From Prochlorococcus sp. AG-402-C09 (GTDB lineage: Bacteria; Cyanobacteriota; Cyanobacteriia; PCC-6307; Cyanobiaceae), in contig QCHN01000010.1 in NCBI GenBank assembly GCA_003279565.1, positions 1-51,659 of the forward strand: 51,659 nucleotides of DNA. The letters run 5' to 3'. A program made the position numbers and the translations under genes. The notes under the pieces were generated by a model. It saw only the letters and a program-made list of their open reading frames with translations, had not been told where the DNA came from and made no database searches. Below are positions 1 to 51,659 of the stretch, piece after piece. Position 1 is the stretch's first letter. Each line of letters starts with the position of its first letter.

Positions 1-131
1 ATGCTGACAACCATTGCAAAGTAGGAGACAGAGTACGGATTAAAGAGTCTCCTCCAATTAGTGCTCATAAACGATGGACGGTTACAGATGTTCTCGTTCA
101 GGGTATGAAATCTAAGGAGGCTGCAAAATGA
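1..131 (+). CDS. rpsQ: 30S ribosomal protein S17, 3' end only
   Basis: The window opens inside this gene; codons run in frame from base 3 to the TGA at 129-131. The visible 42 residues include the S17 signature region ([23 protein letters not shown]), here split only by the window edge, and end in a Lys/Glu/Ala tail. S17 binds 16S rRNA helix 11 early in small-subunit assembly. The stop overlaps the rplN start by four bases (ATGA), so the two are probably translationally coupled. The identification rests on this motif and on the position just before L14. Confidence 0.9.
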
Positions 132-493
132 TTCAGCAAGAAACATTCTTAACCGTTGCAGATAACAGTGGTGCCAAGCGTTTGCAATGTATTAGGGTCT
201 TGGGTTCTAATCGTCGGTATGCCCACGTAGGCGATGTGATTGTTGCTTCTGTTAAAGATGCGATGCCAAATATGGGAGTCAAAAAATCAGATGTCGTTAA
301 AGCGGTTGTTGTTCGCACTAGAGCAACAATGCGTAGAGAGACTGGAAATTCAATTCGCTTTGATGATAACGCTGCTGTTCTTATCAATGATGATCAAAAC
401 CCAAGAGGTACTAGGGTTTTTGGTCCCGTCGCACGAGAATTAAGAGAGCGCAATTTCACTAAAATTGTCTCTTTAGCTCCGGAGGTTATTTAG
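128..493 (+). CDS. rplN: 50S ribosomal protein L14
   Basis: Full-length L14 (121 residues, the usual length). It begins [20 protein letters not shown], the family's conserved N-terminus, and ends in the expected EL.E.....IVSLAPEV tail. L14 lies on the 50S subunit interface, contacts 16S rRNA and is the docking site for the silencing factor RsfS. A purine-rich stretch (TCTAAGGAGG, ending 7 bases before the ATG) lies inside the end of rpsQ and is an excellent ribosome binding site. It is followed after 2 bases by rplX in the same operon. Confidence 0.98.
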
Positions 494-495
494 TC

Positions 496-852
496 ATGCC
501 AGCAATTAACAAATCCAAAGCTCCTGCTGATCGGATCAAAATGAAGATCCGTAAAGGAGATACTGTTCAGATTATTTCTGGAAAGGACAAAGGTAAAACC
601 GGTGAAGTACTTAAAACACTTCCCTATGAAAATAGAGTTTTAGTCCAAGGAATTAACCAAAGGACAAAGCATGTTAAACCATCACAGGAAGGAGAAACTG
701 GTCGAATAGAGACCAAAGAATTTCCCATGCATGCCTCAAATGTAATGATCTACTCAACTAAAGAGAAAGTTGCTAGTAAGGTTGAAATTTTTCTAGATAA
801 AGACGGATCAAAGAAACGACGATTAAAAAAGACTGGGGAATTAATTGATTAA
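496..852 (+). CDS. rplX: 50S ribosomal protein L24
   Basis: A 118-residue L24. After about 15 residues the KOW motif is visible ([20 protein letters not shown], residues 17-36). L24 is one of the two assembly initiators of the 50S subunit and binds domain I of 23S rRNA. The gene begins 2 bases after the rplN stop. The N-terminal extension of about 13 residues before the KOW core is typical of cyanobacterial forms. An 89-base gap to rplE follows, in which I see no gene. Confidence 0.97.
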
Positions 853-941
853 TTCACTATTCCTTTGTCTGAATTAACTAAAGCAGACTTTCTTTTCCTA
901 ATTGAATTCTGACCAAGACCAGAATTAAATCCTTTCCAACA

Positions 942-1481
942 ATGTCACTAAAAACCCGTTATCGAGAGACAATTAGACCAAAGCTTTTAAAAGATCTTGG
1001 TCTGAAAAATGTTCATCAAGTTCCTAAGGTGCAGAAAGTCACTTTAAATAGAGGTCTTGGTGAAGCCGCAACGAATTCAAAAGCTTTAGAAGCCTCTCTA
1101 AAGGAAATGGCAACAATCTCGGGGCAAAAAGCTCTTGTGACAAGGGCTAAGAAAGCAATTGCTACTTTTAAAATCAGACAAGGAATGCCTATTGGTTGCT
1201 CAGTCACACTTAGAGGTGATCGCATGTATGCATTCTTGGAAAGGTTCATAAATCTGGCACTTCCAAGAATCAGAGATTTTCGTGGTGTCAGTCCTAAAAG
1301 CTTTGATGGCAGAGGAAATTACACCATTGGAGTCAAAGAGCAACTTATTTTCCCTGAGATTACTTTTGACAAAGTCGACACCATTAGAGGCATGGATATC
1401 ACAATTGTGACCAGTGCTTCCTCTGATGAGCAAGGTAAGGCTCTGCTAAGTGAAATGGGAATGCCCTTCCGTAAAAAATGA
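942..1481 (+). CDS. rplE: 50S ribosomal protein L5
   Basis: A 179-residue L5, full length. Conserved blocks include the N-terminal [16 protein letters not shown], the central [12 protein letters not shown], and [21 protein letters not shown]5 binds 5S rRNA together with L18 and L25 and forms bridge B1b with S13. In most bacteria rpsN (S14) lies between rplE and rpsH; here rpsH begins only 19 bases later, so rpsN must lie elsewhere in the genome. Confidence 0.98.
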
Positions 1482-1500
1482 GTTTGATTAGCTAAATACT

Positions 1501-1902
1501 ATGGCCAACCACGATCCAATTTCAGACATGCTCACGCGCATTCGAAATGCAAGTGAAAAGCGTCATGAACAAACCAAAGTCCCTGCTTCAAGAATGTCTC
1601 TTAGTATCGCTAAGGTTCTTCAGCGTGAGGGTTTTATCGCAGAAATCAATGAAGAAGGAGAAGGCTTTAGAAAGCAGCTCATTCTTGGATTGAAATATAC
1701 AGGTAAGCATCGATCACCCATTATTCGTTCTATGCAGCGAGTAAGTAAACCAGGGTTGAGGATTTATAAGAACACTCGAGGATTACCAAAAGTTTTAGGG
1801 GGCCTTGGAGTTGCGATAATTTCTACCTCAAAGGGGGTTATGAGTGATCGTGATGCTCGCAAGCAAGGTGTTGGAGGAGAAGTCCTCTGCTATGTCTGTT
1901 GA
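1501..1902 (+). CDS. rpsH: 30S ribosomal protein S8
   Basis: A 133-residue S8 starting [20 protein letters not shown]. The C-terminal signature ([20 protein letters not shown]) is intact. S8 binds the central domain of 16S rRNA. In E. coli it is also the translational repressor of its operon; that role is not demonstrated here. It lies directly behind rplE and 17 bases before rplF. Confidence 0.98.
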
Positions 1903-1919
1903 TTGATTAGGTATTTATT

Positions 1920-2459
1920 ATGTCTCGTACTGGAAAAAAACCAATCTCCCTTCCTGAAAAGGTAGATGTAAAACTCGATGGACTTTCCATCACTGTTAAA
2001 GGTCCCAAAGGACAACTGCAACGAACTCTTCCTAATGGGGTAAGTCTTAGCAAAAATGAGAATACTCTTATTGTTAAGCCTTTAAATGAAAAGAGACAGT
2101 CCAGGGAAATGCATGGACTATGTAGATCTCTTGTTGCAAATATGGTTGAGGGAGTTAGTAATGGTTTTACAAAAAAACTTGAGATTGTTGGTGTTGGCTC
2201 AAGAGCTCAAGTGAAAGGGAAAACTCTTGTTGTTAGTGCTGGTTATAGCCATCCTGTTGAGGTTGTTCCTCCAGAAGGCATCACTTTTAAAGTTGAAAAT
2301 AATACAAATGTGATCGTAACTGGACCTGATAAAGAACTAGTTGGCAATGAGGCTGCCAAAATCAGAGCAATTAGGCCGCCAGAACCCTATAAAGGTAAGG
2401 GAATCAAATATGAAGGAGAAAAAATAATTAGAAAAGCTGGTAAGTCTGGCAAAGCTTAA
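1920..2459 (+). CDS. rplF: 50S ribosomal protein L6
   Basis: A 179-residue L6 with the two tandem folds usual for the family: [17 protein letters not shown] at the start and the conserved [17 protein letters not shown] block near the C-terminus (about residues 152-168). L6 contacts the sarcin-ricin loop region near the factor-binding site. Spacing to rpsH is 17 bases and to rplR 33 bases. Confidence 0.98.
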
Positions 2460-2492
2460 TCTTGCTTATTTGTTTTTTAAAATTTCTTAGCC

Positions 2493-2861
2493 ATGTCAAA
2501 ACTCTCCAGAAAACAACAGACACAAAAACGACATAAACGCTTGAGGAGAAACTTAAGCGGAACAGAAGCTCGACCAAGACTTGCTGTTTTTCGTTCTAAT
2601 AACCACATCTATGCTCAAATAATTGATGATGATGCTCAAAGCACTATATGCGCTGCATCAACTTTGGATAAAGAATTGAAAGCTTCTTTAAAAGTTAATG
2701 CTGGAAGTTGCGATGCCTCCACAGCGGTTGGAGAGCTTGTTGCAAAAAAAGCTTTATCAAAAGGCATCAAACAAGTTATCTTTGACAGAGGTGGGAACAT
2801 CTATCATGGCAGGGTTAAAGCTCTAGCCGAAGCTGCCAGAGTGGCAGGCTTGAACTTTTAA
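2493..2861 (+). CDS. rplR: 50S ribosomal protein L18
   Basis: A 122-residue L18. The basic N-terminus (about residues 1-25) is the 5S rRNA-binding segment, followed by [20 protein letters not shown] and a C-terminal [20 protein letters not shown] block. L18 brings 5S rRNA into the central protuberance with L5. It begins 33 bases after rplF. Confidence 0.97.
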
Positions 2862-2875
2862 TCATTGCTTTAATA

Positions 2876-3499
2876 ATGACAGACTCTAAAAACCAGTCCC
2901 CAAATAAAAAAACTTCTGGATCATCAGATACCCCACCTGCTGCAGATGGTAGGCAGGAAAATCGTCGTAACCGTGGCGAAAAACGTGGCAGAAGAGATAG
3001 AAGAGGCCAAGAAAGAGATTCTGAATGGCAAGAACGTGTTGTTCAAATTAGAAGGGTCTCCAAAACTGTAAAAGGTGGAAAGAAAATGAGTTTTAGGGCA
3101 ATAGTTGTAGTAGGAAATGAAAAAGGACAAGTTGGCGTTGGGGTTGGAAAAGCTGGAGATGTTATAGGGGCCGTTCGTAAAGGAGTTGCTGATGGGAAAA
3201 AACATTTAGTTCGTGTTCCTTTAACCCGAAATAGTTCTATTCCAACTCTCTCTAATGGTCGAGATGGAGCAGCGAGCGTTTTAATCCGTCCTGCAGCGCC
3301 TGGAACAGGTGTAATTGCTGGTGGTTCAATTCGTACTGTTTTAGAATTGGCTGGGATTAAAAATGTACTTGCTAAGAGATTAGGTAGTAAGACCCCTCTC
3401 AATAATGCTCGTGCAGCAATGGTTGCGTTAAGTGAGCTAAGAACTCATAAAGCCACAGCAAAAGAGCGTGGTATTTCACTTGAGCAGATTTATTCTTAA
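2876..3499 (+). CDS. rpsE: 30S ribosomal protein S5 with charged N-terminal extension
   Basis: A 207-residue S5, longer than the roughly 167 residues of E. coli because of about 45 N-terminal residues that are low-complexity and rich in Lys, Arg, Asn and Ser. The double-stranded RNA-binding-like fold begins near residue 51 ([20 protein letters not shown]) and the second S5 domain includes [19 protein letters not shown]5 sits at the mRNA entry tunnel and affects decoding accuracy. The extended N-terminus is common in cyanobacteria. rpmD (L30), which often follows rpsE, is absent: rplO starts 5 bases after the stop. Confidence 0.97.
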
Positions 3500-3504
3500 A
3501 AATC

Positions 3505-3957
3505 ATGACTATTAAATTAGAATCTCTTCAATCAAATCAAGGATCTAGACGTAAAAAAATGCGTAAAGGTCGAGGTATAGCTGCTGGCCAAGGAGCTAGT
3601 TGCGGCTTTGGAATGAGAGGGCAAAAATCTCGATCAGGTAGACCTACTCGCCCAGGCTTTGAGGGTGGTCAGATGCCTTTATATAGAAGAGTTCCAAAAT
3701 TAAAGCATTTCCCAATAGTTAATCAGAAGAATTTTACCGTCCTCAATGTTTCCAGTTTGAATGCATTGAAAGAGGGGGCAGTTGTTAATCTTGACTCATT
3801 GGTCAAGGAGGGCATTTTGACAAAACCAAAAAATCCACTAAAAATTCTTGGTAACGGTAAATTAGAAGTGAAATTAACTGTTCAAGCTGCGGCTTTTACA
3901 AGATCCGCTAAAAAGAAAATTGAAGAAGTTGGCGGTAAATGTGAGGTTTACAACTAG
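3505..3957 (+). CDS. rplO: 50S ribosomal protein L15
   Basis: A 150-residue L15. The Gly/Arg-rich N-terminal extension ([20 protein letters not shown] and GQKSRSG) that threads into 23S rRNA is clear, followed by the globular domain. It lies 5 bases after rpsE and 59 bases before secY, the standard spc-operon order without rpmD. Confidence 0.97.
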
Positions 3958-4016
3958 CTTCTCTATACCACTAAATTGATTTAATACTTTAGCCTCCAAT
4001 AAGTAACTTCTGTTAA

Positions 4017-5336
4017 ATGTTAATAAGTCGTGGTCGAAACCCAAGCGCAGGTGAAGTAATCACCCAGCTATTCAGTAATGAAGAGCTTAGAGGGAGAGTT
4101 TTGACTACCCTGGGTTTATTGCTAATTGTTCGATTAGGAATTTATATTCCTATGCCTGGCATAGATAGAGAGGCTTTTAAAACTTTTATTGATCAGGGTG
4201 GGCAATTGATTGGATTCCTTGATATTTTTACAGGTGGTGGTATCTCAACTTTGGGTATTTTCGCACTAGGTATTCTTCCATTTATTAATGCCTCAATAAT
4301 TATTCAATTGCTTACTGCCTCTTTACCGCAATTGGAAGATCTACAGAAAAATGAAGGCGAGGCAGGAAGAAGGAAGATTGCTCAAATCACTAGATATGTC
4401 GCTTTGGGTTGGGGATTGGTTCAAAGCACAGTTTTTGCTTTGATTCTTAGACAGTATGCAGTACAAGGTCTTGGAGAAACTGAATTTGTTATTCAAACAT
4501 CACTAGCATTAGTTACTGGATCGATGATAGTGATGTGGCTTAGTGAGATTATTACTGAAAAAGGGATAGGCCAAGGCGCTTCTTTAGTTATTTTTTTGAA
4601 TATCGTTGCGACTTTGCCTAAGGCACTTAGCTCAACGATTGAAAAAGCTCAAACCGGAGATAGAGCTGATGTTCTGGGGATAATAATTCTATTGATAGTT
4701 TTTTTAATTACTATTGTCGGTATTATTTTTGTTCAAGAAGGTGCTAGAAGAATTCCAATCGTAAGTGCAAAAAGCCAAATGGGTGGTACAGCTCTTTTGC
4801 CAAGTAGGCAAAGTTATTTACCCCTGAAATTAAATGCTGGTGGAGTTATGCCAATAATTTTTGCATCTGCATTAATTTTTCTCCCAATAACAATCGCAAA
4901 CTTTACTCAAAACCCTTTACTTATTAAGGCTGCTAGTTCACTTAATCCAGGTTCATCTAACCCATGGCCATACGCAATTACCTTTTTTGCATTGATTTTG
5001 GGTTTTGCTTATTTTTATGCTTCTTTAACAATAAATCCAATAGATATTGCTTCTAATTTAAAAAAGGGTGGAGTTGCAATTCCAGGCGTAAGGCCTGGAG
5101 GTTCTACTTCTAATTACCTTTCCGGTGTTCAAAACCGCCTTACTTTACTTGGTGGATTATTTCTTGGTTCAGTTGCTATTGTCCCTGCTGCAGTAGAGAG
5201 GGCAACTAATGTTCAAACTTTTCAGGGGCTTGGAGCAACTTCATTATTAATCTTGGTAGGAGTTGCAATTGATACATCTAAGCAGATTCAGACTTACGTC
5301 ATTTCTCAAAGATATGAAGGTTTAGTGCGTCAATAG
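4017..5336 (+). CDS. secY: Sec translocon channel subunit SecY
   Basis: A 439-residue polytopic membrane protein with about ten hydrophobic segments, the length expected of SecY. Recognisable blocks are the plug region after TM1 (GIYIPMPGID...GGQLIGFLDIFTGGG), TM2 (LGIFALGILPFINASIIIQL) and the cytosolic loop that precedes TM8 (PSRQSYLPLKLNAGGVMPII). SecY forms the protein-conducting channel in the plasma and thylakoid membranes, with SecE and SecG. It closes the spc-type gene block, 59 bases after rplO and 25 bases before adk. The start ATG is preceded only by a weak purine run. Confidence 0.98.
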   Translation: MLISRGRNPSAGEVITQLFSNEELRGRVLTTLGLLLIVRLGIYIPMPGIDREAFKTFIDQGGQLIGFLDIFTGGGISTLGIFALGILPFINASIIIQLLTASLPQLEDLQKNEGEAGRRKIAQITRYVALGWGLVQSTVFALILRQYAVQGLGETEFVIQTSLALVTGSMIVMWLSEIITEKGIGQGASLVIFLNIVATLPKALSSTIEKAQTGDRADVLGIIILLIVFLITIVGIIFVQEGARRIPIVSAKSQMGGTALLPSRQSYLPLKLNAGGVMPIIFASALIFLPITIANFTQNPLLIKAASSLNPGSSNPWPYAITFFALILGFAYFYASLTINPIDIASNLKKGGVAIPGVRPGGSTSNYLSGVQNRLTLLGGLFLGSVAIVPAAVERATNVQTFQGLGATSLLILVGVAIDTSKQIQTYVISQRYEGLVRQ

Positions 5337-5361
5337 AATTTTTACTATGATTTTTATTTAA

Positions 5362-5913
5362 ATGAAAAAGAAATTACTATTCCTTGGCCCCCCTGGTGCA
5401 GGTAAAGGGACACAAGCAAATCTTTTTTGCAAAAAGTATGGATTAGAACATCTTTCTACTGGAGAGTTACTTAGAGATGAGGTCTCTTCTGGATCCGTCT
5501 TAGGGCTCAAAGCGGCGGAGGTTATGAATAAAGGAGAATTAGTAAGTGATGAATTGGTTCTCTCAATTGTTGAAGGAAGATTGGTAAATATTAATGAAGG
5601 GTGGTTGCTTGATGGTTTTCCGAGAAATGTCAATCAAGCTAATTCTCTAAAAGGTCTTCTAAAAAAAATTAATCAACCTTTAGAAGGAGTGGTTTTAATA
5701 AAATGCGCTGATGATTATTTGATTAAAAGGCTTTTGGAAAGAGGAAGGCAGGATGATAATAAACAAGTCATTATAAATAGACTCGAAATTTACAGAGAAA
5801 AAACTTCTCCCCTTATTAATTTGTATGCCAAGCAGGGAATTCTCGAGGAGATAGAAGGTAATGCTGACATAGATGTTGTGTTTTCATGTATCGAGAAAGC
5901 TTTAGGCGGATGA
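5362..5913 (+). CDS. adk: Adenylate kinase, short-LID form
   Basis: A 183-residue adenylate kinase: ATP + AMP gives 2 ADP. The P-loop GPPGAGKGT covers residues 9-17, the AMP-binding segment includes STGELLRDE, and DGFPRN is at 84-89. The LID region (near ERGRQDDN, residues 127-133) is short and has no zinc-binding cysteines, so this is the short type usual in cyanobacteria. It lies between secY and rpmJ, as in many bacteria, but without map and infA next to it. Confidence 0.97.
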   Translation: MKKKLLFLGPPGAGKGTQANLFCKKYGLEHLSTGELLRDEVSSGSVLGLKAAEVMNKGELVSDELVLSIVEGRLVNINEGWLLDGFPRNVNQANSLKGLLKKINQPLEGVVLIKCADDYLIKRLLERGRQDDNKQVIINRLEIYREKTSPLINLYAKQGILEEIEGNADIDVVFSCIEKALGG

Positions 5914-5954
5914 TGTAGTAAAGTTATAGTTTGGAAATAGGAGAGTCTCACCAA

Positions 5955-6071
5955 ATGAAGGTTAGATCCTCAGTCAAAAAAATTAGTCCTGACGATCAGA
6001 TCGTGAGGCGCAGGGGCCGGATCTATGTGATCAACAAGAAAAGGCCTCGAAACAAACAGCGTCAGGGCTGA
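5955..6071 (+). CDS. rpmJ: 50S ribosomal protein L36, cysteine-free (zinc-independent) form
   Basis: A 38-residue gene. The protein begins [20 protein letters not shown] and ends RPRNKQRQG, the L36 signature. The zinc ribbon of classical L36 uses three Cys and one His; this protein contains no cysteine at all and no histidine, so it is the C-minus type. L36 binds 23S rRNA domain VI. GGAG lies about a dozen bases before the ATG. Gene order adk-rpmJ-rpsM supports the call. Confidence 0.96.
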
Positions 6072-6135
6072 TTCCTGACTTTCTTAAGAAGCCTTGAACG
6101 ATTAATTTTCTTTTCGTTTACTTCTTACAACAAGG

Positions 6136-6163
6136 TCATCATTAAATTATGATGATTTTTATT
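6136..6163 (+). terminator. AT-rich hairpin with short T-run between rpmJ and rpsM
   Basis: TCATCAT (6136-6142) pairs with ATGATGA (6149-6155) around a 6-base loop, followed at once by TTTTTATT. The form is that of a weak intrinsic terminator on +, but the stem is only 7 bp and AT-rich. It could act as an attenuator ahead of rpsM-rpoA rather than a full stop. Confidence 0.4.
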
Positions 6164-6185
6164 GTCCTCTTCGATTTATCCCTAA

Positions 6186-6551
6186 GTGGCACGGATCTCA
6201 GGCATCGACATACCTCGCGAAAAGCGGGTAGAAGTTGCCCTTACTTACATCTATGGTATCGGCTTAACCAGAGCTCAGACTATCCTCGAAAAATCGGGCG
6301 TTAATCCTGATATACGTGTAAAGGATTTAGACGACAGTGATGTTCAGAAGCTCAGAGCTGTTACTGAAGAATTCACCCTTGAAGGAGATTTGAGGCGCCA
6401 AGAAGGAATGGCCTTGAAACGTCTTCAAGATATCGGATGTGTTCGTGGAAGAAGGCATAGGATGAGTCTTCCTGTTCGTGGTCAACGAACCAGAACTAAT
6501 GCTCGTACACGTAGAGGAGCTAGAAAAACTGTTGCAGGAAGAAAGAAATAA
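6186..6551 (+). CDS. rpsM: 30S ribosomal protein S13
   Basis: A 121-residue S13 with a GTG start. It begins [20 protein letters not shown] and has the basic C-terminal tail ([17 protein letters not shown]) that reaches towards the tRNAs in the decoding head. S13 forms intersubunit bridges B1a/B1b with 23S rRNA and L5. A 114-base spacer with a weak hairpin separates it from rpmJ; it starts the rpsM-rpsK-rpoA-rplQ group. Confidence 0.97.
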
Positions 6552-6616
6552 TTTCTTAAGACTCCTGTTACCATCTGGTAATTCACTAAATCTTTTTTTT
6601 AATAAGGCACAGCCTA

Positions 6617-7009
6617 ATGGCTACAACCTCAAAGAAATCCGGTTCTAAGAAGTCAAAGCGCAACGTTCCTAATGGAGTTGTGCATATTCAAAGTACCTTC
6701 AATAACACCATTGTCTCAATTACTGACACTTCTGGTGAAGTCATTTCCTGGTCATCAGCTGGAGCTAGCGGGTTTAAAGGAGCTCGAAAAGGCACACCTT
6801 TTGCTGCTCAAACCGCTGCTGAACTTGCTGCCCGAAGGGCGCTAGAACAAGGGATGCGTCAAATAGAAGTTCTTGTAAGAGGACCAGGCTCAGGTCGTGA
6901 AACCGCAATAAGGGCGTTGCAAGTAGCTGGTCTTGAAATTACTTTGATCAGAGATGTAACTCCTCTCCCTCATAACGGTTGTAGGAGGCCTAAGCGCAGA
7001 CGCGTTTAA
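6617..7009 (+). CDS. rpsK: 30S ribosomal protein S11
   Basis: A 130-residue S11. The core [18 protein letters not shown] and the C-terminal [16 protein letters not shown] are diagnostic. S11 lines the platform at the E site, near the Shine-Dalgarno helix. It lies 65 bases after rpsM and 51 before rpoA. Confidence 0.98.
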
Positions 7010-7060
7010 AATCTATTCACTTAAGTGAAATTTTCTTTTTTTCCCACATCGCATTAGACC

Positions 7061-7999
7061 GTGTTGCAATACCAGATAGACAGGATCGACCATCAAGTTG
7101 CTAATGATCGTTCCCAAACAGGCGTTTTCCTCATTGGACCTCTTGAGAGGGGTCAAGCTACAACTTTGGGTAATTCTTTACGCAGAGTATTGATGGGCGG
7201 ACTTGAAGGCAGCGCAGTTACTGCTGTCAGGATCGCAGGAGTTAATCATGAATATGCAACAATCCCTGGAGTAAGAGAGGACGTTTTAGACATCCTTTTA
7301 AATTGCAAGCAAATTTCAGTTGATAGTAGAAGTCAGGATCTTGAGATAGGAAGAATTGTTGTAACTGGTCCAGCTGAAGTAAAAGCAAAGGATATTCAGT
7401 TCTCTTCTCAAGTTGAAGTTGTTGATGGTGATCGTCCAATAGCAACGGTTCACGAGGGCCACAACCTTGAATTAGAGTTACATGTAGAAAGGGGTGTTGG
7501 GTATCGACCGGTTGATAGAAGAAATGAAGAGACAAGTGCAATCGATTTGCTCCAAATTGATGCTGTATTTATGCCAATAAATAGAGTTAATTTTACTATT
7601 GATGAAACAGCAGTAGCTGAAGGGGGTTCTACTAGAGAAAGATTAAAAATGGAGTTGGTTACAGATGGATCTACCTCTCCAGACGATGCATTAGCCGAAG
7701 CTGCAAATCAATTAATCGAACTCTTTCAACCTCTTGCTACTGTCTCAATGGTAGAAGAGATTCCTGAAGAGCCTGAGCCTGCAGCAGAGGCTCAAATACC
7801 CCTTGAGGAGTTAAACTTGTCTGTAAGAGCTTACAACTGCCTAAAGCGTGCCCAGGTGAACTCTGTTTCAGATTTGATGGGTTTCAGTTATGAGGATTTG
7901 TTGGAAATTAAGAACTTCGGTTCTAAATCTGCTGATGAAGTTATTGAAGCTCTAGAGAGAATTGGAATTTCTATTCCGCAAAGTAGAACTTCTGCATGA
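7061..7999 (+). CDS. rpoA: RNA polymerase alpha subunit
   Basis: A 312-residue alpha subunit with a GTG start. The N-terminal dimerisation/assembly domain (about residues 1-230) contains [20 protein letters not shown]; a linker rich in Glu and Pro (about 232-245) leads to the C-terminal domain (about 248-305) with [20 protein letters not shown], the helix-hairpin-helix fold that binds UP elements and activators. It is co-directional with rpsK and rplQ, as in most bacteria. Confidence 0.98.
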
Positions 8000-8039
8000 C
8001 TTTCGGTCTTATTAAAACTACATTTCAAAGCTAATCCAA

Positions 8040-8390
8040 ATGCGTCATCAACATCGAATTCCACAATTGAGTCGCCCTGCTGATCAAAGGAAGGCACTTT
8101 TAAGAGGATTAACCACCCAATTAATTCGTGAAGGTAGAGTGACGACCACCAAAGCAAGAGCCAAAGCTTTGAGAGATGAGACCGAAAGAATGATAACTTT
8201 AGCTAAGGATGGCAGCCTCTCTTCAAGAAGAAGAGCTATTGGGTATGTTTATGATAAGCAGTTAGTTCATGCTCTTTTTGAAAAAGCTCAAGAGCGATAT
8301 GGCGATCGTCAAGGAGGCTATACTAGGATAGTTAGAACTACTCCGAGACGAGGTGATAATTCAGAAATGGCTATTGTTGAGCTTGTATAG
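8040..8390 (+). CDS. rplQ: 50S ribosomal protein L17
   Basis: A 116-residue L17 starting [20 protein letters not shown], with the conserved [20 protein letters not shown] segment. It lies near the exit tunnel of the 50S subunit. It follows rpoA after 40 bases and precedes truA by 51 bases. Confidence 0.98.
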
Positions 8391-8441
8391 GAAATTAATT
8401 TTATAAAACTTAAACCAATAACTTTTAATTTTTAGTTTAAT

Positions 8442-9272
8442 TTGACCTATCGTATTGCTCTTGTTATTCAATACGATGGATCAGGTTATAGAGGCTGGCA
8501 AAACCAAAAAGATTCAATAACTGTACAAGGAATCTTAGAAGAAAAAATTGCAGAGCTTGATCCAATTAGACCAGTCAAGGTAGTAGCAGCAGGCAGAACT
8601 GATTCAGGAGTTCATGCGTCTGGACAAGTTGTTCATTTTGATTGTTCTGGTCCAATTCCTATTCATAAATGGGCATCAGCTCTGAATGGCAGACTTCCAG
8701 AATCAATTAAAGTTCTTGAAGCAGTCGGTGTTCCCAGTGATTGGCATGCTTGCTATTCGGCCAAATATCGAAGGTATAGATATTCTATTTTTAATGGTTC
8801 TTATCCAAATCTTTTTCTTCAAAATATAAGTTGGCATAAATATAGATTTAGATTGGATGACAATTTAATGAAGCATGCTCTAAATGACTTATTAGGTTTG
8901 CATGATTTTGCAGCGTTTCAAAAAGCAGGAAGTAATAGGAGTAATTCATTTACCACAGTGCAAGATGTTTCTATTTTCCGTCATGGAGAGATAGTCACAG
9001 TTGAAATTCAGGCTAGTGGCTTTTTGTATGGGATGGTTAGGCTTTTGATGGGTCAATTAGTTGCTGTAGGAGAAAAACGACTTTCTCTTGAGCAATATAG
9101 ATACAGGTGGAGAAAGGGTTTGCGCTCTGAGGTGAAAGAGGCTGCTCCGCCGCATGGTCTGTGTTTGATAAGAGTTGGTTATGAGAAAGAAATCTTTTCA
9201 AAAGAGAAAAGCTTTGATACTTTCCCTAGGTTTTCTCTCCCAATATTTGAGTCTTCAAAATACATAAACTAA
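8442..9272 (+). CDS. truA: tRNA pseudouridine(38-40) synthase TruA
   Basis: A 276-residue TruA that converts uridines 38-40 of the tRNA anticodon arm to pseudouridine. The catalytic aspartate is D54 in GRTDSGVHA (residues 51-59); FMYGM-like [17 protein letters not shown] near residue 200 is the conserved C-terminal block. The start is TTG; an upstream ATG is not available in frame. The last 30 residues or so are Ser/Phe/Lys-rich and not conserved. Its position between rplQ and rplM is the same as in many cyanobacteria. Confidence 0.96.
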
Positions 9273-9473
9273 ATCAAAGATTAATGAATTAAAATTGGGA
9301 ATTTTGTTAAATCAGTAATTAAAATTTTATGCGAACAAAAAGACCAGTTTTAAGCCATGAAAGTGTAGAATCATTTTTCTGGAGAATCAGTTCAATTTTT
9401 TGACTTGATAACTTCCTTAAACAGTATTATCAAAACGATAATGCTTATTCAGCGTTAAAGGTGTTCAGAAAAA

Positions 9474-9926
9474 ATGAACAAGACATCAGTTCCATCGCCG
9501 GATTCAATAGATCGCCAGTGGTTTCTGGTGGATGCAGAGAATCAGACTCTTGGTAGATTAGCAACCGAAGTTGCTAGCGTGCTGAGAGGTAAGACAAAGC
9601 CAAATTTCACTCCTCATTTAGATACTGGTGATTTTGTCATTGTCGTAAATGCAGAAAAGATCAAAGTAACCGGCAAAAAATCAGATCAAAAGCTTTACCG
9701 TAGACACTCTGGACGGCCTGGTGGAATGAAAGTGGAAACCTTTAAGTCTCTTCAATCAAGAATTCCAGAGAGAATAGTTGAAAAGGCAATTAAAGGAATG
9801 CTTCCTCACACAAGGTTAGGAAGGCAATTATTTACTAAACTCAAAGTCTATAAGGGCTCTAATCATCCCCATTCAGCTCAAGAACCTAAAATTCTCAATC
9901 TAAATTCTGAATCTGTTACGAAATGA
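9474..9926 (+). CDS. rplM: 50S ribosomal protein L13
   Basis: A 150-residue L13: [36 protein letters not shown] and [19 protein letters not shown] are all present. L13 is an early 50S assembly protein. Its stop overlaps the rpsI start by four bases (ATGA), so the pair is coupled. The 201 bases between truA and rplM hold no gene I can support; the sequence there is AT-rich and probably carries the promoter. Confidence 0.98.
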
Positions 9927-10333
9927 CTACTAGTTCCACAAATAAAGTAGTTTACTGGGGAACCGGTAGACGTAAGACATCAGTAGCCAGGGTTAGGTTG
10001 ACTCCTGGAAAAGGTGAAATAATTATCAATGGTCGGCCTGGTGACCATTACTTAAATTTTAATCCTGCATATATATCTGCTGTCAAAGCACCTTTGAAAA
10101 CTCTAGGATTAAGCGAATCATATGATGTTTTAGTTAATGTTTATGGTGGAGGTTTGACCGGTCAATCTGACGCCATTAAGCAAGGAGCTGCTAGAGCTTT
10201 ATGTGATTTATCTCTTGATAATCGTAAAGCTCTAAAAATAGAGGGCCACCTTAGTCGTGACCCTAGAGCAAAAGAAAGGCGTAAATATGGTCTTAAAAAA
10301 GCTCGTAAAGCTCCTCAATTCTCAAAGAGATAA
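9923..10333 (+). CDS. rpsI: 30S ribosomal protein S9
   Basis: A 136-residue S9. It begins with the [14 protein letters not shown] block and ends in the basic [18 protein letters not shown] tail, whose final Arg contacts the P-site tRNA anticodon. It is translationally coupled to rplM and 36 bases upstream of rpmE. Confidence 0.98.
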
Positions 10334-10369
10334 TATTACTTTTCATCTTAAATCTTGCTCTTTTTTATT

Positions 10370-10630
10370 ATGCCCAAATCAGACATTCATCCAACTTGGT
10401 ATCCAGAAGCAAAAGTTATTTGTAATGGAGAAGTTGTTATGACAACAGGTTCTACTCAGCCTGAAATACAGGTTGATGTTTGGAGTGGAAATCATCCTTT
10501 CTTCACTGGTACACAGAAGATTTTAGATACCGAAGGAAGAGTGGATAGATTTATGAGGAAATATGGTATGGATTCATCGGACTCAAGTGAACAAAAAGAT
10601 AAATCTACAAAAGAAAAAAAAGAAAGTTGA
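10370..10630 (+). CDS. rpmE: 50S ribosomal protein L31, zinc ligands mostly lost
   Basis: An 86-residue L31 from the ATG at 10370 (MPKSDIHPTWYPEAKVICNG); an in-frame ATG five codons upstream is less likely because family members begin MPK.DIHP. In zinc-binding L31 two cysteine pairs are expected; here only one cysteine (in VICNG) remains and the second site reads DVWSGNHPFF in place of a Cys-x-x-Cys. It is therefore a zinc-independent type. The last 15 residues are Ser/Asp/Lys-rich. L31 bridges the 30S head and 50S central protuberance. Confidence 0.95.
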   Translation: MPKSDIHPTWYPEAKVICNGEVVMTTGSTQPEIQVDVWSGNHPFFTGTQKILDTEGRVDRFMRKYGMDSSDSSEQKDKSTKEKKES

Positions 10631-10665
10631 GAACAGTTGATCTAAAGCTTTAGGGAACAAAAAGA

Positions 10666-11763
10666 ATGGATTCTTCAACCCTAATAAAACGATTAGAAAC
10701 AGCGAAAAGTAGTTTTCAAAACTTGGAGTTGCAATTAGCTGATCCAGACGTCGCATCTGATCCAAAACAATTAGAGAGAATTGCTAGAGAGAGATCACGG
10801 TTAGAGCCTTTGGTTAATGATTATTTCAAGCTTCAGGTAATAGAAAAAGAGTGTACGGAAGCTAAAGGATTAGTTAAAGAAAGTAGAGATGATAAAGAGA
10901 TGGAACTTTTAGCTAGAGAAGAACTTCAAAGTCTCGAACTCTCAAAAAATGAATTAATTCAAAAGTTGACTTTGGCTCTTTTACCTAAAGATCCAAGAGA
11001 TGAAAAGAGTGTGATGCTTGAAATAAGAGCTGGTGCAGGAGGAAATGAAGCTTGTTTATGGGCTGGCGACTTAGCAAGAATGTATGAGAGATATGGACAA
11101 AAACTAGGCTGGAATGTAAAACCCATAAGTTCAACAGAAGCTGATATGGGTGGTTTTCGTGAAATGATTATCTCAGTCAAAGGAGAGTCTGTTTACAGCC
11201 AATTAAAATTTGAAGCAGGTGTTCATAGAGTTCAAAGAGTTCCTTCAACTGAATCTCAAGGACGAGTTCATACCTCCACTGCAACTGTTGCTGTAATGCC
11301 AGAAGCTGATCCAGTGGAGGTAAAAATAGAATCTACTGACTTAGAAATTAGTACGGCAAGATCAGGTGGAGCTGGTGGGCAAAATGTAAACAAAGTAGAA
11401 ACAGCTATCGATTTATTTCATAAGCCCTCAGGTATAAGAGTGTTTTGTACGCAAGAACGTTCTCAATTACAAAATAGAGAGAGAGCAATGGAGATTTTAA
11501 GAGCTAAATTATTAGAATTAGAAATAGCAGAGGCTAATGCAAAAGAAAGATCTGCTCGATTATCTCAGGTGGGGACTGGTGATAGAAGTGAAAAGATTCG
11601 AACATATAACTACAAAGATAATCGAACCACTGATCATAGATTAGGAATTAATTTTCCCCTCGAGCAAGTTCTAGCAGGTCAATTAGAAGATGTTATCGGC
11701 GCATGTATTGCAGAAGAACAAAAAAGGCAAATGGAAGAGCTTAGTAATCAAGCTGAAGATTAA
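10666..11763 (+). CDS. prfA: Peptide chain release factor 1
   Basis: A 365-residue RF1, which reads UAA and UAG. The catalytic GGQ is at residues 237-239 within [13 protein letters not shown], and the codon-recognition tripeptide is PST ([14 protein letters not shown]), the P-x-T form typical of RF1 rather than the SPF of RF2. N-terminal helices occupy about residues 1-95. It follows rpmE after 35 bases and converges with the HNH gene (6-base gap), with no obvious terminator hairpin between them. Confidence 0.97.
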
Positions 11764-11769
11764 AAAAAG

Positions 11770-12276
11770 CTAAGCTACCCATCCAATTACATATTTACTC
11801 CATTCTTTATGGCGACCAGAATGAATTTGCTTTGTGGTTTCAAAACTCATGTTATTTAAAGGTTTATAAGGTTTTGTTTTTAATGGCATCTTTGCCTCAT
11901 CTGGAGTTCTATTACCCTTCATTACGTTGCATTGAAGACACGCAGTAATCACATTCTCCCAATTGTCGGTTCCTCCTCTACTACGGGGTAAAACATGGTC
12001 AATTGAAAGTTTTTTGTTTTTTTGACCACAATATTGACAACAGTTATGATCTCTTTGAAATATATTTTTTCTAGAAAGAGGAATATCACGATATGGAACT
12101 CTAATAAATTGTCTTAATCTAATTACTGTAGGGGCTTTGACATCTTGCCTAATATTATGTGTCTCATCTTCTTCAAGACTTTCAGCCTTGCCTTTAAGCA
12201 TTAAAACAGTCGCACGACGCCATGAAGTGATGTTCAATGGCTCATAGGAAGCATTTAAAACAAGAACTTGACCCAT
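11770..12276 (-). CDS. HNH endonuclease family protein
   Basis: A 168-residue protein of the cyanobacterial HNH family beginning MGQVLVLNASYEPLNITSWR. The nuclease domain lies at residues 75-122: a zinc knuckle C80-x-x-C83 and C113-x-x-C116, the catalytic DH at 93-94 (SIDHVLPRSRGGTDNWENVI) and Asn residues at 105-117. Free-standing proteins of this kind are chromosomal in nearly all cyanobacteria and are probably not homing enzymes; their substrate is not known to me. It is convergent with prfA and divergent from alr. Confidence 0.88.
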   Translation of the reverse strand: MGQVLVLNASYEPLNITSWRRATVLMLKGKAESLEEDETHNIRQDVKAPTVIRLRQFIRVPYRDIPLSRKNIFQRDHNCCQYCGQKNKKLSIDHVLPRSRGGTDNWENVITACLQCNVMKGNRTPDEAKMPLKTKPYKPLNNMSFETTKQIHSGRHKEWSKYVIGWVA

Positions 12277-12358
12277 GCAAGCAAGCTATTTAAGCGGCAT
12301 GCTAGTGGTATTGGAGCCTTGCTGCAGTTTCCCTTATTACATTGATTACATGCCCAGT

Positions 12359-13558
12359 ATGTCAAAGATCAATAAAAGAGAAAGATCTTTCTCTTTTGGT
12401 GGGATAACAAAAAATGTAATGAACCCAGATCCTCGAAGTCGTGCATGGGTTGAGGTCGATTCGAAAGTTATTGAAAATAATGCAAGAGTTTTGAAAAACT
12501 TTATTGGTAAAGATTGTTTGTTAATGGCAGTAGTAAAAGCTGATGGATATGGACATGGTGCAGAGACTGTTGCAAAAGCTGCTTTAATTGGAGGTGCTGA
12601 TAGTCTCGGAGTTGCAACATTAGAAGAGGGGATTCAATTAAGAAATGCTGGCTTGAAGTGTCAGATTTTGATTCTTGGAAATCTAATAAATGCAGAAGAA
12701 CTTTATTCTTCCTTTTGCTGGAATCTTATTCCCACTATTAGTGGAATTCGTGAGGCGATAATTTGCAATAATATCGCAGAAAATAATCATAAAAAATTTA
12801 CTATTCACTTAAAAGTTGATACTGGAATGACAAGACTTGGTTGTGATTGCAATCAAGTTCAAGAATTAATTACTAAGATTGATTGTTTGGAAAATATATC
12901 CTTAGAAGGTGTATATAGTCATCTAGCAATTGCTGATAAAGATCTAGGAAATAGTTCTCAACTAAGTTTTACTCAGATTCAGTTAAATAGATTCGAGAAG
13001 GTTTTAAAGGATTTAGGCAAAAGAAAGAAGCTTCTATGTACACATCTAGCTAATTCAGCGGGGACACTTACAGATAGTCGTCTTCATTTTGATATGGTTC
13101 GAGTAGGACTTAGCTTATATGGTTACTTTCCAGTAAATGATTTTGAGTCTGATTTGAACCTTACCCCAGCCTTGAAAGTTAAGGCTCGAGTTACTTTGGT
13201 GAGAGATGTTGAAAAAGGGATTGGAGTTGGGTATGGACATATTTTTAAAACTCAAAGGAAAAGTAAGCTTGCTGTCGTAGCTATTGGTTATGCAGATGGT
13301 GTAAGCAGGACTCTTTCTGGAAAAATATCAGCCTCAATAGATGGAGTGTTGGTTCCTCAAGTAGGCGCAATTGCAATGGATCAAATGGTTTTTGACATAA
13401 CTGATAAATCAGATATTAAAACAGGACAGGTTTTAACCCTTCTGGGAACTGATGGTGAGGTTTGCATATCTCCTCAAAATTGGTGTGATTTGTCTGGATC
13501 AATTCCATGGGAAGTTCTCTGCAGTTTCAGAAATCGACTTCCTAGAGTTGTCACTTAA
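12359..13558 (+). CDS. alr: Alanine racemase
   Basis: PLP-dependent enzyme converting L-Ala to D-Ala for peptidoglycan. With the ATG at 12359 it has 399 residues; the PLP lysine is K60 in AVVKADGYGHG. Later blocks VGLSLYGY, IAIGYADGVSR-like (VVAIGYADGVSR) and GAIAMDQMVFDIT are intact. Homology begins at RAWVEVDSKVIE, so the ATG at 12419 (MNPDPRSRAW) is equally possible; starts at 12275 or 12350 would reach into the promoter of the HNH gene. Ends 2 bases before a good terminator. Confidence 0.94.
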   Translation: MSKINKRERSFSFGGITKNVMNPDPRSRAWVEVDSKVIENNARVLKNFIGKDCLLMAVVKADGYGHGAETVAKAALIGGADSLGVATLEEGIQLRNAGLKCQILILGNLINAEELYSSFCWNLIPTISGIREAIICNNIAENNHKKFTIHLKVDTGMTRLGCDCNQVQELITKIDCLENISLEGVYSHLAIADKDLGNSSQLSFTQIQLNRFEKVLKDLGKRKKLLCTHLANSAGTLTDSRLHFDMVRVGLSLYGYFPVNDFESDLNLTPALKVKARVTLVRDVEKGIGVGYGHIFKTQRKSKLAVVAIGYADGVSRTLSGKISASIDGVLVPQVGAIAMDQMVFDITDKSDIKTGQVLTLLGTDGEVCISPQNWCDLSGSIPWEVLCSFRNRLPRVVT

Positions 13559-13589
13559 AATTTGTAGAGGATCACAATACAAATTTTTT
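13557..13589 (+). terminator. Intrinsic terminator after alr
   Basis: AAAATTTGTA (13557-13566) pairs perfectly with TACAAATTTT (13578-13587) around an 11-base loop and runs into two more T. It overlaps the alr stop codon. The stem is AT-rich but 10 bp long and correctly placed between alr and the tRNA gene. Confidence 0.6.
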
Positions 13590-13618
13590 GAGCTTTGACT
13601 TGATATGGTATTGGTAAT

Positions 13619-13707
13619 GGAGAGGTGGCTGAGTGGTTGAAAGCGGCTCCCTGCTAAGGAGTTACAGGAGGTAACTTCTGTCGAGGGTTCGAATCCCTCC
13701 CTCTCCG
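13619..13707 (+). tRNA. tRNA-Ser, anticodon GCU
   Basis: An 89-base class II tRNA. Acceptor GGAGAGG (13619-13625) pairs with CCTCTCC (13700-13706), discriminator G at 13707; the T arm is GAGGG-TTCGAAT-CCCTC; anticodon loop CTGCTAA gives GCU, closed by GCTCC/GGAGT; a long variable arm follows, as expected of tRNA-Ser. CCA is not encoded. This tRNA reads AGC/AGU. Its 3' end is the anchor of the islet that follows (see repeats at 15035 and 15234). Confidence 0.97.
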
Positions 13708-13711
13708 TTCT
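13697..13711 (+). repeat. attL-like repeat: tRNA-Ser 3' end
   Basis: The 15 bases CTCCCTCTCCGTTCT span the last 11 tRNA bases and 4 beyond. The same 15 bases recur exactly at 15035-15049. Downstream the two continue as TAATTTGG and AATTGG. This is the pattern left by site-specific integration into a tRNA 3' end. Confidence 0.7.
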
Positions 13712-13757
13712 TAATTTGGTTCAGGTTGCTTCATAAAAACTCAAACGCCAACAGTGA

Positions 13758-13997
13758 GTGGATATAACGAAATTGATTGATTTAGATGCACCCATACTTT
13801 CTCATATAGTTCATTTTTTTTTGGTGAAATTTTGGGTGAGAAACAATCTTGTGTTGGGTGATGATATAAATGCAATTTTTTGTAGAGGGTTTTATTCAAT
13901 GAATGGTGAAGAAGAAGCGTGGTGGGAATCGTTAGAGGAAGAAATTAAAGGAAAAGCTGGACAACCTTTTGAAGAAGTCCTATCAGTAGTTGATTAA
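13758..13997 (+). CDS. Small hypothetical protein, start uncertain
   Basis: A 79-residue reading frame with a GTG start. The N-terminal half is hydrophobic/aromatic (HIVHFFLVKFWVRNN), the C-terminal part acidic (NGEEEAWWESLEEEIKGKAG). I do not recognise a family. An ATG at 13899 would give only 32 residues (MNGEEEAWWESLEEE...), and that acidic part looks more protein-like than the upstream half. It lies in the tRNA-Ser islet and its stop overlaps the end of the convergent DUF1651-like gene by four bases. Confidence 0.4.
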   Translation: MDITKLIDLDAPILSHIVHFFLVKFWVRNNLVLGDDINAIFCRGFYSMNGEEEAWWESLEEEIKGKAGQPFEEVLSVVD

Positions 13998-14311
13998 GCA
14001 GCATCAACACAGGCATTGAACTGATGCTCTATTAATTCCCAATCATTAGAAAGAAGTTCATTCCAAGTTTCATGGGCAGATTCATAGTCCAATCTTCTTG
14101 TGTTCTTTAATTTGGTTGGTATACCTTCTTCGGTGCAAAACCAAAGTTGAGTGAAGACAGTAGGAGAAACCATTAGCGACTTCGGGTCTCTAATGAACAG
14201 CAGACAAAAATCTCTTGCTGGGGCAACTAACCATCCTGATGGTGTGGGTAATGCTTCTCTAATAGGTTCATTCATGTAACTGACATCTGATGGTGGATTC
14301 ATTTCCTGCAA
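13994..14311 (-). CDS. DUF1651-like protein
   Basis: A 105-residue protein. The segment WLVAPARDFCLLFIRDPKS, the following V...LWFCTEEGIP, and TRRLDYESAHETWNELLSND resemble the DUF1651 family, small proteins found in many variable copies in Prochlorococcus and marine Synechococcus; the family assignment is from memory of its pattern. Function unknown. An ATG 3 codons downstream (MNPPSD...) is an alternative start. It is the largest gene in the tRNA-Ser islet, which suits its known patchy distribution. No membrane segment. Confidence 0.65.
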   Translation of the reverse strand: MQEMNPPSDVSYMNEPIREALPTPSGWLVAPARDFCLLFIRDPKSLMVSPTVFTQLWFCTEEGIPTKLKNTRRLDYESAHETWNELLSNDWELIEHQFNACVDAA

Positions 14312-14356
14312 AGATTCTGATGAGATCAGCAGCCAGGAGGATCACGAAGTAGAGAC

Positions 14357-14383
14357 AAAAAAAGCACCGCTCACAGGCGCTTT
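14357..14383 (-). terminator. Intrinsic terminator on the minus strand
   Basis: Read on the minus strand, AAAGCGCC (14383-14376) pairs with GGTGCTTT (14368-14361) with one mismatch around GCTCACA's complement, followed by seven T. No protein gene ends here on this strand, so it points to a short untranslated transcript starting to its right. Confidence 0.55.
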
Positions 14384-14405
14384 GATTGCCTGCTCTTGTG
14401 ACGGG
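14357..14405 (-). ncRNA. Candidate small RNA in the tRNA-Ser islet
   Basis: A minus-strand TATTAT box (14417-14412) would give a start near 14405; about 48 bases later transcription would end at the terminator at 14357-14383. A recognisable -35 element is not clear (TTGCCT lies 15 bases upstream). The product would be about 50 bases, mostly a leader plus the terminator hairpin. It is not the known Yfr1 (its ACTCCTCACAC core is absent). Inference only. Confidence 0.35.
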
Positions 14406-14461
14406 GGTACGATAATACAAATGTACTACTTAAGGCAAGGGCTCCAGGATAATTGTTTTAC

Positions 14462-14500
14462 CTTAAAGAAGGAGGCGAGATTTTGGTCGCCCCCTTTAAG
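14462..14500. other. Long imperfect hairpin with bulges on one arm
   Basis: Left arm CTTAAAG, GG and GGCGA pairs with right arm TCGCC, CC, CTTTAAG: 14 base pairs in all, loop GATTTTGG (14479-14486). Three A (14469-14470 and 14473) are unpaired, all on the left arm. No T-run follows on either strand, so it is not a standard terminator. It lies in the gene-poor 260 bases between the DUF1651-like gene and the next gene (14312-14571), which otherwise holds the small RNA candidate above. Confidence 0.5.
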
Positions 14501-14571
14501 TTCAGCACTTGTGCAATGGTCCATCAGGCCAAAGTGAGTTAAAACAATAATGAGTAAGTAGTTAATTGAAA

Positions 14572-14799
14572 ATGGATAGTAAAGAATATGATTGGATTTT
14601 TGTTTATAAGATTCGTGATTCAGGTGATGTGATTTATAAAGTCACTATTCCATCAGAACGAAAAGAAGATGCAGTTGAATTATTTAAGAGAGAACATCCA
14701 GATGGATTGATCTGTAGTGGTATCAGGAGAGGTGATTTTAAATTGATACCATTCAAGGAACTATCTTCAAGTGATCCTTGGGAAGAGATTGCTTCGTAA
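14572..14799 (+). CDS. Small hypothetical protein
   Basis: A 75-residue protein from the ATG at 14572 (MDSKEYDWIFVYKIRD). A TTG two codons earlier opens the same frame but the ATG is the natural start. Composition is that of a globular protein (YKVTIPSERKEDAVELFKRE, an alternating strand-helix pattern). No family recognised. Its stop codon abuts the GTG start of the next small gene, so the two are probably co-translated. Part of the tRNA-Ser islet. Confidence 0.6.
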   Translation: MDSKEYDWIFVYKIRDSGDVIYKVTIPSERKEDAVELFKREHPDGLICSGIRRGDFKLIPFKELSSSDPWEEIAS

Positions 14800-14970
14800 G
14801 TGATATTCAAATCAAATCAAGGCAAATCCTTTACCAAAGAAGAAGCAATAGATCTAATGGTCTCATTGAGTGCAACTGACGCAAATTCAGCAAAGAAGTG
14901 GAGAGGTTTCTACAACTCTTTATCGCAGAAAGAGCTTCAGGATGAATGGGATGAGTATTGGAAACCTTAA
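14800..14970 (+). CDS. Small conserved-looking hypothetical protein
   Basis: A 56-residue protein with a GTG start directly after the TAA of the preceding gene (TAAGTG). It reads MIFKSNQGKSFTKEEAIDLM, then SATDANSAKKWRGFYNSLS, and ends QDEWDEYWKP. The pattern of a helix beginning FTKEEAIDLM followed by AKKWR..Y..L resembles short proteins I associate with Prochlorococcus accessory regions, but I cannot name a family. It is the last gene of the islet before the repeated tRNA end at 15035. Confidence 0.6.
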   Translation: MIFKSNQGKSFTKEEAIDLMVSLSATDANSAKKWRGFYNSLSQKELQDEWDEYWKP

Positions 14971-15034
14971 TTTTTTGCATTAAGAAAGGGACCTTACTGA
15001 TTGATCACAGTTCTCTTGGTGTTACTCAAAGTTT

Positions 15035-15049
15035 CTCCCTCTCCGTTCT
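15035..15049 (+). repeat. attR-like repeat: exact copy of tRNA-Ser 3' end
   Basis: CTCCCTCTCCGTTCT, identical to 13697-13711, 1338 bases downstream in direct orientation. The rest of a tRNA is not present upstream. It marks the far end of the islet. Confidence 0.7.
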
Positions 15050-15233
15050 AATTGGATGTCAATGAAGTTCATAGTCTAGTAAAACTGTCTTTTAGGAAAA
15101 AATAAATTGAAGAATTTTTTTCTATCAAGAGATTAAATAGAAATTTCCTTTATGAAATCCAATAGCAAATTTTGGTTTCTTTTAAATCTTGTGTGTCATA
15201 TCTATTCATTAATGGTCAGAGGGGTGCAGGCAT

Positions 15234-15255
15234 AATCTCTCCCTTTCCTTTCTTA
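15234..15255 (+). repeat. Second, decayed tRNA-Ser 3'-end copy
   Basis: Aligned to 13692-13713 (AATCCCTCCCTCTCCGTTCTTA), this stretch matches at 19 of 22 positions with no gap. It lies 199 bases beyond the exact copy. The 300-base region 14971-15354 holds these two repeats and no gene I can support; a 27-codon frame at 15152-15235 is too weak. Confidence 0.45.
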
Positions 15256-15354
15256 TTTATGGCAAAAGTTTTTATAGACTTAAAGAAAAGACAATCTATT
15301 GCATTACTTCATTGCAACTAGCCAATATTTTTAAAATCATTGTGATCTGGATGC

Positions 15355-15651
15355 TTGAATAGGCAAAATTTTGGATTTAAAGTGCAAGCGAAAACAGCTC
15401 AAGCAGAGAAGAAAGCTGCGGCAGAGAAGAAAGTGCTAGCAGAGAAGAAAGCTGCGGCAGATACAAAATCTCGAGTCATTAAGAAAGTTAATTCTCGACC
15501 TCAAATTGATTCTCAAAAGAAACGAGACTCAAGGACTGAATTGTTGACGGTATCAGTCTCCTTAAATACAGGGAAGATCGTTGCAATAGCTTCTGTGGGG
15601 ATTTTGGCTTCGGCTATTCTTGTTTCTGCGATGGTATTTATTGCTGGGTAA
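15355..15651 (+). CDS. Small protein: basic Ala/Lys-Glu repeat plus C-terminal membrane segment
   Basis: A 98-residue frame with a TTG start (the ATG at 15351 runs into a stop; a GTG at 15382 is an alternative). Residues 12-42 are a charged repeat built of AEKK-AAAEKK-VLAEKK-AAADTK, probably helical. Residues 72-97 form one membrane helix, preceded by the motif LTVSVSLNTGKIVAI. The same motif occurs in the 44-residue protein at 16415-16549, so the two are paralogues. It probably anchors in the membrane with the basic part in the cytoplasm. Function unknown. Confidence 0.6.
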   Translation: MNRQNFGFKVQAKTAQAEKKAAAEKKVLAEKKAAADTKSRVIKKVNSRPQIDSQKKRDSRTELLTVSVSLNTGKIVAIASVGILASAILVSAMVFIAG

Positions 15652-15742
15652 TTCAATTTCACGAATATCTATGTGAAAGCAACTTTTTTCTTCTGACTTT
15701 CTGCTATGTTTTCGTTCTTGTTGTTTTAGATAAACTTAAGCT

Positions 15743-16291
15743 GTGCTTAAAGAAAGAATCCAAGAGGTTTTTGAGTTCACTAAGAGTGAGTCCCCATATA
15801 GGAAAGCTAATAAAGGTTGGATTAATCAAGATATATTTTTAGATTTAAGCCCCTCCGCTAATACAGTTAAACAAAAAAATGAAGATGCTAAAGTAACATT
15901 ATTTTGGGCCCCAATAAATAGTTTATTATCTAATATTTTTATTATTATTAGTCTATGTTCAGTACTAGTATTCACCTCAGTATCTTTTGCAAAAGGTAGA
16001 TTTGACTTGAATTTATTTCATAACTCTGAGATTGGAGATATTGTCGAAGTTGAAGAAAATCACGCTCTCGAGATAAGCGAATCAGAGGATATAGATTCTA
16101 TGAATTCTATAATCCAACAAAATGTTGATACAAAAGACTTAGATAAGCCAAGTCAAGTCAATTCATCAGATAATGATCCAATGAAAGTAGATAAAAAAAT
16201 AGATAAACAAAAGAATACAAAAATAGAAAGTCAAAGCAATAAAGATATTAAAATTTTAAAAAGTAAGAAACCAAAATCAAATTTTATTTGA
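15743..16291 (+). CDS. Hypothetical single-pass membrane protein
   Basis: A 182-residue frame, start not ATG (GTG at 15743). About 57 residues precede one hydrophobic segment (LLSNIFIIISLCSVLVFTSV, about residues 59-78). The rest, about 100 residues, is highly charged and low in complexity (Asp, Glu, Lys, Ser, Asn), ending KSKKPKSNF. No family recognised. It lies between the two genes whose products share a membrane motif (15355 and 16415), and all three may belong to one membrane-protein group. Confidence 0.5.
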   Translation: MLKERIQEVFEFTKSESPYRKANKGWINQDIFLDLSPSANTVKQKNEDAKVTLFWAPINSLLSNIFIIISLCSVLVFTSVSFAKGRFDLNLFHNSEIGDIVEVEENHALEISESEDIDSMNSIIQQNVDTKDLDKPSQVNSSDNDPMKVDKKIDKQKNTKIESQSNKDIKILKSKKPKSNFI

Positions 16292-16414
16292 ACCATTTTT
16301 TGATACCAATAAACAATTCTTTGTTTTTTTAAAAATTGTTTTATCAGTGAAACTTTTTCTGTTTTTTGGCATAGTTAGATGCTTTAATCAAAGTGATTTT
16401 TATGAGTTTTTAAG

Positions 16415-16549
16415 GTGTCTGAAGCAAAGGGTAATCAACTCGCGACTATATCTGTTTATTTAAATACACCAATAATAGCCGTTCTTTTGGCTGTTGGATT
16501 TCTTTTGGGATCTATTTTATTTGCTGGAATCTTACTTATTGCTAAATAG
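16415..16549 (+). CDS. 44-residue membrane protein, paralogue of the 15355 gene
   Basis: Starts with GTG and ends at TAG 16547-16549. The protein begins MSEAKGNQLATISVYLNTPI and continues as one membrane helix ending LLIAK. The pattern L-x-T-hydrophobic-S-V-x-L-N-T-x-x-I matches the C-terminal part of the protein at 15355-15651 (LLTVSVSLNTGKI), which is strong evidence that it is a real gene. The basic repeat of the longer paralogue is missing. Its end overlaps the end of the convergent serine hydrolase gene by 8 bases. Confidence 0.65.
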   Translation: MSEAKGNQLATISVYLNTPIIAVLLAVGFLLGSILFAGILLIAK

Positions 16550-17435
16550 CTAATTTGTTTAATTCACTGCTAATCGCAGGAAGTAAAAATTGATCTTTGA
16601 CTAATTCTTTCCCAGTTGTAAAAACAACTGTAAGCATAGGATTCTTATTAGGAGCTTCCCACCATGCAACATCATGGCGAACTTCACTCATTAACCCTGC
16701 TTTGCTCCAAAGCTTCGTGGCCAAAGGAAGACCTGCTCCTAAAAAACCATCTACTTGATTCTCTAAATCTTGCTTGCGGCTAACTGGATCGAGTGAGCGT
16801 TGAAAAATTTTTATCAAATGCTCGCTTTCTAATCTTGGGAGCATTTCAAGAGTCATTAATGATTCAAAGATTCTGGCAGTTCCATCGGTTGTCATACTGT
16901 TTCGATTTTCATTTTTTTTTCCATAAAAATCTTTTTCCCTTCCAAAAGGTCCTTCATTCCAAGTTTTTTGACTGCAGTTCCAATTTTTTATTTCAGGCCA
17001 TCTAAGATCATTTAGCCATTGGTTAATTAATTGTCTTTGGATTTTCCATCCTTGATAGTTTGATTTATTAAGAGATGGACCACTTGTTGTACCTGTTAAA
17101 AGATCTAAGATATAACTTGTAGCGTCATTATTGGAGTATGCAATCATTTCATGCAATGCTCTCCTAAGTTCTTCTGAGTTAACAATTAAGTCTTGTTGAA
17201 GCCATACCTGAGTTGCCAATGCATAAACTATTTTTACTACACTGGCAGGATAAAAATTTCTGTTTGTATTCCACCCTGTTCCAAATCCACTAGATGACGT
17301 CGGACTTTCCTTGTCATAACGGACGCATGTTATTGCAATATTTTCTTGAAGGTTGGGAAGACCTTCTTTCTCAAGCCTATCTAGGAGACCTTTTAGGCAA
17401 AGCGCCATCTCAGGGTCTTGTCGGTAGAACGCCAT
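16542..17435 (-). CDS. Class A beta-lactamase-like serine hydrolase
   Basis: A 297-residue protein of the beta-lactamase/penicillin-recognising fold. Serine nucleophile S65 and K68 form the S-x-x-K motif (ASVVKI), S101-N-N103 corresponds to the SDN motif (AYSNNDATS), and KAG in LWSKAGLM occupies the place of KTG. No signal peptide is visible, and KAG instead of KTG argues against a true beta-lactamase. A role in cell-wall peptide metabolism is an inference. It is divergent from the NlpC/P60 gene, 21 bases apart. Confidence 0.8.
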   Translation of the reverse strand: MAFYRQDPEMALCLKGLLDRLEKEGLPNLQENIAITCVRYDKESPTSSSGFGTGWNTNRNFYPASVVKIVYALATQVWLQQDLIVNSEELRRALHEMIAYSNNDATSYILDLLTGTTSGPSLNKSNYQGWKIQRQLINQWLNDLRWPEIKNWNCSQKTWNEGPFGREKDFYGKKNENRNSMTTDGTARIFESLMTLEMLPRLESEHLIKIFQRSLDPVSRKQDLENQVDGFLGAGLPLATKLWSKAGLMSEVRHDVAWWEAPNKNPMLTVVFTTGKELVKDQFLLPAISSELNKLAI

Positions 17436-17456
17436 AGCGCTCGAAAAGAACTTAAT

Positions 17457-18209
17457 ATGACCTTAGAGGTTTTAATGACGAAATCTTCATTTGTTTTGGG
17501 AAGTTTGTGGAAACTGCGAATAAATATAGATGGATTAAAAAGTGAAAATAGTGATGAATTAGTTACTCAAGCAAGAATTGGTAGGAGTTTTCAAGTGATT
17601 GATAGTTTAAGATTTAATTTTAAAAATAAGGAAATTGTAGATAGAGTTAAAGTGCGTCTTTTGGAAGATGACTATATTTGTTGGTTTAAATTTTCTGAAT
17701 TAATTCATAACGCTTCAAAAATAGAATCCTGGGAGTCTGAATGTTTCACTGAAGAGAAAATTATTTCTAAGATACCTAGAATATTGTCTTGGACTAAGGC
17801 TGCGAAACAGATAAATAATGAATATTTATGGGGTGGAACAATAGGTCCAAATTTTGATTGTTCTGGTTTGGTTCAATCTGCTTTTGCAAGTTCAGGTATT
17901 TGGATACCAAGAGATGCTTATCAGCAGGAAGCATTCTGCAAAAATGTAGCATTGGATATTGGAACTTTAGGTGGAAAATTAATTCCTGGTGATTTACTTT
18001 TCTTTGGATCTTCTGAAAAATGTACACATGTGGGATTGCACATTGAGAATGGTTTTTATATTCACAGTTCTGGGGTAACTGATGGGCATAATGGAATAGA
18101 GATTGACGGTTTATTTCAACCGAACCTTGGAAAAATTGCTTCTTTTTATAGATCTAAATTTAGATCTGCTGGAAGAGTGATTTCTTGTTATCAGAGTGAA
18201 AAACTCTAA
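17457..18209 (+). CDS. NlpC/P60 family cysteine peptidase
   Basis: A 250-residue protein from the ATG at 17457; a TTG at 17418 would overlap the divergent hydrolase gene. The N-terminal 110 residues are a divergent SH3-like region. The NlpC/P60 domain has Cys135 in FDCSGLVQSAF, His191 in THVGLHIENG and His203 in IHSSG, a full catalytic set. Such enzymes cut gamma-D-Glu to diamino acid bonds in wall peptides. No obvious signal peptide. Followed by a glycosyltransferase gene after 33 bases. Confidence 0.88.
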   Translation: MTLEVLMTKSSFVLGSLWKLRINIDGLKSENSDELVTQARIGRSFQVIDSLRFNFKNKEIVDRVKVRLLEDDYICWFKFSELIHNASKIESWESECFTEEKIISKIPRILSWTKAAKQINNEYLWGGTIGPNFDCSGLVQSAFASSGIWIPRDAYQQEAFCKNVALDIGTLGGKLIPGDLLFFGSSEKCTHVGLHIENGFYIHSSGVTDGHNGIEIDGLFQPNLGKIASFYRSKFRSAGRVISCYQSEKL

Positions 18210-18242
18210 AGAAGATTAATTGACCCTTATGAGGAGTTTTGA

Positions 18243-19205
18243 ATGAATTCTAATGTCGCCTTATCAATAGTTGTTCCTATCTATAACGAAGAAGAAAGTC
18301 TTCCTTTTTTGGTTAATCAGTTATTAGAAGTTTTACAGCCTATGGAGGAAACTTTTGAATTGGTTTTAGTAAATGATGGTTCATCAGATAACAGCGCTGA
18401 GGTGATCAGAAAACTAAGCTTTGAGATACCAGAATTAGTTGGAGTTCTTCTACGTAAAAACTATGGACAGACTGCTGCTATGGCAGCAGGATTTGATATT
18501 TCTTCTGGTGAGATAGTCGTGACACTTGATGGTGATTTGCAAAATGATCCTAAAGATATTCCTTTATTGGTTAATAAGATTAGGGATGGATTTGATCTTG
18601 TAAGTGGGTGGAGATATCGAAGGCAAGATGCTGCTATCAGTAGAAAGCTTCCATCAAAAATTGCTAACAGATTAATTGGGAAAGTGACTGGAGTTCGTCT
18701 TAATGATTATGGATGTTCTTTAAAGGCGTATAGGAAAGAAGTTTTGACTGATATGAGATTATATGGAGAATTGCATAGATTTTTACCTGTTTTAGCAAAT
18801 ATTGAAGGAGCTAGAATTACGGAGGTAAAAGTAAATCATAGGGCCCGTCAATTTGGTTCTAGTAAGTATGGTATAGACAGAACTTTTAGAGTCTTAATGG
18901 ACTTGTTGACTGTTTGGTTTATGAATAGATTTTTAACTAGACCCATGTATGTTTTTGGGTTTGGTGGGATTCTTGCAATTATTGGGAGCTTCATAACAAG
19001 TTTTTACTTATTAATCATCAAACTTCTAGGCGAAGATATTGGTAATAGACCTTTGCTTATTTTCGCTTTACTTCTTGCAGTGACTGGAGTTCAACTTTTT
19101 GGGTTTGGCTTGCTTGGAGAGCTTCAGATCCGGACTTATCATGAAAGTCAAAATAGACCAATTTATCGCATTAGAGATACATTCCGGGGAGGACGAGAGG
19201 CTTGA
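18243..19205 (+). CDS. GT2 glycosyltransferase, polyprenyl-phosphate sugar synthase type
   Basis: A 320-residue family 2 glycosyltransferase. The nucleotide-sugar binding start is SIVVPIYNEEESLPFLVNQL; the DxD motif is D96-G-D98 (LDGDLQNDP). Two C-terminal membrane segments (about residues 235-260 and 270-295) mark the GtrB/ArnC/DPM1-like class, which moves a sugar from a nucleotide to polyprenyl phosphate. Substrate unknown. A good site AGGAG lies 6 bases before the ATG. Its last 43 bases overlap the convergent gene. Confidence 0.92.
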   Translation: MNSNVALSIVVPIYNEEESLPFLVNQLLEVLQPMEETFELVLVNDGSSDNSAEVIRKLSFEIPELVGVLLRKNYGQTAAMAAGFDISSGEIVVTLDGDLQNDPKDIPLLVNKIRDGFDLVSGWRYRRQDAAISRKLPSKIANRLIGKVTGVRLNDYGCSLKAYRKEVLTDMRLYGELHRFLPVLANIEGARITEVKVNHRARQFGSSKYGIDRTFRVLMDLLTVWFMNRFLTRPMYVFGFGGILAIIGSFITSFYLLIIKLLGEDIGNRPLLIFALLLAVTGVQLFGFGLLGELQIRTYHESQNRPIYRIRDTFRGGREA

Positions 19206-19645
19206 AATTTTTTATTTAAATCAATAGTTTTTCCTTTATAAGATGAAATGCCAGCTGCAGATGCAATAACAACTCGACTGTCAGAATCCCTTAATCCTCT
19301 TCTTAAAAAAGGCAATGCTTTATTGTTCTCCCATTGACTAGCAATTTGAATAGCTAATAGACGATCACTTGGGTTGCTAGAGATTAATTTAGTTAATTGT
19401 TTTTTTGTTTCTAGTGAATTTAGTGAAAGTTGATGTATAAAAGGCTCTGATTTTTTGTTAATCAGTTTGGGTGATTTTTGAGTTTGTAACCTCTTTTCGA
19501 TTACCAAAGGAGCTGATGTTACTTGGCCCTTTGAAAGAGAATCCTTTTGAGATTTAAAAAAAGCTGACGCCCTGGATTGTTTTTTTGAACTCCAAAGGAT
19601 TAAAGCAATAATTAGAGCTAAACCACCAGCAAAAACTTGATTCAT
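19163..19645 (-). CDS. Hypothetical protein with N-terminal anchor and HEAT-like repeats
   Basis: A 160-residue protein. Residues 2-19 are hydrophobic (QVFAGGLALIIALILW), a signal anchor. A basic linker follows, and residues 80-145 read like one or two HEAT/PBS-lyase-like repeats (DRLLAIQIASQWENNKALPF then RRGLRDSDSRVVIASAAGIS). Such repeats mediate protein contacts. Function unknown. Its 3' end overlaps the glycosyltransferase gene by 43 bases tail to tail. Confidence 0.7.
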   Translation of the reverse strand: MNQVFAGGLALIIALILWSSKKQSRASAFFKSQKDSLSKGQVTSAPLVIEKRLQTQKSPKLINKKSEPFIHQLSLNSLETKKQLTKLISSNPSDRLLAIQIASQWENNKALPFLRRGLRDSDSRVVIASAAGISSYKGKTIDLNKKFQASRPPRNVSLMR

Positions 19646-19781
19646 GATGAGAAAACCTGTTTAACGATGCATCTTAGTAAAAAAAGATAAATGGATTGAA
19701 CTTTTATGTCATCAATGGGTTGTATTTGGTTTGATTAGATCATAATTCTATAAAATAAAAGTGGATTTATTGAAATAAGTA

Positions 19782-19898
19782 ATGACTAGTGAACTAGCTT
19801 CAAGTTTGCTTCCCACAATTCTGATTCCATTAGTTGGAATAATGGGTCCAGCCGTTTTCATTGTTTTGATTGGTAGGTACATAACAGCTACTGAGTAA
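19782..19898 (+). CDS. psaI: Photosystem I subunit VIII
   Basis: A 38-residue one-helix protein: MTSELASSLLPTILIPLVGI, then MGPAVFIVLIGRYI and a short polar end. The length, single helix and conserved central IPLVGIMGPA identify PsaI, which helps PsaL bind and stabilises PSI trimers. It lies 34 bases before psaL, the usual cyanobacterial pair. Confidence 0.93.
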   Translation: MTSELASSLLPTILIPLVGIMGPAVFIVLIGRYITATE

Positions 19899-19932
19899 TT
19901 TCAAAAACTTAATTTACAAATTCTTTTAGCCC

Positions 19933-20460
19933 ATGACTAAATCTCAAGAAACACTTATGCAAAAGTGGGCTGTGAAAACAGTCACAGACCCAACTGTTGG
20001 TAATCTTCAAACCCCTGTTAATAGTGGTTGGTTTACGAAGATGGTTATAAATAATCTTCCTGTTTATAGAGAAGGGTTATCGCCAAACTTTAGAGGCCTC
20101 GAAACTGGAGCAATTTTTGGCTATTTACTCTTTGGTCCGTTCTCTATGACAGGGCCTCTTAGAAATACTGATTTTGCCTTGACAGCAGGTTTACTTGGCG
20201 GCGTGGGAGCTATTCAAATACTGACTGCTCTTTTTATTCTTTACAATGCTGCGGGTAAGGCGCCTAATGTGCAGCCCCCTGATGCAACAGTCCCAAATCC
20301 TCCTTCTGATTTATTTACTCGAGCAGGATGGAATGATTTTACAAATGGTTTTTGGTTAGGAGGTACAGGAGGTGTTGTATTTGCTTGGTTGTTAATTGGT
20401 ACTTTGCATCTAGATACTGTTCTACCATTAATTAAGGAATATCATCTACTTGGAGCTTAA
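19933..20460 (+). CDS. psaL: Photosystem I subunit XI
   Basis: A 175-residue PsaL. Conserved blocks are [40 protein letters not shown], and the C-terminal WLLIGTLHL. Three membrane helices are visible. PsaL forms the centre of the PSI trimer and binds several chlorophylls. It runs towards psaB, and a hairpin terminator follows about 110 bases after its stop. Confidence 0.97.
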
Positions 20461-20538
20461 AAATAATTTATTTCAACTGATTGATGATTTGTTAAAAGCT
20501 TGAACTTAGATGAATTTATCTGTTTTTACTTATAAATA

Positions 20539-20811
20539 TCTATAGATAATCTCATAAATATTAGTTCCCATAAAAAAAAGAACACTGTCTTTATAGGCGG
20601 TGTTTTTTTAACTGGAGGCTGCTTGTTAAAGATTTATCCGAATTTACCAGAAGTAGAAGCGATAACAAAGGCTCCAAAGGTGACAAAGTTTCCAACTGTG
20701 AAATGTGTCAAACCAACTAACCGTGCTTGGACAATTGATAATGCAACAGGTTTATCTCTCCAGCCTACTAAATTAGCTATTGGAGTTCTTTGATGAGCCC
20801 AAACAAGAGTT
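20539..20811. repeat. Tandem duplication, copy 1 (psaB tail and terminator)
   Basis: This segment recurs at 20812-21083 in direct orientation (the shared end TCTATA reaches 21089). It holds the psaB terminator and the last 58 psaB codons. Differences are few: one less A in the A-run, T/C at 20605/20877, C/T at 20721/20993 (silent in psaB), and the 24-base core of the terminator hairpin, which is reversed and complemented between copies. Confidence 0.95.
20572..20609. terminator. Bidirectional hairpin terminator, copy 1
   Basis: AACAC (20581-20585) pairs with GTGTT (20600-20604), extended outward by an A-run on the left and a T-run (to 20609) on the right. It gives a T-tailed hairpin on + after psaL. 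The inner 24 bases (20581-20604) are the reverse complement of those in copy 2. Confidence 0.7.
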
Positions 20812-20828
20812 TCTATAGATAATCTCAT
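20634..20828 (-). pseudogene. psaB: psaB 3'-end duplicate fragment
   Basis: The reading frame repeats the C-terminal 58 residues of PsaB exactly ([20 protein letters not shown] onward to the stop at 20634) with one silent change. At its upstream end it runs not into psaB but into the duplicated intergenic sequence (residues MRLS). It has no PSI function by itself and no ribosome binding site of note. Confidence 0.92.
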
Positions 20829-21083
20829 AAATATTAGTTCCCATAAAAAAAGAACACCGCCTATAAAGACAGTGTTCTTTTAACTGGAGGCTGCTTGTTA
20901 AAGATTTATCCGAATTTACCAGAAGTAGAAGCGATAACAAAGGCTCCAAAGGTGACAAAGTTTCCAACTGTGAAATGTGTCAAACCAACTAATCGTGCTT
21001 GGACAATTGATAATGCAACAGGTTTATCTCTCCAGCCTACTAAATTAGCTATTGGAGTTCTTTGATGAGCCCAAACAAGAGTT
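20812..21083. repeat. Tandem duplication, copy 2 (authentic psaB end)
   Basis: Second member of the direct repeat. Its right part is the functional psaB 3' end, its left part the psaB terminator. The junction at 20812 (TCTATAGATAATC) shows the repeat unit joined by the 6-base overlap TCTATA. Confidence 0.95.
20845..20881. terminator. Bidirectional hairpin terminator of psaB, copy 2
   Basis: AAAGAACAC (20849-20857) pairs perfectly with GTGTTCTTT (20872-20880), a 9-bp stem. On the minus strand it is followed by seven T, 25 bases after the psaB stop, so it ends psaAB transcription. Confidence 0.8.
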
Positions 21084-23134
21084 TCTATAAGTTCTTGCCA
21101 ATAACCCCTCCAAGAGATGAGGAACATAAATCCAGTCGCCCATATGAGATGGCCAAATAAGAACATCCAAGCCCATGGAGATAAAGCATTTACACCAAAT
21201 GGGTTATATCCATTGATTAATTGTGAACTATTTAGCCATAGATAATCTCTAAACCATCCCATTAAATAGGTACCAGATTCATTGAATTGAGCTGTATTAC
21301 CCATCCAAATTGCTAGATGTTTCCAATGCCAATAGAAGGTAATCCAGGCAATAGTATTTAAGGCCCAGAACATTGCTAAATAAGTAGCGTCCCAAGAAGA
21401 ACTATCACAAGTACCACCACGGCCTGGTCCATCGCAAGGGAAAGCAAATCCTAAATCCTTTTTGTCTGGAATTAGTTTTGTTCCTCTAGCATCAAGAGCA
21501 CCCTTTATAAGAATCAAAGCAGTTGTATGAAGTCCCAATGCAATTGCATGATGAACTAAGAAGTCTGCGGGTCCTATAGGTAAGAAGTTTGTAAGAGCAT
21601 CTGGTCTGTTAATCATATCCATCCAGTAATGGTTGCCTGGCATGGTGCTTGCAGCTATTGACGCAGAACTAGATGCATTAGCTAATAAAGCATTAAAGCC
21701 ATACATCATTTTTCCGCTTGCAGCTTGAGCAAACTGAGCAAATACTGGTTCAATAAGAATCTGTTTTTCAGGTGTGCCAAAGGCTACAACTACATCATTG
21801 TGGACATAGATTCCAAGAGTATGGAAGCCTAGGAGCATTGTTACCCAACTTAAGTGGCTAATTAAGGCTTCTTTTGTACTGAGGATTCTTGCTAATACAT
21901 TATCTTTATTAAGCTCTGGATCATAGTCTCTGACAAAGAAAATTGCTCCGTGAGAGAACGCACCGACCATCAAGAACATTGCTATGTATTGATGATGGGT
22001 ATATAGAGCTGACTGAGTTGTGTAATCCCTTGCGATAAATGCATATGAAGGAAGTGCACCCATATGCTGGGCGACCAAACTACAAGCTACACCTAAAGAA
22101 GCGAGTGCAAGTCCAAGTTGAAAATGGAGTGAGTTGTTAACTGTCTCAAATAGTCCATTGTGCTTTATACCGAAATAACCCTTATGTGGATCTTTTGGAT
22201 GACTTGTATTGTGTGCTTCAACAATTTCTTTAAGGCTATGGCCAATACCAAAGTTAGTCCTATACATATGGCCTGCAATTATAAATACAACTCCTATAGC
22301 CAAATGATGGTGAGCAATATCTGTAAGCCAAAGTGATTCACTTTGAGGGTGAAGTCCACCTAAGAATGTAAATATCGCTGTACCAGCTCCTTGAGTAGTT
22401 CCAAAAACAGCATCAAGAGAATCAGGGTTTTGAGCATAAGCTCCCCAATTCCCTGAGAAAAATGGAGTTAGACCCTCTGGATGAGGCATAACAGTTAACC
22501 AGTTATCCCAGCCAACATGTATTCCTCTTGATTCAGGAATGGCTACATGAATTAAGTGACCAGTCCAAGCAATACTGCTGAATCCAAAAAGAACAGCTAG
22601 GTGATGATTTAATTGAGATTCTGCATTTTTAAACCATGCTAATGAGGGTCTGTATTTAGGTTGAAGATGAAGCCATCCAGCAAACAATAACCAGCAGACA
22701 AGAATGTTGATAAAGATTGCGCCCTGGAAAAGCTGCTCATTGGTTCTCATGCCAATTGTGTACCACCAGTGGTATAAGCCTGAGTAAGCAATATTGACTG
22801 GAGAAGTTGCTCCTGCCTGAGTTAGAGCATCAGTAAGACCTTGTCCAAAATGAGGATCCCAAATTGCATGAGCAATTGGACGAGTATGAGTGGGATCTAA
22901 AACCCATTGCTCAAAGTTTCCTTGCCAAGCAATGTGAAAAAGATTTCCTGCCACCCAAAGACCAATGATGGCTAAGTGACCAAAATGAGTAGAGAAGAGT
23001 TTTTGATATAACTGTTCCTCTGTCATACCGTCATGACTTTCGAAGTCGTGAGCGGTAGCTATGCCGTACCAGATTCTTCTGGTTGTAGGGTCTTGAGCAA
23101 GACCCTGACTAAAAGATGGAAATTTAGTTGCCAT
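20906..23134 (-). CDS. psaB: Photosystem I P700 apoprotein A2
   Basis: Full-length PsaB, 742 residues. It starts [20 protein letters not shown]. The FX iron-sulphur loop [18 protein letters not shown] is present with both cysteines, and eleven membrane helices with many His ligands for chlorophyll can be followed. PsaA and PsaB form the reaction-centre heterodimer carrying P700, A0, A1 and FX. It follows psaA after 21 bases as one transcript. Its last 58 codons are duplicated downstream. Confidence 0.99.
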
Positions 23135-23155
23135 TTTATAAAAGATCAGAGAGGG

Positions 23156-25462
23156 TCAGCCGAGACCGATTAAGCGAGCGTGGAAGAAGGCCCAAGTTGT
23201 AGCAATTCCTCCTAGAAGGAAATGAGCTGCTCCTACTGCACGACCTTGAGTGATAGATAGAGCTCTTGGTTGAATAGTTGGAGCCAACTTAAGTTTATTA
23301 TGAGCCCAAATAATTGACTCAAATAATTCTTGCCAGTAACCACGGCCACTGAATAGGAACATAAGACTAAATGCCCAAACGAAATGAGCTCCTAAGAACA
23401 TCAAACCGTACATACTTATGGGTTGACCATAGCTTGTAAGGACCTGTGATGACTGAGCCCATAAGAAATCTCTAAGCCATCCGTTAATAGTTATGGAGCT
23501 TTGAGCAAAGTTTCCTCCTGTAAGACCCCATACATCACTTTGCATTTTCCATGAGAAATGGAAGATAACTACTGATAAGCCGTTATACATCCAGAACAAT
23601 CCAAGGAAAACATGATCCCAAGATGAAACTTGGCATGTACCTCCTCTTCCTGGTCCATCACAGGGGAATCTAAATCCAAGGTTCGCTTTGTCAGGAATTA
23701 GTCTGGAGCTCCTTGCGAATAAAACTCCTTTTAAAAGAATCAGAAGAGTTACGTGGATAGTAAAAGCATGGATATGGTGAATCATGAAATCAGCAGTTCC
23801 TAAAGGTATAGGAGCGATTCCAATCTTTCCCCCAACTTGACTTACGGAACCATTAAAGACCTCGCTAACCAAACCACTTTGAAGGTTTACATTCGCACCA
23901 GCAAGAGTGGTAGAGCCAGCAGCTGAATGATGAATATTTTGAATCCATTGAGCAAAAACAGGTTGAAGTTGTATACCTGTATCACTGAACATATCTGCAG
24001 GTCTTCCTAAAGCACGCATTACATCATTGTGAATGTAAAGACCAAAGCTATGGAAACCTAAGAACATACAAGCCCAATTTAGATGACTAATTAATGCATC
24101 TCTTGCTTTCAAAATTCTGTCTAGGACGTTATCAATATGGACAGCTGGGTCATAGTCTCTAATCATTGCAATACCAGCATGAGCTGCTGCACCGACAATA
24201 AATAATCCTCCTATCCACATATGATGTGTAAATAGACCAAGGACGGTTGGGTAATCAATCGACAAGTACGGATATGGGGGCATCGCATACATGTGATGGG
24301 AAATAATGATGCTCAAGGAGCCAATCATTGCGAGGTTTAAACCAAGCTGAGCATGCCAACTATTAGCTAAAAACTCATAAATTCCCTTATGTCCATTTGG
24401 AGCAGGGAAAAGAATTGGATCTCCAGCATGATTATCTAGTATTTCTTTAAGACTATGGCCAATGCCAAACATTGTTCTATAAAGATGTCCACCAAATACA
24501 GCTAGTACTCCAAAAGCTAAATGGTGATGAGAAATATCTGTCATCCATAAGCTTCCTGTAACCGGATTTAGACCACCTTTGAAAGTTAGAAAATCACTAA
24601 ACGCCCACCAATTTGTAGTAAAGAAATTTTCAACTGTTCTTCCTGCTAGGCCAGGGAATATTTGACTAGCAATAGCAGGATTGCAAAGTTCGTGGGGCAG
24701 AGGCATGTCTGCAATTGAAGCAATAGGAATGCCATCAATAACTAGAGGCTTTCCAGCATCAATTGCATCCATAAGCGCTGCAGTTGGTGCGCCAATGTGA
24801 ATGCAATGTCCAGCCCAAGCAATAGAACCCAATCCCACTAGACCAGCTATGTGGTGATTGAGCATCGATTCAAGATTCCTGAACCAATCAAGCTTTGGGG
24901 CGGCTTTGTGATAGTGATATATGCCTCCATGCAACATAATTGCAGCCATTAGTAGAGCACCAATAGCTAGAGCCATTAGCTCAGTTTCATTAGTAATACC
25001 CCAACCTCTCCACATCTGGAAAATTCCTGATGTGATCTGAATGCCGTGATAATTACCGCCCAAATCAGCATTGAGCATTTCTTGACCAACTATTGGCCAA
25101 ACGACTTGAGCTCCAGGTTTTACGTGAGTTGGATCTGCTAGCCAGCCAGAATAATTTGAAAAGCGAGCTCCATGAAAGAAAGCTGCGCTCATCCAAATAA
25201 AGATGACTGCTAAGTGGCCAAAATGAGCAGAAAATACTTTTCTACTTGTTTCTTGTAGATCTCCAACATGGGTATCAAAATCATGCGCATCAGCATGAAG
25301 ATTCCATATCCATGTAGTGGTCTTTGGACCCTTTGCAAGAGTCTTGGACCAAAAACCAGGCTTATCAAGCTTGGAAAAATCTACAGGGATTGCATCAGTT
25401 TCGATAGGTTTATCGAGAACTGGCTCTTTTTTTTGTTCTCTTTCTGGTGGGCTAATGGTCAT
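23156..25462 (-). CDS. psaA: Photosystem I P700 apoprotein A1
   Basis: Full-length PsaA, 768 residues, starting [20 protein letters not shown]. The FX loop [18 protein letters not shown] provides two of the four cysteines of the interpolypeptide 4Fe-4S cluster. Eleven membrane helices; several HHLAFG and HIHAF type chlorophyll-binding motifs are visible. First gene of psaAB; its promoter lies in the 656-base region upstream. Confidence 0.99.
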
Positions 25463-25814
25463 CGAGTGATTCCTTCAGGAATGTGATCGAGGTTTGGGGG
25501 GCCTAATCTTACGAAGATCAGGGTTAAATCTTAATTAAGTAATTCTACTTATGAAGTGGGATTACTTTGTGAAAGATTTTAGGAATTCAAGACCTACCTT
25601 TGAAGTTACTTGAAAAACCTATATAGGGGTTATGACATAAGCATAAAGTAGACAGTCAGTTACTACGGAAGCATGTAACAAATGTTCTACACTTTTATTA
25701 TTAAGTCGTCATTGAATCCATGGTTTTTCTTAATTAGTAAATCATTGCCTGTTGTGGAGGGCCGGGGAAAAAGTTATTTAGGTCTAGGAGCTTTATTTGT
25801 TGTAACTATTAATT

Positions 25815-25848
25815 GGGTAAAAACTCGTTCATTACAAGAGTTTTTCCC
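25815..25848. other. Hairpin in the psaA-cobJ intergenic region
   Basis: GGGTAAAAACTC (25815-25826) pairs with GAGTTTTTCCC (25838-25848), 11 bp with one bulged T, loop of 11 bases. The 656 bases between psaA and the cobJ frame (25463-26118) hold the psaA promoter, this hairpin and the likely 5' end of cobJ; two open frames there (25682-25867, 25872-26060) do not look like proteins. The hairpin could end a small RNA or a leader transcript. Confidence 0.45.
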
Positions 25849-26118
25849 TTTGACAAGTTTAAGTTAGATGCTTGCCATTAGGTAAAAATACTACTCAATT
25901 TCTTGATAAGAGCTTTTTATTGAAGTCAACAAACTTATTTGAAAACTATATTCACCATTTTTCAGTATTCATTTTTACTAAAGCTTTCTTTAAGAGGCTA
26001 CCTTATATAAATAAATCAAAAATTTATTTTATCTCTCGTTCTGGAAAAAACATTAGTTAAAACTCCAAAAAGGATTGCATTCGGATTCTCTTTAAGCGCT
26101 CTGCCTTTACTTAAGAGA

Positions 26119-27882
26119 TTGCAAGAAAGCAAATACATAGACCAAATTTTTATATCTGATGGTTCAACTCTTTCTCTAGAAAAAAAAATTGAAGGTTTAG
26201 TTAAATCCTCGCCAAGTGATTTTTTAAAAGATCATTGGGAGAACAATAATAAATTAATTTTTGTAGGTTCAATCGGTGCTGTAGTTAGGCTTATCTCTCC
26301 TTTTGTTAGATCTAAAGAAAATGATCCAGCAATATTGGTAATGGATTCAAAGGCTGAAAATGTTATTACTCTTTTAGGAGGCCACAAGCAAGGAGGAGAC
26401 AGGTTTGCTAGTGAGCTGGCAGCTGCTTTAGAAGCAGAAGTGATTTGCACTTCAGATTCATTCACAGAAAAAAGAATTCCTTTGGATTGTTTTGGTGAAG
26501 GATGGGGTTGGAAAAGAGGAGGAAAGAATGTCGATTGGCGAAAATTAATGATTAGCCAATCTAAGCAGCAAAAAAATATTGTTGTTCAATCTAAAGGGTC
26601 AACATTGTGGCAGAAATTAAATGCCTGTTCCAATCTTTCTTTTTTAGAGAAAAAAGATTCAAAATCTTTTGAAAATATCGACTTATACATTGGTCAAGAA
26701 AATAAGAATATATGTTCATGGCATCCACCGACAATAATTATTGGAATTGGGTGTGAGAGAAATACAGATGAAAAGGTCATTCAAAGAGCAATTAATGAGT
26801 CTTTGAATCAAAGTGGCTTATCACATCTTTCAATCTCTGGTTTAGCAACTATTGATAAAAAAAATGATGAAATAGGATTATTGAATTTGTCAAAAAAAAA
26901 TGAATGGCCAATTTATTTTTTTAGTGCCCCTGAACTTTCACAAGTCAAAGTGCCAACTCCTTCAAATGTTGTTTTGAATGAAATGGGAACTGCCTCAGTC
27001 GCTGAAGCTGCCGCAATTTTATTGGGAGGTCAGTCTGGAAGATTAATACAAGAAAAAAAAATCTATTATTCCAACGATGATGAGTGCGGTGCTGTAACAA
27101 TTGCATTGGTAGAAGTATCAATTCCCTTTGCACCTCATAAAGGTGAATTGCATTTGATTGGCAGTGGCCCTGGAGACTTGGAAATGCTTACCTCTGACTC
27201 ACGTCGAGCTTTAACTAGATGCTCTGCTTGGATCGGTTATACCCCTTACTTGAATTATTTGGATTTAATTCGTCGTCCTGATCAGGTGCGAATTGATTCA
27301 GAATTAACTTTTGAAAAAGATCGATGTCAATACGCTCTTGAGCTTGCAAAAGAGGGAGTAAGGGTAGCTCTTATTTCATCTGGCGACAGTGGAATTTATG
27401 GAATGGCAGGGTTAGCTCTTGAACTTTGGCTACATGAAAAGATTGATTCAAGGCCTTTATTTCAAGTGCATCCAGGCATTAGCTCCTTTCAAATGGCTGC
27501 TGCAAAACTAGGAGCTCCTTTTATGCATGATTTTTGTTCTATCTCCTTAAGTGATCTTTTGACTCCGTGGGATCAAATTGAGAGGAGAATTAAAAGTGCA
27601 GCGATAGGTGACTTTGTTATTGCAATATTTAATCCAAAATCAAAAAAACGTGATTGGCAGTTAAAAAAGACTGTTGATTTATTAATCGAATTTCGCAAAT
27701 CATCCACACCTGTTGCTATCGCTAGAGAGCTTGGGAGGCCAGATGAAAGCATAGAAATACACACTCTTGAAACCTTGCCATTTGATCAGGTCGATATGCT
27801 GACTATTTTGGTCATTGGTAATAGTCAGAGTGTCATAAAAAACAATAGATTTTTAACACCAAGAGGCTATTTTTCTAATTGA
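26119..27882 (+). CDS. cobJ: CbiG-like / precorrin-3B C17-methyltransferase fusion
   Basis: A 587-residue fusion. Residues 1-130 resemble the CbiG N-terminal and central part (LGGHKQGGDRFASELAAALE), residues 195-335 the CobE/CbiG C-terminal part (GIGCERNTDE, GTASVAEAAAILLGG), and from about 343 the CobJ/CbiH methylase (LIGSGPGDLEMLT from 346, SSGDSGIYGMAGLALEL). It methylates C17 with ring contraction in corrin synthesis. The TTG at 26119 cuts into sequence that continues upstream in frame as plausible protein (KTPKRIAFGFSLSALPLLKR), back to a stop at 26008-26010, without ATG, GTG or TTG; the real start is unresolved. Confidence 0.9.
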   Translation: MQESKYIDQIFISDGSTLSLEKKIEGLVKSSPSDFLKDHWENNNKLIFVGSIGAVVRLISPFVRSKENDPAILVMDSKAENVITLLGGHKQGGDRFASELAAALEAEVICTSDSFTEKRIPLDCFGEGWGWKRGGKNVDWRKLMISQSKQQKNIVVQSKGSTLWQKLNACSNLSFLEKKDSKSFENIDLYIGQENKNICSWHPPTIIIGIGCERNTDEKVIQRAINESLNQSGLSHLSISGLATIDKKNDEIGLLNLSKKNEWPIYFFSAPELSQVKVPTPSNVVLNEMGTASVAEAAAILLGGQSGRLIQEKKIYYSNDDECGAVTIALVEVSIPFAPHKGELHLIGSGPGDLEMLTSDSRRALTRCSAWIGYTPYLNYLDLIRRPDQVRIDSELTFEKDRCQYALELAKEGVRVALISSGDSGIYGMAGLALELWLHEKIDSRPLFQVHPGISSFQMAAAKLGAPFMHDFCSISLSDLLTPWDQIERRIKSAAIGDFVIAIFNPKSKKRDWQLKKTVDLLIEFRKSSTPVAIARELGRPDESIEIHTLETLPFDQVDMLTILVIGNSQSVIKNNRFLTPRGYFSN

Positions 27883-28019
27883 TTTTTTGTTGATTGCTAC
27901 AAACCAGATAATCGAATAATTAGTTTTAAGGTTATTTGTAGTAATCAAGTTTAGAAGAAGTTAAAAAATCAAGTCAATTTGGAAATTCTTTCTAAAGTTA
28001 GTTTGTTATTAAAAGAGCT

Positions 28020-28889
28020 TTGCTTAAACCAGACTGGTTACGTGTTAAGGCACCGCAGCAAGAGAGGATTGGCAATGTTGCTGATCTATTAGTTGATTTA
28101 AAACTCAATACAGTTTGTCAGGAAGCAAGTTGTCCAAATATTGGAGAATGTTTTGCAGGAGGTACTGCTACTTTCTTGATAATGGGTCCTGCCTGCACTC
28201 GGAAATGCCCTTATTGCGATATCTCATTTGATAATTCGAAAAGACTTTTAGACCCATCAGAACCTGATCGTTTAGGTGAGGCTGTTTCCAGGATGGGATT
28301 AACTCATGTTGTAATAACTTCCGTCAATCGTGATGATTTAGAAGATGGTGGCGCTAGTCAATTTTTGAAATGTATTAAGGCTGTTCAAAAGAAATCTCCT
28401 TTTACATCTATTGAAGTTTTAATTCCAGATCTTTGCGGTAATTGGGATGCTTTGAAAGTTATTTTGGATGCCGCTCCAAATGTACTAAATCACAATATAG
28501 AGACAGTTCCAAGGCTATATCCAAGAGTCAGACCTCAAGGAAAATATGAAAGGTCTTTGGAATTATTAAAAAGAGTTCGTGAAGGTTGGCCAAGAGTGTA
28601 TACAAAATCTGGCTTAATGGCTGGATTAGGGGAAACAGATGAAGAGATTTTGAGTGTTCTTTATGATCTGCATCTAAATAAAGTTGATATAGTAACTATT
28701 GGCCAATATTTATCTCCAGGACCAAAACATTTGCCTGTTAATAGATTTGTATCTCCTTCTCAATTTGATAGTTACCGTTTTGAGGGGGAAAATAACTTAG
28801 GGTTTTTGCAGGTCATTAGTTCACCATTAACTAGAAGTAGTTATCACGCAGGAGAAGTTAAAAAATTAATGATGTCTCATCCAAGATGA
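28020..28889 (+). CDS. lipA: Lipoyl synthase
   Basis: A 289-residue radical SAM enzyme that inserts two sulphurs into octanoyl groups. The radical SAM cluster ligands are C59, C63 and C66 (CTRKCPYC); the auxiliary cluster ligands are C33, C38 and C44; the RSSY motif with the conserved serine is near the end (TRSSYHAGE). The start is TTG. It follows the cobJ fusion after 137 bases and faces a YCII-like gene with 2 bases between stops. Confidence 0.96.
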
Positions 28890-28891
28890 TT

Positions 28892-29203
28892 TCAAAACTT
28901 TGGTTGACTTCCATCAATAGATATCCATTCTTGAAGATCCCAGATAACTAAATTATTTTTAATCATGGGATCATTTTCTATGATCTTTTTTGCTGTTAAA
29001 TAATCCTTTGCTTCAAGAATTAATAAACCTCCACCACCCGGCATCTTTTGTTCATTTATTAAATATCCGCTATGGATGTAATGGCCGGAGTTGCTAATAT
29101 TTTTAACCCATTCTTTATGCATTAATAAGAATTTTTTCCTTTCAATATTAGATAATTCTAAGGTTTTGTCTTTAAACTTCTCTGTCTTAATAAATATAGG
29201 CAT
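28892..29203 (-). CDS. YCII-related domain protein
   Basis: A 103-residue alpha-beta protein. HKEWVKNISNSGHYIHSGYL, then GGGGLLILEAKDYLTAKKII and DPMIKNNLVIWDLQEW follow the pattern of the YCII/dimeric ferredoxin-like fold: a conserved His-x-x-W near the first helix and an acid in NDPMI. The biochemical role of the family is not established. It lies 9 bases after the glutamate synthase gene and is probably co-transcribed. Confidence 0.75.
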   Translation of the reverse strand: MPIFIKTEKFKDKTLELSNIERKKFLLMHKEWVKNISNSGHYIHSGYLINEQKMPGGGGLLILEAKDYLTAKKIIENDPMIKNNLVIWDLQEWISIDGSQPKF

Positions 29204-29212
29204 ATTGTCTAT

Positions 29213-32200
29213 CTATATTGTCGCTTTCTCCAGCGCTTCCTCAATACCTAATTTATTCTTTTCGCTTGGAGGAACTACAACCTTAAATAAATTTTTCCAC
29301 GAAGACCAGTCTGAGAGAATCTTTTGCGCTAAAGGACTTTTGGTTTTCTGATGATATTCAATAATTAAGTCATTTAAGAATTGTTCTTGGTTAGTTGCAG
29401 TTAGAGGATATGTCTCAACAATTTCTTTATTCATTCTCAAGTCAAGTTCATTTTTTTTGTCAAGAATAAAAGCTATGCCTCCAGTCATTCCTGCTCCTAT
29501 GTTTCTTCCGGTTTTTCCAAGCACAACAACAACTCCTCCAGTCATATATTCGCAACAATGGTCACCCGCTCCTTCAATTACAGCATGAGCTCCACTATTG
29601 CGAACTCCAAAACGCTCACCTGCTATTCCAAGGGCGAATAATTTCCCGCCAGTTGCTCCATATAGACATGTGTTACCAAGTATTACCTGAGTGTTAGATG
29701 TGTCATTAATAATTTCGGGAACAATCGTAATAGAACCTCCGTTAATACCTTTTCCTACATAATCATTAGCTTCTCCTATCAAAGATATATTCATTCCTTT
29801 TAAAATAAATGCACCAAAGCTTTGTCCAGCGGAACCTTTAAATATCAAATTCAAATTCCCATTAAAACCTTTATTTCCATATTTTTTAGCTATTTCTCCA
29901 GAGATTCGTGCACAAACACTTCTATCTGTATTAACAATTGGAATTTCTTTGGAGATGCTTCCTTGAGTTTTAATTGCATTAGAAACTTCTTCATCTTTCA
30001 GTATGGCATTTTCAATAACTTCTCCATTGCTATGAGCTTTAATTTCGTGTTTTAACCATGAACGATCTTTTGAGTTATCTATAGGTTTGAGAAGGCTAGA
30101 TAGGTCAAGTTCTGTTGTTTTTGTTAAGTCTAGATTTCGTTGGATTAATAGATCTGTTCTTCCAATAAGATCCTCGACTTTTGCTACACCAACTTGACTC
30201 ATCAATTGTCTGACTTCCTCAGCTACGAAGATAAAAAAGTTAACTACATGTTCTGGTAAGCCTGGGAATCTTTTTCTTAAGCCTTCTTGTTGAGTTGCTA
30301 TACCTACTGGACATTTATTTGTATGGCAAATCCTTGCCATAATGCAACCTTCGGCAATCATTGCGATTGTTCCAAAACCATATTCCTCTGCTCCAAGTAA
30401 AGCCGCAATCAGGACATCCCATCCTGTCTTTAAACCTCCATCTGCTCTTAATAAAACCCGTTTGCGAAGACCATTTTCTAATAAAGAGCGATGCACTTCC
30501 GTTAATCCAAGTTCCCATGGTAGACCAGCATGTTTAATTGAACTAAGTGGCGATGCACCCGTCCCTCCATCATGTCCTGAAATTTGGATGACATCAGCAT
30601 TGGCTTTGGCTACTCCCCCTGCAATTGTGCCAATCCCTATCTCAGCAACTAATTTCACACTGACTTTTGCAGTTGGATTTATTTGATGTAGGTCATGAAT
30701 AAGTTGGGCGAGGTCTTCTATTGAATAAATATCATGATGAGGAGGAGGAGAAATAAGAGCTACTCCTGGCTTGCTATTACGAAGCTTTGCTATGTATTCA
30801 TCAACCTTTGGCCCAGGCAATTGTCCTCCTTCTCCAGGCTTTGCACCTTGAGCTACTTTGATTTCTAATTGCTTGCCACTAGTTAAATATTCAGGGGTTA
30901 CACCAAATCGGCCAGACGCAATTTGTTTAATTGCAGAACATGCGGTATCTCCATTTAAAAGACCTTTGAGATTAGGTAATGTCTTTGATTGATTATTTTC
31001 GTCAACATCCTCGAGAACATTGAATCTCGCGGGATCCTCTCCTCCTTCACCACTATTACTTTTGCCTCCAATCCTATTCATTGCTATTGCAAGAACTTCA
31101 TGCGCTTCCCTGGATAGGGCACCTAGACTCATTCCGCCAGTGCAAAATCTTTGACAAATACTCTCAACACTTTCTATTTGATCAAGTGGTAAAGGCTGGG
31201 TTGCTGTTTTAAATGTAAGAAGATCTCTGAGGGTAGTAGCGGGACGACTTTCTAGAAGTCTTTGATAAGTTTTGAAGTGGTCATATCCAGGCCCAGCTTT
31301 GACTGCAGCATGAAGAGTTTTTGACATTTCAGGATTATTTAAATGAAATTCTCCACTATTTCGATATTGAACAAATCCATTAAAATCAAGTTTTTTTTGC
31401 TCTAGTTCTGGGAAAGCTTTTTTATGAAATGAAACTGTCTCAAGTGATAATTCGCTCAAAGTTAGTCCTGCTATACGACTTGTTGTTCCCTTGAAAGCTA
31501 AATCAATTAAATCTGCACCTATACCTATAGCCTCAAAGATTTGAGCTCCGTGATAACTTGCTAATACTGAGATACCTATCTTCGAAAGTATTTTTCTTAA
31601 TCCATCTTCCATTGCTTTTTTAACATTATCTTGAGCAATCTCTATAGATAAATTAGACAACTTCCCATCTGAAATAAGTTTTTGAGTTTTAGGTAATTCC
31701 CACCAATGGCGAGTTGTTTCCCATGTCAACCAAGGACAAATTGCACTTGCTCCAAATCCAATCAGACAGGCTATGTGATGAGTACTCCAGCATTGAGCTG
31801 TATCTATAATTATCGAGGTTTTTAGTCTTAGCCCTTTTCTAAGTAAGTGATGATGAACAGCACCAACAGCGAGAAGAGGTGGAATATAGGAGTTCTCTTG
31901 ATTAATATCTCTATCAGAAAGGATTAGTATTTCTCCACCATTAATTACACTATCTTCTGCCTCTTGGCATAGATTTTTGAGACCTTTTTCAAGGTTTATT
32001 TTATCATCATGAATAGGAATTAAAGTCGATATCTGCTTGCATGAAATTTCTGACTTCGTTATTGAAATTAATTCTTTTTCATTAAGTATTGGTGATTTAA
32101 TATGAATTAGTCTTGCAGACTCTGCTTTAGGCCTTAAGGGTGCTTTTCTAACCCCAAGATTCATCTCTAAGCTAGTGACTAGCTTTTCTCTAAGAGGATC

Positions 32201-33802
32201 AATTGGTGGATTAGTAACTTGTGCAAATCTCTGTTTGAAATAGTCGTAAAGAATATGTGATTTATTAGAAAGTATTGCTAGTGGTATATCATCTCCCATG
32301 CAATAAGTTGGTTCTTTTGCATTTGCTGCCATGCTGTTAATTATATAATCAAAATCTTCTGCACTAAAGCCAAATGCAATTTGTTGCTGAAGCAATTTTT
32401 GCTTATCAAATTTATTGTTTGTTTCCCAACTTTGGTTATTAAGGTTTATGCGATTTGCTTTTAACCAATCTAGGTATGGGTATCTATTTGCTGACTCTTC
32501 TTTAACATCCCAATTACGTAAAATTCTCTTGCTTTCTAAATCTACCGCAAGCATTTGGCCAGGACCTAAGCGACCTTTCTCTTGGATTAGATCTTCTTCT
32601 AATTGAACAACACCTGTTTCAGATCCCATAACAACATATCCATTTTTAGTGATGCAATAGCGAGCTGGTCTTAAACCATTTCTATCAAGAGTTGCGCCTA
32701 TGTTTATTCCGTCAGTAAAGACTATTAAAGCTGGGCCATCCCAAGGCTCTTGGGTTCCTGCAGCATATTCGTAAAAAGCAGTTATTTCAGGTTTATTTAT
32801 TAATTCTGGTTGGTCTCTAAAAGCTTCGGGAATAAGTGTTAATAAACTATCAGTTATTGGTCTTCCACTTCGAACTAATAGTTCAAGATTTAAATCAAGA
32901 TTTGCTGAATCACTATATAAATTATTGACTATAGGTTTTAGATCTTTTGCATTTTCTTTCCAAACGGAACTTATATCTGTTTCTGTTGCTTTAGCCCAAT
33001 TAATATTTCCGAGTAATGTATTTATTTCTCCATTATGACCTAAAAGTCTCATTGGTTGAGCTAAAGGCCATTTAGGCAATGTGTTTGTACTGAATCTTCT
33101 ATGGTAAACCGCATATGAAACTTCAAATCTATCGTCCTGTAAATCACTATAAAAAGGAGCTAATATTTTAGATCTAACCATTCCTTTATAAACAATGGTT
33201 TTGCTACTTAAAGAGCAAATATAGAGACCTAATTTATCCTCCTTTAATTCTATATTTGCTCGATTAGAAATCTTTTGCCTCAATCTGAAAAGTAAAGCCT
33301 CAAGATTGATTTCTTTATCCTTAACATCAACTAGCCATTGTGTAATAAAGGGTTCATTTTCCCTTGCAAGTTTGCCTAAAACTTCTTCATGAACAGGAAC
33401 ATCTCGCCACCCTTTGGAGGTTATCCCTAACAGCTCAGCTTCCTGTTCACATATCTCCCTCGCTATTTCTCTATTCTTAGAGTCTTTTGGCATGAAAATC
33501 ATACCTATTCCTGATAAATGGGGGTCGCATTGTTTAGCCGTGTCCCAAACTTGCCTTAAATATGACCATGGAATTTCACATAAAATCCCAGCACCATCAC
33601 CTGAGTCACCATCTCCGCCGCATCCGCCCCTGTGCTCCATGCAACTGAGACCTCGTAATGCCTGAGACAAGACCCAATTATTTCTGTTGCCTTCAAGGCT
33701 CGCTATAAAGCCAACACCACAAGAATCTTTTTCCCCAGAAAAGGCATCTGGATAAGTGCTATCACAGTATGGCCAATTGAATCTTGAGGGTCGTTGATGC
33801 AT
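29213..33802 (-). CDS. gltB: Ferredoxin-dependent glutamate synthase, large subunit
   Basis: 1529 residues. The N-terminal nucleophile glutaminase begins at C28 (GEKDSCGVGFIASLEG) after a 27-residue leader that is removed in the family. The central and FMN-binding domains include GGKSNSGEGGEDPARF and SGHDGGTGASPLSSI, and C.......CPVGIATQ ligands of the 3Fe-4S cluster follow (ICHTNKCPVGIATQ). The C-terminal beta-helix is rich in Gly. It turns glutamine plus 2-oxoglutarate into two glutamates, using reduced ferredoxin. Also named glsF or gltS in cyanobacteria. Confidence 0.96.
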   Translation of the reverse strand: MHQRPSRFNWPYCDSTYPDAFSGEKDSCGVGFIASLEGNRNNWVLSQALRGLSCMEHRGGCGGDGDSGDGAGILCEIPWSYLRQVWDTAKQCDPHLSGIGMIFMPKDSKNREIAREICEQEAELLGITSKGWRDVPVHEEVLGKLARENEPFITQWLVDVKDKEINLEALLFRLRQKISNRANIELKEDKLGLYICSLSSKTIVYKGMVRSKILAPFYSDLQDDRFEVSYAVYHRRFSTNTLPKWPLAQPMRLLGHNGEINTLLGNINWAKATETDISSVWKENAKDLKPIVNNLYSDSANLDLNLELLVRSGRPITDSLLTLIPEAFRDQPELINKPEITAFYEYAAGTQEPWDGPALIVFTDGINIGATLDRNGLRPARYCITKNGYVVMGSETGVVQLEEDLIQEKGRLGPGQMLAVDLESKRILRNWDVKEESANRYPYLDWLKANRINLNNQSWETNNKFDKQKLLQQQIAFGFSAEDFDYIINSMAANAKEPTYCMGDDIPLAILSNKSHILYDYFKQRFAQVTNPPIDPLREKLVTSLEMNLGVRKAPLRPKAESARLIHIKSPILNEKELISITKSEISCKQISTLIPIHDDKINLEKGLKNLCQEAEDSVINGGEILILSDRDINQENSYIPPLLAVGAVHHHLLRKGLRLKTSIIIDTAQCWSTHHIACLIGFGASAICPWLTWETTRHWWELPKTQKLISDGKLSNLSIEIAQDNVKKAMEDGLRKILSKIGISVLASYHGAQIFEAIGIGADLIDLAFKGTTSRIAGLTLSELSLETVSFHKKAFPELEQKKLDFNGFVQYRNSGEFHLNNPEMSKTLHAAVKAGPGYDHFKTYQRLLESRPATTLRDLLTFKTATQPLPLDQIESVESICQRFCTGGMSLGALSREAHEVLAIAMNRIGGKSNSGEGGEDPARFNVLEDVDENNQSKTLPNLKGLLNGDTACSAIKQIASGRFGVTPEYLTSGKQLEIKVAQGAKPGEGGQLPGPKVDEYIAKLRNSKPGVALISPPPHHDIYSIEDLAQLIHDLHQINPTAKVSVKLVAEIGIGTIAGGVAKANADVIQISGHDGGTGASPLSSIKHAGLPWELGLTEVHRSLLENGLRKRVLLRADGGLKTGWDVLIAALLGAEEYGFGTIAMIAEGCIMARICHTNKCPVGIATQQEGLRKRFPGLPEHVVNFFIFVAEEVRQLMSQVGVAKVEDLIGRTDLLIQRNLDLTKTTELDLSSLLKPIDNSKDRSWLKHEIKAHSNGEVIENAILKDEEVSNAIKTQGSISKEIPIVNTDRSVCARISGEIAKKYGNKGFNGNLNLIFKGSAGQSFGAFILKGMNISLIGEANDYVGKGINGGSITIVPEIINDTSNTQVILGNTCLYGATGGKLFALGIAGERFGVRNSGAHAVIEGAGDHCCEYMTGGVVVVLGKTGRNIGAGMTGGIAFILDKKNELDLRMNKEIVETYPLTATNQEQFLNDLIIEYHQKTKSPLAQKILSDWSSWKNLFKVVVPPSEKNKLGIEEALEKATI

Positions 33803-34052
33803 GTTTTTAACTTACTATTTTTTCTTTTCTTACAAAGGTGCGATCGGTAAGCTTTGAAATAGGTGACTAGATTGTTTTGATAGTTCCTAGAGTTACATCT
33901 TAAACATTTTTGTCTACCATCTAGTTTTTTATTCAATACTTTCTTTAAATTATCTATAACTTATGCTTAAACCTGAATAAAAATAAAATATTAATTGAAA
34001 AAAACTATGAATTTGGGTGGTTGACCAAGTAATCTGAAGAATTGTTGAATCT

Positions 34053-34067
34053 GGTCTAACTTAGACC
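34053..34067. promoter_or_regulatory. Perfect 15-base palindrome before rpsL
   Basis: GGTCTAA-C-TTAGACC, two 7-base arms around one base, ending 13 bases before the rpsL ATG. It could be an operator or, in RNA, a short hairpin covering the ribosome binding region. The 278-base region between gltB and rpsL (33803-34080) holds both promoters and no gene. Confidence 0.4.
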
Positions 34068-34080
34068 AAATCTTAAATTA

Positions 34081-34455
34081 ATGCCAACCATTCAACAGTT
34101 GATAAGAACAGAGCGAAAGACTCTAAAAACAAAGACAAAATCTCCTGCGTTGCGAGGTTGTCCTGAACGGAGAGGAGTATGTACAAGGGTTTACACCTCA
34201 ACCCCTAAAAAGCCTAACTCTGCCCTTAGGAAAGTAGCTCGTGTGAGATTGACCTCTGGTTTTGAAGTGACTGCTTACATTGGAGGTATCGGACATAATC
34301 TTCAAGAACACTCAGTTGTTCTATTGAGAGGTGGGAGAGTGAAGGATCTTCCAGGAGTTAGATACCACATAGTCAGAGGAACTCTTGATACTGCAGGTGT
34401 AAAGGACCGTAAGCAGTCAAGGTCAAAATATGGAGCTAAATCTCCTAAAGATTAA
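34081..34455 (+). CDS. rpsL: 30S ribosomal protein S12
   Basis: A 124-residue S12: [40 protein letters not shown] (with the lysine of streptomycin-resistance fame) and [21 protein letters not shown]12 sits at the decoding centre. First gene of the str operon; no good Shine-Dalgarno motif is visible. Confidence 0.98.
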
Positions 34456-34502
34456 AAATTTATTTGATTTATTGAATTTTTCCCTTTATACAATTTAATT
34501 TC

Positions 34503-34973
34503 ATGTCAAGAAGAAACGCTGCAGAAAAAAGACCTGTTCTCCCTGATCCACAATTTAATAATCGTTTGGCGAGTATGATGGTTCATCGTTTGATGAAACA
34601 TGGGAAGAAATCAACAGCTCAAAAAATTCTTTCTGATGCTTTTGGTTTGATTAATGAAAGAACTGGCTCAGATCCCATTGAGCTATTCGAAACAGCAGTG
34701 AAAAATGTCACACCTCTTGTTGAAGTTAGAGCGAGAAGAGTGGGTGGTGCTACATATCAGGTTCCAATGGAGGTTCGTCAAGAAAGAGGAATTGCTATGG
34801 CACTTAGATGGTTAGTAAATTTCTCAAGATCAAGAAATGGTAGAAGCATGGCTCAAAAGCTTGCTGGGGAGCTCATGGATGCAGCCAACGAGGCTGGAAA
34901 TGCAGTGAGGAAGAGGGAAGAGACTCATAAGATGGCCGAGGCAAACAAAGCTTTTGCGCACTATCGCTATTGA
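34503..34973 (+). CDS. rpsG: 30S ribosomal protein S7
   Basis: A 156-residue S7, starting [20 protein letters not shown]. The core [18 protein letters not shown] and the basic C-terminus are conserved. S7 starts assembly of the 30S head and lies at the E site. It follows rpsL by 47 bases. Confidence 0.98.
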
Positions 34974-35078
34974 TTTTAGTCAAATTTTTCTATTTAAATC
35001 CTCAAAATATTTCTTTTTTAGCATGCTTAGTTGTAGAGTCCATGCGCATTTTAAAGCCCTTTAGTCGGAGTATTTTCT

Positions 35079-37154
35079 GTGGCACGCGCCTTTCCTTTGG
35101 AACGAGTAAGAAATATCGGAATTGCTGCACATATTGATGCTGGTAAAACAACTTGCACTGAAAGAATTCTTTTCTATTCAGGTGTTGTCCATAAAATGGG
35201 AGAGGTGCATGATGGTGCAGCTGTCACTGACTGGATGGCTCAGGAGAGAGAAAGAGGAATAACTATCACTGCGGCGGCGATTTCGACCACCTGGGACGAC
35301 CATCGTATAAATATTATCGATACCCCTGGCCACGTTGACTTCACTATTGAGGTTGAACGCTCGATGAGAGTGCTTGATGGTGTGATAGCAGTTTTTTGCG
35401 CTGTTGGTGGCGTCCAACCTCAATCTGAGACTGTCTGGCGTCAGGCAGATAGGTATTCAGTACCAAGAATGGTATTTGTAAATAAAATGGATAGAACTGG
35501 GGCTGATTTTCTGAAGGTCCACGGTCAAATTAAAGATCGATTAAAAGCTAATGCTGTTCCAATTCAATTACCAATTGGGGCTGAAAATGATTTAAAGGGG
35601 ATTATCGATCTTGTAGAAAACAAGGCATATATATACAAGGATGATCTTGGAAAAGATATTGAAGAGACTGAGGTTCCTTCAGATATGGTTGATTTGGTAT
35701 CTGATTGGCGATCTAAATTAATGGAGTCCATAGCAGAAACTGAGGAGGAATTACTTGAAGCGTTTCTTGAAAACGGAGAGTTAACAATAGAACAACTAAA
35801 ATCTGGGATTAGGGAAGGTGTTCTTAAACATGGTTTAGTTCCAATGCTATGTGGTTCAGCTTTTAAAAATAAAGGAGTTCAGTTGCTATTAGATGCTGTA
35901 GTTAATTATCTCCCAGCTCCCGTTGATGTGCCACCTATTCAGGGCTTGCTTCCTAACGGAAAAGAAGCTGTTAGGCCTTCAGACGATGGCGCTCCTTTCA
36001 GCGCGCTTGCATTCAAAGTAATGGCAGACCCATACGGGAAATTGACTTTTGTTCGCATGTACTCTGGCGTTCTTGAGAAAGGAAGTTATGTTCTGAATTC
36101 AACCAAGGATGCAAAGGAGAGAATATCTAGACTGATAATTTTGAAAGCTGATGACCGTGAGGAAGTTGATGAATTAAGAGCTGGTGATCTTGGTGCTGTA
36201 CTTGGTCTTAAAAACACGACAACAGGGGATACTTTATGCGCTTCTGAAGAGGCAATTGTTCTTGAAACTTTGTACATACCTGAGCCAGTTATATCTGTTG
36301 CGGTAGAACCTAAGACTAAAAGTGATATGGAAAAGTTAGGCAAAGCTTTGACATCTTTGTCTGAAGAAGATCCAACATTTAGAGTGAGTACGGATCAAGA
36401 GACAAATCAAACTGTTATTGCTGGTATGGGTGAACTCCACCTTGAGATTCTCGTTGACCGTATGTTGAGAGAATTTAAGGTTGAGGCAAATATTGGAGCT
36501 CCCCAAGTTTCTTATAGGGAAACTATTAGAGCAAGTTCTTCAGGAGAAGGAAAGTTCGCAAGGCAAACAGGAGGTAAAGGTCAATATGGACATGTCGTTA
36601 TAGAAGTTGAGCCAGGTGAGCCAGGAACTGGGTTTGAATTTGTCAATAAAATTGTAGGTGGATCAGTTCCTAAAGAATATATTAAACCTGCTGAATCTGG
36701 GATGAAGGAAACATGTGAATCTGGAGTGATTGCAGGCTATCCTCTTATTGATGTCAAAGTCACTTTGGTTGATGGCTCATATCATGATGTTGATTCATCA
36801 GAGATGGCTTTCAAAATTGCTGGCTCAATGGCTTTCAAAGATGGAATCAAGAAGTGCAATCCTGTCCTTCTGGAACCTATGATGAAAGTTGAGGTAGAGG
36901 TCCCTGAGGACTTCCTAGGCTCTATAATTGGAGATCTGTCCTCTAGACGAGGTCAGGTCGAAGGTCAATCCATCGATGATGGACAATCCAAAGTCCAGGC
37001 AAAAGTGCCATTAGCCGAAATGTTTGGCTATGCCACTCAACTCCGATCAATGACTCAAGGTCGGGGTATTTTCTCAATGGAGTTCAGCACCTACGAGGAA
37101 GTTCCTCGTAATGTTGCTGAAGCAATTATCTCCAAGAATCAGGGCAATTCCTGA
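35079..37154 (+). CDS. fusA: Elongation factor G
   Basis: A 691-residue translocation GTPase with a GTG start. G1 is [10 protein letters not shown]3 DTPGHVDF, G4 [10 protein letters not shown]; domains II to V follow with the conserved [14 protein letters not shown] and [13 protein letters not shown]. It drives tRNA-mRNA movement and, with RRF, ribosome recycling. 105 bases after rpsG, 41 before tuf. Confidence 0.98.
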
Positions 37155-37195
37155 TCTCTAAAATTTACTAACCATCCCCCGATTCTTTAAAAAAA

Positions 37196-38395
37196 ATGGC
37201 TCGCGAGAAGTTTGAGAGGAACAAACCTCACGTCAACATAGGTACTATTGGCCACGTTGACCATGGCAAAACAACCCTTACTGCTGCAATTACAAAGGTT
37301 TTAGCCAAGAAGGGTCAAGCCAAAGAACAAGATTATGCAGATATTGACGGTGCTCCAGAAGAGCGCGAGCGTGGAATCACAATCAATACTGCCCACGTTG
37401 AATACGAAACTGATGGAAGGCATTACGCTCACGTTGATTGTCCAGGCCACGCCGATTATGTGAAAAACATGATCACAGGTGCAGCACAGATGGATGGTGC
37501 AATCCTTGTAGTTGCCGCAACAGATGGAGCAATGGCTCAAACAAAAGAACACATTCTTTTGGCGAAGCAAGTTGGTGTTCCAGCATTGGTAGTTGCACTA
37601 AACAAATGTGACATGGTCGATGATGAAGAAATGATCGAACTCGTCGAAATGGAGATTCGTGAACTTCTAACAAGTTATGACTTCCCTGGTGATGATATTC
37701 CTGTTATTCAAGTTTCAGGTTTGAAAGCTATTGAAGGTGAAACTGATTGGGAGACAAAAATAGATGAATTGATGACAGCTGTTGATACCTCAATTCCAGA
37801 GCCAGAGCGTGAAGTTGACAAACCATTCTTAATGGCTGTTGAAGACGTTTTCTCAATCACTGGTCGTGGAACAGTTGCTACTGGTCGAATTGAAAGAGGA
37901 AAAGTAACTGTCGGTGAGGAGGTTGAAATTGTAGGAATTAGAGATACAAGACTCACAACGGTCACTGGTGTTGAGATGTTTAGAAAGCTTCTTGATGAAG
38001 GTATGGCAGGAGATAACGTTGGTCTTCTTCTACGTGGAGTTCAGAAGGAAGATATTGAAAGAGGAATGGTTCTGGTTAAAAAAGGATCTATCACACCTCA
38101 TACTAAATTTGAGGGTGAGGTATATGTATTAAAAAAAGAAGAGGGTGGCCGCCATACGCCTTTCTTTGCGGGTTATCGTCCTCAGTTTTATATCCGTACT
38201 ACAGATGTAACAGGTCAAATTACAGCATTCACATCTGATGATGGAAGCAATGTTGAAATGGTAATGCCTGGGGACAGAATAAAAATGACAGGAGAATTGA
38301 TTGCCCCTGTTGCAATAGAACAAGGTATGAGATTCGCAATTCGAGAAGGTGGACGTACTATTGGCGCAGGAGTAGTTTCTAAAATTATTGAGTGA
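37196..38395 (+). CDS. tuf: Elongation factor Tu
   Basis: A 399-residue EF-Tu. G1 [16 protein letters not shown]3 [21 protein letters not shown]4 NKCDMVDD, and the domain II/III blocks are all intact. It carries aminoacyl-tRNA to the A site. Codon usage looks more biased towards common codons than in neighbours, as expected of a highly expressed gene. Confidence 0.98.
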
Positions 38396-38402
38396 TGATT
38401 GT

Positions 38403-38435
38403 GAGGATGACTTGTAATTGATACAGGTCATCCTC
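38403..38435 (+). other. Strong hairpin after tuf without T-run
   Basis: GAGGATGACTTGTA (38403-38416) pairs with TACAGGTCATCCTC (38422-38435): 14 bp with a single G-T pair and a 5-base loop, 8 bases after the tuf stop. TAGATTAAAT follows, so it is not a classical terminator. It may protect the tuf 3' end, slow transcription into rpsJ, or act as a weak terminator in both directions. Confidence 0.75.
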
Positions 38436-38515
38436 TAGATTAAATAAAGAAATGAACTAATAAGTTCATATATAAAAGAACCTCGAAAACCTAATTAGCT
38501 TTTGGTAATTCCATT

Positions 38516-38836
38516 ATGTCAACTGCAATTGCACAGCAAAAAATACGTATACGCCTAAAGGCTTTTGATAGAAGAATGCTTGATTTATCTTGCGATAAAA
38601 TAATTGAGACTGCAGACACAACAGCTGCTTCAGCAATAGGGCCAATTCCTCTTCCTACAAAAAGAAAAATTTATTGTGTTTTGCGTTCCCCTCATGTTGA
38701 TAAAGATTCAAGAGAGCATTTTGAAACCAGAACACATAGACGAATTATTGATATTTATAGCCCTTCAGCAAAGACTATAGATGCTCTAATGAAGTTGGAC
38801 CTCCCAAGCGGAGTTGATATAGAAGTTAAGCTCTAG
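38516..38836 (+). CDS. rpsJ: 30S ribosomal protein S10
   Basis: A 106-residue S10: [40 protein letters not shown] and the C-terminal [12 protein letters not shown]10 doubles as NusE in antitermination. In cyanobacteria it ends the str operon after tuf, as here. Confidence 0.98.
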
Positions 38837-38896
38837 ATCTTTTTCTCTCAAACACGAGATTGATTATCTAGGATATGTTTAATTAGGAATACTCAT

Positions 38897-39559
38897 TTGA
38901 GCGAACTTTCAGTTAGGGAGTTACCACTTTTCCCATTGCCTGAGGTTGTGCTTTTTCCTCAGGAGTACTTGCCTCTTCATATTTTTGAGACTAGATATCG
39001 GGTTATGCTGCAATCTGTTTTGAAATCGGATAGCCGTTTTGGAGTTGTTAGATGGGATCCAATTGCAAAAAAAATGGCTGATGTAGGCTGTTGTGCTGAG
39101 ATCATTAAGCATCAAACTTCACAAGATGGTAGAAGTAACATTGTGACTATTGGACAGCAAAGATTTCGAATCCTAGAAGTAATTAGCGAAAGTCCTTTCA
39201 TAAAAGCTTTAGTTAGTTGGGTTGATGATGATCAAGTTTCAGATCAAAAACAACTATTAGAACTCAAAGATTCCGTCGCAGTTGCTCTTAAGGATGTAGT
39301 TTCGCTTACCTCGAAATTAACTGAATCTGAGAAAGAACTCCCTGATTCTTTGCCTGACATACCCAGAGAATTGTCTTTTTGGATAGCTGCTCATCTTGGG
39401 GGTCCAGTGGCAAGTGAACAGCAAAATTTATTAGAATTAACAAGTACTTACCACAGATTAGAGAGAGAATATGAACTTCTTGATCACACAAGAAAGCAAC
39501 TTGCTGCTAGAACAGCTTTAAAAGATACTTTCTCAAACGCTGATCAAGCCAACAATTAA
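38897..39559 (+). CDS. Lon substrate-binding (N-terminal) domain protein
   Basis: A 220-residue protein with a TTG start. LPLFPLPEVVLFPQEYLPLH followed by IFETRYRVML is the hallmark of the Lon N-terminal domain; no ATPase or protease domain is present. Stand-alone proteins of this kind exist in nearly all cyanobacteria and are thought to bind peptides; function unproven. It lies 60 bases after rpsJ and 2 bases before the methyltransferase gene. Confidence 0.88.
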   Translation: MSELSVRELPLFPLPEVVLFPQEYLPLHIFETRYRVMLQSVLKSDSRFGVVRWDPIAKKMADVGCCAEIIKHQTSQDGRSNIVTIGQQRFRILEVISESPFIKALVSWVDDDQVSDQKQLLELKDSVAVALKDVVSLTSKLTESEKELPDSLPDIPRELSFWIAAHLGGPVASEQQNLLELTSTYHRLEREYELLDHTRKQLAARTALKDTFSNADQANN

Positions 39560-39561
39560 CC

Positions 39562-40494
39562 ATGCAATGGATATTAATTTTTATATTTAGTGCTTTCTTT
39601 CTATTAACTTTAAGTAGTCAATGGCTAAGGAAAAGTCGTAAATATGAGTCTATTAATAGTGTGGCATCCTCATATGATGCTTGGACTAATGATCGTTTGT
39701 TAGAAAATCTTTGGGGAGAACACATCCATCTTGGATTTTACGAAAAACCAAGAATAAAAAAAGACTTTAGAAAAGCTAAGGTTGATTTTGTTCATGAGTT
39801 AGTTCGTTGGAGCGGTTTGAATAAATTACCAAAAGGATCAAGAATATTAGATGTAGGATGTGGCATTGGGGGAAGTTCAAGAATATTATCTAATGATTAT
39901 GGATTTGATGTAATTGGTATTTCTATAAGTAAAGAACAAATTAAAAGAGCAAATGAATTAACAACTAATAGGGATTTTTGTCGTTTTGAGGTAATGAATG
40001 CACTTGACTTAAAGTTTGAGAAAGGAAGCTTTGATGGGGTTTGGAGTGTTGAAGCTGGACCTCATATCTTTGATAAACAAACTTTTGCAAATGAGATGTT
40101 GAGAGTGCTAAGACCTGGTGGAATTTTGGCAATTGCAGACTGGAATCAGAGAGATTCAATAAAGAATCCATTAAATTCTTTTGAAAAGTTCATTATGAAT
40201 CAACTATTAATTCAATGGACCCATCCTGCATTTTCAAGTATTGAAGGATTCAAAAAAAACTTATTAAATAGCCCTTACTGTGGAGGCTCTGTGGAGACCT
40301 CAAATTGGACAAAATACACAATTCAATCTTGGAATGAATCTATATATGAAGGGTTTAGAAGGCCTTCATCTATCTTTAAATTAGGTTTTAGATCTTTAAT
40401 AAAAGCAACTAGAGAAATCCCAACAATATTAATGATGAGATGGTCTTTTTCAAGAGGCTTGATGAAATTTGGAGTTTTCAAATCAAGAGGATAA
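39562..40494 (+). CDS. MPBQ/MSBQ methyltransferase
   Basis: A 310-residue methyltransferase with an N-terminal membrane anchor (residues 2-19). The SAM-binding motif I is LDVGCGIGGSSRIL (about 96-109). The pattern SVASSYDAWT...LWGEHIHLGFY and SVEAGPHIFDK...PGGILAIADWNQRD closely follows the Synechocystis 2-methyl-6-phytylbenzoquinone methyltransferase as I remember it. It methylates the quinone head group in tocopherol and perhaps plastoquinone synthesis at the membrane. It meets pheA tail to tail, 1 base apart. Confidence 0.88.
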   Translation: MQWILIFIFSAFFLLTLSSQWLRKSRKYESINSVASSYDAWTNDRLLENLWGEHIHLGFYEKPRIKKDFRKAKVDFVHELVRWSGLNKLPKGSRILDVGCGIGGSSRILSNDYGFDVIGISISKEQIKRANELTTNRDFCRFEVMNALDLKFEKGSFDGVWSVEAGPHIFDKQTFANEMLRVLRPGGILAIADWNQRDSIKNPLNSFEKFIMNQLLIQWTHPAFSSIEGFKKNLLNSPYCGGSVETSNWTKYTIQSWNESIYEGFRRPSSIFKLGFRSLIKATREIPTILMMRWSFSRGLMKFGVFKSRG

Positions 40495-40495
40495 A

Positions 40496-41326
40496 TTACT
40501 CAACATCTGAACCAAAGTAACATCCAAAATTAATTATTTGACTGCAAAGTGGAGATAACTCTTCAGTAATTTTTTCAAAGTCTTTTTTATTAGAATTATT
40601 TAAATCAAGATCTATGAAAAAAACATATTCGCCTAGTTCTCTTTTAGAAGGACGAGATTCAATTCTACTCATATTAAGGCCAAGATTTGCTATGCAATTC
40701 AAAGCTTTCAGTAATGCACCTGGGCTATTTGACTTAAGAGAAAAAGCCATACTTGCCTTATTGCCATCTGCTTTAATATTCTTTCTACTAAGGAGAATGA
40801 ATCTAGTGCAATTGCCTTCAATATCATTAATAGGATAAGCAAGAATATTTAGTTCCTCACTTGCATCTTTGGATCCTATTGCTGCTCTAAATGAGCTTCC
40901 TTTTACCATCCTTATCGCTTCAGCTGTTGAATTGGTTGGTAAATGAACTGCATTTGGAATATTGTCATTTAGCCATTGGCTACATTGAGCTATTGCCTGA
41001 GGATGAGAAAGAACTTCTGAAATGGTTGATATTGATCCGCTGCTCATTAATGAGTGTTTGATAGGGAGTACTAGGGCTCTATGAATAAATAGATTTTTAT
41101 GTCTCCATAGAGAATCTAATGTTGTGGTAACTCCACCTTCTACTGAATTTTCAATTGGTACTACGGCTGCTTCACAAAGATTGTTTGCAAGACTATCTAC
41201 TACAGATCTCAAACCTTTGCATGGAGAGAACTGTGGAGATTCAAGTCCTTCTAAGGCTGCTAGGGCTTTTGCGGCCTTCTCAGCGTATGTTCCTTTAGGA
41301 CCAAGGTAGGCCACTCGAGTTGACAT
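40496..41326 (-). CDS. pheA: Prephenate dehydratase
   Basis: A 276-residue enzyme, prephenate to phenylpyruvate. The dehydratase domain (1-180) starts RVAYLGPKGTYAEKAAKALA and contains IENSVEGGV and the catalytic T-R-F in NCTRFILLSRK. The ACT domain (about 195-270) has SIESRP-like MSRIESRPSKRELGEYVFF, which binds phenylalanine as feedback inhibitor. No chorismate mutase domain is fused, unlike in enteric bacteria. Divergent from the DUF1997 gene. Confidence 0.95.
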   Translation of the reverse strand: MSTRVAYLGPKGTYAEKAAKALAALEGLESPQFSPCKGLRSVVDSLANNLCEAAVVPIENSVEGGVTTTLDSLWRHKNLFIHRALVLPIKHSLMSSGSISTISEVLSHPQAIAQCSQWLNDNIPNAVHLPTNSTAEAIRMVKGSSFRAAIGSKDASEELNILAYPINDIEGNCTRFILLSRKNIKADGNKASMAFSLKSNSPGALLKALNCIANLGLNMSRIESRPSKRELGEYVFFIDLDLNNSNKKDFEKITEELSPLCSQIINFGCYFGSDVE

Positions 41327-41382
41327 TAGATAAAAAAAAAGGGGTAAATGCCGATAAGATCAAACTGAGCAAGTTTTTGATA

Positions 41383-41895
41383 ATGGCTCTTGCCTTTACA
41401 GCACGACAAAAAATTGATCTAGTTGTTCAAGAAAATGAGGAGCAACTACCTAATTATCTCCTACAACAGGAAAGAGTTGTAGGAGCAATGCTTGATCCGA
41501 AAAAATTAACTCCTTTGGGGCCAGGTAGCTTCAAGTACGAAGTCACAAGTTTTAAGGTTTTTCAACTTCAGATAAAACCAGTGGTATCAATAGGGGTAGA
41601 AAATACTGATAGGAAAATCAGAATGTTTGTCACTGAAAGTCAATTGGATGGCTTGGGATTTGTTGAAGATTTTGAGTTAACCCTAGACGCAATTCTTGAG
41701 GCAAAACCATCAGGTCTTGAAGGGGAAGCTCTTTTGGGTGTAACAGTTAGTCAGCCTCAGTTATTAAGATTAATTCCTCCCCAAATGCTCGAGACCACCG
41801 GGCAATCAATATTAAATGGAATATTGCTGGGAATTAAAGGTAGAGTTGAGAAGCAGCTAATTGTTGACTTTAATAAGTGGTGTCAAGAAAATTAG
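41383..41895 (+). CDS. DUF1997 family protein
   Basis: A 170-residue protein from the ATG at 41383 (MALAFTARQKIDLVVQENEE); an upstream ATG at 41320 lies inside pheA and is unlikely. The pattern LLQQERVVGAMLDPKKLTPL, GSFKYEVTSFKVFQLQIKPV is that of the DUF1997 family, conserved in cyanobacteria and plastids; function unknown. It converges on rnhB, 14 bases apart. Confidence 0.8.
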   Translation: MALAFTARQKIDLVVQENEEQLPNYLLQQERVVGAMLDPKKLTPLGPGSFKYEVTSFKVFQLQIKPVVSIGVENTDRKIRMFVTESQLDGLGFVEDFELTLDAILEAKPSGLEGEALLGVTVSQPQLLRLIPPQMLETTGQSILNGILLGIKGRVEKQLIVDFNKWCQEN

Positions 41896-41899
41896 TTAG

Positions 41900-41921
41900 G
41901 AAATAAATATCAATTTATTTC
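41900..41921. terminator. Weak AT-rich hairpin between DUF1997 gene and rnhB
   Basis: GAAATAAAT (41900-41908) pairs with ATTTATTTC (41913-41921), a perfect 9-bp stem with a 4-base loop, overlapping the rnhB stop. There is no distinct T-run; any terminator role is a guess from position between convergent genes. Confidence 0.3.
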
Positions 41922-42497
41922 GAGTCTGGAGAGAAAACTTTTTCGATGGAGGTTGCTTGAGCCTGCTTTTTTTAAGCTTTTCCTATGTATTTCAGTTCCA
42001 TAACCTTTATTTTTTTCTAGGCCATAAAGACTGTATTTGTTAGCTAATCGTTTAATTAATTCATCTCTTGCTTCTTTTGCTAAAATGCTTGCTGCAGCAA
42101 TTGAAGGGAAATAACTCTCACCGCGCACTTGTGTCTTTTGTTTGCCTGGCCACATTCGAATGGGTAAAATCCCGTCTACAAGAATTAAGTCTGGTGGAGA
42201 TGAAAATTTTTCCAATGCTCTTAGCATTGCTTTCTCAGTAGCCTTTCGGATTCCGATATTGTCGATTTCTCTTGCTGAGGACTGGCCTATTGACCAAGCT
42301 ATGGAGTTTTCTTTTATTAAAGGAACTAAGTTGTATCTTTGTCTATGACTTAATTTCTTGCTGTCTTTCAAACCCTCAGATAAGAGCTTTGATTCGTTGG
42401 TTTTGCTTAATATTACAGCTCCTGCGAAAACAGGGCCAAATAAACAACCTTTGCCTACCTCATCAACGCCTGCAATCAGATATTTATCAGTACGCAT
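41910..42497 (-). CDS. rnhB: Ribonuclease HII
   Basis: A 195-residue RNase HII. Catalytic acids are D12 and E13 in AGVDEVGKGCLFGPVFAGAV and the Asp in ILVDGILPI; LKDSKKLSHRQR and RGESYFPSIAAASILAKEAR complete the family pattern. It removes ribonucleotides and RNA primers from DNA. Begins 2 bases after rne, hence the same transcript. Confidence 0.96.
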   Translation of the reverse strand: MRTDKYLIAGVDEVGKGCLFGPVFAGAVILSKTNESKLLSEGLKDSKKLSHRQRYNLVPLIKENSIAWSIGQSSAREIDNIGIRKATEKAMLRALEKFSSPPDLILVDGILPIRMWPGKQKTQVRGESYFPSIAAASILAKEARDELIKRLANKYSLYGLEKNKGYGTEIHRKSLKKAGSSNLHRKSFLSRLEIN

Positions 42498-42499
42498 TT

Positions 42500-44413
42500 T
42501 TAAGAAGACGCTGAGGATCTTCTTCTTTTTCGTCTAGGATCCTCATTGACTTCTTGTGATTCGTTAGAATTAGATTCATTATTTTCATTGATTGATATAT
42601 TATCATTAGCAATATATTCACTTGTTTCTTCATCTAAATCTAGATTAATAACTTTTTCTTTGGAATTTTCTTTTTCTTCAGAAGTGGTGGAATGTTGTTC
42701 AATAGGGTTGTTATTTTTAAGACGAATAATATCTTTATTATTACTTTTAACGTCGGAATGACCAAGTTTTTTTTGTTGAGAAGCTTCAAGAACTTCCTTT
42801 GTTTCTCCTCCCACCTCAATTCCAGGCCTAATTATATTCACTGTATAGTTTTTATATAGTGGAGGTTCTTCCAAAATTAGAATAGGATTAAATCCCATTG
42901 AGCTATATACTGTCTCTTCATTCTCATTCATATTTATATTGATTACTTTATCTTCTTTCTCTTTATTATGATTTTCTTTATTACTATCTTCTCCAATTGT
43001 TGCTGAAGAGATAGATATTGAATTATCTATAGATGATTTTTTTTCTTCATTTGCTAAATGTGTATCGGTCTCTTTCGTCTTATTTATACGTTTCTTTTTT
43101 ATATTAATCTCAGGTGAGGATTGTATATCTTCACCTGAGATTAAGGTTGCATTAATTACACTAGATTCATATGAGTTCGTAGGGTTTATATCTTGAATAG
43201 TGATATTTGGAAGATGAACTTGACCTTGTGAATTAGTAGAATCTTTTCCAAATAGTTCATATATATTTTGACCTTGTCTTTTTCTCGTTAGCTCAACAAG
43301 TCCAAGCTCTGTTAGCGAAGCAATTTGTGGCCGAGCTGAGTCTCCATTAATAGCAGATGTGAAATGTTCTAATAATTGAAGTTGATCTCTTCTTGTATCC
43401 ATATCTATGAAATCAATAATAATAACCCCACCAATATTTCTTAATTTTAATTGTCTTGCTATTTCTATAGCTGCTTCACAATTAGTCCATAAAACTGTTT
43501 CTCTAGAATTCGCAGATCGTGTAAATGAGCCTGAGTTAACATCGATAACAGTCAGGGCTTCTGTTGGCTCAATTATGATATATCCGCCAGAAGGTAGATC
43601 TACTCTAGGTTTTAATGCATCATTAATTGCAGAAATGACTCTATATCTTTCTAATATATTTTGTGAATCACTATGTAATTCTATTGCTAACTCTTTGCTA
43701 TCTTTTCCAAGGAAATTTTTAACTCGACCAATTGCTTCAGTATTGTCTACAACAATTTGAGTCGCATTTTGTCCGATATTATCTCTAAGAATTCTATGAA
43801 TAAAGTCCTCATCTCTATTTAAAAGAATTGGTGGGGTGCAACTCTCAGATGCTTGTTGAATAAGCTCCCAATGCTTAAGAAGATTTTCGAGATCATCAAT
43901 TAAAAATTCTTCAGAAATATCTTCGGCTTCCGTCCTTATTAAAAGCCCAGTACTGGGAGGCTTCACTAACACCCCTAATGCTCGAAGTCGATTCCTTTCA
44001 CTTTCTCTGCTTACTCTTCTCGAAATATTTACACCTTGCCCATAAGGTTGTAATACAAGATATCTACCAGGGAGAGCTATATTTCCAGTTAATCTAGGTC
44101 CTTTTGACCCAGTGGGTTCTTTCATCACTTGAACCAAAACTTTTTGCCTTGGTTCGAGTAACTCTGTTATTCCTGAAGTTGCTTTTTTTAATCGCAGTGG
44201 ACCTAAATCATTGACATGAATAAAACCATTTTTTTCACTTTCTCCAATATTGACAAAAGCAGCATCTATTCCTGGAAGAACATTTTCAACTGTACCTAAG
44301 AAAATATCTCCGATTTGGTAGCTACCTTGAGCCACGATTAATTCATCTATTCTCTCATCAGTGAGCAGAGCGGCAATCCGCAATTGCTCAGCAATGACAA
44401 TTTGCTGGGGCAT
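42500..44413 (-). CDS. rne: Ribonuclease E/G, cyanobacterial type
   Basis: 637 residues from the second in-frame ATG (MPQQIVIAEQLRIAALLTDE); two codons earlier is another. The S1 domain covers about 35-125, the catalytic region holds DVNSGSFTRSAN and IIIDFIDMD; the zinc-link CPxCxG of enteric enzymes is replaced by TRKRQGQNIYELF. From about residue 420 the protein is a disordered acidic tail rich in Glu, Asn and Ser, and it ends with an arginine cluster (DPRRKRRRSSASS). Such a tail binds PNPase in other cyanobacteria. It begins mRNA decay. Confidence 0.94.
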   Translation of the reverse strand: MPQQIVIAEQLRIAALLTDERIDELIVAQGSYQIGDIFLGTVENVLPGIDAAFVNIGESEKNGFIHVNDLGPLRLKKATSGITELLEPRQKVLVQVMKEPTGSKGPRLTGNIALPGRYLVLQPYGQGVNISRRVSRESERNRLRALGVLVKPPSTGLLIRTEAEDISEEFLIDDLENLLKHWELIQQASESCTPPILLNRDEDFIHRILRDNIGQNATQIVVDNTEAIGRVKNFLGKDSKELAIELHSDSQNILERYRVISAINDALKPRVDLPSGGYIIIEPTEALTVIDVNSGSFTRSANSRETVLWTNCEAAIEIARQLKLRNIGGVIIIDFIDMDTRRDQLQLLEHFTSAINGDSARPQIASLTELGLVELTRKRQGQNIYELFGKDSTNSQGQVHLPNITIQDINPTNSYESSVINATLISGEDIQSSPEINIKKKRINKTKETDTHLANEEKKSSIDNSISISSATIGEDSNKENHNKEKEDKVININMNENEETVYSSMGFNPILILEEPPLYKNYTVNIIRPGIEVGGETKEVLEASQQKKLGHSDVKSNNKDIIRLKNNNPIEQHSTTSEEKENSKEKVINLDLDEETSEYIANDNISINENNESNSNESQEVNEDPRRKRRRSSASS

Positions 44414-44548
44414 ATACAATGTGGAGCTTTTTCAAGCTATTAAATTGATTAGCAGAAAAACTGCAAATAGAACATTTGGAAATTTTTAACGTCAAACAAA
44501 CTTAAAGAGATTTTTGAATACTGTTCGGGATGGGAATTAAATATCGTC

Positions 44549-44575
44549 CGGTTGAAACCGTTGGAGTTGCCAACG
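44549..44575. other. Two overlapping hairpins upstream of rne/dapL
   Basis: CGGT (44549-44552) pairs with ACCG (44557-44560), and CGTTGG (44559-44564) with CCAACG (44570-44575). They share C44559 and G44560, so they cannot form fully together. The 399 bases between rne and dapL have no gene; they hold these hairpins, a longer structure, and both promoters. Confidence 0.4.
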
Positions 44576-44610
44576 TCTAATTTAGGTGTCCCTTTAAGAA
44601 AAGCTGACGT

Positions 44611-44731
44611 TAATTAAGAACTTTTAGGGCCTTAAACCCTTTTCTTAGTTCTAAATTAATTTTAACACAAGATCACATATGAGTATATGAGGCCTAAGTG
44701 CTTGATCGTCTTGAAAACTAGTTCTTAATTA
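44611..44731. other. Long-range stem structure in the rne-dapL intergenic region
   Basis: TAATTAAGAACT (44611-44622) is complementary over 12 bases to AGTTCTTAATTA (44720-44731). Inside, TTAGGGCCTTA (44624-44634) pairs with TGAGGCCTAA (44688-44697) with one bulged G and one G-T pair. The two helices are nested with a large asymmetrical internal loop. It is about 80 bases ahead of dapL on + and about 200 ahead of rne on -. Could be a leader RNA or a separate small RNA. Confidence 0.5.
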
Positions 44732-44812
44732 TGGAATCATCTGTTTTTGAAGATATAAAGGTGTTTAAGGGATTATCCTTAAATTAAATCTTAGCGACTT
44801 AGCGTTTTTCCA

Positions 44813-46036
44813 GTGGTACAAGTTAATGCTGATTACCTGAAATTAAAAGCAGGCTATCTTTTCCCAGAGATTTCTAGAAGAATTAAAGACTTTAGCATCA
44901 AGAATCCAAATAATCATTTGATCCGTCTAGGAATCGGCGATGTTACCGAGCCTCTACCTTTGGCTTGTCGTGAAGCAATGAAAGCCGCTATTGAAGAAAT
45001 GGGAACAAAGGAGGGATTCAAGGGGTATGGACCAGAGCAAGGTTATCAATGGCTGCGTGAAAGTATCTCTGAAAATGATTATTTATCTCGTGGTTGCGAG
45101 ATTTCAGCAGAAGAAATTTTTGTTTCGGATGGCTCTAAATGCGATAGCAGCAATATCTTAGATATTCTTGGAAAAGACAATAAAATAGCCGTAACTGATC
45201 CTGTATATCCTGTATATGTTGACACTAATGTCATGACAGGTAGGACAGGTGCAGCCAACTTGTCAGGAGAATATAAAGGTTTAAATTATATCCCAATTAA
45301 TTCAGAGAATGGATTTCAGGCAGAAATACCGAAAGAAAAATTTGATTTAATTTATCTTTGTTTCCCTAATAACCCCACTGGGGCAGTAGCAACAAGAGAA
45401 CAATTAGTTTCATGGGTTAAATATGCAAAAGAAAATGATTCTTTGATTCTTTTTGATGCTGCTTATGAGGCTTTTATTAAAGATGATTCGATTCCTCATT
45501 CGATTTTTGAAATTGAGGGTTCTAAAGATTGTGCAATTGAGTTTCGCTCTTTTTCAAAAAATGCAGGCTTCACTGGAACAAGATGTGCTTTTACTGTTAT
45601 TCCAAAGTCTTTAAAAGGTAAAGCAGGTCAGGAAGAAGTTGATTTGTGGTCCTTATGGAATCGTCGACAAAGCACTAAATTCAATGGGGTCAGTTATGTG
45701 GTTCAGAGAGGTGCGGAAGCAGTTTATTCTGAAGAAGGGCAAATACAAATTAAAAATTTAGTAAGTTTTTATATGGATAATGCTCAAATTATTAAATCGA
45801 ATTTGAGCTCTGCGGGATTTGAAGTTTATGGGGCGATCAATGCCCCTTATGCATGGATAAAAACACCTAAAAACTTGAGCTCATGGGATTTCTTTGACTT
45901 CTTGCTTGAAAACGCAAATGTCGTTGGGACTCCAGGAAGCGGCTTTGGAGCAGCGGGAGAAGGTTATTTTCGATTATCAGCATTCAACAGTAGAGAAAAT
46001 GTCGAAAAAGCTATGCAAAGGATTGTAAAACTTTAA
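44813..46036 (+). CDS. dapL: LL-diaminopimelate aminotransferase
   Basis: A 407-residue class I aminotransferase with a GTG start. It turns tetrahydrodipicolinate into LL-diaminopimelate, the short route used by cyanobacteria and plants for lysine and wall peptide. The PLP lysine is K249 in [31 protein letters not shown] and [15 protein letters not shown] are further typical blocks. The last base of its stop codon is the first base of the longest clpS frame. Confidence 0.96.
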
Positions 46037-46407
46037 TGCGTAATCTCATGGTAAGTTCCTTGTTGAAAAGTGCTATTCATCTTGGCAGTTTAATTATGGT
46101 TGATTCTGCAAATCAAAGTGATGGAGACACTGCTGTTATTGATAGGGAAGTTCAGCGAGTTAGAAAAATATCTCCCAAATATAAGGTTTTACTACATAAT
46201 GATCCAGTTAATACTATGGATTATGTGGTTGCAACTTTAAGGCAGGTGGTTCCACAATTAAGTGAACAGGATGCTTTGAATATTATGTTAGAAACGCATA
46301 ATAATGGAATCGGACTTGTTATAACCTGTGACTTAGAACCTGCGGAATTTTATTCTGAATCTTTAAAGGCAAAAGGCTTAACTAGCTCCATAGAATTAGA
46401 AAGCTGA
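46036..46407 (+). CDS. clpS: ATP-dependent Clp protease adaptor ClpS
   Basis: 123 residues from the ATG overlapping the dapL stop (TAATG); an ATG at 46096 (MVDSANQSDGDTAVIDRE) would give 103 residues, closer to other family members. The core KYKVLLHNDPVNTMDYVVAT, and LETHNNGIGLVIT are those of ClpS, which delivers N-degron substrates to ClpC/ClpA. Coupled to dapL, followed after 32 bases by a CPBP protease gene. Confidence 0.93.
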   Translation: MRNLMVSSLLKSAIHLGSLIMVDSANQSDGDTAVIDREVQRVRKISPKYKVLLHNDPVNTMDYVVATLRQVVPQLSEQDALNIMLETHNNGIGLVITCDLEPAEFYSESLKAKGLTSSIELES

Positions 46408-46439
46408 AATCATTAATTAACTGGTTTTGGGATAGATGG

Positions 46440-47303
46440 TTGCGTCAAGAGATGCGTTGGATACCAACATTCACTCTTTTTTTATTTTTATATCCTGCTG
46501 GATGGTTTCTTAGTCAATTTTTCTACTTATTTAATAGAGATATTAGTCCAAATAATTCAAGTATTATAGGTACCATAATTTCATTCATATTGTTTCTAGT
46601 CGTTTTGCCTAGCTGGGGAAATATTAGATGGAAAACTAATCATCTATGGCTATCTATAGGCGTAGGTTTTGAAAATAAATTTAAAGCATTAAAACAATTT
46701 TTTAGTGGATTTATATTTTCAGTTTTTCTTCTAGGAATTCTTCTTATGTTCTTTATATTATGCGGATGGATTGATAGAGTTGACTATATCAAATTCACTC
46801 AATTATTAAACGCAATATTACTGATAGTGGGGATTGTTTTTGCTGAAGAGATAATTTTTAGAGGATGGTTATTGCAAGAAATGGTGCTTTTGTTTGGCTT
46901 GAGAAGAGGAATAATCTTTCAATCTATAATTTTTAGTCTTGCCCATTATAGATCTGATATTGGTTTATTAGCTTTGATTCCATTCTTATCTGGTCTGTTT
47001 TTATTTGGAATAGTTTTAACTCTCAGAAGAACTATTGATAGAGGTTCTTTGTGGGGATGTATTGGTTTACATGGTGGATTGGTTGGCATTTGGTATCTCT
47101 TTGATTGCGGAATGGTTAGTTTTTCTATTGAAACTCCTTATTTTTTAATGGGACCAAGCAAAGACATGGTGAACCCAATCGGCAGCGTTATTGGGATAAC
47201 AATTTTGTTAATTACGATATTGTTTCAACGAAGGCTTTTTGCGAGAACAGGTCGATTTTTAGTCTCGACAGTTAATGCTTCGTCTAAAGATGAAACTCCA
47301 TAA
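46440..47303 (+). CDS. CPBP family intramembrane protease
   Basis: A 287-residue membrane protein with 7-8 hydrophobic segments. The motif E136-E137-x-x-x-R141 (FAEEIIFRGWL) and a His near residue 168 (SLAHYRSD) are the metal site of the CPBP/Rce1-like family. Start is TTG; an ATG four codons later is possible. Substrate unknown; relatives process prenylated proteins or give bacteriocin immunity. Its last 79 bases overlap the convergent radical SAM gene. Confidence 0.85.
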   Translation: MRQEMRWIPTFTLFLFLYPAGWFLSQFFYLFNRDISPNNSSIIGTIISFILFLVVLPSWGNIRWKTNHLWLSIGVGFENKFKALKQFFSGFIFSVFLLGILLMFFILCGWIDRVDYIKFTQLLNAILLIVGIVFAEEIIFRGWLLQEMVLLFGLRRGIIFQSIIFSLAHYRSDIGLLALIPFLSGLFLFGIVLTLRRTIDRGSLWGCIGLHGGLVGIWYLFDCGMVSFSIETPYFLMGPSKDMVNPIGSVIGITILLITILFQRRLFARTGRFLVSTVNASSKDETP

Positions 47304-48838
47304 TCTCTTTCTAATAAGTTCATAACTGTTCTACCGAAATCATTGGGATTTGTATCAAAGGCCTCTAGGCAAATCCTTCCAAACTCTTTGCCCATCGGCT
47401 CTGGATTCCAGAGGAGTTTTCTTGCAGTCCAAGGCATTAAACTCATAGGGTTATACCCAGGTTTTAATAAACCTTTTTTTAGCCCATATTCTTCAAGTAA
47501 AGTGTGAGGTTGAAGTCCTATGAAAAAGATAGAAGGCTCAACAATATCAGCTCCAAAAATCTTCTCTAATTCTCTATGGTAGGCAACTGTTTGTCTGATT
47601 GTCTCTGGACGTTCGTCTATAACATTGAATGAATAATTTACTGAAACTTGCTCTTTAAAACCTGCTTTTGCTAGAAGTTCGCAATTCTTTAGAACAGTTT
47701 TTAAGTTGTATCCCATTCTCATTTTTCTAACAAGTTCTTGTGATCCAGAAGTTATTCCAATTTCGAAATAGCTCATACCTGTCCTAACCATCAATTCTGC
47801 TAATTCTTCATCTAAATTGTCAGCTCGTATGTATGCGGCCCAATGAATATCATGTAAACCTTCATCATATATAGCTTGAAGAATATCTTTAGCGTTTTGA
47901 ATATGTCCTCTAGAGGGTATGAATTGGGCATCTGTAAACCAAAAGCCGCGAACACCAAGGTTGTACAGTTGTTTGATCTCTTTCACAACCTCACTTACTG
48001 GATTAATTCTTACTTTTTTACCTTCAATAACTGTGTAAATACAATAACAACAATTATGAGGACAACCTCTTTTGGTTTGGACTCCAATATAGAAGTCACC
48101 ACCATCTAGATACCATTTAAATTCAGGCCAGATAGATTGAATATAGCTGTAATCACATGCAGTTTTAATGATGTTATTTGGCTTCTCATGAATTAACTTT
48201 TCTCTAGGAGATTCACCAACAATAAAACATCTTTCACTAGTGATTGATTCGTCTCTTATTAATTTTTCTATTAATAGTTCTCCTTCCCCTAAGGAAATAA
48301 TAGTGCCTTTAGGAAGTGAATTTTTTAATTGATTATAGAAAACACTAACAGCGCCACCACCTAGTATTGAAAAGGCTTTTGGATTATATTTTTTTGCAGA
48401 TTTTAATCCCTTTCTAATTAATCTTTGATTTCTCCATATTTCTCCATAATGACTCTTTAATAATTGGAAACCACCTAAAGCACCACGAATTTTCTTGAGA
48501 GGATTGCGAGCGTAAAAAACTTCAAATGAATTTTGTAGTGGATTTCCGCCTCTTCCATCTACAGGGGCATAAATTTGTATATCTCTCCATGAAAAAACTA
48601 ATATTGTAGGTTTAAAATTTTCAATACTACTTATTAATATTCTTTCAACATCCAAAATTGGTAACGAAGCTAAATCAATAATTAATTGTTGAATTTGTGG
48701 AAAGCATTTATGAACATGGTCAGCTAAATAAATTGGTCCAATTGGAAAAATAGGATTACAAGGCAGTCTGACGTATAAGATCTTAGCCTCTGATAAAGGT
48801 CCAACAATTTTTAATTCAGAAGTCAGATTTGCTTTCAT
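47225..48838 (-). CDS. B12-binding radical SAM protein
   Basis: 537 residues. The N-terminal part (1-220) has the cobalamin-binding-like Rossmann pattern (ILYVRLPCNPIFPIGPIYLA, FSILGGGAVSV, SLGEGE); the radical SAM cluster ligands are C259, C263 and C266 (RGCPHNCCYC), followed by GVRGFWFTDAQFI and a C-terminal extension. The family includes methylases and ring-forming enzymes; the reaction here cannot be read from sequence. The genome's cobalamin pathway (cobJ in this window) fits. It overlaps the CPBP gene tail to tail. Confidence 0.82.
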   Translation of the reverse strand: MKANLTSELKIVGPLSEAKILYVRLPCNPIFPIGPIYLADHVHKCFPQIQQLIIDLASLPILDVERILISSIENFKPTILVFSWRDIQIYAPVDGRGGNPLQNSFEVFYARNPLKKIRGALGGFQLLKSHYGEIWRNQRLIRKGLKSAKKYNPKAFSILGGGAVSVFYNQLKNSLPKGTIISLGEGELLIEKLIRDESITSERCFIVGESPREKLIHEKPNNIIKTACDYSYIQSIWPEFKWYLDGGDFYIGVQTKRGCPHNCCYCIYTVIEGKKVRINPVSEVVKEIKQLYNLGVRGFWFTDAQFIPSRGHIQNAKDILQAIYDEGLHDIHWAAYIRADNLDEELAELMVRTGMSYFEIGITSGSQELVRKMRMGYNLKTVLKNCELLAKAGFKEQVSVNYSFNVIDERPETIRQTVAYHRELEKIFGADIVEPSIFFIGLQPHTLLEEYGLKKGLLKPGYNPMSLMPWTARKLLWNPEPMGKEFGRICLEAFDTNPNDFGRTVMNLLERDYGVSSLDEALTVETKNRPVLAKSLR

Positions 48839-49129
48839 CAGGACATCTATTGATAATAAAAATAATCATTTAGAGATAAACACTAACAATTTGTTGACCT
48901 TTTTGATTGAAAATCAGATTAATAGTAAAAAGAAAAAAAAATCAAGTCTATTGTAAATCCAGCCAAAACTTAGTTGTAGTAGGAATTTTTATATTTTTTT
49001 GCAAGTAGAAAGAAAAAAAATTGATTGAAAGAGAAAGTTTTTATAGAGGCTTTTTAAATTGATATTGATCAATTGATTTAAAAGACAAAAAATAGATCAG
49101 ACTAAAGTTATCGCTTTAACGATTGGATT

Positions 49130-49648
49130 ATGAATCCTCCAATGACTTTGATGATATACATTCTCAGTGGTGCGGCTCTTGGAAGTTTGATGCTGCTTAG
49201 TGGTATCCCTGCGGCTCCTCTTCTAGGATCGATCTTGGCGGCAGGATTCTTAAGCATTAGTGGCCAATTTGAACCTGCTCAATGGCCAATGGGTACAAAA
49301 ACTTTGCTTGGAATTGGTGTAGGCACTGTTATTGGAACGGGTATTAATCGAGATACTCTCTCAGAGTTACAAACCCTTTGGAAGCCAGCTATCGTAATCA
49401 CTCTTACTTTAATTCTTACAGGCCTCTTGGTTGGATTCTTGGTAGTCCGGTTGTTTGGAATTGATCCATTAATAGCTTTGTTAGGATCTGCTCCTGGAGG
49501 GACGCTTGGTATGAGCCTGGTTGGAGCAGAACTTGGAGTAGGAGCTGCAGTAGCAGCAATTCATGCATTTAGATTGATAGCTGTTTTATTAATCACTCCA
49601 GCTGTTGTTAAGTATTTAGCTCCTCTTGTTGGCGTGAATATAAACTAG
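49130..49648 (+). CDS. AbrB-type membrane protein, half-size
   Basis: A 172-residue membrane protein with about five hydrophobic segments. LSGIPAAPLLGSILAAGFLS and the second-half block LLGSAPGGTLGMSLVGAELG fit one repeat of the AbrB duplication family; in other bacteria the protein carries two such repeats in about 350 residues. A transport role is presumed. The 291 bases upstream (48839-49129) hold no gene, only purine-rich AT tracts (near 48930 and 49006). Confidence 0.75.
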   Translation: MNPPMTLMIYILSGAALGSLMLLSGIPAAPLLGSILAAGFLSISGQFEPAQWPMGTKTLLGIGVGTVIGTGINRDTLSELQTLWKPAIVITLTLILTGLLVGFLVVRLFGIDPLIALLGSAPGGTLGMSLVGAELGVGAAVAAIHAFRLIAVLLITPAVVKYLAPLVGVNIN

Positions 49649-49700
49649 GATCCTAATAATTAAAAGTCAGACAATTAATAATTAAAAGTTATTTGATTTG

Positions 49701-49922
49701 TCAAAGTTTCCAAACAGAATTTTCGGGTATTTTAGGGCCTACGGATTTATCCTGTGGCTCTTTAGTGCTGATTCGCCAGTCGGGGACTCGACATTGTACA
49801 TACCCTGGGTTCTGAATAAGGACACCTGGTTTTTCATCTTTTTTGTATGTAAATCCTCCCTTCCACACTCCTCCGTCTTTGAGTGAACCTTTGAACCAAA
49901 CCCAACAACTTTCATTCTCCAT
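49701..49922 (-). CDS. Small Trp-rich hypothetical protein
   Basis: A 73-residue protein starting MENESCWVWFKGSLKDGGVW, then KGGFTYKKDEKPGVLIQNPG, and QCRVPDWRISTKEP. The density of Trp, Gly and charged residues, absence of stop codons and natural ATG make it a credible gene; similar short proteins occur in Prochlorococcus to my memory. Function unknown. It lies just downstream of rpsU on the same strand, 60 bases apart, and may share its transcript. Confidence 0.65.
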   Translation of the reverse strand: MENESCWVWFKGSLKDGGVWKGGFTYKKDEKPGVLIQNPGYVQCRVPDWRISTKEPQDKSVGPKIPENSVWKL

Positions 49923-49981
49923 TTAATTTCGCCTAGTGGTAGCCTTGATATCTTAATTCTCTTTCGTTTTTCAAACTTTAT

Positions 49982-50158
49982 TTACCTTCTTCTGCTTCTG
50001 CGTCTTTGTTGCAATTTACGCTTATATTTTTCAACAGGAGTTTCATGATGACGCAGGCGCTTTAATTCACCAAAGATGCCGGCTTTGGAAACTTGACGTT
50101 TAAAGCGGCGAAGTGCTGATTCAATGCCTTCGTTTTCTCCAACAGTTACTTGAGTCAA
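49982..50158 (-). CDS. rpsU: 30S ribosomal protein S21
   Basis: A 58-residue S21 with a TTG start at 50158-50156. It begins [20 protein letters not shown], then [19 protein letters not shown], and ends in an arginine-rich QQRRRSRRR tail. S21 binds late to the 30S platform near the anti-Shine-Dalgarno region. It is divergent from the RRM protein gene; the 195 bases between hold the promoters only. Confidence 0.95.
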
Positions 50159-50353
50159 AAAGATAAAAAATGCTATTAGATAATTTTACAGGACGATAAA
50201 GCATATTTTTGTTTTGTCCTTTTTGGGAGAAAAAGATCTAGAGTGTTTGTTGAATTATCCAAATAGCTTTCTTCAAGTTTTGCTTATTAGTCAAATCATT
50301 GAGGTTTTTCCCTTTTCGGACCATTCATTATTACTTCATAGGTCCGTTATCCA

Positions 50354-50602
50354 ATGACTATTTACATAGGGAATCTCTCATTTGATGCTGAGGTAGAGGA
50401 TATTGTTGGTGTGTTTAGCAGTTATGGTGAAGTAACGAATTGCAAGCTGCCATTAGAAAGGGAAACCGGAAGAAAAAGAGGCTTCGCTTTTGTAGATATG
50501 GCCGATGATGCTCAAGAACAAAAAGCAATCGATGATCTTCAAGATGTTGAATGGATGGGTAGGGCTATCAGAGTGACAAAAGCAAGACCTAAAAATAATT
50601 AA
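50354..50602 (+). CDS. RNA-binding protein with a single RRM
   Basis: An 82-residue cyanobacterial Rbp. RNP2 is IYIGNL at residues 3-8 and RNP1 is KRGFAFVDM at 41-49, followed by an acidic helix and the last strand RAIRVTKARP. The glycine-rich tail of cold-induced forms is absent. Such proteins bind U-rich RNA and some localise mRNAs to the thylakoid. Placed beside rpsU, a pairing seen in several cyanobacteria. Confidence 0.93.
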   Translation: MTIYIGNLSFDAEVEDIVGVFSSYGEVTNCKLPLERETGRKRGFAFVDMADDAQEQKAIDDLQDVEWMGRAIRVTKARPKNN

Positions 50603-50757
50603 ATAGATCAATGAGGGTATTTAATACCTCTCAAGATAAACCTAGTTGGAACTCGATTAATTGTATTTTTTAAATTTTAATTAATTTTAGATTTCAGTCT
50701 ATTAGCGAATTAAGCATTTTCTGAAATTAATGCTGTAATGATAAGAAGTTCAGAGCA

Positions 50758-51042
50758 ATGCCTTTTTTAATGGTTTACTCAACAATTCCTTTCTCAACAA
50801 TCACATTTGGCGGATTTAATCCTTTAGCTGCAATTGCAGGTTTAGTTATCTTTTTTCAGATTTCTCAAATTTATTATTATGGATTACCTGAGAATGAACC
50901 ATCAGTTGAGCTTTCTGAAACTGGTTCATATAAATATCTTCAAAAACAATTTATTGGTGTTCAAGTAGTTACTGCCCTTATTGCTGCTTCAGTTATGCTT
51001 GCGGGTCCTGATAAGATATTTTTCCCCTTTAAATATTTTTAA
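50758..51042 (+). CDS. Small membrane protein, unknown function
   Basis: A 94-residue protein with two hydrophobic segments (about residues 18-36, NPLAAIAGLVIFFQISQIYY, and 66-84, GVQVVTALIAASVMLAGP) linked by a polar loop (GLPENEPSVELSETGSYK). An ATG four codons downstream (MVYSTIPFS) is an alternative start. I do not recognise a family. A strong terminator follows. Confidence 0.65.
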   Translation: MPFLMVYSTIPFSTITFGGFNPLAAIAGLVIFFQISQIYYYGLPENEPSVELSETGSYKYLQKQFIGVQVVTALIAASVMLAGPDKIFFPFKYF

Positions 51043-51074
51043 GCTTAAAATAGATAAAATTTATTTTTAGGTTT

Positions 51075-51102
51075 AAAGGCAGCTATATTGGCTGCCTTTT
51101 TT
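51075..51102 (+). terminator. Intrinsic terminator
   Basis: AAAGGCAGC (51075-51083) pairs perfectly with GCTGCCTTT (51091-51099) around a 7-base loop and runs into a 6-base T-run. It lies 33 bases after the small membrane protein gene. Confidence 0.9.
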
Positions 51103-51267
51103 ATATATTTAGAGATTCAACTTGAATTAATAACTAATTTTTAAAAATAATGTTAGATGGTCAATTTTTTTGTTTTGATAATTTTCGTCTGAGAATCATC
51201 ACTTTGTTCATGATGGACATCAACCTATGAGTTTGGTGTTTTTAATAGTTTAGTGAAATTATTTTTT

Positions 51268-51453
51268 ATGCAATTTAATCAAAGCGATACTGATAATTTT
51301 CAAGATATTTTTTATGGAAATGAAAAGATGATTCTATGCAAAACAATTGAAAATCATAATTATTTATATCCCAATGGGCATTGTTTTAATCAACAAATGA
51401 GATGGTTCAAAGTAATTTTTGAAAGGGGTTTAAAGCCTTATATCGCTATCTAA
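51268..51453 (+). CDS. Small hypothetical protein
   Basis: 61 residues from the ATG at 51268 (MQFNQSDTDNFQDIFYGNEK); a GTG five codons upstream adds MKLFF. The composition is mixed, with QMRWFKVIFERGLKPYI near the end. No family recognised, no membrane segment, and nothing around it suggests a role. The 165 bases before it, after the terminator, hold nothing I can identify. Confidence 0.4.
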   Translation: MQFNQSDTDNFQDIFYGNEKMILCKTIENHNYLYPNGHCFNQQMRWFKVIFERGLKPYIAI

Positions 51454-51493
51454 AAGAGTCATTAACAATAAATTTTATATATATAAAAATTAA

Positions 51494-51634
51494 ATGAAAA
51501 AAACTAAAAGACATGAAAAAAGTGATCCTACTGACCCCTATGAAGATTTTGTAAAATTAGATAAGCTCGATGCTTATGAGGCGCAAATTAAATCAAATTT
51601 ACTTCTTAGAAAAAATAATAAATCTATTAAATAA
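51494..51634 (+). CDS. Small charged hypothetical protein
   Basis: A 46-residue protein (MKKTKRHEKSDPTDPYEDFV, then KLDKLDAYEAQIKSNLLLRK). ATG start, no strong ribosome binding site. The charged helix-like second half (KLDKLDAYEAQIKS) looks like protein rather than chance. It follows the preceding small gene after 40 bases. No family recognised. Confidence 0.5.
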   Translation: MKKTKRHEKSDPTDPYEDFVKLDKLDAYEAQIKSNLLLRKNNKSIK

Positions 51635-51659
51635 TATTAGTTATACCATTGGTTAGAAT

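Follow-up and report, generated by a model that had tools for sequence, protein, structure and literature searches.

Several described systems come close to the locus reported here, and their features are given as in the excerpts of the papers cited. A first group consists of the CIMEs and microCIMEs of S. salivarius, which have att sites without recombination or transfer genes and lie in tandem at one target, the most decayed copies being farthest from it; the gene-free microCIMEs measure 130-220 bp (PMC7563491). The S. salivarius CIMEs occupy the 3' ends of protein genes and trace back to conjugative or mobilizable elements, and CIMEs at the tRNA-Lys 3' end of S. agalactiae are cited within the same paper (PMC7563491). 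A second group is that of the additive flexible genomic islands, such as fGI-2 of Methylopumilus, with variable cassettes and recurring copies of the terminal 20 nt of its tRNA-Lys (PMC10872708), and fGI1 of Alteromonas, with tRNA-targeted variable cassettes (PMC4119200). Thirdly, tycheposons, as described second-hand in PMC10872708, are 4-200 kb long and possess a tyrosine recombinase; a review counts them among the proposed phage satellites (PMC11389934). Lastly, putative phage attachment-site pieces, repeated beside pseudo-tRNA genes, were reported for MIT9313 in a siphovirus paper of 2009 (PMC2784084).

The locus studied here lies in a window of 51,659 nucleotides from Prochlorococcus sp. 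AG-402-C09 (the whole stretch of DNA that was analysed), at the 3' end of a tRNA-Ser(GCU) gene. The inserted interval is very probably a short tandem array of non-autonomous integrative elements, CIME- or tycheposon-like, for which a recombinase would act in trans. As in CIMEs, the array segments have sites at both ends, here called core sites, no tyrosine recombinase was detected in them, and they accrete in tandem at the same target, with up to six core sites per array. In contrast to CIMEs and microCIMEs, no conjugative parent was seen, and the gene-free micro-elements measure 201-257 bp. The traits of an additive flexible genomic island, namely one location, variable cassettes, and a tRNA target with tRNA-end repeats, were all found, whereas paired arm-like words (short sequences common to both ends of a segment), families of cassette ends, and gene-free micro-elements are not described in the excerpts of the two island papers (PMC10872708, PMC4119200). 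A tRNA target in Prochlorococcus and variable cargo are shared with tycheposons, and the complete genome G005 contains a PF00589 element with a similar word layout at tRNA-Thr. However, the closed segments of the arrays are 0.2-7 kb long and no tyrosine recombinase of their own was detected, divergent types of which could be missed. The locus resembles an integron in its array of small cassettes of the same orientation beside a primary site, but no adjacent integron integrase was detected (no PF00589 match in the arrays) and the repeats are copies of the tRNA end. The arrays are a variant of the known tandem integrase-less elements at tRNA genes: additive islands, CIMEs, and microCIMEs have already been published, and what is added is the paired arm-like words together with gene-free minimal forms. 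This tRNA-Ser array was not described in the literature searched by title or abstract opening; the original tycheposon description, outside that scope, may mention it.

Parts of the insertion in the window

The features of the region are the following (window coordinates, strand, description, and basis in brackets):

12275..13558, + strand: conserved left neighbour, presumably alr, the alanine racemase gene (ORF; homologue in 36 of the 41 genomes sampled in the genus)
13618..13708, + strand: tRNA-Ser(GCU), integration target (ARAGORN; Rfam RF00005, 62.9 bits at 13619-13707)
13697..13711, + strand: core site 1, tRNA 3' end and left border of the insertion (repeat search)
13712..13862, + strand: cassette left end, start type s3, with word-like repeats inside (end typing, alignment)
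13994..14311, - strand: DUF1651 gene, cargo (Pfam DUF1651, E 4.6e-27; ORF cluster c4 in 8 genomes)
14462..14500, + strand: hairpin upstream of two small genes (folding z -2.9; comparison with relatives)
14566..14799, + strand: 77-aa cargo gene, horizontally spread (comparison with relatives)
14800..14970, + strand: 56-aa cargo gene, adjoining the 77-aa gene in relatives (comparison with relatives)
15006..15034, + strand: right-end remnant, type e1 (alignment with relatives)
15035..15049, + strand: core site 2, between the two elements (repeat search, end typing)
15050..15238, no strand: gene-free micro-element, 204 bp counting one core copy, types s18/e9, decayed-looking (end typing)
15239..15253, + strand: core site 3, two mismatches, right border of the insertion, with chromosome from 15254 (repeat search, empty-site alignment)

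The core site is the 15-mer CTCCCTCTCCGTTCT, composed of the final 11 tRNA bases (Rfam boundary) and TTCT. A sequence-only reading of this DNA had reported it at the tRNA 3' end and at 15035-15049, and these proved to be its only exact copies in the 34-contig, 1.63-Mb assembly, which is 88.7% complete. Recurrence at many unrelated places, named in that reading as contrary evidence, did not occur. Core site 3 is a third copy and, with up to two mismatches allowed, the window contains three copies on a single strand against 0.06 expected from shuffling, two of them being independent since the pattern was taken from the tRNA copy. At the Rfam gathering score, tRNA was the sole family matching in the window.

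The extent of the insertion follows from empty sites, which were found in five of the 35 tRNA-bearing loci (G030, G029, G026, G017, and G037; the contigs of the last two terminate within 0.4 kb). In these, the tRNA end is joined straight to flank type s4. The right flank of all five is alignable to the window from 15239 onwards, with 81-90% identity over 225-250 bp, indicating that the insertion covers 13697-15238 (1542 bp) and comprises two elements, a 1338-bp cassette and a 204-bp gene-free micro-element. The single element of 1.34 kb proposed earlier, with an empty-site junction at base 15050, is thus the inner of two stacked elements, and the real junction is the repeat at 15239. The more general proposal of a small integrase-less element or remnant at the tRNA 3' end is supported by the empty sites and by the other cargo of relatives.

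The left end of the window cassette can be aligned to relatives until about 13862, at an identity of about 80%. Word-like repeats start at 13818, 13830, and 13852, with two mismatches each, and span 13818-13863; with up to three mismatches, the interval contains five such matches against 1.3 expected. These repeats resemble arm-type sites. The ORF at 13758, once listed among the genes, is probably not a gene, as its matches in relatives are short, 38-78% identical, and often frame-split, and it overlies the left-end region. The description of the content as small orphan genes does not hold for the gene at 13994, which belongs to a Pfam family, and the genes at about 14566 and 14800 are conserved in relatives. 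The structure predicted for the 77-aa protein had a mean pLDDT of 58.4, too poor for a structure search. About 119 bp of the window cassette, at 13862-13981, are absent from the aligned relatives G006, G007, and G022.

The hairpin of the sequence-only reading does fold, and in five other genomes it stands at the start of a cassette type of its own, s6. Judged by eye, the pairing of its stem is kept in relatives through two-sided changes, with one mismatch in the window. At the right end, relatives possess an extra 130-140 bp around 15002-15006, which hold their right words and are absent from the window cassette. Because the right-end words are missing, the cassette would no longer be able to excise and is probably immobile by now. 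The outer micro-element and the third core site are degenerate, matching the expectation for an older insertion. The right-flank gene at 15355-15651 encodes a repeat protein of the AEKKAAAEKK type, 98 aa long in the window; the ORFs of relatives encode 139 to about 350 aa.

Arrays and end types among relatives

Among the named contigs carrying alr, 26 of 27 are from Prochlorococcus, and the tRNA gene follows alr in 33 of the 34 relatives retrieved, the remaining contig (L045) stopping short of the tRNA. The locus set contains 47 sequences; L045, without tRNA or site, was excluded from ORF counts, L114 was excluded from gene counts, and G009, with a partial alr match, lies outside the set. In the 11 loci showing both the tRNA and the conserved gene found at 15743 of the window, the two are 0.63 to 14.7 kb apart; in G005, this gene is not reached within 16.8 kb of the tRNA. 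The tRNA-Ser(GCU) site is hypervariable among relatives. Different cargo in related genomes, as anticipated in the sequence-only reading, was found across relatives, and the opposite case, the same genes without variation in all of them, did not occur. No excised circle and no pair of empty and filled sites inside one species was seen among the genomes compared. Over the 16 kb that follow the empty site in contig L077 of G026, none of the genes that other genomes have on the right (window 15743-18209) was detected, which marks another breakpoint close by.

The core sites are confined to one strand. In the longest arrays (G005 and G006), all copies have the same orientation, and the 15 cores with at most one mismatch in six single-contig genomes, of which G003 contributes none, all lie at the tRNA-Ser locus on one strand; some copies of draft genomes sit on contigs without tRNA and hence cannot be placed. 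A 27-column matrix trained on 80 sites gave 106 forward and no reverse matches of at least 14 bits in 307 kb, with a reverse maximum of 8.2; the 106 include the training sites, which match by construction, one site of L114 (another tRNA locus), and one weak site of L113. With three mismatches, one reverse-strand match to the core was found (L048).

The sequences flanking the cores were grouped into 23 start and 19 end types, end-type counts being approximate as start type s1 is a loose cluster. These types occur in many combinations, and cassette ends combine freely at the core sites. End typing was used instead of a count of BLAST alignment ends near the repeats, which was swamped by repetitive coding sequence (by eye). 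Of 6403 ends, 1.5% had a repeat no more than 10 bp away on both sides, versus none of the random positions, a weak enrichment, and ends with a repeat within 100 bp on one side were fewer than at random (8.0% versus 14.1%).

Micro-elements, paired words, and cargo

Micro-elements represent 11 of the 60 closed segments and contain no ATG-started ORF longer than 48 aa. Five of the 11 are made up of both ends, left and right, of some larger cassette (s5/e5 twice, s7/e7, s3/e1, and s2/e4). Another five, of type s1/e6, match the beginning of larger s1 segments lengthwise and not two ends, so that the larger segments look as if they start with a micro-element whose core has decayed. For the micro-element of the window, no larger cassette matched at both ends, nor otherwise. 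At the junction of two ends, tandem words of 11-12 bp occur in most cases.

In the cargo segments, words common to both ends (at least 12 of 14 bases, in search windows of 100-175 on the left and 125-35 on the right) were found in 17 of 49, compared with 34 of 391 mismatched pairs, five of 245 shuffles, and one of 220 interior windows; the other 32 gave no such match between their ends. In 15 of the 17 segments, the start of the word is 121-156 bp away from the left core on one side and precedes the right core by 81-96 bp on the other. Their sequences vary by family, for example TGTTGGGTGGAA, TGTTGTGAGGAG, and TGTTGTAGGAAA. Tyrosine-integrase attachment sites have a layout in which arm-type sites accompany the core, and by analogy the paired words may be arm-type binding sites of a tyrosine recombinase. 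The genus-wide array, the gene-free micro-elements, and the arm-like words had all escaped the sequence-only reading.

These ends and words bear on a first alternative, according to which a tycheposon with its own recombinase made each array and was later lost, the present elements being dead internal deletions. The window cassette without its right end would fit this, as would the mean number of core mismatches by rank from the tRNA (0.49, 0.73, 1.31, 1.0, and 1.2 for ranks 1, 2, 3, 4, and at least 5, the first copy being constrained also by tRNA function). However, the words at the two ends of five cargo segments agree in all 14 bases, and a 77-aa gene that is 90-100% identical where alr differs by 9-28% requires recent movement, making this alternative rather unlikely.

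The 77-aa gene occurs in 14 loci, 13 of which also have alr. Its DNA identity (90-100%) is unrelated to that of alr (72-91%; r -0.02). At four-fold sites, identity is 94.3% for the 77-aa gene versus 57.1% for alr; both this gene and the 56-aa gene (90.5%) are above alr in 78 of 78 pairs. The flank genes also exceed alr at these sites, namely the nlpC-like gene (83.1 versus 65.4; 45 of 45 pairs) and the bla-like gene (74.3 versus 65.3; 46 of 55 pairs), indicating that alr evolves fast or that the flanks recombine. The DUF1651 gene shows a smaller excess (65.3 versus 54.4; 23 of 28 pairs). Since the 77-aa and 56-aa genes surpass alr by a much wider margin than the flank genes do, the cassette that carries them has moved recently between species.

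The same figures bear on a second alternative, in which the interval is exchanged as a whole by homologous recombination between the core genes on either side and the repeats are old scars without current site-specific recombination. The synonymous identity of the flank genes, above alr in every pair for the nlpC-like gene, is in its favour, and some arrays may indeed have moved whole. Nevertheless, the ends are variously combined at the core sites, the identity of the 77-aa gene is independent of alr and well above the flank genes, and five of the 11 micro-elements keep both ends of a cassette, so that this alternative is improbable.

Concerning the cargo, family scans took 59 of 96 representative ORFs, some of them outside closed segments; most of those omitted belonged to L077 (empty site), encoded the AEKK-repeat protein, or were short or overlapped others. 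Among the families listed for these 59 proteins, the commonest Pfam matches were 2OG-Fe(II) oxygenases (four), FkbM (two) and CmcI-type (two) methyltransferases, and TPR (two). No conjugation or mobilization family was present among the 25 listed of 46 Pfam families, and the PADLOC defence families, 25 of which were listed, were in that list mainly generic methyltransferase and 2OG models. ORF cluster c1 contains 74 ORFs in total, 29 of them within closed segments. As a guess, the cargo of the arrays might alter the cell surface. A viral or phage origin of the cassettes was considered and rejected, as no match was found in viral contigs or phages with methods that included exact patterns and a 77-aa query, which a diverged relative could escape.

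Recombinase and likely mechanism of movement

No PF00589 match occurred inside any array of the genomes of the genus, and comparison of the recombinases from these genomes with the array sequence gave only one match of 41 aa (E 0.006). No recombinase specific to the tRNA-Ser(GCU) site was found in the genomes of the genus either. A recombinase beside a core site was also sought, and no draft contig with a core copy has a PF00589 match as well. According to the excerpt of PMC10187409, divergent picocyanobacterial integrases are recognised by language models alone, so that the absence of a tyrosine recombinase from the arrays is not absolute. The same excerpt mentions a small serine recombinase near such integrases (PMC10187409). 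One PHROG match to a phage integrase family turned out to be a serine recombinase of 185 aa (PF00239; L116:5952-6506, on a contig of G034); it is located outside the closed segments and precedes the first core site of its contig, at 6734.

An integron-like system run by a conserved chromosomal tyrosine recombinase of 387 aa is improbable: this enzyme is the sole PF00589 match in both the assembly of the window and the complete genome G002, but 78 of the 81 genomes sampled across the family contain a clear orthologue (E at most 1e-109), on account of which it was rejected as an array-specific enzyme, it scores 23 bits against a cut-off of 220 for the NCBIfam XerA/integron-integrase model, and the different word types suggest several recombinases.

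A candidate helper is present in G005, where the comparison covered the downstream regions of 36 of the 37 other tRNA genes. For five of these, the gene's own 3' end recurs downstream, never on the reverse strand, and seven elements are bounded by such copies. The element at tRNA-Thr(GGT) (L128) is 14.65 kb long and spans a PF00589 gene at 1862133. An exact 12-base word occurs at +172 and recurs as a tandem at -83/-93, a count made without null; compared with the tRNA-Ser arrays, the word spacing is equal on the right and longer on the left. Likewise without null, the elements at tRNA-Pro and tRNA-Ala have words matching at 11 of 12 bases, and the other four have none.

For the non-autonomous array, the mechanism of movement is likely to be the following. 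Firstly, a tyrosine recombinase would be supplied in trans by a related tycheposon-like element, a phage, or a chromosomal gene. Secondly, it would join a circular form of the cassette to the tRNA, rebuilding the tRNA end. Thirdly, each new insertion at the tRNA would push older elements outward, and lastly, loss of cargo between matching words could lead to gene-free micro-elements of 200-230 bp, with four end families. In the window, this would have left the cassette with the DUF1651 gene and the two small genes adjoining the tRNA, and the decayed micro-element behind it. A wider reading is offered tentatively, namely that the tRNA-Ser(GCU) gene may be a genus-wide integrase-free cassette platform, on which several recombinase specificities (the arm words) share one core target, micro-elements are empty carriers losing and gaining cargo between matching words, and cassettes cross species via recombinases acting in trans.

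With its fixed target, defined ends, and empty sites, the locus is a compact, countable system for gene gain and loss in streamlined ocean bacteria, and its gene-free minimal elements may show what movement requires in cis. The locus also raises a testable question, namely which recombinase moves elements that carry none. In other genera, same-strand core pairs less than 20 kb apart were found, among the matches listed, in G116 (2.6 kb), G068 (8.9 kb), and G064 (18 kb), with a pattern containing two tRNA bases that are absent from most internal cores.
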